64,000 bases of DNA. Source: Choanephora cucurbitarum. Its lineage: Eukaryota > Mucoromycota > Mucoromycetes > Mucorales > Choanephoraceae. A program made the position numbers and the translations under genes. The notes under the pieces are model-generated. The model did not search any database. It saw only the letters and a program-made list of their open reading frames with translations, and had not been told where the DNA came from. Positions 1 to 64,000 of the stretch are shown piece by piece (the first letter of the stretch is position 1; each line of letters starts with the position of its first letter). Location: NCBI GenBank assembly GCA_025331435.1, contig JAIWNI010000034.1, positions 62,001 to 126,000 of the forward strand. The letters are read 5' to 3'.

Positions 1-2610
1 CAGCCTTTTCACGTTCAGCTCTTTCAGCAGCTTCACGTTCTTCTTGTTGACGACGCAAACGGTCAGCTTCTTCTTGTTGACGGATCTTTTCTTGCTCTTC
101 CTTCTTTTGACGCCACAAGGCAATTCTTTCTTGCTTCTCCTTTTCAATAGCAGCTTCAGCCTCAGCACGCAAGCTAGAGGTGTGTGCTTCATGTTCAGCT
201 TCAAGTCTTTGTTTGTATGTCTTGTAGTCGCCAAAGATACGTGAGAAACGACTCTTGAGCTTCATGTTCTCCTCATGTTTAGCCTTAGAAGCAGAAAGTT
301 CAGCCTTCTTAGAGGCTTCATAGAATGCCTTATCTGTCTTTTGTTGTTGTTCATAATCTTTCTCCAACAAGGGAATTTCTTCCTTTCTGAAGGCACGTTC
401 AGTGTGATCGATACGCTTGCTAATTTGCTTGAGACGTTCGCTAAGTTCTTTTTGTTCTGTTTGAAGACGAGAGACCTTAAGATCCAAAAGAGTCTTTACG
501 TCTGATTGTTCAATTTCTTCAGGCTTCAATTGAAGACCAGTCTTGCTGCTGATTTCTTCAGCAATACGCTTAGCTTGATCACGTTGAATCTCTTCTTGAA
601 TGCGCTTCAAGCGTTCTTCTTCGCGACGCTTCATTTCTTCTTCGACACGCTTCTTTTCTGCTTCAGCCTTCTTGGCAGCAATAGCAGCCTTTTCTTGAGC
701 AGCTAACTTTTCCTTGCGAGCAATTTCAGTTTCGACGATTTCCTTACGGCGTTCGATGATCACCTTGCGAGCGAGGGCTTGCTTGTGCTCTTCTTCAGCA
801 CCTGTTAAAGCACGTTGAACAGCATCTTGCTTGGCTTGTTGAGCCTTTTCTTTGATAGAAGGATCAATCATTTGAACAACAGCATGCAAGCTGACACCAA
901 GACGAGAGAGTTGTGTACGCATCAAATCAGCAGGAGAAGATTGCAATTGAATACCTTCTGTGACAGTGTCCTTAGGAGGAGCAAATAAGTCAGTTTCGAA
1001 GATCAAACTTTGAGAGGCATGGTCAATACGAATGTTCAATTCACCACGCTTGCAACCGTTCATAATGAACTTCTCAATGGTGGCAGCATCGTAGTTGAAT
1101 GGGCTGGGGAAAGAGGCCAAGTTCAAGACAAAGTCTAACTTGACAGTGGTGTAAACTTGAGAGAGTTGTTGCAACAAACGAGTCAAAATGACTTGGTGAA
1201 GAGGACGAACGTATCTAGCAAGGTCCTTATCTTCGGACAACTTGGCCATGATAGGGTTGATCTTCTTGCAGATGGACAAGGGGTGGAATTGAACTTCGAG
1301 AATGTTGTAAAGGTCGCGGATTTCAGGACGAACACGGGAGAGGATGTTCTTGTTCAAAGCTTCCTTTAACAAGCCAGTACGGGTAGGATGACTGGTCAAA
1401 CCCATCAACATAGAAAGACGGTTCAACTTTTGAACACGATATTCGTCAGCTTCAACATAACCAGGACGAGTCTTGGTGGTGGTGATAATAGGAATAGCAA
1501 GAGCAGACAACAAGACAATAGAAGCCATTTGAGAATGTTCAGCTTCAGTCATGTTCTTGTTGATGTTACGTTCAATGGTGGCGAATCTGTTCCAAGCAGC
1601 AGAATGGAAAAGATAATCATCAGAGACCATGAAGATCTTGGTGAGCTTTTCGTAATAGTTAGCCATCATGACGGGCTTAGGAGGGCGCTTAGAGGTGGTC
1701 AACAAAGTGTGAATGTCTTCGACTGACTTGAAGGCTTCTTGCCATAATTCAAGGTCGACAGCAGCATTCAATTGAGCGAAACGAGATTCTAAATATTGTT
1801 GAAGTGTTTCGGGATCGTTCAAGTTGACAGCATGAGGTTGGTGAGAGTATTTGGCGACGTTGACAAAGTGATTACGAAGAATTTCACAGAGACGACGGAA
1901 TTCGGTCTTACGATCATATGTCAAACAGAATTGGAAGGCCTTGAGGGTGACGGCTTGGTAGAGAGTTTCTAAACGAGAGTTGTTACGCATGATGTCAAGG
2001 ACAGTGCGGTAAGCTTCCCACAAGAACTTGAGCCATGGTGTGACAACAGCACGATCAGTTCTGTCCTTGTTTTGATCACCAGAAACAGTGCTGAGCATGA
2101 TAGATTCAGGTGTTTCAGAAGCTTCTAAATCGTCAACATCGACAGCAATCTTATCGGCCTTAGCACGAGCTTCGGCTACCTTTTCTTCAGCAAGTGAAAG
2201 CATCTTGTTGATGATGGTCTATAGTTTCTTCAAGTTAATAAGCAAATCCCCCTTTTTTTTTGATCGATGCCCATCATACCTCAATGGAGTTCACACTTGT
2301 GTTTTGAGCAATGTTACGGTATTGATGAAGACCTTCTTTGACCATCTTGCCCTTCTTGAGTTCAACACAGAGCTCAACGTACTTGAGCATAATAGGCTCC
2401 ATGACAGTAATAGGATTACTGCGAGAACGCTTTGAGAGAACTACTTCATGAAGTGCTTGCAATGCAGCTTCATCTTGTCCAACAGACTGAAGTTCTATCC
2501 AAAGTACAATAGCGTTAAGTGTTTGTCATCCATCTGTTCTAATTATTCATCCATCTACCTTCAACCCTTTTAAGGACGTTGTCTGACTTGACAGTGTAGA
2601 AAGGTGCCAT
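1..2610 (-). CDS. TIF32: Translation initiation factor eIF3 subunit a (N-terminal part)
   Basis: Scaffold subunit of eIF3, which binds the 40S ribosome during translation initiation. Three exons are inferred: 2610-2559, 2494-2280 and 2218 to the window edge. Phases agree and give about 828 codons, with the C-terminus outside the window. The start MAPFYTVKSDNVLKR followed by EELQSVGQDEAALQALHEVV matches the conserved eIF3a N-terminus. A PCI-type helical region spans roughly residues 330-500. From about residue 530 a very charged Glu/Lys/Arg coiled coil (repeats like KKRVEEEMKRREEERLKR) begins, as usual for this family. The open frames on the plus strand at 44-1726 are antisense shadows of this gene. 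Family assignment is firm; the intron positions are predictions. Confidence 0.95.
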
Positions 2611-2885
2611 TGTTAAAGGTGTATCTTAATCCACTCTCTCTCAGATTCAGCGATAGGGTCTTCCTCATGCGTCTACGTATATCTAACGCCCCCCCCCCTC
2701 TCCAGTGACCCGGTGGTACTAAAGTGACACAGAAACTCCGATGTACTTTGTTTGGTTATTGTTGTAAACGACTAACGAATTAAAACTGTCACGCCAATTT
2801 TATGCAAAAGAAGCTGTCTTTAAGGAGGAGAGGCAAAGGTATTATCAGTGTCACTAATATCTGTGATGGATCTTTCCGATACATC

Positions 2886-3660
2886 TTACATTTTGCTCAA
2901 AACACGCAAAGGCTTATCAAAATCTTTTTTGTCCAGCTTCTGCTGGTTAATACTTCTGGGAAAACTATGATATTTCTGAATACTTTCAAGGTAATCGTTA
3001 CGGCCCATCCCTTCAGCTTCTTCAGTATCTTGGCTGTCTTCAACATCATGAAAACTAACGGAAGCTGCATCAATTAAGGAGGGGCGTAGAGGCAAAGTAA
3101 TTCTTGCAACATAACCTGGCAGTATTCGAACAAGAATAAGAATGAATACAATTTTTGACTATCTTCACAATATAATTATCATCATTGGTAAAGGAACAGC
3201 ATTGAAATTCAAAGAAGCAAAAACATAGCTATCTACTTCAAAGTATGATTAGCTGGATGCTATCATACGTGTTTCTTGACCTATCTTCCTAGTTACAAAG
3301 CAAGCAATATCAAGACTGATTTCATGTGCTTCCAAGCCTTTTTCTTCTTCGGCAACGTTCAGATTTGCTTTTCGAAAACTATAGTAGGTCTTCAAGTTTT
3401 CTTTACTGTTGCCTTCAAAAATAACTTTTGTTAGTAGACAAAATATATGATCAACTCAAAAGTCGCTACTAAAGCTCATGTAAAATGACTTGTATTGGTT
3501 ATAAGATAATCCAACCAAGTTGTTTGTATGGATCAAAGCTTCATCAAAAGAGAGCCAGATCTTGTTCAGAAATGCTGCAATCTCAAACTCTGATAATGCA
3601 ATAAACTCACTATGAATTATGCTTGACTCCAACTTGACTTTTTTTATCAATTGTATCAAA
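2886..3660 (-). pseudogene. Decayed coding remnant, family not recognised
   Basis: Several minus-strand open stretches of protein-like composition lie in a row: about 3659-3456, 3445-3270 and 3095-2886. The first two are separated by a single TGA in the same frame. They read as an acidic, helical-looking protein (for example NLNVAEEEKGLEAHEISLD and FHDVEDSQDTEEAEGMGRND). No start, splice set or family could be established. The next sequence on the plus strand is a Fanzor-like fossil, so this may be part of the same decayed mobile DNA. It could also be a broken host gene. Confidence 0.3.
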
Positions 3661-3669
3661 AGATCGCAT

Positions 3670-4099
3670 CTGTGTTTGAAGACCTCTTTGATTTAAACCC
3701 TAAGGCAGAAGAAACTGAAGATCTAAAAGGGAGACAGAAAGCAGGACATCTGTCGCCCTGGAAGCAGTTGATTGTGATAGTTGGTAATAGAGGTTAGATG
3801 TTTGCACCAGAACTAAGAAATGCTTGTGCCATGATGACACTTTGGAAAAAAGATAACTATGCCCTCTATATAACAGTTAATGTTCCCAACAAAAGTAACA
3901 TGTCGCAAATCTGCGTCTATTGATTCCACAAACTTCAGCATTTATATCACTCATACAAATGAAAGGCAAGAAAAAAAAACATAGAATCATGAAAGGCGCA
4001 CTCCACTGCTTGAGCCTTGAATGCCAATCTGCCAGGAAAGGTAGTGGCGTAAATAGGCGTGACAAATTGTCTACTTTAGCTATGCCATTTCCGGGATAG
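3670..4099 (+). pseudogene. Fanzor (TnpB-like) C-terminal fossil
   Basis: A degenerate copy of the C-terminal nuclease region of a Fanzor-like protein, related to the longer copy at 31.9-36.1 kb. Reading the plus strand, WKQLIVIVGNRG corresponds to KSLLMMIGDRG of that copy. MMTLWKKDNYALYITVNV corresponds to YGGIWKQDQHARYMTVCI, and SQICVY then a stop then FHKLQ corresponds to SQTCVYCFNKL. KGALHCLSLECQSARKGSGV with NRRDKLSTLA corresponds to the second half of the zinc ribbon plus the RuvC-III segment RDKVSALAI. A stop replaces a zinc-ribbon cysteine, another follows GNRG, and a frameshift lies near 3985. It cannot encode a working protein. Confidence 0.75.
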
Positions 4100-5150
4100 C
4101 AATTTTGCTCTTCCAACAAAATCTCCTTGTTTCCTCAAGAGCCATTAATCGCTCCAACACCATTTTCAACAACAAAACAGCGTCTTTATCTACAAGAAGC
4201 AATGTGCTAGCTGCAAGTGAGGCGCGATTAGCGAAATAAGTAGTTTGTTTACTACATGCCAATTTTGTTAATCGTCTGAATAAACCGCTTTTTTTTTTTT
4301 AGCAATTCAATTTTCAATATGATGTCCAAGCTTATTTATGAGGTTCGAAATACAATTTATGGCGAACACCACGTTGCGAGTAGCAAGCTGATTTATGAGT
4401 AGCTTAATGAACAATACAGAGCAAAAATTTAGAATTGGAGATAGTTCCATCTCATGATCTTAGCGAATAGTTCTTGCAAAAACAAAATGCATAATTTTTG
4501 ATTGAACAAAGACTGGTTTGAGTCAATCAATTATCTCGACAATGTCTATTCAATTAGTAAATAAAAACTAATAATCCCTCTATACAAAATGAAGAGCAAC
4601 CCTAGTTCTCTTACTATGGATGGCTGATAATTTCTGAACACTGGGTTGGAACAGTTCAAAAATATCTAAATTCTATAGAATAGATTTCTTCAAGTTGAAT
4701 AATTGTAATTACTTATGAATGGTTTCTATTTGTTTTATATCAATGTCTTTAGAGTGGTGTTTTAGTAAGATTATATATTGCCTTTCAAAAACTTATTTTT
4801 TTTTTTTGCATAGAAGATAAAAGATATGACATATCTATTTAAGTTAGATAAAAGGGAGAGTATTTATAGTTAGTCAGAGAAAGAATTATCTAGTTGATTC
4901 ACCGCACATTATTACCTAAAAAAGGGATCAAGAGGTAGAGTGTTAGTATGCATACTCCTTTCTTTGTTCCTTACGAAGCAAAAAAAAAAAGCCAACATAG
5001 CAACAGGAAAAATAACGAGAGATAGAAAAAGAGGCAGAAAATAGTTAAGTAAGTAGGGCTTGAAATATTAAGCCAAGTTTTTTTTCTTTGTTTCCTTCTC
5101 TCTCTCTCTTTTCTTCTTTTCCTTTGCTTTCTTCATTGTATCAATGTCAA
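4100..5150. other. Gene-free stretch, kinase 5' region
   Basis: No convincing reading frame, RNA gene or repeat was found on either strand. The sequence is AT-rich. A pyrimidine-rich tract at about 5078-5130 runs up to the start of the downstream kinase gene and probably belongs to its promoter or 5' leader. Confidence 0.6.
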
Positions 5151-8100
5151 ATGATGCTACCTCAAATATCAAAGGCAAAAAGCACAGGCAATTTGCTAAA
5201 TAGGTTTAAACAGGAGCAAACAAAGTTAGAAGAGCAACTCGTAATTGAGTTTATTGATCGAACTTTGAATATAACCATTCCAAGTGATGAATTGCATCTG
5301 CACCTTAAAGACGGCATTGTTTTATGCAAGTAAATATGGGATTACTCTCGAGAAGAAGTAGAAGTAATTATTTTTTTTACATACTTCAACTAAAAGAGAA
5401 ACTCTATTTATTTAGTCTTGTTAATTCTATTCGACCTAATACTATTCGGGTGAGAGGCCAAAACAAAGAGTTTCCAGTGGTTCAAGTAAGCTTTTTTCTT
5501 TCTAGATAGGCATACTTTTTTAATCTATACTAAAGCAACCATTCGTTTAGATGGACACTATCTCACGATTCTTACAAGGAGTGGCACAGGTAAATGGTTC
5601 ATCTAAAAACCAATTTGGATACTCTTTCTTTCCTTCTTTCTTCTATTCTATTATCTTTAAGCAGGGTGAAAAGATACTGAAGCTTAAAGTAATTGTATAA
5701 TTAGCTTGGCATCCCAGACATAAAGTTATTTGAACCTGCAGATCTTTATAGTGCTAGAAACATGTCTGCTGTAAGTAGAAGTATGAAAATGCACAATGAT
5801 CTACTGGCTCTTTCAAAAGAAAAAAAAACTGATCAAGTTTGTTCTTTCTTTCTTTTCATTCGACTTGTATTTTCAGGTCATTCATACTATCTTAACATTG
5901 GCTGAATTCTCTAACTCGCAGCAATCTCCTTTGCATGGAAAAAAGGAGAGAGTGCCTGGTAAAGAAACATTCACTTTGTACAATTTGTCAAAAAAAAAAA
6001 CCTGTTAGCTTTTGTCTCTTTCCATTATGACACAACAAAAGGAGAAAAGAAAAGATACTGAATAACTTTTTTCTACAGGATTGTCGTTTTTACCACAGGA
6101 AGGATCTCAAGGGTATAAACATGTACGCGATATATTTCCAGAACAAAGACAGACTAAAAAATCACCACCGCCGCCACCACCTCAACTAATCACCAAGCAT
6201 GAAGTATCTGCACGGCCGCCCAAATCGCCTCTAAGATCCTGTACTTCTACTTCCTTGCGACCCAACAACAAGTCATCCCAAAGACAAGTTTCTGAGCCTG
6301 GCAAGATAGCAGATCTAGAATCCTATGGAATTGAACCGTCTACTTCAACCTGTTCTTCATTATCTTCCTGTTCTGCCAAAACACCTGTATCGCCTCAGAC
6401 ACCTCCATTAAACGAAAAACATTTTCTTCGTCGCAAGCATAGTATGGCGATAGATGACAGAACCAATGAGTACATAACAGACACAAAGAAATACGCATCA
6501 CTTCAAGATGCCTTCATGGATACAAGAAAGATTACTTTGAAGAATGATTATGGCGAATTCATCACTCATTATGTAAAAGAAAAAAATCAGATACGCCCCT
6601 TTCTTTCAAACAGTTTTACTAACATACAGGAATTAGCAATTAGGCAACTGTATAGGCAAAGGACAATTCGGATCTGTTTATAGAGCTTTAGATTTATCTA
6701 CAGGGGAAACAGTTGCTGTAAAAAGAATCAAATTAGAAGATGAAAACATCTATCATGAACTAATGGTAAGCTATGACTTTATATTTTTCGCTTTTTAGTA
6801 ACATATATTTTTCTTTTCCAAATCAGAAAGAAGTCAATATGCTCAAAACATTATCGCATGCTAATGTAGTGAAATATGTTGGTTTTATTCCATCAGAGCG
6901 GTACTTTGATGTTGTATTAGAATATGCTGAAAATGGTTCTTTGATGTCAACATTGAAGGCCTTTGGTGCTTTTCCAGAAAAACTAGTAGCCTCTTTCTGT
7001 ATTAAGATCCTTCATGGACTTCAGTATCTACATGATAATCAAGTGGTTCACTGCGATCTGAAAGCTGCCAACATCTTAACAACAAAAACCGGTGATGTCA
7101 AATTAACTGATTTTGGTGTTTCCTTGAACCTTAAATTAAAACCAGCAGATTCGGACACAATTGCAGGCACACCAAATTGGAGTAAGTAGCATATCAAATG
7201 GGGAATAGAACAATAAGACTAAAGAAAAAGGGAGATTTTAGTGGCGCCTGAGGTGATTGAGTTAGAAGGAGCGAATACCAAATCAGATATCTGGTCTCTA
7301 GGATGTACATTAATTGAACTGATTACTGGAAAACCTCCTTATAGTCAATTGCTGGCCATGTCAGCCATGTTTCATATTGTAGAAGACGAATATCCACCTT
7401 TACCCCAAAACATTTCTTCAGTAAGTTATTTTCCATTCCATATTGCACATTACGAACTTACCAATTCATTCATATTGTAAAGGAAATGCGAGATTTCTTA
7501 TTATGTTGTTTCCAAAAGAATCCTAAAAAACGACCGAGTAGTCAACAGCTTCAAAGTCATGTTTGGATCCGTCAGCATCAGCAACAGAAAGGATCAAGCT
7601 CCAAGAAGTTATCCAGTGATACTAAATACCAAGCGTCTAGAAAGTCATATCAAGGGCTACAAACAAAATATTATTCACTGAATGCCAATTCTACTTTGGA
7701 CGAGAATCACAACCATCAGTTTATACAGACATCATTTGGAAAAGGTAAAGTACCATAAAATCAAGTATCTTAATTGACTCAACTTTACTTTATCAAACAG
7801 ATGTTGAGTGCAAAGTATGCAATGAAGCCTTATCAAGTAAATCTTTATTCTGTGAAAGTAAGTCTGATTGTATGAATACACAAACGAAGTATGGCTCATC
7901 CCAGTTTTCATGAAGCGTGTTCTCTTGTTTGCCACAGAGAATGTAAAAAGATGGCACTTTCTTGTCCACCAAGGCTTCATGATCAGCAGCCTTCTTATGA
8001 AGTGAGTTATTTGCTATTCTATCAAGTTGCATCAACTGATTTTTCTTCTTTTAATTCTCAGTGGATATTTTCAGCAAAAGTATACAACCGTAGTTATAAA

Positions 8101-8367
8101 GAGAGACAAGGTCAGCGAGGCCAAGTACCTGTTGAATTTCTTCGAAAATCGCTTCAAGAACATCCACAAGCAGACAGTATTCGGAAATACAGCAAGGCAT
8201 TAGGTCTTACGGAACAAGAACAGCTTGCACTATGTGAAAACCCCGCACTTCTAGAACACACTATGACAATGGAAAGACTTCAATTGGCTACACCTGTTGC
8301 CTCCAATGAACCATTCAGTAAGACAAAGAAAAAGAAAGAGTTAGAAGAGTCATGTAAACTGATGTAA
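5151..8367 (+). CDS. CH-domain / STE-type protein kinase / C1 zinc finger protein
   Basis: Predicted serine/threonine kinase of the Cdc15/Cdc7/SepH (septation or MAP3K-like) group. Thirteen exons keep phase throughout: 5151-5329, 5416-5485, 5551-5589, 5705-5770, 5877-5958, 6079-6572, 6637-6765, 6827-7181, 7242-7420, 7483-7744, 7801-7857, 7916-8001, 8062-8367 (767 aa). Residues about 20-130 look like a calponin-homology domain ([19 protein letters not shown]). A proline/serine linker follows. The kinase domain spans about 308-560 with [32 protein letters not shown] and NWMAPEVI. Near 619-650 a C1-like finger reads [13 protein letters not shown] and CHREC. The ATG at 5151 is chosen because the upstream in-frame codons are a pyrimidine-rich leader. 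The catalytic loop is HCD rather than HRD. The kinase call is secure; the septation role is inferred. Confidence 0.85.
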
Positions 8368-9598
8368 AAAAAAAGTCAAAATAAAAAGAGACCATAATTT
8401 CGGTTTGTTGTGAAATCCTAATACCTGTACTCTTATGAAAGAGAAATGCATTTGCTTCAATTACTATGCCAGTGTATTGATCCTTTTATAGCAACCTACT
8501 GCTTTTTATTCAGTTTTGATAACAGAAGGTATTCTTTTCAGAACATCAAGATGCTAATGACTGGAAATACTACCGCTATGGTCTTCAAAGTTGATATTGC
8601 AATTTTGTTTAGTAGAAAAACTGTTGCCACTGTCACAAGTGAGCAAGCCTTTGGCCTAACTCTAAAATGCCTTGATTTTCTTACAATTGCAAGACTTTGG
8701 ATAGGGTAATCTGTCAAGACAGCAGACACGTGTTTGCAAAGTATCATTTTTTTTATGAGAAAGATTAAGGGCTTTCTAAAAAGAAAACTCCCGATTTGTA
8801 AGCTTCGTAGTTGATCTATTCTCTGAAATGTTGGCAAGCAACCGTTTCTCTTTTGTTTTTGCAGTAGATTCACATACATTATATACCATCAAAACGAGTA
8901 TTCTCAAGACAATTAAGAGTGGCAGAAGTCATAGAGAAAGTAAGATCAGCATTGCATTAGTTGAAGCTAAATACAAAAGATGCTGTTATGCAAAGACGAG
9001 AAGAAGTGCAGATAATGAACAATTAGAAAAAAATAGTGAACACATTGTATTGTTACCTGATTTTGAGTTTTTTTTAAAGCCAAACAAGTTTCATCAGATG
9101 TATGCAATAGACAATACTAATTCAATAATCACTGATCAGATTAACTGAAGAGCTAGTGTTGAGTCTGGAAGGACTCCAAGTTCAGAGGATTAAGCAGACG
9201 CGGGAGTTCCAGAAATAAAGAGTATACACACTTCATGGCGGTTTCTGAAAAAGGAGCGGGAAAGATAATTATTTTGTGTCACAAGCGCTTTATTTGGGGA
9301 GTCTCTTTGTGAACCCATTCTCAATAGATGCAGGCTTTCTCTTTCTTTTTGTGCGTGTGTATATGCGTGTGTCTCTCTTCTGTATGTAGGTTTGCATTAT
9401 CTGGGAAGCTACATAAAAGGAGGCCGAAATGAAGTTTCGCACAGTAAAGATCAAAGGGTGTATTGAATGATCGAGATAATGAAAGAAGGTACTCTTTCAA
9501 CAAAAGTCACGTGAACATAAGGATCATTTGATGAAAAAGGATATTTTCCTTTTTTTTGTTTTTCTTTCTTTCTTTCTTATTTACTTATAAGTTGCATA
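8368..9598. other. Intergenic stretch between kinase and Ral gene
   Basis: Overlapping open frames of 87-113 codons occur on both strands (8446-9148), but none has a recognisable domain, paired splice sites or a leader. They may be decayed sequence. A CT-rich tract at 9545-9585 precedes the GTPase start and is probably its promoter or 5' leader. Confidence 0.5.
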
Positions 9599-10358
9599 AT
9601 GGCCAAATCGAAAGCAAAGCAAACACTACCGCTCCATAAGATTATTATGGTAGGCTCTGGTGGTGTTGGTAAATCAGCCTTGACATTACAATACATGTAT
9701 GGTGATTTTGTGGAAGAATACGATCCTACAAAAGCTGATTGTAAGTACACTCCATTCTCATGTTGACATTGTCTCTTATGTTTTTTCTCCCCTTTTAGCT
9801 TATCGTAAGAAGGTAGTCTTAGATGGACAAGAATGCCAGATTGATATTTTGGATACTGCTGGTCAAGAAGAATATGCAGCTGTAAGTTGAATAGGCTATT
9901 TGGTAGTTTAATGCTTATATCTCGCCATAGATTCGTGATAATTATTACCGGTCTGGTGAAGGCTTTCTTTGTGTCTTTTCTGTTTGTGAACAAGAATCTT
10001 TGGAACATACACAAGAATTTCGTGATCAGATTTTAAGGGTGTTGGATGATGAAACTGTATGAGTGACCTGGAATAATAGTGGTTGATCTGGTTTTTTAAT
10101 TCACAGTTCTTTCTCTTTTAGATTCCGTTTATTCTTGTCGGCAACAAAGTTGACTTAGCGCATTTAAGAAAAGTACCTGCTACTGAAGCCAATACATTGG
10201 CACAAGAATGGCATTGCCCATACATTGAAACTTCCGCAAAAACAAGACAGAATGTAGAAGAAGTCTACACAATGTTAATGCGACAGATTAGAGATAGAAA
10301 GGCTAAACAACAACAACAGCATAGTCCAGATAAAGACTCTTGCTGTGTCATTCTTTAA
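9599..10358 (+). CDS. Ral-type small GTPase
   Basis: Ras-superfamily molecular switch, closest by eye to the animal RalA/RalB type. Exons are 9599-9740, 9799-9881, 9931-10056 and 10122-10358 (195 aa). The N-terminus [17 protein letters not shown] is the P-loop. [18 protein letters not shown] is switch I with the Ral-like [13 protein letters not shown] signature, and [10 protein letters not shown] is switch II. NKVD and ETSAK complete the nucleotide pocket. It ends CVIL, a CAAX box whose final Leu predicts geranylgeranylation and so membrane attachment. AATAAA lies just after the stop. In animals Ral acts through exocyst and endocytic effectors; that role here is inferred. A divergent Ras or Rap is the alternative, but [10 protein letters not shown] and the switch I context favour Ral. 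Confidence 0.88.
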
Positions 10359-10594
10359 TACTAATTGTAATACACTCTATAATAAACTATCCCCCCCCCT
10401 CCTCTTCTCCTTTTTTTTTTCTATTTCTCCCCATAAGGGCTACATTGCAGCCATTTCGAAAGAAAAGCAGGTTACACTTACAATTGACTTCATTTTGAGA
10501 TGACGCACCTAATTTTTATTTTATCAAAATTTTCAAAAAAGTAAAAAAGTTTGTGTAATCTTTTGTTTTTTTTATTACTTATTCTTTTGGCATA

Positions 10595-12131
10595 ATGGTG
10601 GCAGCTAAACGATCAGTACCTAAAGAAGATGTAGTTATGGAACCTACTCTTGATCCATTAGAGTCATTAGTGACAAATTCAGCTAAAAAGACAAGACTCT
10701 TGTTCTCTACTTCTTATAGCCAAGCAGCTATGGATGAACAAGCAAGGTAAAAAAAAAAAGACAGAGAGGCGAGCGCGTTTACCTTATCATATAAATTTCT
10801 CGATAGTCAACGTGCCAAATTGACCAGCAAAATTCATGATGAATACAAAGATCTTCGCACATTACCAGACGCATTGATCAAACAACAAAAAGAAGCCCAA
10901 AAGGCACGTACAAAGACAACAGCAACTACAGTAGAAGAGGAGGAAACAACATCTGTTTCTAAACTGATTGACTCGATACCTGAGAAGAATGTCACAAAGT
11001 AACAGAATGCACAAGTTGAAACGAAACTTTTTTTTTTATTCATTCCTTATTTATAGAGAAAGTCAACATGAAGGTGTGGTTGCTTTACGTAATAAAGATC
11101 CATTCACTTCAGAGATCTTTGGAGACACATTAGCAGGAAGTGGATCACTTGTACGTCGCGCTAGAGCAAAGACAATCCGACCTGTCTGGCATGCACCTTG
11201 GAAGTTGATGCGTGTCATCAGTGGTCACTTGGGTTGGGTACGTGCTGTCACAGTCGAGCCAGGCAACAAATGGTTTGCCACAGGTGCTGGTGATCGTACC
11301 ATCAAGATTTGGGACATGGCCTCAGGCACCCTCAAACTCTCACTTACAGGCCATATTGCCACTGTTCGTGGACTTGAGGTGTCCTCAAGGCACCCTTATT
11401 TATTTTCATGTGGTGAAGATAAGATGGTCAAATGTTGGGATCTAGAACAGAACAAGGTCATTCGTCATTACCATGGTCATCTCTCAGGTGTTTACTCTCT
11501 CAGTCTGCATCCCACTTTGGATGTTTTGGTAACCTCAGGTCGTGACGCTACAGCTCGTGTCTGGGATATGCGAACGAAGCAAGCAATTCATGTATTGACA
11601 GGACACACAAGTACCATCTCGGATGTCAAGTGTCAAGAAGCTGATCCACAAGTCATCACAGGCTCCATGGACAATACTATTCGTTTGTGGGATTTGGCAG
11701 CCGGTAAGACCATGGGTGTTTTGACTCATCATAAAAAGAGTGTACGTGCCTTGGCTATCCATCCTACTGAATTTGGATTTGCTAGTGGTAGTGCTGATGC
11801 TGTCAAGGGTTGGAAGTGCCCCGAAGGCACATTCATGCAAAACTTTGATCGTAAGAAGGCCATTGTGAATACCATGGCTATCAATCAAGATGGTGTTGTC
11901 TTTTCAGGTGGTGATGATGGATCTCTCAGTTTTAATGATTGGCGATCTGGTTACAATTTCCAATCGATGGACACTCAAGTACAGCCTGGTTCATTGGATG
12001 CTGAAGCAGGCATCTTTTGTAGTACATTTGATAAGACAGGTTCTCGTCTAATTACAGGTGAAGCAGATAAGACTATCAAAATCTATAAAGAAGATGAAAA
12101 TGCTGTCAAAGATAGTCAATTCTTTCAATAA
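10595..12131 (+). CDS. PRP46: Pre-mRNA splicing factor Prp46 / PLRG1 (WD40)
   Basis: Component of the NineTeen complex of the spliceosome, nuclear. Exons are 10595-10746, 10807-10998 and 11057-12131, in phase (472 aa). A charged N-terminal helical region leads to the conserved [19 protein letters not shown] segment. A seven-bladed WD40 propeller follows, beginning [13 protein letters not shown], with repeats ending IKIWD, VKCWD, ARVWD and IRLWD. The last blade, [17 protein letters not shown], is characteristic of PLRG1 proteins. The gene is convergent with the amidase gene, with only 17 bp between the stop codons, so the two transcripts should overlap at their 3' ends. Confidence 0.95.
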
Positions 12132-12148
12132 AAAAAATCTGTTTATTG

Positions 12149-13194
12149 TCATTGTTCTGTCTCTATCCATAATACAGCTGCCTCGCTCTTCAGTTGACCC
12201 AGCAACTTGAATTTCTCTTCATAAATATTAAGTACACAACTGGATCCTGCAAATTCAGATCCTCTTTCAGATCCTGTTCGATTACAGACAACAAACAGTG
12301 TTGGGTTTGTCTTGCTACAGAGAGGCAATAGACGAGAGGCCCAGTATTGAACTGTACTGTCTTCCTCAGATCCCTTTAGCCAGGCCATACTACAGAGAAT
12401 TAGATCTGTCTGATGTTGAAGGTGATAGTTGGCAAATTCAAACTGATAAAAGCTGGCCTTAAATTGATAAGGGTTCAAATCCATGCAGATCCCAAATCCT
12501 ACTTGACCTAATCCTTCTATCTTAGTCGACACAAACCCAGGTCCTTCTGAAGCCCAACTTTCGTCTGTCTCATACAGAAACGATTTCTGATAAGTCAGCA
12601 CTCGTTCACCTTGTGGATTGATAAAGCATATGCTATTGAAATCATGCTCTTTTAAGATCTTTAATTTCTCTGGTGCAGTAAGGTGTTCTGTGAATTTACC
12701 TTTTCCTCTTTGAGGATAGCCCACCATGACAAAACAGCTTAGGCGAATGGCTTTATAATGAATTTAACAAGCTTTTACATTTGTTTTGAGTTGGCTTAAG
12801 ATTTTACCTTGACGTTTGGCCCACTGAACAGATGGGCCTGTCTCTTCATCTTCAAGGAATGGTTCGATCTCTTCTTTGCTCTTGAATACATAACCTTCTC
12901 TTCATGTGATGAGTTTTTTTTCCTTAAACAAATATTCTTCTATACCTGTAAAAGCCATTTCTGGTAACACCAGTAAGTTAATATCGCCTTGTTGGTATCT
13001 TTTGCATTCATATCAGTTATATATACGTAGTATTTTCGTTTTTCTTTTATTTACTTTTCAAGTAACTGAGAGGCAGTAGCCATATTCTCTTCTACTTTGG
13101 ACCATTGTGGATCGAATTGACAACAAGCTTGAAACAACAAGGAAATAAGTCATTTGTGAATAACAAAATAAAGATTATTTGTACCAATTTTCAT
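12149..13194 (-). CDS. NTA1: Protein N-terminal asparagine/glutamine amidohydrolase, Nta1-like (nitrilase superfamily)
   Basis: Carbon-nitrogen hydrolase predicted to deamidate N-terminal Asn/Gln in the Arg/N-degron pathway. Five exons: 13194-13185, 13127-13055, 12998-12946, 12894-12808, 12750-12149 (274 aa). The first exon is only 10 nt (ATG AAA ATT G) and joins to give MKIACCQFDPQWSKVEE, a typical nitrilase start. The catalytic triad is visible: Glu in LLVLPEMAFTG, Lys in LTYQKSFLYETDES and Cys in GFGICMDLNPYQF. Length is shorter than yeast Nta1 but complete in domain terms. Assignment to Nta1 rather than another nitrilase rests on the YETDE and MDLNPYQF segments. Confidence 0.85.
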
Positions 13195-13261
13195 CTTTTA
13201 AGAAAAAAAAATATAGGAAAAAAAACCAGAGAGATAAAAAGCCTTTCTTTTTTTCTTTTTC

Positions 13262-14098
13262 TTATTCCGCCTTTTGCTTTTTATTGGCACTAAAACGTTC
13301 AGCACGCTTTCGTTTCTTTTCTTCTTCAGCAGCATCAAGTTTGACAGGTACTTTTCCTTTAGCAACATTGGCCTGAGATGTTGAAATACCAAAGCGTTCA
13401 GCACGTTTCTTAAGTACATCAGGATCAGCACCTGTAGTAGGTTTAGCTTGTTTGTCGGCTATACCAAATCGTTGAGCACGAATGTCCTTCTTTGCTGATT
13501 CGTTCAGTTGAATGCCAAATCGCTTTGCTCTCTCAAGAGCACGTTCAGCATCACTAAGTGCTTTAGTACTGTTTTCTTCTTGTTTAGTGTCTGCTGGTTT
13601 ATCAAATGTGATGGGTGTGAATTTGAAGTTAGAGTTGGGCTTTGTTTCTTCTTTTGGCTCTTTCTTTGACTCTTCCTTTGCTTCTCCTTTTGATTCTGCC
13701 TTTTCTTCTTCCTTTTTCTTAGTTTCTGTGTGAGAGTCCAGGTTGTCATCAAACGAAGTTAAATCGTCAATAGGTTTATCACCAAGTTCACTAGTAACTA
13801 ATATATGAACAAACGAGCTGCTTTCTTCATAAATCATCCAACCTACTCTAAATTCACCTTGGATTCATCAAATTCGTCCAAGTCACCAAATTCTTCTTCC
13901 AAAGAAGCAAATTCTTGGTTCTGTTCATCGTGCTTTACGAGACGTTCAATTAATTCTTCCTTTTTACCAGAATGAGGAAGTCCATTCTTTTGCAATAAGT
14001 CTAATGTCACTTCATGTCAGTTATGAATGGCTTACTTTAGATTACGGTTTACCTTGCAAATCCTTCACTTTGAGATTCTTATATTTATCGGCAGACAT
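13262..14098 (-). CDS. SAP-domain protein, Tho1 / SARNP-like
   Basis: Probable nuclear RNA-binding protein linked to mRNP assembly and export. Exons are 14098-14053, 14000-13847 and 13790-13262 (242 aa). The second intron (55 bp) was placed by requiring phase agreement. Residues about 5-45 form a SAP domain (YKNLKVKDLQDLLQKNGLP, then GKKEELIERL). An acidic region and a Lys/Glu-rich low-complexity stretch follow. The C-terminal half carries repeated short motifs ERAKRFG, RAQRFG, KRAERFG and KRAERFS, the repeat hallmark of Tho1/SARNP. It is divergently arranged with the INCENP-like gene, 141 bp between start codons. Confidence 0.85.
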
Positions 14099-14239
14099 GA
14101 TAAAGAAAAGAAAAAGCAAATTAAAGACGCGTTTTAGTGTAAAATAATATTTGCCGAAAATAACAGTATCTGATTGGCTAGTTGGGTCTCATCTCTATTG
14201 TTCTCTTGGTTTCTTTCTTTCTTTCTTTTTAACGCTCAA
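14099..14239. promoter_or_regulatory. Compact bidirectional promoter region (SARNP-like / INCENP-like)
   Basis: Only 141 bp separate two divergent start codons, so regulatory and leader sequences of both genes must share this stretch or overlap. It has a CT-rich tract (about 14210-14230) just before the INCENP-like start. No specific factor site was identified. Confidence 0.5.
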
Positions 14240-15561
14240 ATGAACCCAAAGTCCACACAAGGCTATTTATGGGCTAATGAACAACAAGATCGATGGGAAG
14301 AATTAGCAACTGAAAAAATAAATCAACTGGATCAGATCCTTCAACGTCATCTTGATTGGTTTACTCGACATGCTACTGTAAGGTAACATCTTTTTATTGT
14401 AATTTTATTGGCATCTAACTCATCGCTTACGAAAAAAAAAGTGATCTGATCGCCTGGAAAAGACCATTGGCCGACATTAAAATTCCCGAGCCAAAAAAGA
14501 GTACAGAAGAAGTACAAGAAGAAGAACGAAAAGAAGTACGAGAAGAACGAAAAGAAATACGAGAAGAACGGAAAGAAATACAAGAAGAAATACAAGAAGA
14601 AGTGCAAAAAGGAGTGCAACAAAAAGAACAACAAAAAGAACAACAAAAAGAACGAAAAGAAGTACAACAAGAAGTACAACAAGAAGTACAACAAGAAGTA
14701 CAACAAAAACAACAAGAAGTACAGCAAGAAGTACAACAAGAAGTACAACAAAAACAACAAGAAGAAGAGCAAGATGAGATACAACTAGTTGTTTATCGTT
14801 CTCATCCTGAACAGCCCATTCAATCGCCTCCTCGACCTCAACTTACTGAACGTGTAGACACATTGATCTCACCGCCTCCACCACCTATCTCATGCTCTCC
14901 TTTTATGCCAACGGCGAAACGTCCAGCTGCTTTACAGAATTCATTCATGAGCCGACTGTTTCGTATGGGCAAACAAAAGATGAATACGATAGAAAAGCAG
15001 GATACAATTCTGGAATTAGAGGAACCACAGCAAAAGCGACCTCGATTGATGCTAGAGGTAAGTAACATATTGCGTAAAATAAGACGAAGACATTTAAGGC
15101 TGATTCGTTCTATAGAATAATACACTTCAACCTTCTATTTCAGACAAAAAATCAACTGCTGACAAGAAAAAGGTGAAGAAAAAGAGAAAGGCAGATGAAG
15201 AAGAAAGGATAGAAGAGAAAGTAAAAATCCAAATAGAAGAAGAGAGAGCAAAAGCAAAGGTAGAAGCAAAAATACAAGCAGAAGCAAAATTAAAAACAGA
15301 AGCAAAGGCAGATGAGGAGGAAGAAGAGGAACATCAAGTGCCTTCTTGGGCAGAAGATCCTGAGCTAGAAAGACATTTAAAACATCAGTCAGGGCTGGAT
15401 CCCGACAAAATATTTGGGAAGATGCCACCACTTCATTTACAAAGTAAGAAAGAAGGAGGGACAATTGTTGTCCATATAATAGTGTACTGACCCATTGAAT
15501 AGCTATTTTTCCTCGAATACGACAACAATTTGTGCCTGTTATACCAGAAGAATTGTCATGA
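14240..15561 (+). CDS. Inner centromere protein INCENP / Sli15-like
   Basis: Predicted scaffold of the chromosomal passenger complex that binds and activates Aurora kinase. Exons are 14240-14382, 14442-15061, 15144-15443 and 15503-15561 (373 aa). The key evidence is the C-terminal IN-box: PSWAEDPELERHLKHQ followed by DPDKIFGKMPPLHL and, after the last intron, IFPRIRQQF. The centre is a long Glu/Gln/Lys coiled coil encoded by near-perfect GAAGTACAACAA repeats (EVQQ), then a Pro-rich linker. The N-terminus (YLWANEQQDRWEELATEKIN) is helical and probably contacts survivin/borealin-type partners, by inference. It is short compared with yeast or animal family members. The large minus-strand open frame rich in Leu/Phe at 14347-14784 is an antisense shadow of the repeat. 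Confidence 0.8.
14500..14770 (+). repeat. Coding minisatellite, EVQQ / EERKE units
   Basis: Short direct repeats (GAAGTACAACAA and AGAAGAACGAAAAGAA variants) encode the coiled-coil centre of the INCENP-like protein. They stay in frame, so copy number can change without breaking the gene. Confidence 0.8.
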
Positions 15562-16204
15562 GAATTTAGAAGAGGTTCTTTTGTATCCGATAGCTGACCT
15601 TCTTCTGCAATTTTACTCTTGTCCAGTAGTAGCTTTTGTTGTTCCATCATTTCATTATTATTGGTTGTATAACACAACCATATTAGACTTGTCTTTTTTG
15701 TTCGAGTACATCATCACTGTACAATATTTCATCACCCACCTCTATTAGATTGGATAGGATTTCAACCAAACATGTATATACGTTACCCCTCTTTCTTTTT
15801 GGCTTCAATAAAAATTACCTAGATTCAACTTGCTTGATCACTAAAATTGTTCGTGTATGTCGTCTTTTTTCTTTTTTTTTTTTTTTTTTTTGCTTTCCAA
15901 TGCTACAATGACAAAAAGTCATTGGGATAGCTACATGATGACTTAACACACTCAGTTTTCAATTATTTCAATCGCTATATGATAAGTGGACTCAATTGTC
16001 ATAGAGTTATTTCAGTTGCTTTTTGTTGTAGTATGTGTAGCTTAATTCTCTGAATACAAGTTACAGCTGTTTGGAACAGTATCCTACAATCAAGTAAAGG
16101 AAACGTCCTCGTTTATAAGCCCTTTACGGGATACCAGGCGTTATAGGTGTTACCATATAAAAAGAAGGTTAATATGTTTAGGTTTATTCAGCCATAAATA
16201 GAAT
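15562..16204. other. Convergent 3' intergenic stretch
   Basis: Lies between the 3' ends of the INCENP-like and Zn2Cys6 genes. No coding signal was seen. It contains a run of about 20 T (15870-15891) and AATAAA at about 15808, probably a polyadenylation signal for the plus-strand gene. Confidence 0.5.
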
Positions 16205-18399
16205 TTACTGCTTTCTTTGAAGTAGCTGTTGTTCTTGCAGCCATGTATCAAAAGAAGATACATTCGGGTTGCTTCTATTAGACAAGAGTGAAAAAGCAGG
16301 TGTATCATTTAAAACAGGCAATGTGGATTCCCTATTCGACCAATTGGACCCATTTGGATAATTGTTTTCAATTGCAGGAAGGCTGCTAAGGGAGATCAAC
16401 CGCCCTATGGATAGTCTTGGTATTGACCTTGTATTTTCACTTTGATTTCGTCGCGATTCATAAGTTGAATAAGCTTTTTGATGAACAGCATAAAGATCCT
16501 GAACTAGGAACAGAAGTTTGTCGGCCATAGCCCAGTTCGGCTTTAGGATTCCAAAGTAGCGATAAAACACATCGAGCGCAGCTTCTGATTTTTTTGTCAA
16601 CGTAGCGTCATCTGAGAAGATATTGCTGACCATGACAGTCGCTGCAACATACGCAAAATAAGCGGACAAGGGAGGAACAATATCAAGCTTGCTCGAAAGA
16701 TCCTTTATCATGACAGCTACATTATCCGCTGCTGCTCTGCATCGATCAATACTTCGGTGCACAGCCTCTTGAGTAAAGGAAGATGTAGATTTTAATTTGG
16801 GTATATCTGGCAGTGCAAGTAATGGTCTGTTCAACAAGACCACTAGACCATTATGCAAAACATGCACTACTATAAACTGCGATGCATCGGATGAGTTCTT
16901 GTGACGAAACTGATCTAGGTTGGCTGGTGTATTTCTGAGCGAATATGGCAATCGCTCATACCAGCTGTCTAGTTCGGTATTTAACCTTTCTATCTTTGTC
17001 ATGTCTTCATCTATTTTAGCAGTGGCCGAAGAGGAATTGTAGGTTAAGTAGCCTCGATTTATCAGATTACATATTTTCCCCATGATAGCCATCTGTTCAA
17101 TTAGACGAGACTCTAGTCCCACCTGAAAGAAGTAAGGCAGGTTGGTTGGGACAGATAGATCAACAAAGGAAACATGAAAGCCGGTAGCTTGGCGCGTGAG
17201 GGGATCGCGCATGGTTGTATACCGGACCAATTGAGTTCGGTCAAGAGACTGTTGATAGAGTGTGTCAACCGTGTTCAGATCAATGGAAGCATGCCAGATA
17301 GGTAAAAATGTACTGATATCTGCTGCATCCAGCATCTGGGGTCTACCGGTAGTTCCACTGATTATCTTGTCTTCTGCAAATGCTCTCCACAACACCTTTC
17401 GTCTTGTTTCATGCCAAAACCAAGTATCCAGGCTCATTGTTGTGATTTCCTGTTCAAGAATGAGTTCCTTGTGGAGATTTAATTCGAGTGCCATACGAAT
17501 GGCCATACCAATGTAACGCCAAACCCGAGGGCCTCTTGCGCAACCGTATTCATGAAGCAATAGAACCAGCAGGCCCTGCAAATGTTCAATGCAAGGAATC
17601 TCAGTAACATCCATCAGCATTTTTCTTGCTTGACCCGAGAATTTTTCACCTGAAAGCCAGCGAGGACAAGTGGCAAGATCATGCCGATCTGAAAATCTTA
17701 TGAAAAAAAAAGGGAAGTTATATTTCTGTGTTATGTTTGTTACCAGTGTTTTGATTGTTACCTAGAAGCAAGACTTAAAATGGCCAAAAGCAAAAAGAGA
17801 TTACATGTCTTATTTCGAATACTTTGCACAATTTTATCAGTTTCAACAATGGGCGAAAAAAGGTCTAGGTGCTTTACAAAGATAGGTAAAAGATGATCAA
17901 TGACTTCCATTGGTGGCCATGAATTCGCTTGGTCTGGTGTTGGTTCCTTATCTGTTGTGGGTCTATCAGGTATTGAATTAGTTGCGTGCATAGTTACGGA
18001 TGATTTGGGTGGTGATAACGGCAATAAATTGGGTGTTGCAATTGTCTGCGGTGGATTGAGAGGTAGTGGTGTTTGAGAAGGTGGTGATGAATCAATGCCT
18101 GGATTCTTTGAAGTGATTATTTCTTCCATTTTCCGTAGTCGCTTTTCTAAAGAATCCATATGACCTTGTCTTGGGCCTCTCTTTTTCACGACAGTTGTAT
18201 AAATACATTCTAGGTTAAACTTGGCACACTTGCCACAAGTTGGTTGTATACCATCACACTTGATCTAAGTTCTTTTGAGTTAAATTTCTCTTTTTTTTTC
18301 CTCAAAATCTAACAACTTTACTTTCTTCCTTCGACACACATTACATGCAGTTGTCAGTCGTTTGCGTTTACTTTGATCGTTTTCCTCTGCTTGGCTCAT
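16205..18399 (-). CDS. Zn2Cys6 fungal transcription factor
   Basis: DNA-binding regulator of the Gal4 class. Exons are 18399-18322, 18264-17762 and 17696-16205 (690 aa). The zinc cluster is encoded across the first intron: ACNVCRRKK joins IKCDGIQPTCGKCAKFNLEC, giving all six cysteines in standard spacing. A short helical linker (SLEKRLRKMEEII) and a Pro/Ser/Thr-rich region follow. The fungal-specific transcription factor domain (middle homology region) occupies about residues 180-480 (GPRVWRYIGMAIRMALELNL, RRKVLWRAF). The intron inside the zinc cluster at KK|IKC is a common position for this family. Target genes cannot be inferred from the neighbours. Confidence 0.92.
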
Positions 18400-19606
18400 C
18401 TGTTCATGAGGCTCCCTTTTCTTAGAACAAAAAAGGAGACGGGACTCTAAAAATGGAAGAAAGAGAGAAGGAAAGCTCTATGTGACTGAAAGTGTGAGCT
18501 TTTTTTTTGTTTTGGAATGCAATAGAACAACATTGTGTCAATGCACTTATTGTATTCTAAATGATTGAAAATTCGCAATTGCTTCAGTATATTGAAGTGA
18601 TATCTAAAAAGCCTTGATTTTTCTTAACTGCTTTTTCTAATAGGTCAAGTTTCATTAACTAAAGCGAGTGCTGAAGAAGATAGTTTGCCTAACCAATACA
18701 TGAGATACACTCACGCTTATACTAGATACAACTGAGTTCCTGACTCACTCTATTATAAGTTCAAGCCGCTTAAGATATACGCAGACATCATTCATAGGAC
18801 AGGAGAAGAATAAGCGATTTCCATTCATGTCCCTTCAAATGCAAATTCTCTATGCATTTAGGAACCGCAATTCTGTGATTGAAAAAGTACAAAAAGATGC
18901 GCATAAAGCTGATCTTCTTTGCTGTTTAAAGATACTTTTGTGCTTCATAGGGTTGATCCAAGACAAGAAATAGCTTCAATCAATGGTAGAACACATACTA
19001 AAAGTATTTAGCTTAGAAAGAGCAAGTAAAAAAAAGGAGCACACGTATATTTAAATAAAACAACAAAAAAGAAAGCAGTTGTTAAAGAACCTTTTAGTCA
19101 GCTTCTAACTATAAATGATACAACGTTATGGCAGCCACTGATTCTACTATAAACAGTTCTTTACTCAGTGAAGATAAAAATAGTTCTTTGCGTATCCGTA
19201 GACAGAAGAAGGCTAAGCTAATGAAGTATGTTTTCAGAACACTCTAAATATCATTAAATACTTGTTAGTTTTGGTCAAAACTCTAACACTTTTAAAGTCG
19301 CTCAACCAAAATAGAAAAAAACTTTAGACCGGACTCTGAACGCTACGCGCTTATAATACATAATTTGTATCTATGTTTGAGGCATAGTCTGTTCTCTCTT
19401 TTTTTCTTTTTTGATTCGGATTTACTCCTTTCAATAAATAGATTGTACACAGATAGTGTATCCACATACGTATACAGATAAATCTTAGATCTAAGTTGAT
19501 ATCCTGAAGTCTTGAATAGACCATATACATTGATAGGTAAAAAAAAAAAGAAAGGAGTGGAAGGAAAACAAAAAAGCTCATCATCTCCATCTACAACTAG
19601 GTCATC
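18400..19606. other. Intergenic stretch with one orphan exon-like piece
   Basis: Divergent upstream region of the Zn2Cys6 gene and the PI4-kinase gene. A 34-codon ATG-led piece at 19128-19229 (MAATDSTINSSLLSEDKNSS, then a basic RIRRQKKAKLMK tail) ends at a good GTATGT donor, but no continuing exon was found. Otherwise nothing is recognisable. Confidence 0.4.
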
Positions 19607-22600
19607 ATGTCTAACGCACTTTTGTTGCGACTATTCACCTCCGAGTTCTTTAACTCTTGGATAGCAGTCTCATACTTGTTTCGCTATTCAGATAATGTGG
19701 GTATTCAGCATTATTTGTGTACTGAATTAAAGCGATTTCCTATCTCTGAAATTGAATTCTTTTTACCTCAACTTATGTAAAGGGACAAACATACACACAC
19801 ATACACACATATATACAAAATCCTATATTTAAGCACTGAATCCTTATTTCTGTTTCTCTGTAGTCATTTACTGATCATCAGCCCATCTGAATCTATTGCA
19901 CTTGAATGCTTTATGATTGAAATGTGTGAAAAATCAACTCATATTGCATTAATGGTAAATCTACAGTTTAAAAAAAAGGAGGGGAAATTAATGGCTTTTT
20001 CTTTTTTAGACATTATGGTATTTGCAAGCTTATTTGTCTGATCTCTCAGCCAATCCTACCAGTCCTTCATTTCAACTTTGTAAGCGATTACTGAACCGAG
20101 CTCAGGCTATTGTGTTTTCAGAAGATGCTACAGAAGAAGATAAAACGACCTTTCAGAAAACACAAAAGGTACGAGAGAATGCGTTACCTGCACTGGTAGG
20201 TATGAGTGCCATGTTGCTAGGTATTGGTCAACCCAGGATGACCAAACCAGCTGGAAGAATTGCTATTGCCCAAGGCAGAAAGGTGTTCAATCTGTCACCA
20301 AGCACCTTAGATTCTTCTGAAAGACTTCCCCTAGATGAACCTCCAGCATTATCGAGGAGAAACACAACAGACGATACACAGTATAACAGTCAACATCAAT
20401 CACCCAGCAAACTATCCACTTCTTCTCTTGTTCATTCCTCAAGCTTCATCTCTACTTCACAACCAGACCTACCCATTCGTCACCAACGAAAGAAATCCAA
20501 TTTTAATTTATTCACACACTCGCCTTCCTTAGAGGACCTTCATCGAGGCAAAGCATTCTCTGTCTCGCGCTATATCAAAACAGCGCAACACAAGATCAAC
20601 CGAAAAATGATCCAATTAAGCCAAGAAGTAATTGATCAACATGCTTCATCCACACATCATGGATCTCCCTTAAATCCTAAACACCTTTCCTCATCCTCAT
20701 CATCTTCAGATGGTAACAAAAAGCGATTAGCTAATACACTTTCTGTATTTGATCCTAAGCTAACAGCTCTCGGTCAATCGTCTGTACCCACCAACCCTTC
20801 AACTTATTCACCTGTTCCATCACAGTACTCTTCTTCGGAGGAAGCCATTTTATCTTATGCTTCTAAACAACGCACACATCAATCCAGTCATCTCTCTACG
20901 TCACTTGAGTCTGTAAACTATCATGAAGATGATCGCGCTTCCATCTTTTCCACCTCGTCTTCATCCTCGTCTTCAAGTTCTACACAGATGCAAGAGATAA
21001 CAGCCGAGAATAAGATGAGTATGGAGAGTTGCAAGACAGCACTTTTGCGTAGTAACTATTTCCGATCTGAAATGCAGTTTTTGTTGGCCTTGGTCGATAT
21101 TGCGACACGACTAGTGATCGTACCAAAGCCAGCTCGTATGAGTGCACTTCAGGCTGAGTTAACTCTACTGAATCATAATTTACCGGCTGAGATCTGTCTT
21201 CCTCTTTGGTGCCCTGCGACAGTAGAAAAACCATACCATCATCGTGTAGTTCGTATCAGTCCATCCGATGCAGTCGTTCTCAATTCAGCCGAACGCGCAC
21301 CTTATCTATTAATGATTGAAGTTCTGGACGATGAAATGAGTTTTGAAGATGCAGGTCGTTTCTATCGTATACGACGACAGCAACTAAAAAAATTAAAGAA
21401 AAAGAAGAAGAGACAACAGAAGGAGCAGCATCAAAAGCCAGCACCTGTATCTGCTGGATCAGGTTCAATGTCATCAGCAGATATGGCAGATTGTCTAGAT
21501 TCTAAAGAAAAACAAACACAACATCAAGAAGAGGAGAGCGGCACATCATCAGCACACTTGTCATTACCACTGACTCCTACATCCAACAAAGCAGGTGGGC
21601 AAGATGACTATGCTGATAGAATGCGAACGGCTGCTGTTATGCTGGCTCAACTCCAATCATCTACCACAACCAACAAGAATACAGAGCAGATCCGGCAAAA
21701 GATTATCAAAGAAATGGTAGCGTTGGAAGAGCAAAGGATGAAAAAGATGAAGACAGAAGGTGTTGGTAGCGGTGTAGGAGGAGGAGGAGGAGAAGGTGCA
21801 GGTGGCGATATGTTGGAAGATGAACAGCGTATTGCATGGGTAGTCAACAAAGAAGACCCTAGTGCTGCTGTGCTTTCCGAGGATTGGGAGACAAAAAAGG
21901 AGCGACTTAGAGCCGCTTCACCCTATGGTCATCTTCCTAATTGGCGACTGATTTCTGTTATTGTCAAGAATGGCTCTGATCTGAGACAAGAGCAGTTTGC
22001 CATACAACTTATTCGAGAAATGCAACGTATTTGGGAAGATACCGGAGTGAATGTCTGGGTTAAATAGTAAGTGCGTTATGAAGCTTCTTTGTTCATAGTC
22101 TCTTACTGTATTTGATTTAGCTACCGTGTCTTGGTCACTTCAGATGGATCAGGTCTGATAGAGACATTAAAAAACACCATATCCATTCATTCTATCAAAA
22201 AAGACGCTTATACTCGAGGTTGGAATCAGAAGGGTGCAGTTTTCACATTACATGATTACTTTGAAAAACTCTATGGCTCATCTGATTCAGATGAGTTTAT
22301 CAAAGCACAAGATGCCTTTATGCAAAGTTTGGCTGGCTATTCCATTGCTTGTTACCTTCTTCAGATCAAGGATCGGCACAATGGCAACTTGTTGTTGGAC
22401 GATACAGGTCACTTAATTCACATCGATTTTGGCTTTATGCTATCAAACTCGCCAGGCTCTGTTGGTTTTGAGATGGCGCCTTTCAAGCTATCTCAAGAAT
22501 ACATTGATCTCCTCGGTGGTTTCAATGGTGAGAAGTTTGCGGAATACAAAGCTTTGATGAAGGCTGCCTTTTTGGCTGTCAGAAAACACAGTGAAAACAT

Positions 22601-22870
22601 TTTGCTGTTGACTGAGATGATGAGCAAAGATTCCAAATTACCTTGTTTTCAGAATGGCGATTTGACAGTAGCTCAATTACGTGATCGCTTTCAACTGCAC
22701 TTGACTGAACCTCAAGCAGAAGAATTTGTAGATAGGTTGATTATGAGTAGTTGCTGTAACGTATTTACCAGACTTTATGACACATTCCAATATTATTCTC
22801 AAGTAAGTGATTATGGAAATGACAACAACTTAATGCTAATTATTGATTTCTTCAATAGGGCATTTTGTAG
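19607..22870 (+). CDS. PIK1: Phosphatidylinositol 4-kinase beta / Pik1
   Basis: Type III PI4-kinase making PtdIns4P at the Golgi and nucleus. Exons are 19607-19776, 19864-19954, 20010-22066, 22121-22802 and 22859-22870 (1003 aa). The N-terminal helical (lipid kinase unique) region reads NALLLRLFTSEFFNSWIAVS through THIALMTLWYLQAYLSDLS. A long Ser-rich insert follows in the middle. The catalytic domain begins near WRLISVIVKNGSDLRQEQFA. It has the catalytic loop KDRHNGNLLL, the metal loop HIDFGFML and the canonical C-terminal end YYSQGIL. The last exon is 12 nt coding GIL and stop. Yeast Pik1 is of similar length. Confidence 0.95.
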
Positions 22871-23373
22871 ATGTAATTAATTCATTTTTTTGGACAAAAA
22901 TACCCTCTCTTTTTTCTTCTAATCTTTATATACATATAATAAATCATTTTCTTCATCCTTCGCAAACCATGAAGACTCAATGGCTTTTTAACGGAAAGTT
23001 TTTGTTGAATGTCTCTGTATAAATAACATGATATCCCCTTGGCTGGTGTAATAGGCATCTGAGCAATATCATGAATCTAATGAACGGGGAAACAACATCT
23101 TGAAAAAGCTAGATACTTCCTTAGGTTATCAGATAGTAGAGAACCCTGAATTATAAGGTAAATTAAATAACCTCAAATTACTTAACTTAAATAGAAATGA
23201 CAAGTATCTAGACTTTCTTTATTTTTTTGATTGCATCTTATACTTTGCTTAGAATTTGACTATGCTTTAAAAACTTTTAAGCAAGTATGCGTGTGTGTGT
23301 GTGTGTATACAGGAGAATGATTAAATGAGTTTGATATAGAGAAGAAAAGTGGGAGGATTAAGAGAAGGAAGGC
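22871..23373. other. Convergent 3' intergenic stretch with (GT)n
   Basis: Lies between the PI4-kinase and homeobox 3' ends. It contains a short (GT)n microsatellite at about 23289-23306 and AT-rich unique sequence. No coding signal. Confidence 0.5.
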
Positions 23374-23956
23374 CTACGACTTGTAGTTTTCTTGGTTTGC
23401 TATTGTGACTACCGGAGTCAATACATGAATGGCGGGATTTGGATGAATGTTAGCCAGGTTCTGCTGACTTGCATGATGAAAACTATTGTGACGATAATGC
23501 TGTGTGGTATCATAATGCTTCTGTTGCATTTTTATTTTAGCGCGTCTGTTCTGAAACCAAACCTGAAGAAACATGAAGTTAGTTTGTATGTATATGACAA
23601 TATTTCATAGTATTTCTCACCTGAACTTCTCGCTTTGTCATATCTAGTTCTTCTGCAAGTTGTCCTCTCTTCTCTGAACTAGGTGTATCAGTCTGATCAA
23701 ACACCTGTACTAATCGATTGTATTGGTAAGGTAAGATACGTTTTCTTTTGCCTTTTGATAGAGAAGTGACAATGCGATGATGGTTGACTGTGAATAGTGG
23801 TCTTGGCCTACAAGGTGTATGTTGGTGTAAGGGTGGTAGTAGGATGGGCTCTCTGTTTAACAGTGAGTCAATGCTTAGTGGGTTTTCTCTCTTTTTTAAA
23901 ATAGGTGGCAATCGAATCAGTTCTTCTGACTGTTCAAAACGGTAAATATGTTGCAT
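23374..23956 (-). CDS. Homeodomain transcription factor
   Basis: Sequence-specific DNA-binding protein. Exons are 23956-23621 and 23562-23374 (174 aa). The homeodomain (about residues 72-132) begins KGKRKRILPYQYNRLVQVFD. Helix 3, VWFQNRRAKIK, has the invariant W48, F49, N51 and R53. The intron falls between homeodomain positions 44 and 45 (EVQ|VWFQ), a classic intron site in homeobox genes. The N-terminus is short (RLPPILKKRENPLSIDSLLN), and the C-terminus is rich in His, Gln and Asn. An upstream exon cannot be excluded because the frame stays partly open to 24100. The long upstream region (23957-28046) may hold its control elements. Confidence 0.88.
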
Positions 23957-26900
23957 TACACAAAAAAAGAAAAGATAAGTAAGAAGAGAGAAAGACAAAA
24001 CAAAGTAGACGCTTACTCTAGCATTTTTAATAATTGAATAGACTTTTTTTTTGTTAGCATTTGACCATTGTCTATCTTGTTTGTAACTATAAAAAATCAT
24101 TGTGTTTCCATGTATGTTTAAATTCAGTTACTAACATGCTGACATGTTTTCAAATTACGCTCCCCTTGATCCTGAACATGTAGGTTGTCTTAGTGAGTCT
24201 GTTCTGTATTCGATATAAAGATCTTGTTTTCTTTATCGTCCTTCTGATTGTACTACGTGATAACTTAAGGGCTGGATTTGTACCTATTTTAACAAATCAT
24301 GATTTGCCCTTTCTATGTCAGGAACAACAGAGAGATAGAACAATTCTGCTAAACACAACCCTTCTTTCTAGTTAGAATTGTTTTTTTTCTCAACTGTCTT
24401 TTGTTTAGTTAGATAGTGTTTCTTCTATTTGAATACAAAAATGAAGAGAGTTACACTAAGAGCAATTTAGTATTATGATGATTAGCTTAATGATTCCCGA
24501 ATATAAACATTTGTAATTAGAGCCAAATTTAGTCAAGTTTTTTTTTGTTAAAGGGAATCATGAGATTTCAAGTAAATGTAAAAGTGACTATAGTAAGTCG
24601 AAATGTGGTATGAATCAGTCTATCGGGAGCTTCGGTCCGATTGAGGGTGCTAACAATAAAGGCAACTGACATTTTTATCAAGTCATTTGTCTCTAAACAT
24701 GTCAAAATGTCTTGAAGAAGGAGGGGGGGAGGATAAAGATTGATTGCGTTCTAAGAATACAGTTTGTTGATATCAATTTTCTATTTTAAGTCATATAATG
24801 AGGTGTCTATGACAACAATGACAAGATAGCTCTCCTTCTGGAAATTTTATGCTCAAATTAATATATATATGAGCTTAATAGTTTTCTATTGTGTAGCTTT
24901 AGTTTTTTTTAGCTACAGATGTATCACAATCAATTCATTGTTCATTAAAATTAATTTGAAGGGAGTCTGTTCCCCCTATACACTCAATCTACTGAAGAAA
25001 AAATGTTATGAAGCTATACTGACCCTATGTACACTAGTACTATAACAGAAGAAGAAGAAATTATCATAAAGTACTTTGGCTTTTTCTTCTTATCATAACC
25101 ACAATGAAATGACTGAATATCAAGCATCCTCCTATCCTCTACCCTTTTATAAACAAACTATACTCTAAACTGATGATGTAGATTAAGTTTAGCAGTGGAA
25201 ACAAAAGAAATTAATGAAAAACTCATTTATGAGAGTTTATGCAATTGTGGCAAACATCAATATGGTTGTACAAAATCAGACTGTAGCCGACACTAATAGA
25301 AAGCAAGACAGGCACATGGAAGAATATACATGGTATATTCCATAATGTTCTTTCGAATGTTCAGGCGTTTTTATCAATTCTGTATTCTTATTACTGATTC
25401 CTTAGCTTAAATGTTAACAGTGTTCTTGATTCTAACCGACTTGACAGATCCATTGATTCACTAGTTAAAAAGAAATGGATTCGCGAATTAAAAGAATACT
25501 ATGTATCTCTAACGTTCGGATTTTCATCACATGATAAACAACACTGTATGCAGAAAGCATGAATTGATTTGGTATAACACACACCATGTCAATAATTTGT
25601 TTGATTTCATTATAGCTAAAATAAACTCAAACAAGCTTGACTGACCAAGGTTCATATATTGGTCCATTTCACTTTTCATTTACAATAATCTAGAAAACAC
25701 CCTCCCTCTTTATTACTTTTCTTGTGTGGGCTATTAGCATGCATTTACAAGTCTATTATTAAAGCGAAGGAAAACTAAGTTGCTTCTTACTTCATAAGGC
25801 AACATTTAGCTTGCAAAAATTATAAGCATCATCGCAATATCTTGAAAGACTAAAGTGTAGCCTTACATGACTAATGCTTCGACACAACACATATTGGCTG
25901 ATGGGAAAAAAAACGGTGCTTAATTCAAGTAAATGGTGCTCCGTTTCTTCTTGATACTTTGTACATTATTTTAGTATTAAAATAAGAAGAAGTATGAGTA
26001 ATGAAACAACAGTAGCATATAGTTTACATAAGATCACTAATTTATAGGCTGATTTATGTATAATCGTTACTATTGATAGGCCATCTCCTTGTTTTGACAT
26101 ATTCTTTTTACATACATGATGCTTCATCTTAACTTTCATATTGCAACTCGGAAAAACCGTGAATTTATTTGCCTCTTTATCATCTAATGCAAGCAATCGA
26201 TCATCAAAACATCAAAAAGCTTCCCTTCTTTGATAACCTTAACTGTCTGTCAACCAAGTTTTGAAAGTTGTCATATTCTTATGCTACATATGCAAAAAAA
26301 TACAATCAACAGTACAGCTATAGCTTGACATATGCCAATCGATGCCCAGCTAATTCTGGACATACATGATTACCTTGTGGTGTTTATTATTCGGGAACCT
26401 TTTTTCAAAGCAGTTATGCAGATACTTGCTTCATTTATTTACTCTGTTAACTTATGTACACTTTTTTATTTTTTTATCACTCTACCGGAAGAAGAAGGGA
26501 TTCTCACTGGTATGGTTTATTTAATCATCTAGGTTTTTTGTGCATGTGTGTCGATAGACCCACATATGATGGTCAAGATGTAAATGTCTTTTTTTTTATG
26601 ATTCTAAAATCACAAATACTTACTGAACTTAATCTTGTCATGACCATCACTTTCGAGAGTTTGTTGCTATAGTAGTATTGATTAAGAACAGTCTTGAGAC
26701 AGTAATAATCAATCTTTGCTTTAACGATAACTGATTAAACACAATGTATATAGTTCAGTAGTACCTTGAGAAATGACATAGCTTTATTTCAAAGCAAACC
26801 TATATAAATCATTATTTTGGAACGAAATAAAGTGACTAGTTGATCTTAGCAACATACAAGTCTTTTTCTAACCGAAACAGCATATTCAAGCATTCTGATT

Positions 26901-28046
26901 GCTTCGAAGACTTTGACAATATGTTGCTCATTCGCCCATAGAGATGGCTTTAGATTTATTTATAGCTTTGTCTCTTTCTAGCCGTCCTCATAGTCTCTCA
27001 TTTTGATGAAACAAAGAAAACCCAAAAAAAAAGCACGATAGGAGGAGATACACGTGCGTTTTCTGATGTTTGAATGGGTTCCTAAGAATCTGTGCGTGAA
27101 TTAAAGCGATAACGTCTCCTTATTAGCTATCAGCCAAGCTTCTGGTTTTTTATGATACCTTTATTTGTTATTTGGACTTAGGTGCAGCATACATCATAAT
27201 TAAGCTTGATCTGATCAGATTGCCTAGAATGGCTATTTTGTCCCAAACAATGCATTAACCATATCTGATTGTAGCAATGATAGTTCATTTCTTCCATTTT
27301 TTACTTAGACTGTTTGGGAATTGTTGAGACGGAAGTTCTCCTTATTTATCGAATACTAGAAATACTACATCACATCATCCCATATGGTTTCTAGTAAGCA
27401 GCTGAAACAAAAAGCAATAGGATGACAGTCAACAAAAGTGTTGCTCTGTGCATGATTCAAAAAGCGAAATGAAAGAAATGCCCTTTCTTTTTTCGGGTCC
27501 ATTTTGTTTCTACTGCTCCGAATAGTAGTAATAAAGTTTTTTTTGTGACCAAGAGAAATTAAGCTAGATTTTTTTATAACCAATTGACTTTCTTACATTG
27601 TTCACTCATTTAGAATTGTATGACTTGTAAGAAAAGAAAAAGGTTGTGTTCTACAAGATTAAATGCTATCATTACATGTGGGCATTTCACTTGAGCATCA
27701 CTTGCTCAATCTTATTTTCATAGTAAAATTGAACTGTGTAACGCCTGACAATAGTATGCATTAATATGTAACATGCACCACTGATGGATAGATGCAAAGT
27801 GAAGATTATGGCGCCTTATAGGAAAAGCAAGACAGACGAGCGATAGATCTCCTTTGTTGTCTAATCTAGAGTTACAAGAGAGAGAAAGTGTTTAGTATCT
27901 AAACAAACATCTGTGCTAACGAAAAGGACTTAAAAGAGGAGACTTAAACCTCGACTAAAAAGGTAACTGTAAATGGTCTATTTAAAAGGAAAGCTTTCAC
28001 TTTCGTTTTTTTTTATATTAAACTCTTTCTCTTTCATTTTATAATT
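23957..28046. other. 4.1 kb gene-free region between divergent genes
   Basis: Upstream of both the homeobox gene (minus) and the phosphoesterase gene (plus). Only short open frames of up to 76 codons were found, without domains, paired splice sites or codon-like composition. No tRNA-like or transposon ends were recognised. It is unusually long for the otherwise compact left half. Confidence 0.55.
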
Positions 28047-29582
28047 ATGGTTTTATTTAAGACGCTGTCTTTTGTCGCAGCTTATAGTTTGCTCTTCCAA
28101 TCTACAATATCAGTAGAGGCTATGCCCTTTAGACAAAGCCGTGCTCTTGTCAAGAAAGGTGCTCGATTGAATGGCAAATTTCTTCATATCACTGGTAAGA
28201 ATAATGAATTGGGTCGAGATGTTAGTTCAAAAGAGATGTTTATTGTTAAATTGCTAGATATCCATATTGATCCACTCTACAAAGAAGGTGCTGATCCAAC
28301 TAAACTGTGTCATACATTTGGCAAGGAGAAGTCAAAACAAAGTGGCAAATATGGTGCTCTAGGCACAGACTGTGACTCTCCCATCCCACTTGTCGATGCT
28401 ACCTTTAACTTCCTCAAGAAAGATATCGCTGATATCGATTTTATTATTTATACAGGAGACACAGTGCGACATGTAAGTATAATCTAAGTTTTAATTTGTG
28501 AAACTTACCATCTTTGATCAGGACCGCGATGATGATCTACCTAGAACAAAAGAAGAAGTCATTGAAGGCCATAAGTCAGTCATGAAATACTTTCGAGATG
28601 CCTATGATGTCAAATACACCCCTTATGTAAGTATACGCTTGAAACAAGAAAAGCATAAGACTAAACTTTCCTCAGGTCCCTACAATAGGCAACAACGATG
28701 CATTTGTCCATAATGACCTTGTCAAAAACGACAAAATCTTTGATCAACTAGAATCTATTTGGGAACCACTTGGCTTAAACTTGACAAGCGACTTTAGCAC
28801 AGGAGGCTACTTTGTTCAGGATGTCATTCAAGATCAACTCAGTATCATCAGTTTAAATTCTATGTATTTCTTTAAGAAGAATGATGAAGCTGCCAACTGT
28901 GATAACAGCAAGAGTAGTGGTGCCATGCAACTTAACTGGTTGGAAAATACACTCGAATATTATGCTAACAAAGACTCACATCGAGTATACATAATTGGTC
29001 ATATACCTCCTCTTAATGATGATGGTTCTAAACTCTTCAAGAAGTCATGTTATAAGAATTACCACAAGCTTCTCAGTAAATATGGAAAAATCATTGTTGG
29101 TCATTTCACTGGTCATACAAACGGTAAATATATCATTCTACACTTTCACTTAAATCATGCTTATGCTCATAATGAATATAGATGATAACTTAAATGCTAT
29201 CATTTCAAACAAAGACGATTCTGATATTGTCCTTGCTGGTGGAAGTGATATCAACGCAAACACTGCAAAAGATGTAGTTGTTGGCTTGTTTAATGCTCCC
29301 TCTGTCATTCCTGTCAATAACCCTGCTATTCGAGTTTATACTTATGAAACAGAAGGCAATGCATACCCTATTGGTACTATCCGCGATTGGGATCAATACT
29401 ATGTTGATTTAGAGAAGGCAAACAGTAATGGCAATGTTACTTATCAACTAGAGTACAAGGCTTCCGAACTATATAATGTAGATCATTTTGATGGTGAGGG
29501 TGTTGGACAAGCCTTGTTACATCTTGTCAATGACAAAAAATCTTCTCAATTGTATAACAAATATAAAACTGTTCTTGCTTAA
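28047..29582 (+). CDS. Secreted/vacuolar calcineurin-like metallophosphoesterase (endopolyphosphatase or acid sphingomyelinase-like)
   Basis: Two-metal phosphoesterase with an N-terminal signal peptide (MVLFKTLSFVAAYSLLFQST, cleaved near VEA). Exons are 28047-28194, 28258-28472, 28522-28626, 28676-29123 and 29182-29582 (438 aa). Metal-binding motifs appear in order: HITDIHIDP across intron 1, TGDTVRHD across intron 2, IGNND (the usual GNHD with Asn for His), IIGHIPP and GHFTGHTN. The segment DPLYKEGADPTKLCH and YGALGTDCDSPIPLVDATF match the Ppn1/ASM-like branch. Yeast Ppn1 is larger and membrane-anchored; no transmembrane segment besides the signal is seen here, so secretion is likely. The substrate (polyphosphate or a phosphodiester) is not settled by sequence. 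Confidence 0.85.
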
Positions 29583-29729
29583 TTTATGCAAAATTAACTT
29601 TCCTGCAAGCCACAAGTGACCTCTAATTCTAATTGACCTAATTTTTTGTGTCTGTGTGTGTGTTTAAACCTCATTGATTTTTTTTTGGTCCCTTTTATTT
29701 TTTTTTTCTTTATTGTATTCAAATTAGAG

Positions 29730-30855
29730 ATGTTGCGTACAGTGTATGTAATATAGATCGAGATCGCACCCATTCATACTAATCCACTTGCTTTTTGTAT
29801 CAAACAGTAAGCCTAAGAATGCTCGTGCTAAGCGTTTCTTGAAGAATCGTGAAGCAAAGGTCCACGAAAACCCTAAGAACAGTTTGATTGTTCGAGGTTC
29901 TACTACTAGTCAAGTAGTCAACGATGCTTTGAAGGATTTGGTAATGACCAGTCTGAATTTATCATCTGTTAGTGCTTTCTTACTTACTCGACTTTTTATT
30001 TGCTAGTATGCTTTGAAGCGCCCTAATGCTGTTCATTTCACAAAGAAGAACGAACTCAAGCCTTTCGAAGATGAAGAGAAGCTCGAATTCTTCTCCCAAA
30101 AGAACGACTCTGCTTTCGTTGTTGTCGGTACTCACTCTAAGAAGAGACCTCACAACTTGGTCTTTACTCGAATGTTTAATCACCAGGTCTTGGACATGTA
30201 TGAATTCGGTATTGAAAACCCTAAGTCCATGTCTTCTATTCCCGTAAATGCTTTTTCTCTCTTTTTCTTTTAGGCCTGTAGTTCTGACTCGATTTTCTTT
30301 TTCTTTGTATAGGGTCCCAAATGTTCTGTTGGCTTGAAGCCTTTGATGGTTTTCAACGGTGACCGTTTTGAATCTGATGAGACATACAAATACATGAAGA
30401 ACTATTTTTTAGATTTCTTCAACGGCGAAGAGGCCAGTGCTATCAACTTGGCTGGTTTGGAACATGTTGTCAGTTTGACGGCCACACCTGATGATCGTAT
30501 CTTATTCCGCACTTATTTGATCGAGATGAAGAAAAGTGGCTCAAAGACTCCTCGTGTGGAATTGGAAGAGATGGGTCCCAGCTATGACTTGAAGGTTAGA
30601 CGTACTACAACACCTAAGGCTGAACTTTGGAAGGCAGCCTGTAAGGTACCTAAGGAAGTTAAGCCTAAGAAGGTCAAGAACATTGAAAAGGATGAAATGG
30701 GTGATACATATGGTCGTGTTCACCTCGGTAAGCAAGATTTGAGCAAGCTCCAAACTAGAAAGATGAAGGGTTTGAAGAAAAGAGGTGCTGATGAAGATAA
30801 TGACGATGAGGGCTCAGCAAAGAAGCAAAAGGTTGATAGCAGTGATCAAGAGTAG
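29730..30855 (+). CDS. RPF2: Ribosome production factor 2 (Brix domain), Rpf2
   Basis: Nucleolar factor that, with Rrs1, loads the 5S RNP onto the pre-60S ribosome. Exons are 29730-29743, 29808-29940, 30007-30243 and 30313-30855 (308 aa). The first exon is 14 nt and gives MLRTVKPKNARAKRFLKNRE, aligning with the conserved Rpf2 start. The Brix domain covers about residues 28-235 (FVVVGTHSKKRPHNLVFTRM, GPKCSVGLKPLMVFNGDRFE, LEEMGPSYDLKVRR). A basic/acidic C-terminal tail follows (KMKGLKKRGADEDNDDEG, KKQKV). Slightly shorter than yeast Rpf2. Confidence 0.95.
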
Positions 30856-31892
30856 TTTTCTTTCTTTCTTTTTCCTCCATCCTTTACTCTCTTCTTCCTT
30901 TTATTTTCTTTTGTATTTTCTAGACATAATATCCTTACAACATCTGCACGTTTTCATACTATATATTTATACATAAGCATCTCAACCTATGTATTGAATG
31001 ATACAGCTCATTCCCTGTCTCTTTTTTCTGTAAAATAAACCACGCTAACATACAAGATTTTGTCAAAGGAGGGAGTTTCTTATGCGTGTTACCTTAACTG
31101 ATTCTCTTTGAGCCAAAAGGATGTTTCATAACTCCTGAGAGCAAAGACTGAGCAATCTGATTGCCTGGTGGTAAGATAGCCGCAAAACCTTTCTTGCTTA
31201 TAGAGGCATCACAGAGTATAGTTTTCTCATTTATCAAATATGCTCTATTTGAAAGGAACTATTGTACTATATGACCTAATCAACTCTCGTACATCCTCTT
31301 TTTGCCATCGCTTAGTCTTTGATTTTTTTTTACGAAAAACGGCTTTCAAGCATCAAGCCTTCCAAGCCAAGCATGATTTGTCTTCAACTATGATGAAGGC
31401 TGTGCTCTAAGTGACCAAGAAAAAATAGTTTTAGCAGTACTCATCAACAGCCTTAATACTAGCATGTATACAATGTCTAGTTTGTTGACTTGAACGAAAG
31501 GAATTCAGCAAGAATCGCAAGCACGGGCAAAATAAGGTCAAGAAGATCATCAACACAAGCTCGACTTTTGGTTTTATTGCTCCCCATTCGACGTTTCGGC
31601 CAAATAATAGTTTTGAAGACTATTTTATATCTAAGTTTGCCTTGAACAAAATAACTGCCAGTCAATTAGCTCAAGAAAACCCCATTGTGTATATTGTATG
31701 TCTTGGATAGATAAACAAAATACTCTCATTGTAGCTAAGTAATTCTTTGTTAATCAGATTACCAAAATGGAAGAGACTACTCTTCAGGATACAGTGCTTA
31801 CGGTCTGGCAAGACTGTCATGTCTGGGGGGGGAGAGAAAAGATTTAGTATTGTAAGACAGATAAAGTTTATGTAACACTTACATCTTGCTCA
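30856..31892. other. Intergenic stretch with a short retroelement-like fragment
   Basis: Mostly uninformative AT-rich DNA. On the minus strand, about 31265-31100, a coherent 50-codon piece reads YLINEKTILCDASISKKGFA followed by AILPPGNQIAQSLL. The CDAS segment is reminiscent of RNase H-type domains of retroelements. No flanking structure supports a full element. Confidence 0.3.
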
Positions 31893-34800
31893 TCACGCTT
31901 CACGTGCAGACGATACACCACTTCTTGTACAGAAGGATGCTGTTCTGCGATTGAAATCAGTGTTGGAGTGACTGATGGTTCTTGAAAATACAGGGAGAGT
32001 TTCTTGGAAGAGCAAAGTTGTTATCCCAGAAATAGTAATAGCTAGGGCAGACACTTTATCTCTGGAGGTAGTGTTGCGACCGTGACGAGCAGAAGGGCAC
32101 TTGGAATTATAGCAGATAAAGGCACCTTTGATTTTTCTATAAGTTATTTTGTCTTGTTTGATAACGCGCAATCTTGCATGAGTGAGCTTGTTAAAGCAAT
32201 ACACACAAGTCTGGGAAGTATAGTTTTCATTTGTGATACAAACAGTCATATACCTTGCATGCTGATCTTGCTTCCAAATACCACCATATCTAATATGTCC
32301 TCTAATTCTGGAACCTATCCTAAAGCCACGATCACCAATCATCATCAACAGGCTCTTTCTTTGTGCTTCTTTCCCTTTCTTCTTGACATCTTTCTTTTTT
32401 GAATTAGGATTCATCAATTCCTTTTCGCGAGAGCAAAGGCGGTCCTTGATTTTTTTTTGGTAAAGTATTCCTGCTTAATGGCCTGTTTAGATCTTTGTGG
32501 AGAATCATAAAAGTTCCTGACTATCTGTCTATTGGCTTGCAAAAATCGGTAGTTTGTCTGGATTGCTTCTACGGAACTTGCATTGGATATACTTTTTTCG
32601 GACAACACCTTCTCAATTTGAATCAAATTCACATCATTCGCTTTTAAAGCAGCAAGCTTGTGTCTGTAGTTCAAGTTTTGACTTCCAAGGTCAATATCTT
32701 CAGCATTGATGACAGTGGACAATGGCAAAGGCTGAAATTCTTCTTCTTGTTCTTCAGTAGTAGTCAAAGTAGAAAACCTGTTGTAGAGCTTCAGATGGTA
32801 AACGTATTTTTGAATGGAAATTGGTACTGATTCAGTCATTTTAACAACACCATTGTCTGTGCCGGAGAAGGTGAAATTTTTAGCAATGGTAGCAGCGTCA
32901 CCCATCAGTTCCATATCTTCAGCTTTAGCAATTGTAGGCTGGCCTGTAATCTGCTGCAGTGCTTTGGTTTGTCTGGGCGCTTTTTGATCTCTTCTTGTCA
33001 AATTTAATGCTCTTCTGCGGATATACAGCTGGTATCGCTGGTCTGCCAGTTCAGACTTGACTTGTTGAATAGCCAGAAACAACCTAATTCTCTCAGCCTT
33101 CGACCCATCAATGTACACTTTGATCTCAACTCTAGCAGCAGCAATCAACTCTTCATCGTTTTTGGCACGCGGACGTCGGATACGAGACTGTATAGTTCTT
33201 ACAATGTCTGAAATTTGTGTCTGAACACCAGTAATGCATTCACCGATTTGAGGACAACACACACCTGCCTCTTCTTCAGAATCACTACCTTGCACAACAG
33301 CAACTTCAGGCTCAAGATTAAGTGGGGTTTTCCAGCCTTGCTTGGCAGTTTTGATCTGCAAATCAAAATCTTGATCGCTGAATTCTTTGAAACTATCTTT
33401 CAACTGGTTTGACAAGCGGTTGGTGTTCACCAAGAGTCCATCAATTTCTTGTATCAAGGTTTCATTGTCTTTGTCACGCTCATTGAGAATATCTTGCCAG
33501 GTTGATTCAGGAATGTTGTACTGACGCTTCTGGCCTGTTACATCAGCAGTCTGCTGCGTGGACGCTTTTTCTTTGATTCCAAGGATTCTGACATACTTTC
33601 CACCAGGCAGCAAATGAAGATGATGAGCAAAAATCAGTTTACGGTTTCTGCATAACTGTCGTATCCTATTGATCCTGACGAGCATCTTACAAAGTGCAGC
33701 GTACCGTACCATAATGAAGGTCAACAAAATTAACCAGAGCGCAGCGTAGGTGCTAATTTTATTACCGCAATGGAGATGCGGTTTTTAATATGCTCGTTGA
33801 TTCTGAAAAAGACATTGAAGACAGCATCTTTATGATTGATATATTCCAAAGGGCCCTAATGACTCTGTTGTCATAGCCAAAGAATGTCATTTTGTTGTCA
33901 CCATGCTCGCAGAATGTCTTGAATAACAAAGGTGTATCCAGTCTAAAGGACTTTTGCGTTGCAGTAGGCATTGGGCAGATTTTACGACAGAACTTAGCAT
34001 AGCCAGCACAGCGCAGCAAATCATTCGTAAGGATTACAAAAGGTAGCTGGTAACCAATATGAGAGTAGTTTGTCTTTGAAGGGATGTAAGGTTTTAAGCT
34101 TCGTAGTATAAACAAACATACTTCTGTTTCCTTCTCATTCAAGTCAGAGCGCAGATCTTCCAAGTCTTGTTCGTTAGGCAAATCTTCATCACGCAACAGC
34201 AAGCTCTTGATAAAGCCCTTTAAGCCATTCAACCTATTTCTAGGAGCATCATCATCAGCATCTTTTAAAGCATCTTCTTCTTCGACAACATCATTTTCAT
34301 TCATGCTTGCGTAGTCTTCTGGTACAGCTGGCGGAATAGTGTGTGTCTCTCCTGTCATGAGTGGTTGGAAAGTAACGGGCTTCGGATCGCTTTGGGAATT
34401 CACTGGCGCTTTCGCTTTTCCTTCGTACGGCTGTGTGGGAATGTCTATCTCATGTGACCAGTTAGTAGCATACTGGGACCAGCCTCAGCAGAAACAATAG
34501 AGGGATGTTGGCTGGCAGGGATTTTTCTTGGACGCTCAGAACCTTCGGCGACATCAGGATCAGAAGGTTGTTTCCTCTTGGTAGAAGCAGTCTTTGGTTC
34601 CTATTGAGAATGGTATAATAGACATAGACGAGTGACTGATTTCCCGTTGATTTTAGACATACATGCCTTAGTTTCTAGAGCTTTTGTGTATGTTGCGATA
34701 CGTTTCTCACTTTTTTGGGCTCGAGCTTCCCATTTTTGCTTCGTATCCGCAGATGATGATCTGTTTGATTTTTGTCTGTATTTTGCAAGCCGGTAACGTT

Positions 34801-36074
34801 CTTTGCGGACTATCAACCTTCTTCTGCTTTGATGGAGCAGCAGAAACCAATTGGTGGGATGATCTGCTTCTGTCTTACTTCCTTTTGCAGCTTTGTCTTT
34901 TCTTTCTTTAGAGGCATTTTTCATAGACTTGATAAATTCTTGATGCTTTCTTTCTCTTGAAGGAGCCAAATGAATACGTAGCAGCACTAACAAGAGCTTG
35001 TCCAGAAGAATGTTGTTCATCTTGTTATCACCCCACATGACAGATAGATTGGTAATATAGTTAGTCAATGCAGACTCGTAGCAGGCCATATGAAGAGTGC
35101 TTTTTGGTTGGATGAACTGGTTGACTGACTCAGAAATGGCTTCCATTAACAGGGTTCTCAAAGGATACTCTGTTTTCGTCTTTGTTTGCAAGCCACGAAC
35201 ACCATAAAAGCCAGACTTCAAAAAATGAACATGTTGGTCAGTGAAGAGAAAAGGGATGTCATTGGCATCAGGAGAGGCAGAAAAATCAAGGTATCTTGTA
35301 ATTGAAAGTTATTTGGGAAGATACTTTGTATTTGAAAGCCATTCAATCTATCAAATATTGATTTTTCATTGCGAACAGCAAAAGTATAATCTCGGAAGCA
35401 GGACATTATCATGAACATGATCACTTGGAAGTCACTGATAAAATTGGAGGTCTGGGGCAGTAGTTCAGCGAGCCTCGTATCAAAGAGTTGTCTAACTTCA
35501 GGAGCAAGATCATCACGTATCAACGAGGAAAAATACGCAGTACAGACTTCAAAATATTCTTCGGCAGCAACAAAGGAAGCAAGTTCAGTAGAGAGCTCTT
35601 CTGAAGAAGGTTCAATGGCCTGAGTAGAACTAGTTGCTTCAGTTGTAGTATTGCTTACAGAATCTAAAATGACATCAAAATTTTGTTGGACATATTCTCT
35701 CCAAATAACGATTGCTCGAGACACTGCATTATCATTTAGAAATCTGTTTGCAGATTCTCGCGATTCGAGGTTGGTATATTTATCCATATCAGCATATAGT
35801 CCTTTTAGAATTTGATCAGCAAGAGTTTTTGCTTTAAGAGCAGAGTAGTTTGGCTTCTTTTTGGTTTTTTTTCACGTATAATGTTATTTCGTAGTTTGGC
35901 TCGAGCTACGATATAAAAAAGGTCATGGATTTTTTCTAGAGACATATCGGATGCACGTCTTTTGCCAGGAGTTATGGGAGATGGTTGCTGTTACACATTG
36001 ACAGACAACTGTGACACAGGAGTATAAGGACCGCTCCGATAGAATGAATCTTGTAGAGCCCTGCGGTAGGACAT
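31893..36074 (-). pseudogene. Broken Fanzor-like (eukaryotic TnpB-related) gene
   Basis: A long gene relic whose C-terminal third carries RuvC/zinc-ribbon nuclease features of Fanzor proteins. From the likely start (36074, MSYRRALQDSFYRSGPY) the frame passes through acidic and helical regions of unknown function. It then reaches NFTFSGTDNGVVKMTESVPI (RuvC-I type D in GTDNG), MMIGDRGFRIGSRIRGHIRY, a zinc ribbon SQTCVYCF with ICYNSKCP, and SRDKVSALAI (RuvC-III type D). Lesions include a TAA at 35991-35993. Frame shifts lie near 35865 (A-run), 35285 (T-run), 34478 (C-run), 33850, 33740 and 32415, the last separating the two nuclease halves. An out-of-phase donor lies near 34655. The largest open piece is 33727-32414. 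That everything from 36074 belongs to one gene is inference; the nuclease part is well supported. The catalytic RuvC-II acid is not assigned. Confidence 0.75.
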
Positions 36075-36269
36075 TGCCTCAGAGACGTTAGACCTATTCA
36101 TAGTATGTTAGTGGCCAGAAACGACAAATTCGTTTCTAATTGAGTATGCTCTAATAAGAGTATTGAGAGATTGTCAATCGATGTTGTTGGGGATGTTAGG
36201 AAGTGCTTCTGAGGCTTTGCAAAATTGATCTGTAACCATTGTTATGTCAAAGAGAAAAAGGGGTCATAA

Positions 36270-36810
36270 TTATAAAAAAGAATAGGGTCATGGTATAAGA
36301 CTTTTTCCAACGCCAGGGATTTGTAATCGTATACGATACCGTTGTTCTGGAATGTAAGTATTTCTTTGATGCTTCGTGGATGGGGACTACCACATATGCA
36401 TCTTTCAAGTTCAGTTTCCATATGTAATCGTTCTCTTCCACTATGTCCCTGAGAGCTGAAACTACTTCCATCTTGAAGCGTTGTACATGTAGGAATTTGT
36501 TCAACTCTTGACAGTCCAAAATAGGACGTCTCTTCGTTTCCTCCTGTATCGTAAAGAAATTCGATAGGTAACCTGTTTGTTGATTTGATGATTTCTCTAT
36601 AATGCCTGCTGTCAAGAATTGATCTACCGCTCTCAGATCTTCTTCTGACAGCTTCAACTTGTACTGTCTCCAAGGTTGAGGGGTCGAGGCAAATTGTAAT
36701 TGGTATTCTTTCTCTACTACCGAAAGAGACTAATTGTGACAGGTAATCTTCCTCCAGTCGTGTAAGAACCTTTTCAGTCTCTCACCAGGAAGGAATATAC
36801 CTTGTTGATG
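36270..36810 (-). mobile_element. DIRS-type retrotransposon reverse transcriptase fragment
   Basis: A degenerate piece of reverse transcriptase. Reading the minus strand, GERLKRFLHDWRKITCHN is followed by a stop, then ALRDIVEENDYIWKLNLKDA, YVVVPIHEASKKYL and, after a frameshift, TFQNNGIVYDYKSLAL. RRPILDCQELNKFL and KLNLKDAYVVVPI match RT motifs of DIRS/Ngaro elements. The catalytic YxDD motif, RNase H, tyrosine recombinase and terminal repeats are not present. The piece lies just upstream of the Fanzor-like gene start, on the same strand. Confidence 0.75.
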
Positions 36811-38002
36811 AAGATAAATGAGCTTTAGACTGAATCAAAGCTCGTCTTCTGTTGATTCATGAAGTCTGATTTCAAATCAAATGGATAGTAGTTTTCATGC
36901 AAATAGTGAATGGTAGCACAAGCTTATGTGTTTCATCTGACAATTGTTCATTCACCAGTTAATTTAGAGCTGGTTATCAAAAATTGTGAAGTATGAGAGA
37001 AAGATGTGGGAAAAAATGGCTGATAGACTATACGATCGGCACGTGTAACGTACACAGTCACCTTAAGAGTTTTTACAATAATGCAATAATACAATATATG
37101 TCCTGATCAAGATTGAAGCATCGTAGAATATTGCATTACCTTTTTTTAGTCTTCTTTGAAGCAACCAGTCAATTCGCATGTAGCCAAGAATCAAAAAAGA
37201 AGTGAGGGGTAGTATCTTACAACAAGCAGTGCAAATGTCTGTAATAAACAATGGATATATTTTTTTTTACAAAAATACCAGAAAAAAACATAGGTATAGA
37301 GGTATCCTCACCTTCACATGCTGTACAACACTATCCCTTACTCCCTTTTTGTTTCTTGGTTACATGCGAATTGATTGGTTACTGCGAAAGAGACTAAACA
37401 AAAAGAAAAAAGGAATGCAATATCCCACCTTGCTTCAATCAAGACAGATGCTTTGCTTGTGATAAAATTGAAAAGAGAATACTTAAGGAACTGCTTCGCG
37501 TTCTCTCTCTCTCTCTCTCTACATTTTTTCATTACTTGCAACACATAGAGTGTTTGAAACATCAACAAAAACAGAGTTGGCAGATTATAGCAGCTGTATT
37601 TGTAGCACAAACATCAGCCATATGACGATTATATAAGCATACATCAATTTAGTACATGGTTTGGTTGAGGCAGGAGAATCAAAGGACAAAAGGTCGTGTA
37701 AAGAAGGCGATGATAGCAAGAGATATTCAAATACAACTTTGTTAGTATGGCAAAATGAATCTCTCAGAATCTGCGAGTTGAGCTTTAAGCAAGCAGTTTG
37801 CAAACTCATCTGTTTTTTTTTAATTTGTCTGCACACTGGGAGTGATACTGGGAACAATGTTCCTGCCGGCCATAAAGAGAAATATAAACGCATTTTTTCA
37901 TTGTCATTTCAATTTTCATTTTATTCTCTTTCATTAAATTAAGATGTCTAATTTGATTGACAGTAAGATGTTTACCAGATTGTTTCGCTTCGATTACTAA
38001 CA
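36811..38002. other. Accessory intergenic stretch, no gene recognised
   Basis: Short open frames on both strands without a recognisable family. It includes a (CT)n microsatellite at 37502-37521. A near-repeat of about 20 bp, tacatgcgaattgattgg versus the reverse strand of ccagtcaattcgcatgta, occurs at about 37360-37378 and 37167-37184, forming an inverted repeat around 37.27 kb. Confidence 0.4.
37167..37378. repeat. Inverted repeat around 37.27 kb
   Basis: The sequence ccagtcaattcgcatgtagc at 37167-37186 is nearly reverse-complemented by ggttacatgcgaattgattgg at 37358-37378. Flanking bases on the inner side (caagaatcaaaaaaga versus cccttttt gtttcttgg) also pair in part. It could be a small MITE-like element or a hairpin relic. 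No target-site duplication was established. Confidence 0.45.
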
Positions 38003-40834
38003 ATGCCAATAGAACTTTCGGAATATATTAAAGAAAACAAAGATGCCTCTCTCAAAGGCTTTTTTTATAAGAACTTGACTCTCCTACAGCAGCATACATT
38101 TATAAGCAAGGAGGCCATAAGATCAAAGATGAAGGAAAGGTTCATTGTCTTCTTCAAGAATTATCATCCCGATTGCGACATGCCATCTGTAGAATACGAT
38201 TCCTCTTTTTGGTTGAATGTATTCAACTACAACAATGTCTGTATTTTTAGCAGTAATAATAAGAGATTAAAAAACTAAACTCTCATTCCGGTAGAAAACG
38301 CCTGTTGAAATCAGAACCTTAATATACAGTGTGAACGGAAATAAGCTACGGATTTACAAACTCCGCGATTGGAACACGTAACCCATTGTTGTTCTTTGTT
38401 GGTCTTCTCTTCACTCTTTTCACTCTTTTCTTAAAAAGCATACTAAAAAGAGCACTTCTCCAGCTATTCCCGTATGTAAAGAAGCAAAAAAAAAACACTT
38501 TTCTGATTATGAGTATGTTAGATTAGCCGACGCTTTTGTGTATCAAAGTAACAGTGCTCAGATTGCCAGAGATCTCGACCTTCCTGAATCAACTGTATGA
38601 TTAGCATATAAAAGACTTCAGCAAACAAATACCACTCTTCCTAAAACTCTAAGTGGAAGAAAGAGACTTTTTTCTGAAACTAATTTGAACCCGATTGAGA
38701 CAAGCATTTGCTGTCGACCTACTGAATCAATTAGGGCTCAGTATCGTCACTTTTTGAGTTCTGACAACAAGGTCTCTTTGTCCGCTTTTCGAGTAACTTT
38801 GGGTCGTATGAACTTCGCAACAGACAAACCAGCTTTGAAGCGAAGACACAAAGATTTGCGTTTAACTTGGGTCAAAGAAAGGCTTAACTGGACAAAAGGT
38901 GACTGGAACAAGGTAGTTTGGTCTGATGAGGCCAAGTTCATCCTAAAGAGTGCTAGTGTTGGAACTAGAGTAATTAGAAAGGATGGAGAAAGATACGAGG
39001 AGAGGCACATTAAGGGTACCCACAAGTTTGGTTTGGGTTCTGTGATGGCATCGGGATGCTGTTATGCAAAGGTATTAGCTCTCTTGTGGTACAACTCCAT
39101 TAATGCAAGGTACTCATTAAATTTAATTTTAAAGATCCGCAGCTTATTTCAGCTCACACTGTACAAGTGGTTCTATGCTTTGGTAAGTAGTATTTAAAAA
39201 CGATTAGGCTCCAACAGAGGTCTAACTATCTTTTCATAAAAAAAACACTGCTTTCAAACTTAGAACGAAGGCACAGGCGAAGACATCTATGAGCAAAACA
39301 AGCAAGCAGTTGACCAGTTTCTCAAGAGCGAAACCAGCCATGCCAAAGCTTTGTTTGACAAGATGAGCATCAGGATGCTTCAACGGTTTGATGAATTGAA
39401 AGCCAACGATATCCATGTACTCAAGTAAGTGAAATTGCAATTATATCAATAGGCATTATCTAATTGACTTTTTGCGCAGGCTGTCTATGTTATACATTGT
39501 TGACACTACTGAAAATAATGAAAAAGTGCTGAAGAGATACATTGACAACGATTTTTTCTGGCAGCATGTCGATAGATGTCAATCCCAACCTCTCAATTAC
39601 TTATCAGAAGCAATAAAGGCAGATATCAGAAAGATTTGTGGCAACATCATCAAGGTACGAAAAACTGATTTTTACTCTGATTACCTTTTTGTGTTGATTC
39701 ATATCAAAAATAGGAGGCCAAGCGTGGTATCAATTTCGGTCTTGTAGCTGTGCTTAAGGAGCAACTTGCATTAGCAGAAAAAGACGAAACAAGCTCTGTT
39801 AAATACCAGACCTTACAGGCAATGAGCTTCTTGTAAGTATTATCGAGCTGTTCTCTACCGGTCGTCTTAACTCCCTTTTCTTTTTTTTAAAAAAAAAAAC
39901 ACTATGCTTTCTAACATAAACTTTCTATTGTTATTTTAGGTTGCATGGGTTCCAAGTCTGGCCCAAGTCGCCTAAGGAATCAGAAGCACAAAGAGTGAGT
40001 CGAGTTGATGAACTTATCAACATTATTTTTAAAGACTGCTCATTGAAGACCAAGACGTAAGTATGAAAACTGCTCTACTAGTGCTTTTATTAATTTTTCT
40101 TAGTGGAGAGACTGTAGGTAATGCCACCAAGAAGGCATATTGTTACAATGAAAGCAGCTATTCAAGCTTTTGCAGAAGTAAGACTACCTCTTCCGCTGGT
40201 GCCGCTGCTCCTGCTAACACTATTTCTTCGTCCTCTGCTGCTTCAAGCAACTTTGGACGAAAAATAGATTTGGTGGTGAAAGATAACCAAGATGCTGAAC
40301 TTGCATTTTGTGAGTTCAAGGCGGAATTTAAGACAACAACTGCCAGCCATCAGCAAAGCAAGACCTTGAGGTTGAACCTCACCATCTTGCAAAAGATGAA
40401 AGAAATGTTTATTGACAAGCAGTTTTTTTCTTTTGTTTGGACCGGTAAGTGATTAGCATGCAATATTTAATAGCTCTAACTATAACTGTAACAAAAGGGT
40501 CTTTTGGTACTTTCTTTTCGTTGCAGGAATATCAAGACATATTCATTGCTCGACCTGCTGAGCCATTTGTGGTGCCAGTGAATCTTGTGCAGCTAGATGA
40601 AGATTTCTGTGATACGATAATCACGCTGCTGAACTGGAAGGTAAATTGACAAAGTATATTATTCAATATAAATAACGTTTTTTTTTGTCTCTCTCTTTTA
40701 TATAAACCAAATAGCACCACTTGATTGAGACCAGCGAGGAACTCTTTCGTGCAAAAAGCAAGCCACAAAGAAGAAAGATGGAGTCACCTGATGTTTGCTT
40801 TACAATCGTCCATCAGAAGAAAAGAAAGACTTGA
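38003..40834 (+). pseudogene. PD-(D/E)XK-motif gene interrupted by a Tc1/mariner insertion
   Basis: A nine-exon gene whose frame is intact except for one transposon insertion. Exons are 38003-38236, 38295-38326 plus 39164-39182 (split by the element), 39264-39424, 39480-39654, 39714-39832, 39940-40056, 40104-40444, 40498-40640 and 40715-40834. All phases agree. Without the element and one TA the coding length is 1461 nt (486 aa). The N-terminal two thirds are helical and unrecognised. In exon 7 an Ala/Ser linker precedes NFGRKIDLVVKDNQDAELAF then CEFKAEF. The D and the E-x-K fit motifs II and III of PD-(D/E)XK nucleases. The first donor (GTCTGT) is weak. Nuclease activity is inferred; no family name could be assigned. 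It may be an accessory effector or a mobile-element gene. Confidence 0.65.
38327..39161 (+). mobile_element. Internally deleted Tc1/mariner element with TIRs and TA duplication
   Basis: The 835 bp element begins CAGTGTGAACGGAAATAAGC and ends with the reverse complement of CAGTGTGAGCTGAAATAAGC. Over the outer 34 bp the ends agree at 28 positions. It is flanked by TA at 38325-38326 and 39162-39163, the Tc1/mariner target duplication. Inside, a transposase remnant reads an HTH part (AQIARDLDLPESTV, then a TGA stop at 38598-38600) and the first part of the DDE domain (WNKVVWSDEAKFIL). The coding sequence stops after VLALLW, so the second D and the last acidic residue are missing. It is non-autonomous and must have been moved by another element's transposase. 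It lies in an exon of the PD-(D/E)XK-motif gene. Confidence 0.88.
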
Positions 40835-40863
40835 GGCGTTCAGATTTGCAGCCTTCTTCTTTT

Positions 40864-40985
40864 GTTATTATTATTATTGTTATTATTATTATTGTTATTA
40901 TTATTATTGTTATTATTATTATTGTTATTATTATTATTGTTATTATTATTATTGTTATTATTATTATTGTTATTATTATTGTTGT
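40864..40985 (+). repeat. Minisatellite, 15-bp unit ATTATTATTATTGTT
   Basis: About eight near-perfect tandem copies of a 15-bp T/A/G unit start 30 bp after the stop of the PD-(D/E)XK-motif gene. Open frames here in all phases (poly-Ile/Val, poly-Tyr, poly-Asn) are artefacts of the repeat. Confidence 0.9.
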
Positions 40986-43438
40986 TATTGCTGTTATCAT
41001 TTTTATTTGTACTATTGTCTTTAGCCATACTAGTGTAGCCTTTTTATGAGATGAGAGCATTTGCCAATCTAAACTTGCAGATTGCTTATGTCACCAAGGG
41101 GTTCAACAGCTTTAGTAAGATGTCATGAATGCATTATATGCTTGATTTCGATGGCGTTTTGCATTTCTTCTATTGAATGCCTTTTTTCAAACTTGTCATT
41201 CGATGTCCTGACAAAGCTGTCAACCAAATCCATTTTTTAAAAACCAATATTTACATGTCCTTCTTTTCCTCAAAATGATTTTCTTTAGCTATCAATGAGT
41301 GCTGTATGTGTATTTGTCTTTTGGAATGATCGCTTCTTATCCATGAACGCTAATCTAGGATTGTCAGATATAATTTGTATCACGAACGAAGAAGTTGGTC
41401 TAGTAAACAAATTTAGTAGAGTCTTGGACACGTAAAGAAGCAAAAATAGTGCCTCTTTCCGAGCCAACAGGTAAACGGTGTCGAGCCTTCAATGCAGTCG
41501 CTGGTATAGATTTCTGGTACAAACCAACAACGAAACATACATTCCTCTGTTGATCCGACACTTATCACGTTAGCTAGTGCATCTCCAACCGACATGAGAA
41601 CAAAAGGGAGACGTGCTATGAAGCAGAGCTTCAGCGCATCACTTTCTCTTCAAACCAAATCAAAGCCAAAAAAATAAAAGCAAGGTAGAGATATTGTGAC
41701 TACTTCACAAGGAATGGTCGCAGGTAGTTGATATGCATATGGTAGGAAAGCTCTTTCATCTTTGCTTTAATATAATTCTCTAAAAATGTACGCTAAAAAG
41801 ATATTCTTCACACTAAAAATTTTAATATTGAAACTCTTACCCTTTTGAGTCAGATGGTCGATGGCATCGTCAACAACAGACTCGAACAACACCACATCGC
41901 GAAGCTTGACCTCCGCCATATTTTAATTGAGATCCTTGGCATCACTGACTATGCTGCTCAGAAAGCAATGCTATATTCAATGGACATTTGGAACCTTTGA
42001 AAAAAAACGTATGAGTCGTTCTCCTCGTCAATTAAGACCAGAATATATTTCTGCCGTGATGGAAAACAACAAAGAATGGCGAGTGTCTACAGTCAGAAGT
42101 CTTACAGCAGCACTCAAAGAACAAAAAAAGACATCATAGTGAGCTATGATGTTCTCTTAAAGGACTTGCGCACTATGAAGTTAAGTTACAAGAAGGGTGA
42201 AAGGAGAGACTTTCTTCTCGACAGCCCTGAGTGAGACACTCCAAGGTCTTGAAACAAAACTTGAGATTTCTCTGAAGAATATAGACCAAGAGTCATTAGT
42301 ATCAGTTTAGAAAGACACAACAGATACTATCATACAGTATTCAAAGGAGTTTAATGATAGTTGTGCACTTTTGGAACGAGTTGAAGATAAAGATGATTAA
42401 AAAATGTACTTTTTTCTGAATTCTGAAAAGGTCTTTTTTAATCAAAATCGATGAAATCCACTTTTTAAGCTTCCTCAAGTTATAATGATCAGAGAGAAAC
42501 AGGACTTATGCCAAAAAAAATTCGCAACTTTTTTCTGATCGAATGGTACCACTCTTGCAAAAATCTGATGACTCTAGCGAGAGTAAATAAAAAACGGAGT
42601 GGGGTGAAACTTTCGACATATATCTCTACTAATGAATTCTTTTGAAATGACAGAGGCACCAATTCTTGGTGAAACAATCTATCATGTGCTATACACAGAT
42701 TGCATAGACTCACTTGGTTGTACATGGTTACATTTTAGTTCAACAAAGCTCAGTATTTAATGCAGATGATGTATTTTTTTGAGGATGGTATTCTCGGAAA
42801 GTGTTTGTGTATTAAAAAGTCCTGAGGATTCAGAAGACAGTTTCAAACAAAAGAAAGTAAAGTGCTTTAGGTCGGTGTAGAGAGCTGATTCATCAATAGA
42901 AAATGCGATTACTCGTAAAGATCTCATCTGGTTTTACTCAGTATTGCACCCATCGATACTTGGCTTCAGGAGCTTTGATTACTATAGTCTATGAATCATG
43001 CTAAAAGAAGAGCTCAAACATGATTCTAATTCACAACCATATCAGTTAACAGCATAGTGTTCTAGTAGAGTAAAATGGTTTTGATAAAAAAAATCAGCAA
43101 CGCCATTTTCTTCTCGACAGTCTGTGCGTTGCTTTATTGGAATGCAGTGCAATATAACATAATCTCTATCGAAGCGATACATTATGCGAATGAGCTGAAT
43201 GCATATATATACATTACTATGAAAAAGAAGAGAACAGCTTCAATAAATCATATTTTGAAGCTTGAAGTTACTTAGATGTGCAATGTGGATTAGAAAGAAG
43301 TGAATGAAAGAAAGTGTATGTGTGAAATGCAGTAACAAGATAAATCTAACAAGACAAAAAAAAAGAGAGAGAAGGAGAGAATATACAAATGAAACTATCT
43401 AACAAAGGTGAAAAGCAAATACTACGGTACAAAGTGCA
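40986..43438. other. Accessory intergenic stretch with unrecognised coding debris
   Basis: Contains an ATG-led 49-codon piece at 41853-42002 (MVDGIVNNRLEQHHIAKLDL), preceded by an AG acceptor. Fragments up to about 42230 follow it, including SYDVLLKDLRTMKLSYKKGE. They look like remains of a gene but match no family I recognise. A 66-codon ATG-led frame at 43075-43275 is also unrecognised. Nothing else is supported. Confidence 0.35.
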
Positions 43439-46022
43439 TCAATAAATAAGCGATCGAGCCCATTCATCTCCTACAGAAATTAGTTCAAACGTATAGTCAG
43501 CAGGTTCAATGCTTTTAGCACCGTGATGAGAGGAAGAAGAAGCGCTTGGTGTGCCCACTGCTCCAACGGCCGCTGCTGCTGCTGCCACTGCTGCCGCTGA
43601 GACAGATCCAGAAGGTGATGAATGAGAGCTAGATTGAGGCTGATAACAAGCATCAAATGCAAATTGCCCCGATATCATCAAATTTGTATTGTTTGGATGG
43701 AAAGGCGAACCGTGTCTTTCAGGAGATACAGAACCATAACCCGAGCGATTATCTAGTGCATCTGCTCTTGGATAAAGATGGTGCTCCATTGTAGTTTGAA
43801 TAGCCTCGCTTACACTAGCATCTTCTTTGTGACACATGTCACTAATGGCAGAGAAAGCAGACACATAAGAAGATGGTATAGATATACTGTTCAAGGTGAC
43901 ATGGTTGGGTGTTGCCATGCCATTTGGTTGAAGAGTTAAGTCGACAAGGCGAGCAAAGTTGCCAAGATCGCGCATGGGAATCTGCTCTACGGTAGCACGT
44001 ACATCCTCTAAACTCTTTCTAAATTGCATTTTGGCACTTTCGGATATATCTAAGCGAGGGTTGCTAAAATCAGCTGCATGGGTTAGTGCAGCAAAGACAC
44101 CAGAGAAGGTGGAGACAGCAAAGTTATACATTAAATGAGGATGTTGCACCGTAATTGATACGATATGTGTGATAGTATTAGCTAGTGTACGTCGGCGTTC
44201 CCGCTGGAGATGTTCATCTTGGTAGCGACAACACATGATGAGAGAAAGCTCCAGATCATAACATATTAAATGTAAATTGAGCACAACAGCAGAGGATGGT
44301 ACAAGAGGTATGTATTGTTGTACGCCAGGATTTGTGGCTGGCGTTGTCCATTTCAGTTCGGCCGGAAGTATCTCGCGCCATTGATGAATGGCATCCAAGA
44401 AATGCATGATTTGACTTTCCTCACTCATGGTCCATAAGCTTAAATTCTTAATATCATAAGTAAAGAAATGAATGATCTTTTCCATCAGCACCATCAAGCG
44501 ACACAATTGGCTAAAACCTTCGAGTACAAGACGCTCTTGGGCACTGTCTTCAGGCAAAGGTGTTGGGAAATCAAGTGCGACATCTTTTGACTTCAACATC
44601 CATGGTCGCTCCATTGTACAGCTCTCTAATTTGTCCATGACAAAACAAGTCCAAAGTACACGCTTTCGTAGTTCAATATCAAATTGAGACATTTGACTGC
44701 TATAGTTGGCTGTATGTAGACCTAACTCAAGGCACATACGGATGGCCATACCACTATACATCCAAGTACGGCTTGAACGTACCTTTAGTCTTCCTTGTGA
44801 ATTTTGAGATGTACTGTCACAATCATAGAGCGCCATATATAACAAAGCAATTACAGTAGAAATACGAGGTACATCCAAAAAATCATCTACCAATCGACGT
44901 GCACGATTATAGAATAGATCCCCATTTTGTTGCGTTGTGTCTGAACAGAAAGCCGGATGCTGATGGTTGTGTTTTGCTGCATGAGCATAAATAGCATTTA
45001 GTAAAAGAGGTGTGATAAGTGAGCCTTTGACTTTTAGTTGATCGTAAAACATGGATCTTGATAGAATGGGCAAGACATAATAACATTCATCAAAAAAGAC
45101 CTTAATCAGTTGCTCTTGGAGAGGCCGTGATGGCATATCTATAGATGATGTATAGTAATGAGGGAGTTGCGGCTCAGGCGTCCAGCGCACGAATTCGCCA
45201 TAGGTTCGCCAAGGTGTTACATTTTCGCTTCCTAGTTTTGAACTGTCATGGTGTAATGTCAGACGAACAAGGCCGTCTGTAAGTTGCTCCATCATCTTAT
45301 CTGGACGTGTAGCAGGCTGTATCAAGGATGGAGAATGTGAAGAGCCAATAGATTCTATCTGTTCCTGATGACAGGCAAACAAATTATCGGGTTTATCAGC
45401 AGCAAATATTTTTGGACTATCATGATCTGGTGTTACTGCTGTTGCTGTTGTTGTCGAAGATGATGGTGCCAAGTGTTGTTTTTGACGAAGTTGTCTATTC
45501 ATGTCCTGTAGATATGACTCGGCAATAGCTGATACGTTAGGCGTTGGTTCATCGACAGGATCAAGCCGTATATATGTCTCGTCATTATTCTTCAAATACA
45601 TGCATTTGCGTCTTCGTGCTATGAGCAAAATGCCAACAAGTTTAGTATACTGTAACATACTCTTAGCCTTTCTTTTCGTTTTACCTTTACACTATGTATT
45701 GAAAGCTATACTTTTAGTGAAAACATATACATGTATGAATATTTTTACATTATTCTTACCTGCATACAAGGCTGTTTACCATCACACTACACAAAAGAAA
45801 GAAAAAAGAATAGGTAAACTATCTCCCCAGAGAGTTGTTAACAAAAAGCTCAGAGAACTGTACCTTGATCTTCTTCATTCGACATGGATGACAAGCTCTT
45901 CCTACTTTGAGTCGTTTATGCCTACTGTCATCTACAACATCGTTAATAACATGTAACCTTGATTATTTCCAAAAATATTAAAAAAAAGTACCCCTTATTG
46001 GTAGTTCAAGAGTAGCGAACAT
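43439..46022 (-). CDS. Zn2Cys6 fungal transcription factor with a 7-nt microexon
   Basis: Gal4-class regulator. Proposed exons: 46022-45992, 45931-45864, 45760-45786, 45685-45691 and 45618-43439 (770 aa). The zinc cluster is spread over exons 2-5: RACHPCRMKKIK, CDGKQPCMQ, then the 7-nt exon TGTAAAG giving C-K and part of Ala, then RRRKC. Only with the microexon do all six cysteines appear in standard spacing and the phase match. The fungal-specific transcription factor domain lies at about residues 220-500 (SRTWMYSGMAIRMCLELGLH, ELRKRVLWTCFVMDKLES). The C-terminal part has Ser-rich and Ala-rich low-complexity stretches. The first exon is the least certain. Without splicing into the microexon the large last exon still encodes the regulatory domain. 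Confidence 0.82.
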
Positions 46023-47687
46023 GATATTATGAATTAATAGAAAGAATAAAGAAGGATACAAATACAAGCAGAGAGCAAAACCCCTATAAAGTGTATATGA
46101 AACAAAGAAAGGAAAGATAATAAGAGGAGAAGGGAAAAAAAGGGGGGAGGATTAGGTATAGAAAGCAATAAGACTGATGATACTTTCGCTACTGAATAAG
46201 GTCACACACTTGTTTCTGTTTGGCTGATTTTTATTTTGTTTTACCCCACTCAAAAATTAATTGGATGAGCATTAAGAAGAGTCATTTTATACTGCAGGCT
46301 CTGGGTATCTTGATAGCAAAAAAAATAAAAGGAAAAAACCCACACTGCTTAAAAGTGAACAACCAGGCACAATCCCTGAAGACAGTGAAAGATTAGAGGA
46401 AATGGAAATTAAAATAGAATGAGGCGAAGAGGTGGAAAGGGGTAGGACCTGCACACAAACCAAAAACCCAACATTGCCAAGACCAATTGTTGGTAAGTTT
46501 CCTTTTGATATCCCGACAACCCTTATGCTGGAATAATCTAAACGACCAACAAATTAAGGCTGTCACAGGATTTAATGGGGGGGATCAAAGAGAATCTATG
46601 AAAAGGATAAGTTTTCAAAAAAAAACAAAAGGAACATTTGCCATTGTCTTTGAGCAAGGATTATCATTAATATCACTGTTTTTCTTTATGTGTCTTCCAT
46701 TTTGCAAATGCGTATTAAAATTAATTTTGCTCGGCTTCTGCAGACAAACACTTTTAGACACACCACACTATCGAAGAAGCTGAAGAGTTTTGCCGCCCTA
46801 GATATTTCAAACACATTCAAAGCATTATGGCTTGTCCCAAAAGCATTCATCATCAAAAGCAAGCTCTACCAACGAGACACGCAGAGACAGAAGAATGATT
46901 GCAGTACGACTTGCCAAGAAGACGTGTTTACAAAGTCTGACAAGAACAAGAATTAACATGATTATTGCTTACTTTCATAATACAGTTAACGTCACTAGCA
47001 TAGAAATTTCACAAAAAGTTCTAGGAGCCAAGATATGACTAATTAGATATTGCAACACTTACTTTGTCATCTATCTTCCTAATTAAATTCATACGCGATT
47101 AATCTTTTCTTTTCTCAAACAAGCTTCCAACTCTTTGGTTGTCTTGTTTCCTTGGTTATTTAGATTCATTTCCTTGTGCTCACCCCTTTTATCATCATGA
47201 TAGAATCTAATTCTTTCTCTCTTTATTTTCCTTTTAGGTTGTAGGCTACTTCTTCTTAGGAAACATGATACTTACTTCTCATCGTGCGCCAGAAAAGAAA
47301 TATCACTTTGACTGTATGAACTTTTTTTTTTCAAAACTCTATTCCCTTTAAAAAAAGCTGATTGATTAGCTATTTCTTTAAGTGAAGAAAAAAAAATTGT
47401 TGTTTAACTGTTAAAAGAATACTGTTGAGTTCAAGTTTGAGTGGGAAAAAGCTTTTGTAAATAGAGTGATTAATCTGTCAAGAAAGTGAATGACTCAATA
47501 TAGCATTTGATGTGCGTATGAAAAAAAAAGATCAAAGCACAACAAAGATGTTTATATGTATAGTAGCTGGGTTTTTCTTTTCCATCATCGTTGAAAATAT
47601 CGACAAGAGTACAATCAAGTTTTGATTCAGTGATACAACATGCGTAAATGGAATAGGTGTAGAAGTACAAAATATTTATTTACGCTT
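46023..47687. other. Intergenic stretch, nothing recognised
   Basis: AT-rich sequence upstream of the Zn2Cys6 gene and downstream of the next minus-strand gene region. Short open frames only (up to 98 codons), with no domains or paired splice sites. Purine-rich runs occur at about 46060-46145. Confidence 0.5.
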
Positions 47688-49410
47688 TTATAATCTTGGA
47701 GCCAGAAGACGAAGAAAATCGAGAGGTGTATCCATAGGAGTCTCGCAAGAAGCCGATGGAAACAAGAGAAAGCGAGAGAGGACCAAGAACTTTTTCTCCA
47801 GAAAGTTTGTTTCAGCTTTTTCGATTGTCTGCTTTATGATTGCCTGCAAAGTAATTTTAGTCATAAGAATACTGAAGAAAATCTTACAGCTAATTGTTCG
47901 AAATAACACATGACAATTGGCAGGCTCATCGAATCACTGGTGCAGCGGATGATGCCAAAATACTCAAGCTCCACAAAGTCATACTCACCATCTTTAGTGA
48001 TTTGCATTTTATATGTGAAGGTCATTTGGCCTAAATTATTAATGAAATGTTAGTTCTTTCTCATGTCCTCATTTTTATTGGTTCTTACAATAGTCGCTTC
48101 TTTTAAGAGTGCACATATTCTTGAAAAATGCACTCTTAAATCGAATGGTGTCTTAGCACTTGAAGCAATTTTCGAATCAAGGGAGTGCACTCTTTTATCA
48201 AGCATACTCTTTTATCAAGCAATCTTAAATCAAGTGATTTCTGTACCAAACCACGAACTACAGGGGAAGAAACACCAAGCATGACCAGTCGGTCAATCAT
48301 CAGCTTCATCAAGTTTCCAACCTTGGTCTTTTCATTATGAATCTGTGTTGGCTTTGCATAAGGCTTCTTGAATTCGGCAAGAAATATATCCACCTCTAAA
48401 TTTTTGTCGAAAGTACCTTTCAACAGATAATCTGGCTGGAGGTGGTACCAAGAAGTACGACCAGAGCTTTCTGATGGGTGGCTTCTTTTGGCGGAAGAAG
48501 AGGAGGAGGGGGACGGATAGAAAGAAGAAGACAAATGCTAGGTTTTCAGACGACCATGAGAGTTTTGATGCTCAGTACCTTCAATGGTATCAAAAACAAG
48601 TCAAACATGGGCTTTATGGTTTCTTGTATGAATGTCTCCTCTGTTGTGTTTGAGATTCTGTTGGCTCTTCCATTGAATGACATGAGTAGCTTTACCAAAT
48701 CTGACAACCGTTCATCTTTAGCCCTCTTGAAGGCAACAAGCTTTTCAACCAAAAAAAGCTCAACATCATCATCTGAGTTTCTGAGCATTATCTGAACAAT
48801 TTCAAGGGCTACAACAGAAAGAGAGGCATCAACAACAGGAAAGTCAGCAGCGATATTCAATCTTGCTTTGGTTGATTCTTTTTGCGAGGAAAGGCCAAGC
48901 TCCTTGATAGTCATACTGTTGATATCATAGTAAATGATATAATTTAAAGCAAGAGTGTATGCATCACTCATCTTGACTCCTTCAGCAGCAGCAGCAATAG
49001 CCTTTCGTCTATACTGTTCAAACACAGCATTGGCAGATGCCTTGTCATTATTCTAAATAGTCAATTAGCCAATGTCATACAATCATTCTTAAATGTACCC
49101 TTATATTATACTCAATTTTCTTTGAGCATCGTCTACTACGGGAAGCGGTTTTTGAACCTGCTTCTGATGCTGCTGCTTCTTCACAGCCTTTGCCTTTGTC
49201 GACTTTCCATGTCACTCCTTGCAAATCCTTCAAATAAAAGTTAGTGAGCAAAAATTGTAGAACACATCCTGTTGATTTAGTACTTAAACATTCAATGGAT
49301 ATTTCGCTAGCTATAGATATAAATTGGCGCTTCAACGATTCGCGTTCTATTTTGGCTATAGTGTTAATATTCAATGAATCACAGTTTTGATCAATAAATA
49401 AAGCCACCAT
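47688..49410 (-). CDS. Accessory gene with PD-(D/E)XK-like motif
   Basis: A five-exon gene with an intact frame: 49410-49099, 49052-48579, 48537-48252, 48030-47888 and 47843-47688 (456 aa). Residues 1-260 are helical and unrecognised. After a Ser-rich linker, QPDYLLKGTFDKNLEVDIFL followed by AEFKKPYAKPTQ gives a P-D and E-x-K pair with the spacing of a PD-(D/E)XK nuclease core. The last part (MTFTYKMQITKDGEYDFVEL) is probably beta-strand. The third intron (221 bp, weak GTTTGG donor) is much longer than others here and contains short repeats, so it may hold an insertion. A decayed copy lies at 50.3-50.6 kb. Function is unknown; nuclease activity is inferred only. Such multicopy genes often belong to mobile or effector repertoires. 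Confidence 0.65.
48102..48237. repeat. Inverted and tandem short repeats inside the 221-bp intron
   Basis: A perfect 12-bp inverted repeat (TTTAAGAGTGCA, 48102-48113, and its complement at 48129-48140, 15-nt loop) is followed by three imperfect copies of a motif like ACTCTTTTATCAAGC (about 48189-48236). A closely similar 20-bp piece, AGCATACTCTTAAATCAAGT, occurs at 57583-57602. This suggests a small dispersed repeat or MITE relic. Confidence 0.6.
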
Positions 49411-52400
49411 ATTTTAACAAGGATCTTTTGTACTACATCAGAGCATCCAAGGCTTGTTTTTGCATTTCTTTATTTGATCTTTATACAGATGATGACACGG
49501 GAAGTGTAGAATGAAACAACAAAAGACTTCTGACAACTCTCATTGTATCCTATGTTTGAAGCTCCGAGTAAACGCATCTCACCTCTCTCCCTCTTTACTC
49601 GTAGTTCATTCTTTCTCGTTGCTTTCACACTTTTTCTTTCTGTGCTCTACTCTGGTGTTGTGCCCTCCTAGACCTTGGCACTGGTACCTCGCGTGCTGGT
49701 CCTCGCTGGTGTAGCTTTGCAATGGAGACTTGATCATTTTAGCATGTTACTTGACATCACCCTATTTATAGTCAGTAGCAGCCTGCTTAAGGTTCATTGC
49801 ACAAACAACAACATTCATCATGTCTATGTTTAGCCAGTATCATTTAAGACTGAAGCTACATAGCTCTAGCTTGCTTGTTAATCATTATTATCGAACCAAA
49901 ATTCAGATGCCATAGAAAATAACTGAGCAAATTGCTTGCATCAACAATCAATTTACTCTAACAAGAACTATCAATTCACCTTTGTAATGCTCAGACAGTC
50001 ATTATTAATTAAGCAAGAAGCTAAAAGGGACAATACTAGGTGAGGACGGGGGAGGGTTTGATATATTGCTTTGCAAGAACCAAAAAAAAAAAAAGAAAAG
50101 ATTTATTGGTCAAGTAGCTATCAACATAGAGGTTTCCCTATAGTTTCTTGGAAAAGAAAAAAAATTAGAAAGTAATTTGAGAAGCATAAGAGGATGCTAT
50201 CATAAGTACATTGTTGTATATCTTCTTTGTTGGGATCCGAGAGTAGAAATGTTTAGACTTTCGAAAAAGGTTATAACCATTAACCATCGCCAAACACACC
50301 CATCAACGAATAGTTGGGTAGAAAAGTTTGTCAAGAGGAGTGAAAATCAAAATATTTGACCGAATAATCTCTTTTGGTTGAGGAAGGTGACGAAAGACAG
50401 AAAGGAGAAGAAACACGCTTGTCTTCTAAAACAACCATGAGAGTTGCGGTGCTCAGTAACATTGATAGTATCGAGAGTAACTCAAGCATTGGTTTCAGGT
50501 TTTTTTTTGCATGAATGTCTCTTATTCTTTCATTGAATGGTGCAAGTAACTTCACCAAACTAGAGAACTCCTCATCTTTAGCCTTCTTGAAAGTAGCAAC
50601 AGAAAGAGAGCTAATCGGGAAAGACAGTTGCTAACTGTAGGTATACAATAAACATTCACTTTAATAAAGTCAAGATTCCTAAGTCTGATACTCAGATTGA
50701 ACCTATTCTTGAGCTAAACAGGATATCTTTGAACCTTAGAAGTACATGTAACCCTTTTCTTTGCCTTACAGGACTTTGTTTGTTCACCAAAAAGACTATT
50801 TATATAGAAATAGGAGCGATAAGTAAGAAAGCAAATCCCATTTCTTATGATAACAAAGCGAACAAACTCGGTAAATCTATCATTCTTTATGTATGCTCTA
50901 TATCCTAAATCTCTTGCAGTTGAACGGTTCAACTATATAATGTTCAAATCAACTTGGGTCACACATCCAACTTTGGTAGTGCAAGACAAGTTTCCTCTTA
51001 TTGATGCTCAACTACTTAAAAGTAACATGAGGAGATGATATCATTGTTAATTTTTGTATTGACAAAGCTTACAACAGTGACTTTTTAAAATAATAACTTG
51101 TCATCTGTTGACAACCAAAATATTTTCCATGAAGAGTTGAGATAAAAGGGACAGGCATCTACTACAAATAAACATCTTTTTTGCTTTTATGCTTCAGCAA
51201 TTGAGGTGTCTGCAAAAATAAAATAAAAAAAAAAGGGAAGATATATACGCTCGGATTTTACTTATAGTATTCATGACTTGCTCGTCTTTCTTGATTCTAT
51301 CGAGTCTTGATAAGAGCTTCAAATAAAACCAAGAGAGTAATGTCAAAATGTGGGGAAAGGAAAGATAACACGCCGAGGATGTGTTGAGTGTTATGTAACA
51401 CAATTTTCATACATTTCCTGTTAATCGGGAATGAGAAAAGCAAAGGAGTTTCTTTCAATGAATCCTTTATAAAGAACAAAGAACATGCTATATAAAAACA
51501 ATGACAATAAACCCAATATATGTTTCTGTACTCAAACACTGATGAGGCAATTTTTTGGCCCGTGTGAGACATCCATAGGTGAAGAGACTAAGGCGATCAA
51601 TACTACATATTTCAAGTGCTTGTTCGTATGAAGTACGTGTTTTTCCAGGTGTGGAGCGAAGAATTACAAAAAGTTCAATAAAATTAGTAATACGTATCAC
51701 AACAAGTACCAATTTTCATTTCTTTTAATAGATTTGTCATACTGTCACTGAAACCTTGCTTTACAATGATGTTTGTTCAACATGTTATATCTTTGCTTCA
51801 ATTTCCTGTCAAACTATTTAACAGCCTTACGTCTGTAATTGCTAGACACGGCCCTAGCCTTGTCATTTATGTTTAAGCCTTTACTTCTCATTCCTTTGAA
51901 TATATCAATGCCGCCTCAAAAGAGAAGGTATATTTCACAAAAAAAACTAGTATGATTAACTAGGATCTCTTCGTGATAGTATTCAGTATGATATATAAAG
52001 AACTTGCTTTGGCGAAAGCATATTTCAGCCAATGATGCATGTTCTACAGATGGAGACTTTAATCGAAATCTAGCTTGTTCTGAAGAGATGCGTATGTATC
52101 CAATGCATCACAATTGCAAGAAAAAGTCAACTGAAATTGTTGGATATATATTAGATTCAACTGAATTCTGCTTTTGACTATTAACTCGACACTATAAAAG
52201 ATGAATCTGCCCTTGTGAAATCTCTCTACAACCTCCAATTGCTTCAATCTATTTGAGCTCGAGAAGAAAAGAATTCCTTACTTTTCTCGAAATGTGTTGC
52301 GGAATAGGGTAGCTAATAAGATGAACAAAGAGATCTAACTTCCAAGCAACTATTCTTTTTGGTAAGCCTTTCATGTTGACTCTATACTATTCTTGTAGTT

Positions 52401-54209
52401 TCATCCGATAATAGAGAACTTAGGTTGGCATCGCTCGAACCAAGACAAGAACCAAAACACTGGCTTTTTTTAAGGAATCTGTTACCATTCTAATTCAAAA
52501 CGACAAACTAAGAAACTTTCTTGGATTACATAGCTGTGTCATGGGTATTATAGGTGCTGCTTTTTTTTTTGAAGTATGCAACTGATTTCCGGAAATAGTA
52601 TAAGGTATTACTAAAGAGGCTAGTTCCTGCAGGTGCTTGTTTGGGGAGAAGGATTAGGTAATCAACAGCTTCGAAAGGAGCTACAATGACAGCGAATCAA
52701 ATCGATTTCTTTTTTTAAGACGGGGAATAGTTTTATAGGTTACACAAACGCATTTGTTTAAATTACAAGTAAGAAATCAGCCTTGCTTCACCACAAAAAA
52801 ATTCAAAGTAGCTAAAAAAGATACGCTAATTTGAGTCGTCTATTAGTTGACTCACACAAGAAGGAAAGACATACATTGAGCAATTTTCCTCGTTGGAATT
52901 TGTTTTTCAAGGTCCTCTCTAACCAAGCACCTGGAAGTTAGCAATAAACCTTATCAGACAATTCCACTAGAAAGGTTTAGCAGGTGACTACATATAACCC
53001 AAAAAGAGTAGGTGTATTCATCGTTTCCAACAAAAGTAAGTTGCAGAATTTACATGAGCTAACAGAATGTATAGTTCCAATATCAAGCAAGAACTATTTC
53101 ATCAGACTATTACATTTAGTAAGATTAAGTTCTTCGAAAGAAAACGCATACTACTTTAATATGCTTGTTTGGAAAAAAAAAAGGAAGAGCATTCAAGAAC
53201 TGTATATGTTTTTTTAAGATTTCCCCACTCAAATAATATTATTTCTTAAGCTATTTGAAACAAACTCAGTGCACTATGTTTTGAGCTTAATTCTGAAAAT
53301 ACAAAATCTCCTGAAATCTATGTGAAAATCAGATTGATCACTAATACGGATTGATGTTGGCTATTGATAAGGCGGAAAGTTTAAAATATTAAAAAGGGAA
53401 ATTAGCGCGTAGTTAACTTACGATTAGTACTTTTTCTTGTACAAAAAAAAAAGGTAACAGATATCTGGGTTTATTCTTAGCGAGCAACATGGCAATTGTC
53501 TATCTTATTGGCTTGCGAGATCTTGTATCAAATAGCAGGTTTTTTGAAAGTCAATCTACCAGAAATAAGATAGTTTTGTTGCTAATAGTATCTTTCTTTT
53601 TACATGACAATAAGCGCTTTTTTTTTGTGGTTTACAAAAAAAAGAAAAAAGGGAGGAAGGAGGGGATACTTTACTACCCAGCCTAAATGATAAGATTAGG
53701 TTGTTCGAAACTAAAGAATTCTTATATTATGGGTTGTACAAATCTAGAATAAATGTTTTGAAGATCAAACGAACGCTTTGATATCATTTAAAGCGAAAGA
53801 AGTGTGTTTGTCCTTTTGTTTTTAGGCATCAGATCTTCTATTTGTTTTCAAAGTCAAGAAAAAATTACACACAAGGAGAAATAGAGACAACCCAAACATT
53901 GTACCTGAATTAGAACGTTTTTTTTATTCGATTTAAATAGAGATTAGGTTTATTGAGAAAGAGAGAGAAGCTTGAACAAAAAAGGGTACAAGCGAGGAAT
54001 CATACAGAAACATTAAAATTACATGTCATAATAAGAAAAAGAAGAAAAAAGCAGAGAATAAAATAATAGGATAAATGTAATATATACATGAGTTTTAAAA
54101 GAGGCAGAGAGAAGGAAGATAGGGGAATAGATAACGCGAGATGAAAAAAGTAAGCAGACAAGCATATAAGAGGAGGAGGGGGGGGGAGTAAGTTCCAAAG
54201 AAAAAAAAT
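49411..54209. other. Accessory gene-poor stretch
   Basis: Apart from the degenerate copy at 50.3-50.6 kb, no gene is supported in these 4.8 kb. On the minus strand, about 51650-51530, a coherent piece (TRTSYEQALEICSIDRLSLF, YGCLTRAKK) looks like coding debris of unknown origin. The rest is AT-rich with short runs of A, T and G. Confidence 0.45.
50331..50620 (-). pseudogene. Degenerate copy of the 47.7-49.4 kb PD-(D/E)XK-motif gene
   Basis: On the minus strand, AKDEEFSSLVKLLAPFNERI corresponds to AKDERLSDLVKLLMSFNGRA of the intact gene. KPMLELLSILSMLLSTATLM corresponds to its KPMFDLFLIPLKVLSIKTLM, including the intron-like tail. The Ser/Pro-rich stretch that follows also resembles the linker. 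Only about 90 codons survive, with no start, nuclease motif or downstream exons. Confidence 0.65.
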
Positions 54210-55478
54210 TTACATATCAACAATGCGTTGCACCTTGCCACAGTCACCAAGGTGTTCTCCTCTGTACTTTATCAGGTATTCACCATTGTCTTTCCAGGTA
54301 ACAGTTTTGTTTACAGGACATCCCTAAGAATTGTACAAGTCAGTATATGTAATAAGCATAGGCAAGTATCAGTTTTTGTTTACCTTTGTACTGTTAGAAC
54401 ACTTGTAGTAGACACTTTTGTTGCCTGTCTTCTTTTGAATGGTATTACCATTGTTCTTCCAAAAGAAGCCATCTATATATGGGTATTCTCTTGTCTCTAC
54501 AATTTTTGAGATGGCCTGCATCTCACGTCTACGGCGAGGGCGTTGAGGGAAATAAGGGTTGTCAAAACGTCTGTCTTGAGTTTGTTCAGGTTGTGGTAAT
54601 TGTTCAGGAGATTGTGTCAATTGTGGGGAAAATAGACTGTTGTCTGAAGAAGAGGAAGGTGTTGTCTGCAATAGAGAATAAGCAGGGGAAAGAGGTTGTA
54701 GCGAATTTCTTGAATTGACCATAGACATCATTGGTTGAGGTGGGAAACTAACAATAATAATCAATATTGACCCTTAAAGATATCTTTTTAAAAAAGCAAG
54801 TGAAACATACCTCATGGAAAGCATGGATGCATTTGATTGAGGAGAAAAGGGACTGCTGTCTTCTAATTCTTCAGAGTTGGAACTGCCATCAAAAGATGAG
54901 CCTAGAGCAGAGTCTCGACGATGGTCAGGACAGTTGGCATCATCCATCAGAATATCAAGTGCACTGGGTCTTCTGTGTGTAGGATTGATGAATTGGTTTG
55001 CAGCCAAAAAGTTATTGTTGTCATGCTGATTGACAGGCATAAAATTAGAAGAGGAAGGCAGGGACATGAAGGAGGAAGATGATGAAGACGAGGAGATATC
55101 AGGTGTAGGAGAAGATCCTAATGAGGCCAGTTGTTGTTGTTGTTGAAGTAGCAACATATCCAGTTCTTTGGCTCTTAGTTTTGCTTCTTCTGAACGGCGT
55201 TTGTCTTCTTCTACTTTACTCAACAAAATCAACCTCAAGAGTTCAGGTTGTGATTGGTAGTAAGTGATGACTTCTTGCAGATCGCAAGAAACGGGATTGG
55301 TTGCTAAGTTAGATGCGTCAATAGAAGATGATGACATCAAATCAGCCGTGTACATGTTGTTCTTCAATTGATCATAGTCTTGAGGCATTGAGAAGGAATC
55401 TGATTTACGGTTGAATGAAAAGACTTCGGGTGCAAACAGGTTTCCATTCACTTTTGGCTGGTAACTAATATCATTCAT
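54210..55478 (-). CDS. WRKY/GCM1-superfamily-like zinc-binding regulator
   Basis: Predicted nuclear regulator. Exons are 55478-54811, 54747-54384 and 54323-54210 (381 aa). The C-terminal module begins YPYIDGFFWKNNGNTIQKKT, with WKNNG in the place of the plant WRKYG signature. It continues YYKC, a short loop, KGCPVNKTV, then YLIKYRGEHLGDCGK. The C...C...H...C ligands fit the WRKY-GCM1 zinc fold. Upstream is a coiled coil (SKVEEDKRRSEEAKLRAKEL) leading to poly-Gln, and Ser/Asn/Pro-rich regions typical of regulators. The ATG at 55478 is used; the upstream in-frame codon is TTG. Exon 3 supplies the second half of the finger, and the phases agree. A FLYWCH-type finger is the main alternative. Targets are unknown. 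Confidence 0.75.
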
Positions 55479-58400
55479 TTTACACAATGTAATTTTTTCC
55501 CTTATTTTTGTTGTGTTAAGTATTATCTAATATAAAAAAGGGGCTCTATTTTACAAGAGAGAGAGAGGGATAGAACAAGCGAGAAAAAAACAAGAAAGAA
55601 GACAAAAAAAGAAAGTTTGCTTTCAACAGATTCCCGCCCTTTTTATTTTAAATTTTCTCAAAGGACTTGTAAATATGTGTGGGATCACGCGGGATTTTAT
55701 TTTATTTTGGAACACTCATTGTGTTTACATCTCAGCCAGACGCACCGTTACACAGTGCCAATGGTATCATTTGCCCCACACTCCTCTTCCTAATCCTGCA
55801 ATAGTTTATATCCCGCTACTTATTGATTCGTTCGAAAAAATAAAATTCAAGAAAGACTTCCCTCAATAAGTAAAATGATGTTTCGATTTTTCCGTATTAA
55901 CCCGCCTATAGGAAAACATAGACCCTCTCCCCCTTTTTTTTTTCTTTCTCTTTTGCTGCAATAGACTTTACTTTTCAGAGCTAGTACATAAAAAAAAAGG
56001 GTCCATCTCTTTAGCTTCTTTCTCTTTTTGTTTAAAGGCAGAAAAGAAAGCTATATCTTCGAACAGAAGAAAACGCCCAAGTGAATTCGGAAATAAAATC
56101 GTGTATGGTTCGTTTTTAGGACGGCGCTTACCTCAATTCGTCTTAGTCAAACTATAAAAAACAATTGCAACATACAATTGCCCTGGAAGGTCTAACAGGG
56201 TCTTTTTTTTATTATTTGATAAACTAAAAAAAAAAAAACTTCTTATTTCCTTGCTAATATCATATAGAAGCAGAAACAAGATTTAGGTTGTGTTTCTCCC
56301 CCAAAATAAATAGGTCAAAAACCAATGCTTTGTACAACTTTTCTCAAACATAGAGAAGCTATTTGTTCCCAATGGGGTTGCTAATAAGTTAATTAAGAGA
56401 TCTCTCAAGAGTCCCCCCCCCCTATTTTCTTATAAAAGAACAGAAAAGAAGAGCCTATATTTCGAATGTAACAAACAAAATCATCAGCTCATTTTCTATA
56501 ATTTTTTTTCACACTTTATCTATATGAATCAGTAACGCGATTCTATTTTGTATTTCGAAGGAATATTATCAAGATTGAATACACATTACTGCTTTTGCTA
56601 TTAATAAAGGTATCTTTTTTACCTGCAAAAACATTTGATTTTCTCGGGTAACAAAATAAACATAGTGTGGGGTGATAAGTCAAAGAAAGTCAAATCATGT
56701 GAAAGTAGACAATCAAAGGCAGGATCAACAAAGCTAGAGAGTTACCAACGTCAGTCATGCATAACTCCAGCATTGTTTACGTCAGCTTGGTGAATGAATT
56801 GATCTTTCTGTTTATAGATTGGAAGAGCTTAGTGGTACAAATAAAGCGCAACATGGCTTACATCATTACTATTCATTCTGTGTTTAAAAGCAAGTGCATT
56901 GCTATCGTCCTCAAACTAGCTTAACTCTTTCTTTCTTGATCTCTTTTTCTTTTTCCTTTTTGCTGTTTGGAAGATGAGGATTATGACAACGACTTCAATT
57001 AGAACATAAGATGATTTCCTTCATAACGTAATATATCTATGTAGTGCCTTCCCTCAAGAAAAAAGTAATGTCTTTACATCCTGAGATTAGAAAATTAAGG
57101 TTTGGCTGTGTGCACATACATAAGAAAGACATCAGGTTTTTCATACCTAAAAAAACAATTCGGGATCTATTGATAACCGTGTTATATTGAAGGGGATGTA
57201 TATTCAAACTCTGCTTGCAATGCTGCAGGAGGAAATGCTATCAAAGGTAGTTTATCTGAAGCATTTGTGTGGATATGATATCTTACACTATTATGGACAT
57301 CTATCTAAACAGCAATCAAGAGTGCCAATCAATTTTATTTGACATATCTGGTTGTGGTAGGTTAAACAGAGTTAATACTTTTAACAACTGATCCAATCAT
57401 ACGCAAAAGAAAGAAAAACAAAAATGATTCCCTGTGGCTACTTTTTTTTGGAAGGAATGGTGCGTACATGTTCATCGTTTTTGTGTTATAAAATAGTATC
57501 TGTTAATTAAGATGTCTAGTGCTCCTTTCTGAGGACAACTTCCTTGTCAGCTTGTTACACTAGAAGTTGCATTTCTATATTGAGCATACTCTTAAATCAA
57601 GTAACTTATATCTAGCGACTACTGTCTAAGAAATCTTGGTGCATCTTCCCCCAAAATCAAATTACAACTACCAAGAGACTATAACCAATCATAAATAGGC
57701 TTCATAACTACGGCTAGAAAAGTTCTCAGATGTCTTTTTTTAAGCTATCTTTGCTACTATTTGGTATGTTTAAGCTTGGGTTTGTTTGTTTTTCTAAAAA
57801 AGGATTTTCCTTATGGCAGATATTCAGGCAAACCACATACAAAAGGCAGTAGTGTTTTCAGATTCCATTGAGCAAGCTTATCCATACAGTCTATGTTCTT
57901 TTTTCTTTTTTTGTTCACCAATCAAAGTGGCCTCTGTTAGTGCCTTTCTGTTTCAAGCACAAGAGTTTTTTTTTTACTCGGATCTTTTTTTCCAAATAGA
58001 CTTTACGATCAATTAATTCTCTATGAAACATACAGTCTGTTCAGGCTACATGTAGATGCTTTGCTCAAGTCTTTCAGTCTTAATAGACAGACAAGAGTTG
58101 TGAGAGTCTTTCTGCTCATGATATCAATTTAAACTACAAATCAGTTGACAGGTTGACCAAATCGCTTTTTCGGTCCGGACTTGCATTCGAATAAACAATT
58201 GAGATACCGGTGGTCCTCGGAGTTCCAATCTCAACGTTTTGGTGCTTTGAAGACCATGCTTCCATAGAGACTTCCTCTTTCCCTCCTCACTGGTAATCCT
58301 TACGTATGTATAAGTATGATAACACATCCAGAAAACCTAGAATCCATCACGAGAAAAGACAGTAGATTGATCTACAGACACCTTTTTGGATGATATGATG

Positions 58401-58658
58401 AAGAGCTTGGATTCTTTAGTTTTTGGATGCGTCTGATTGAGATAGAATCAGTTGTACTAAAAGTCTTTTTCCTTTCTTTTCTATATATATTGAACCAAAT
58501 CACATTTCCACCATCCTTCTCCATTGACAATCCTTTGCGTCTACTACAAACCACACAAATTGCAACACTCTGATCATCAACACTTGCTTTATATTTTGGG
58601 TGTTTTTTTTTGTATTCAACTTGACAACTATTTGACATGCATCATACTTTAACAGACC
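55479..58658. other. Gene-free region between WRKY-like gene and eL13
   Basis: Divergent upstream region of two genes. Only short open frames without domains. It contains several homopolymer runs and one copy of the dispersed motif at 57583-57602. CAG at 58653-58655, three bases before the eL13 ATG, could be the acceptor of a 5'-UTR intron. Confidence 0.5.
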
Positions 58659-59490
58659 ATGGTTTTGAAGCACAACAACCAATTGCCCAACCAGCACTTC
58701 CGCAAGCAATGGGACCGTCGCGTTAAGACTTGGTTCGATCAAGCTGGTCGTAAGCAATCTAGAAGAATCGCTCGTGCCCAAAAGGCCGGTCGTATTGCTC
58801 CCAGACCTCTTGACGGTCTCCTCCGTCCTGCTGTCCGTTGTCCCACTGTCCGCTACAACATGAAGTTGAGAGCCGGTCGTGGTTTCACTCTTGAAGAACT
58901 CAAGGTAAGAGAAAGAGAGCAAGGTGTGACCGGTGGCATGTGTATGTTTAAAGAGTTTTTATCTACTCCCTTTATCTGCTACATGCCATGACCACTAGTC
59001 ACCATTCGAATGAGACAAGAGACTAAGTCTTTCTATAGGAAGCTGGTATCCGTCGTAAGGAAGCTCGTACCATTGGTATTGCTGTTGACTTCCGTCGCCG
59101 CAACAGATCCAACGAGTCTCTCGAACTCAACGTTCAACGTTTGAAGGCTTACAAGGCTAAGCTCATTGTCTTCCCCCGTAAGGCCACCAGCCCCAAGAAG
59201 GGTGACAGTGAACCTACTGAAGTTGCCACTGCCGTTCAACTCCGTACTCCTCTCTTCCCTGTTGAACAAGTTGCTGCTGCCCCTGAAGCCCGTGCTATCA
59301 CTGCCGAAGAAAAGAAGGTTAACGCTTACATGAAGCTCCGTTACGCTCGTTCTGCTGCCCGTACTCTCGGTGCCCGTGAGAAGCGTGCTCGTGACAAGGC
59401 TGAAGAAGAAGCCAACAAGGTAAGAAAGCAACATTTTGCTCAAATTGGATTGAACTAACATCATTTTTTCAAATTTTATAGAAGAAATAA
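58659..59490 (+). CDS. RPL13: 60S ribosomal protein eL13
   Basis: Structural protein of the large ribosomal subunit. Exons are 58659-58904, 59039-59419 and 59482-59490 (211 aa). [40 protein letters not shown] and [20 protein letters not shown] are highly conserved eL13 segments. The last exon encodes only KK and stop. The coding sequence is more GC-rich and codon-biased than its neighbours, as expected for a highly expressed gene. The first intron is 134 bp and holds an inverted repeat. AATAAA overlaps the stop codon (AAATAAATTG), so the polyadenylation signal may be very close. Confidence 0.97.
58935..58987 (+). other. Hairpin in eL13 intron 1
   Basis: GGCATGT at 58935-58941 pairs with ACATGCC at 58981-58987, and outer bases (GGTG...CACC) extend it imperfectly. 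The host intron is about twice the usual length here. No C/D or clear H/ACA boxes were found, so an intronic snoRNA is not claimed. Confidence 0.35.
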
Positions 59491-59675
59491 ATTGTTTAGC
59501 CTTTAATACATTTTGAACGTATTCTACAGAAAATAAATTCTTGAAGATGCGTTGTATCTGCTTGCATGCATTCGTTTTTTATATATTAGTATCATGAATA
59601 GAAACCAAAAAAAAAAGGATTTTTCGTTATTTATTTTCTTGTGTTGTATGTGTGTTAAGGGAGTCTTCTTTTTTG

Positions 59676-62185
59676 TTACCATCCAATGGCACAACCGTCG
59701 CCTCGAGGATCACTACCAGCTGAGAGAACCTGGCGACCCGTTCTCTTGTCTTTCTTGGAGCGAATGATCTGTCCACGACCAAATAAGGCACGGGCATGGT
59801 TATGAACCAAATGGCAGACATGGCCCATACTTTCTAATTTTGCAACTACATCTTGCTCAATACCATCTTCAAGATAAACAACCGAATCCTTAACATCAGT
59901 AAAGGAATAAGCATTGGCTGGTAAGTTTGGGTTTTTCTTGGGAGGAGCAACACAGATTCGAGGAAGATCTAAAGCATGCTGAGGGTTGGATAAATAATGT
60001 TTCATGTTCAGGATCACTTGAACTTGTCCTTGTGGTTGCATGAATGCACCCATCACTTTATAAAAAAACACACGCACACATACGAGAGGTCATTGGATTA
60101 GTGCTTATTGCTTACACAACAAAGGACTTACCACCAAAACATGCTTCTAAATCATGGCCGTTATCCGTTTTACGAGTAATCATAGAGGGAATGATTGTAT
60201 GATAAGGTCGCTTACTGGGTGCAATACAGTTGGGATGATCCTCTATCAAAACAAAGTTGCATCCTCGGTTCTGCAAAACAATACCTGTGTTATCAACAAT
60301 GATATGGGACTAGGTTGAAAGGGAAAAAATCAGTTTTCATGTATCTCTTTTGACGTGGTACAACGTACTCCAAAATGTGTAAAAGTAGAGTTCTTTTTTA
60401 AGAAAAAAAAAATAGGCTTGTTTAGTCGCTTTGTACATGTTTTAAAATATCAACTTACAATAAAACTGCAGGCATTGCCTTCTTCATCTACTACAGAGAA
60501 ATAAACGGTGTTTCCCATTTCATCAGGATAGCCTTTATGAACATCATCGTTTCGCTTTTCCAAATTTATCAATTTTGACCGCTCTCGAAGATAATCCTGA
60601 ATGATGTGTTATCATTGACTGTCTGTATACCTGTACATGGGCTTACCTTATTCAATAATGCCTTTGTGGGTACAGGTTGGGTTTGAGGATCGGCTACATA
60701 ATATCGAGTGTCTGCAAATGCTATTCTCATTGCTTCAGCGACAATATGAATGTACTCTGCAGAATTATGCTCCATTTTGGAAAAATCAATTTTGCCAGTC
60801 TCCTCAAGTGCCTCAATGATACCCAAGGCCAATAAGGCTGTGATACCTTGACCGTTAGGTGGAATTTCCCATACAGTCCAATCATGATAATCAAGACTGA
60901 TAGGCTCAAGCAACTCGCTTGTATGTTGTGCCAAATCTTCCAAGGTCAGCAAACCTCCTCTTGATTGAACAGCATCAACAATCGCTTTTGCAATACGACC
61001 ATGATAAAAGCCTCTCTTGCCTTCAGTTGCCAAAGCACGAAATGTTCTAGAAAACGGTTTGTTCAGCTCCTCTCTGTTTTCTTTTTCTCACTTCTTTTAC
61101 TGCTTACTCAGCGAGGGTTGGGATTGTCATGATTTCACCTTCTTCCGGTGCACGCTCATTGTCAATTAGCCAAACGTTTCTCACTTGATCTGAATTCATT
61201 TCAGCAAGCTTCTTTGCTTGAGCTTTCCACTAGATAAACGCACTGTTAGTCTGTTCTTTCTATACAATCTCGAATTTGTATACGTTACACCGTTAGCAGA
61301 AATATGCGATACTGGAAACCTGATGATCGTTTTTTTTTACCCAGAAGAAAAAAAAAAAGATAGCTGAGCATCTTGCCTTTCTCCTTACGTCTTTGAAACT
61401 TACCCATTCTCGGCCAAATCGATGGCAGGAGCAAGGATGGTAGATAAATCTACCTTGCCTGAACCAAAATGTTCTACTGTATCGACCCATGAGGCAGCAG
61501 CTCCAGGCACAGTAACAGCATGAATACAATCAACAGGTAAAGAGTCTCCTGTAACATCCGTATTTTCTCGAATATAATTCAAGTCCAAAGAAGCAGGTGT
61601 ACTAATAATGAAAGAATAAGCCAAATAGTCAGATGTGGCATCATGTAACCCATTACCGTCCAGAGCCGTTTAGCCCTTTGACTGTACGAGATTTTGCATC
61701 ATAAAAAAGACAAAATGCATCGCCTCCAATACCAGTAGAACCGGGTTCTGGAGAATCAATTGATTTAGTTTCCTTCTTCTTTTCTCTAATCATTTCTCTC
61801 TACCTGTCACATTTAATGCAGCAGCTGAAATGTATGTGATATGATTGTATCTATCTAATAAGTCAAAGAAATAACACCATAGAAAAAAAAAGAACATTAC
61901 CCACTGCAATTGCTGCATCCTAAAAGGTAATGTCAGAGAAAAAAAAAGAAATGACCATCTTTTCTTGGACTTACAGCAGCATTGCCACCTTTTTTAAGAA
62001 TCTCTAAACCAGCCTGAGTGGCTAAGGGTTGACTAGAGAACATTTGGCATAAATATGATATGCAAGGGGTGCGCGTATACAACCATCTTATTGTCGTATC
62101 GAGTTACTTACGAACTTGAGACAACAGCGTGTGTACCATAAACTGTTGATCGACGAGATATAAAAGGTAAACTGTTTGTTTTCAT
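59676..62185 (-). CDS. Gamma-glutamyltransferase family protein (YwrD-like)
   Basis: Ntn-hydrolase that cleaves gamma-glutamyl bonds (glutathione or related). Twelve small exons keep phase: 62185-62112, 62032-61975, 61919-61901, 61824-61804, 61747-61657, 61601-61404, 61319-61289, 61229-61108, 61046-60647, 60596-60459, 60309-60132 and 60055-59676 (569 aa). Features: [20 protein letters not shown] at the N-terminus, [40 protein letters not shown], and [19 protein letters not shown] where the Thr after GN is the expected autoprocessing nucleophile. [13 protein letters not shown] and GDGCAIGW follow. No signal peptide is evident, so a cytosolic or peroxisomal place is possible. The [11 protein letters not shown] and FxxRRSxVYG forms fit the YwrD-like branch rather than secreted GGT. 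Exons as short as 19 and 21 nt are predicted. Convergent with eL13, 185 bp apart. Confidence 0.92.
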
Positions 62186-63091
62186 TCTTTTTTTTTTTCT
62201 GCAAAAGACAAAACAAAGAGAAGATACAGTTGCTCCAATTGGTCATTTCTACTTTTTTAAAGAAAAAAAAAAGTCGGATTTTGGAAATAAAGTTAAATCC
62301 GTAACTGCGATTGAATTAAACACTCTATACGGATCAAAGCTTATTTGATTAGAATCAACAGGTTAAAGAAAGTCCATTTAATGGCATCAATGAAATAGAT
62401 CAACTTGGATTGAACAAAACACTAGCTCTTTGGGTTGCTTATAGGAATGCCGTACTTGAGCTTTTCAGGTGGCAAAGGGCTTGTTCTTGATGGTTATTGT
62501 TGAAGATTCAGTGATTGTTTGATGGATGGTGCAGACCTTGGATCTAGAATTGATTAGAGGTATCTAATATGGGTTCATCTTTGGCAATGCAGAACTACTT
62601 TAGGTGCGTCATCCTATCTCCAGGCACCCTGTAGCTCGATTACTTGACAGGGTTATATTGCAGAATTTACTGTCATCTTTATCATTATCTTATGATAAGC
62701 TTAACTATATCATATAGTACAATAGAAGCTGGTATAGAACAAGGTATTACTATCACTGGTGTAAAAACTAGAAGCGAATTTAAAGATCAGGATACAGAGT
62801 AACAGCTTAGAGAGGATCAATGGCAATAGCTTGTATCAAATGAATTATAAGAAATTATAAGGATTTCTTTTTATTTGGACATGAGAAACTAAAAGATACT
62901 TTTTAGGTGTATATAAATATATGTAAATGGATGGCATGAGATTAACAGTGGGATAAGAGAAAATGACTTTTTTTGTATATGACAAACTTTTTAGAAGAAA
63001 TGAGGTTTAAGAATTACAAAATGTACAGGAGAGGATGATGATGTAGAGATGAAAAATGTATATATATGTGTGTGTGTGTGGCTTGAGAAAT
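62186..63091. other. Intergenic stretch
   Basis: Upstream of the gamma-glutamyltransferase gene and downstream of the NET-domain gene. No coding signal; a short (GT)n run lies at 63068-63079 just past the stop codon of the latter. Confidence 0.5.
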
Positions 63092-64000
63092 TTAGAACAT
63101 AATGTCAATTTCTTCATCGGTATCTTCGTTTTCATCTTCATCAACAGATGCCATGACAACCACTTCAGATTGACTGGATATCACTGGAACCTGGTGAATA
63201 ATTGTACGGTTATCAACAACACCAAAGTCCATTTTCTCGTCACCAAACACTATTAAAGGGCTATTATCGTCCTCATCTTCATTGTCTTCATTGTCAGAAG
63301 GTGCAAGCATTTCTTCTAATAATCTTCGCTTGTGAACTGCTGCTCTTCTTTTAGGTCTAGATGAAGCAATACTGTCGGGATCCTGGAAAACTGTCACAGA
63401 TGAAGAAACAGTACCATCATCATCTCTACGACGAGGCTTACTCTTCTTGTTATTTAACTTCCTGCTGCGATTGTTGGTAGTGCTATTGCGTGATGGTTTA
63501 GTGGGCGCATTGCCTTTCTTTGAAAGAGAAGCCATGGACATTGGGCCTTCGTAGTGCTTGGATTTGGGCATCATTTCTTCTTCACCTGAAGAGTCGTCGG
63601 ATGATGATGAACCAGCATCGATATCCTCTGTCAGGTCGGCACGCGATCTGGATTTGGGCTTGGCAGGTCGACGTCTTTGTTGTTTGGCAGGACGTCTCTT
63701 CTTGGGTTCAGAAGCCATTCGACCTTCATCCACCAATGCGGGGCGAGTACGAGGTCCCTTTTTCGCAGGCTTCTTTTGGATATAATCCTCTACACGCACA
63801 GCAGGACCACCACGTTGTTCTAAAATACAAGCATCAACATAAGAAAGTACCTGAACTAGTTGTTCACGAGCCAGACAAGACAGATCAATTTCTACTTCAT
63901 CTTCATGTTGGCTGTTGGCCTTTTCAGAAGACAAAATGGGTAAAATGCCAGGTAGTTTTTCGGGATGAAGTTGATTTGTGATTCTATCTAAAAGGGTTTC
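63092..64000 (-). CDS. NET-domain (BET-like) chromatin protein, C-terminal part
   Basis: The gene enters from outside the window; 302 codons are visible with no intron. The first visible residues read LLDRITNQLHPEKLPGILPI, then DEVEIDLSCLAREQLVQVLS and YVDACILEQ. This is the pattern of the NET (extra-terminal) domain of BET bromodomain proteins: a helix, LPGxxL, xEIEIDxxxL, then a helix ending in YVxxC. The rest is a Lys/Arg-rich basic region (KKRRPAKQQRRRPAKPKSRS), Ser/acidic clusters (AGSSSSDDSSGEEEM) and an acidic tail ending DEDENEDTDEEIDIMF. In fungi a BET protein would be Bdf1/Bdf2-like, acting on acetylated histones. The bromodomains would lie outside the window, so the family call is provisional. 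Confidence 0.7.
   Translation of the reverse strand, partial: ETLLDRITNQLHPEKLPGILPILSSEKANSQHEDEVEIDLSCLAREQLVQVLSYVDACILEQRGGPAVRVEDYIQKKPAKKGPRTRPALVDEGRMASEPKKRRPAKQQRRRPAKPKSRSRADLTEDIDAGSSSSDDSSGEEEMMPKSKHYEGPMSMASLSKKGNAPTKPSRNSTTNNRSRKLNNKKSKPRRRDDDGTVSSSVTVFQDPDSIASSRPKRRAAVHKRRLLEEMLAPSDNEDNEDEDDNSPLIVFGDEKMDFGVVDNRTIIHQVPVISSQSEVVVMASVDEDENEDTDEEIDIMF

Follow-up and report, generated by a model that had tools for sequence, protein, structure and literature searches.

On the minus strand of the 64,000-nucleotide stretch of DNA from the squash-rot fungus Choanephora cucurbitarum analysed here (the window), positions 31893..36101 hold the broken relic of a Fanzor1-like gene, read in frames from an ATG at 36101 to a stop at 31893. 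Its length of about 1,340 codons was taken as this span minus an inserted 120-bp stretch and a 66-nt intron-like stretch, and therefore depends on the intron reading and on predicted gene models. The frame at 32417..33727 (minus) carries long helices and RuvC-I (GTDNG), and the frame at 31896..32417 (minus) carries the RuvC-II region (GDRG), an alternative glutamate (ENYTSQTC), the TNB zinc ribbon and RuvC-III (SRDKVSALAI). The motif order of the original prediction (GTDNG, ENYTSQTCVYC...CYNSKC and SRDKVSALAI at 33727-31893, minus) was recovered in these long frames. So were the long upstream region, which has more than 600 readable codons and reaches the ATG at 36101, and its lack of a recognised domain (no Pfam or NCBIfam model at cut-off in five gene pieces). 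The proposed interpretation as a Fanzor-like RNA-guided nuclease is supported by the analysis below. This copy is unable to make the protein now.

The limits of DNA matches to sister copies place the relic in a decayed copy, truncated on the left, of a DNA transposon encoding Fanzor1 (31807..36114, minus). The span proposed earlier, 31893..36074, does not give the limits of this element, whose right end is exact and whose left end is truncated. Next to the truncated end lies a repeat of about 180 bp (36116-36297) with at least 10 other genome rows at 85-91% identity, and a frame at 36247-36657 (minus) resembles by eye a reverse-transcriptase fragment of the DIRS/Ngaro kind. Host-like genes are found at 29157-30855 (plus), with an acid sphingomyelinase C-terminal match and a Brix-domain gene. 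A second relic of this Fanzor-like family, in a more advanced state of decay, was seen at 3726-4232 (plus; rows C268:65726-66224), with one row (C268:66061-66232) showing 75% DNA identity to the 254-nt 3' end query. Within the window, no tRNA or tmRNA was detected in a search with the bacterial code, and Rfam gave no match.

The relic belongs to a dispersed multicopy family in C. cucurbitarum. In the organism's own genome (33.4 Mb, 357 contigs), positions 31600-36400 used as a DNA query gave at least 52 match rows, self counted (40 of the 134 candidates scored). Joining the rows by place left at least eight sister stretches with 86-97% identity (C336, C313, C60, C257, two on C212, C319 and C347). 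The C-terminal piece gave 137 match rows in the same genome, self counted and with several rows from some relics, and database searches returned 38 distinct homologous proteins, whose named sources are Choanephora and other Mucorales. Given these two counts, the GTDNG, zinc-ribbon and SRDKVSALAI frames are not a product of chance. In viral contigs, 17 pattern matches included no relatives. The sister copy on C60 (L035, L043, L045) has an insert of about 0.9 kb within the same gene, with about 8 bp of its flanks aligning twice, and the relics on C135, C318 and C322 have identical match scores, which suggests a segmental duplication.

The right end at 31807, ...GACATGACAGT[C/T]TTGCC, is common to the window copy, C336, C60, C257, C212a and C347; the right end of C319 falls 7 bases short of it, while C313 and C212b break off before reaching it. 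At the other side, the window copy stops at 36114, adjoining the ATG of the gene, while C336 and C313 continue for about 0.6 and 1.0 kb, respectively, to a left end, GGC[A/G]GGG[C/T]TGCTGTGTCTGGGGG, that is also present in C212b. C319 has about 0.2-0.3 kb in common upstream of the point where the window copy stops. The right terminal repeat GACATGACAGTCTTGCC (31807..31823, minus) occurs with at most one mismatch at 17 genome places and a left 31-mer with at most three mismatches at 10, while the reversed controls gave none in either case. About 17 of 23 bases agree by eye between the left end and the reversed right end, indicating imperfect terminal inverted repeats (TIRs); in the family copies examined, no left end was found that repeats the right end with up to four substitutions.

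Both ends are present in seven elements, and most of these lie between 8-bp direct repeats: exact at C299, C12 and C342, seven of eight bases at C316, C4 and C325, and none at C336. The C325 repeat was scored by eye because its right end had diverged too far for the script to handle. The family elements thus have imperfect TIRs, mostly between 8-bp direct repeats, and the 9-bp target duplications of MuDr-type mucoralean Fanzor elements were not seen; the repeats in six of the seven elements were of 8 bp, exact or nearly so. Hallmarks of the hAT superfamily are an 8-bp duplication, a hAT transposase and TIRs. The 8-bp duplications are present here, and no transposase was seen by eye in the few loci inspected. 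In the C342 element, the coding-strand frames of at least 60 residues comprised the family protein and short frames without assignment, with no transposase by eye. Two places carrying an end without the gene (C113:226515 and C292:316568; no match to five family proteins) were considered as autonomous partners and rejected; no transposase was recognised by eye at either. Beside the C292 end lies a long helicase-like frame, Helitron-like by eye.

Concerning the decay of the gene, the original prediction of a broken frame holds, and one of its breaks proved to be a MITE-like 120-bp insert at 33678..33797, with inverted ends ACGAGCAT and a duplication of about 9-10 bp. This stretch is missing in all six sisters that span the site and has relatives at C310, C94 and C279. 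The breaks had been described as mostly single-base changes in homopolymer runs. Comparison of the window copy with three sisters in the 5' block and five in the 3' block revealed three private indels, two of them frame-changing and one in a homopolymer of at least four bases; partially covering copies were omitted from this count (C60, C319 and C347 in the 5' block, C319 and C347 in the 3' block). In this comparison the other frame changes are not private, so that the homopolymer pattern is not borne out for this copy.

The intron-like stretch of 66 nt (34601..34666, minus) was found by pattern match and is skipped in P0005, the gene model of sister C336. It was seen in seven of the nine copies with a pattern built for it; the other two, C257 and C212a, do not reach that region. 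The window copy and C212b have a GC donor site. As for the in-frame stop noted originally, the TAG at 34601 (minus) closes the intron-like stretch and is probably no lesion; another in-frame stop is present near 35.99 kb. The presumed first exon (34667..36101, minus), which P0005 joins to the core, would encode an N-terminal extension of about 478 codons. No Pfam or NCBIfam model matched the window pieces of these codons over cut-off, and a PDB search with a sister's 421-residue frame from the extension gave no match. The extension is partly common to the C316 subfamily (32% identity over 110 residues; identity by codon position of 0.51, 0.59 and 0.35 between C316 and the window type) and resembles the Helicostylum protein P0012 (33.5% over 167 residues), as expected if it has been kept as protein.

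For the encoded C-terminal half, structure prediction gives a RuvC-TNB fold that comes nearest to Fanzor1, and the residues D, E and D are arranged as in Fanzor. The motif of Bao and Jurka, D-x(125,275)-[TS][TS]xx-[C4 zinc finger]-x(5,50)-RD, is present, the distance from D to TS being 212, 204 and 205 residues in P0001, P0007 and P0008, with TSQTC and RD in place; the cysteines of the second pair have the spacing CxxxxC in the window copy. The spacing of the conserved Fanzor1 G/E pair (G500/E536) is 36 residues in all three proteins measured. The window copy also has, in ENYTSQTC, a RuvC-II glutamate at the alternative position, six residues ahead of the zinc ribbon; this feature, described for Fanzor in PMC10711439, separates Fanzor from ordinary TnpB. 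RuvC-I reads DNG in 11 of the 14 alignment rows; the other three (P0009, P0010 and window:31896-32417) do not cover the stretch. DPG, reported as 'near exclusively' found in Fanzor, and thus a typical feature outside the Bao and Jurka definition, occurs in none of the 11 covering rows. The decayed C319 copy reads NNG at this position.

When a predicted structure was searched with Foldseek, the seven best matches were all Fanzor1 and the next rows were Cas12 relatives; the proximity to solved Fanzor1 structures is clear for SpuFz and narrow for PpFz and GtFz as compared with the Cas12 rows. A structure model of P0007 was left unused because of its poor quality. The proposed check against TnpB/Fanzor sequence profiles turned out negative, with no significant match: PF07282 (Cas12f1-like TNB) reached 12.9 bits against a curated cut-off of 26.3, and 4 of 13 family members were listed with it at E ≤1 (best 0.036). 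The sole PF07282 match listed in the genome is a different decayed Fanzor-like stretch, L001 (G000:C299:138064-138279), at E 3.1e-4, below the curated cut-off.

This profile result would fit a protein with a zinc ribbon or an RNase H fold but no relation to Fanzor, such as another transposase, that came to look Fanzor-like through convergence. We consider this very improbable in view of the Foldseek ranking and of the full ordered motif with its 36-residue spacing, both of which fit Fanzor1. Even less credible is that the breaks are assembly errors and that the living fungus has an unbroken version of the window copy. One private break does sit in a homopolymer run, but base-call errors explain neither the truncated left end nor the 120-bp insert and its duplication, and all nine stretches examined are broken, the longest stop-free frame being 590 residues. 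That the element held two genes, the upstream 478 codons or so and the Fanzor core, with the TAG at 34601 as a true stop, is unlikely, if less so than these two readings. The 66 nt are divisible by three and, in the window and in several sisters, contain no stop ahead of the TAG, and the proteins P0007, P0008 and Rhizopus P0014 begin downstream of them. On the other hand, G[T/C]ATGT...CAATAG recurs in six copies, and the C336 form, of 62 nt and with a variant start, shifts the readthrough frame while leaving the spliced frame unchanged. Both parts are moreover united in the gene model P0005, a prediction, and matched by the single predicted model P0012. We therefore favour one gene with an intron.

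The stretch from the coding 3' end through the 3' tail to the right end (31807..32064, minus) is, by position and homology, a plausible candidate omegaRNA scaffold, and the adjoining flank (31787..31806, minus) would, judged from its position, give the guide if the copy made one. The last 250 or so columns are strongly alike in a 16-copy alignment that omits C4, C47, C319 and the geneless end C113:226515. A genome search with the 254-nt 3' end found it, whole or in part, in at least 40 match rows, self counted (40 of the 46 candidates scored). C60 and C112 are identical at 47% of the amino acids before RuvC-III and at 82% of those after it, and their agreement at fourfold sites rises from 8/26 to 18/22. 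Among 18 fourfold comparisons (three window-type copies with six others; pairs not independent), Fisher p was <0.05 in 11 and above in 7; it was <0.05 in all nine comparisons with C112, C113 or C299 and in two of three with C235. No such excess after RuvC-III was seen in four comparisons among the other copies (before and after: C112-C235 19/26, 5/10; C112-C288 12/23, 3/7; C235-C288 4/11, 1/5; C288-C75 93/94, 19/19). In the named helices, 98.3% of cells are paired, compared with 37-44% when they are slid, the helices having been derived from the same alignment. A 3' intron was considered for the tail GTAAGT...TACTAAAT...pyrimidines...CAG; as the AG before the right repeat is present in only 9 of 16 copies, a hairpin with a variable pyrimidine run is preferred.

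Plain nucleotide constraint as the cause of the 3' likeness was weakened by a later check of DNA identity (16 loci given, 6 without a usable segment). Here, C135 showed 0.91-0.92 identity to C336 and C60 before RuvC-III and 0.71-0.72 after it, so that an exchange of 3' ends between copies seems to have taken place and may account for the strongest 3'-end contrast. C135 itself has a window-type zinc-ribbon part joined to a different 3' end. We give an even chance to the reading that the likeness between subfamilies reflects 3'-end exchange or the binding of a transposase to the ends rather than selection for a guide-RNA scaffold. In line with it are the foreign 3' ends carried by C135, the hybrid look of C319 (by eye), the missing fourfold excess in C112-C235, C112-C288 and C235-C288, an ordinary folding energy (z -1.10 and +0.93) and a double change at one paired position alone. 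Against it, 39 of 45 pairs among the 10 loci (not independent) are more alike in DNA after RuvC-III than before, including pairs outside the two main subfamilies, and a synonymous position of the coding region and a position beyond the stop codon jointly read C-G, G-U or G-C in 15 of 16 copies.

Taken together, these results are best explained by a C. cucurbitarum DNA transposon that carried a very large RNA-guided nuclease of the Fanzor1 type and of which the relic is a dead copy truncated on the left, with an omegaRNA, guided cutting and a transposase in trans as inferred parts; we give this reading a probability of about 0.87. By analogy, the encoded protein would have cleaved DNA under RNA guidance. 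Transcription of the element's 3' end would yield an omegaRNA, with the right terminus as the limit of its scaffold, and the guide, as work on TnpB and Fanzor suggests, would be read from the DNA flanking that end. The protein might then use the guide to cut matching DNA, such as an allele lacking the element or a site that it has just left, and repair after the cut would copy the element back and help it to persist, as proposed for TnpB and Fanzor. Movement itself would depend on a transposase supplied in trans.

The literature gives up to about 800 residues for Fanzor1 (PMC10711439) and 600-700 for most members (PMC11423790). The large-form family described here, which sits in several Mucorales genera as hypothetical proteins, would have about twice the usual Fanzor1 size and lies below the TNB profile cut-off. 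An account of this large DNG family was not found in the accessible Fanzor literature, including parts of PMC10711439, PMC10432273, PMC11423790 and PMC3627910, with supplements outside this scope; searches for Choanephora transposable elements or genome returned nothing on Fanzor by title, and those for TnpB in Mucoromycota returned nothing. If the large form is confirmed, profile-based surveys may undercount eukaryotic RNA-guided nucleases, and the extra N-terminal region would be a concrete starting point for asking how Fanzor serves its transposon. A bolder and rather doubtful proposal is that of a separate Mucorales Fanzor1 lineage (DNG, about 1,300 residues) whose N-terminal module of several hundred residues adds a second activity, for example binding of the transposon ends or recruitment of a trans-acting transposase. 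One protein might then link guided cutting and transposition, with 3' ends carrying the guide-RNA scaffold swapped as a module.

Compared with known systems, the family protein shows about 15% identity to SpuFz1, the Fanzor1 of Spizellomyces punctatus (PDB 8gkh, 9cey), which is shorter: the aligned RuvC portion starts at about residue 364 in SpuFz1 and 465 in PpFz, but at about codon 1,000 in the relic. According to PMC11423790, the extra sequence of PpFz1, the Fanzor1 of Parasitella parasitica (PDB 9cf0, 9cf1), is an insertion of about 100 residues inside RuvC, whereas that of the relic is N-terminal and amounts to several hundred residues. The elements ROr-4, PBl-3 and MCi-4 of Rhizopus, Phycomyces and Mucor, as described in PMC3627910 (Bao and Jurka 2013), resemble the relic family in carrying Fanzor1 in DNA transposons with TIRs and no transposase. 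By this description, they have 9-bp duplications and MuDr-type TIRs, whereas the duplications of the relic family are of 8 bp. MCi-2 of Mucor circinelloides, from the same source, differs from the relic family in having duplications of 11-12 bp and no recognisable TIRs, but its copies have a common Fanzor-coding 3' region and differ upstream, as do those of the relic family.
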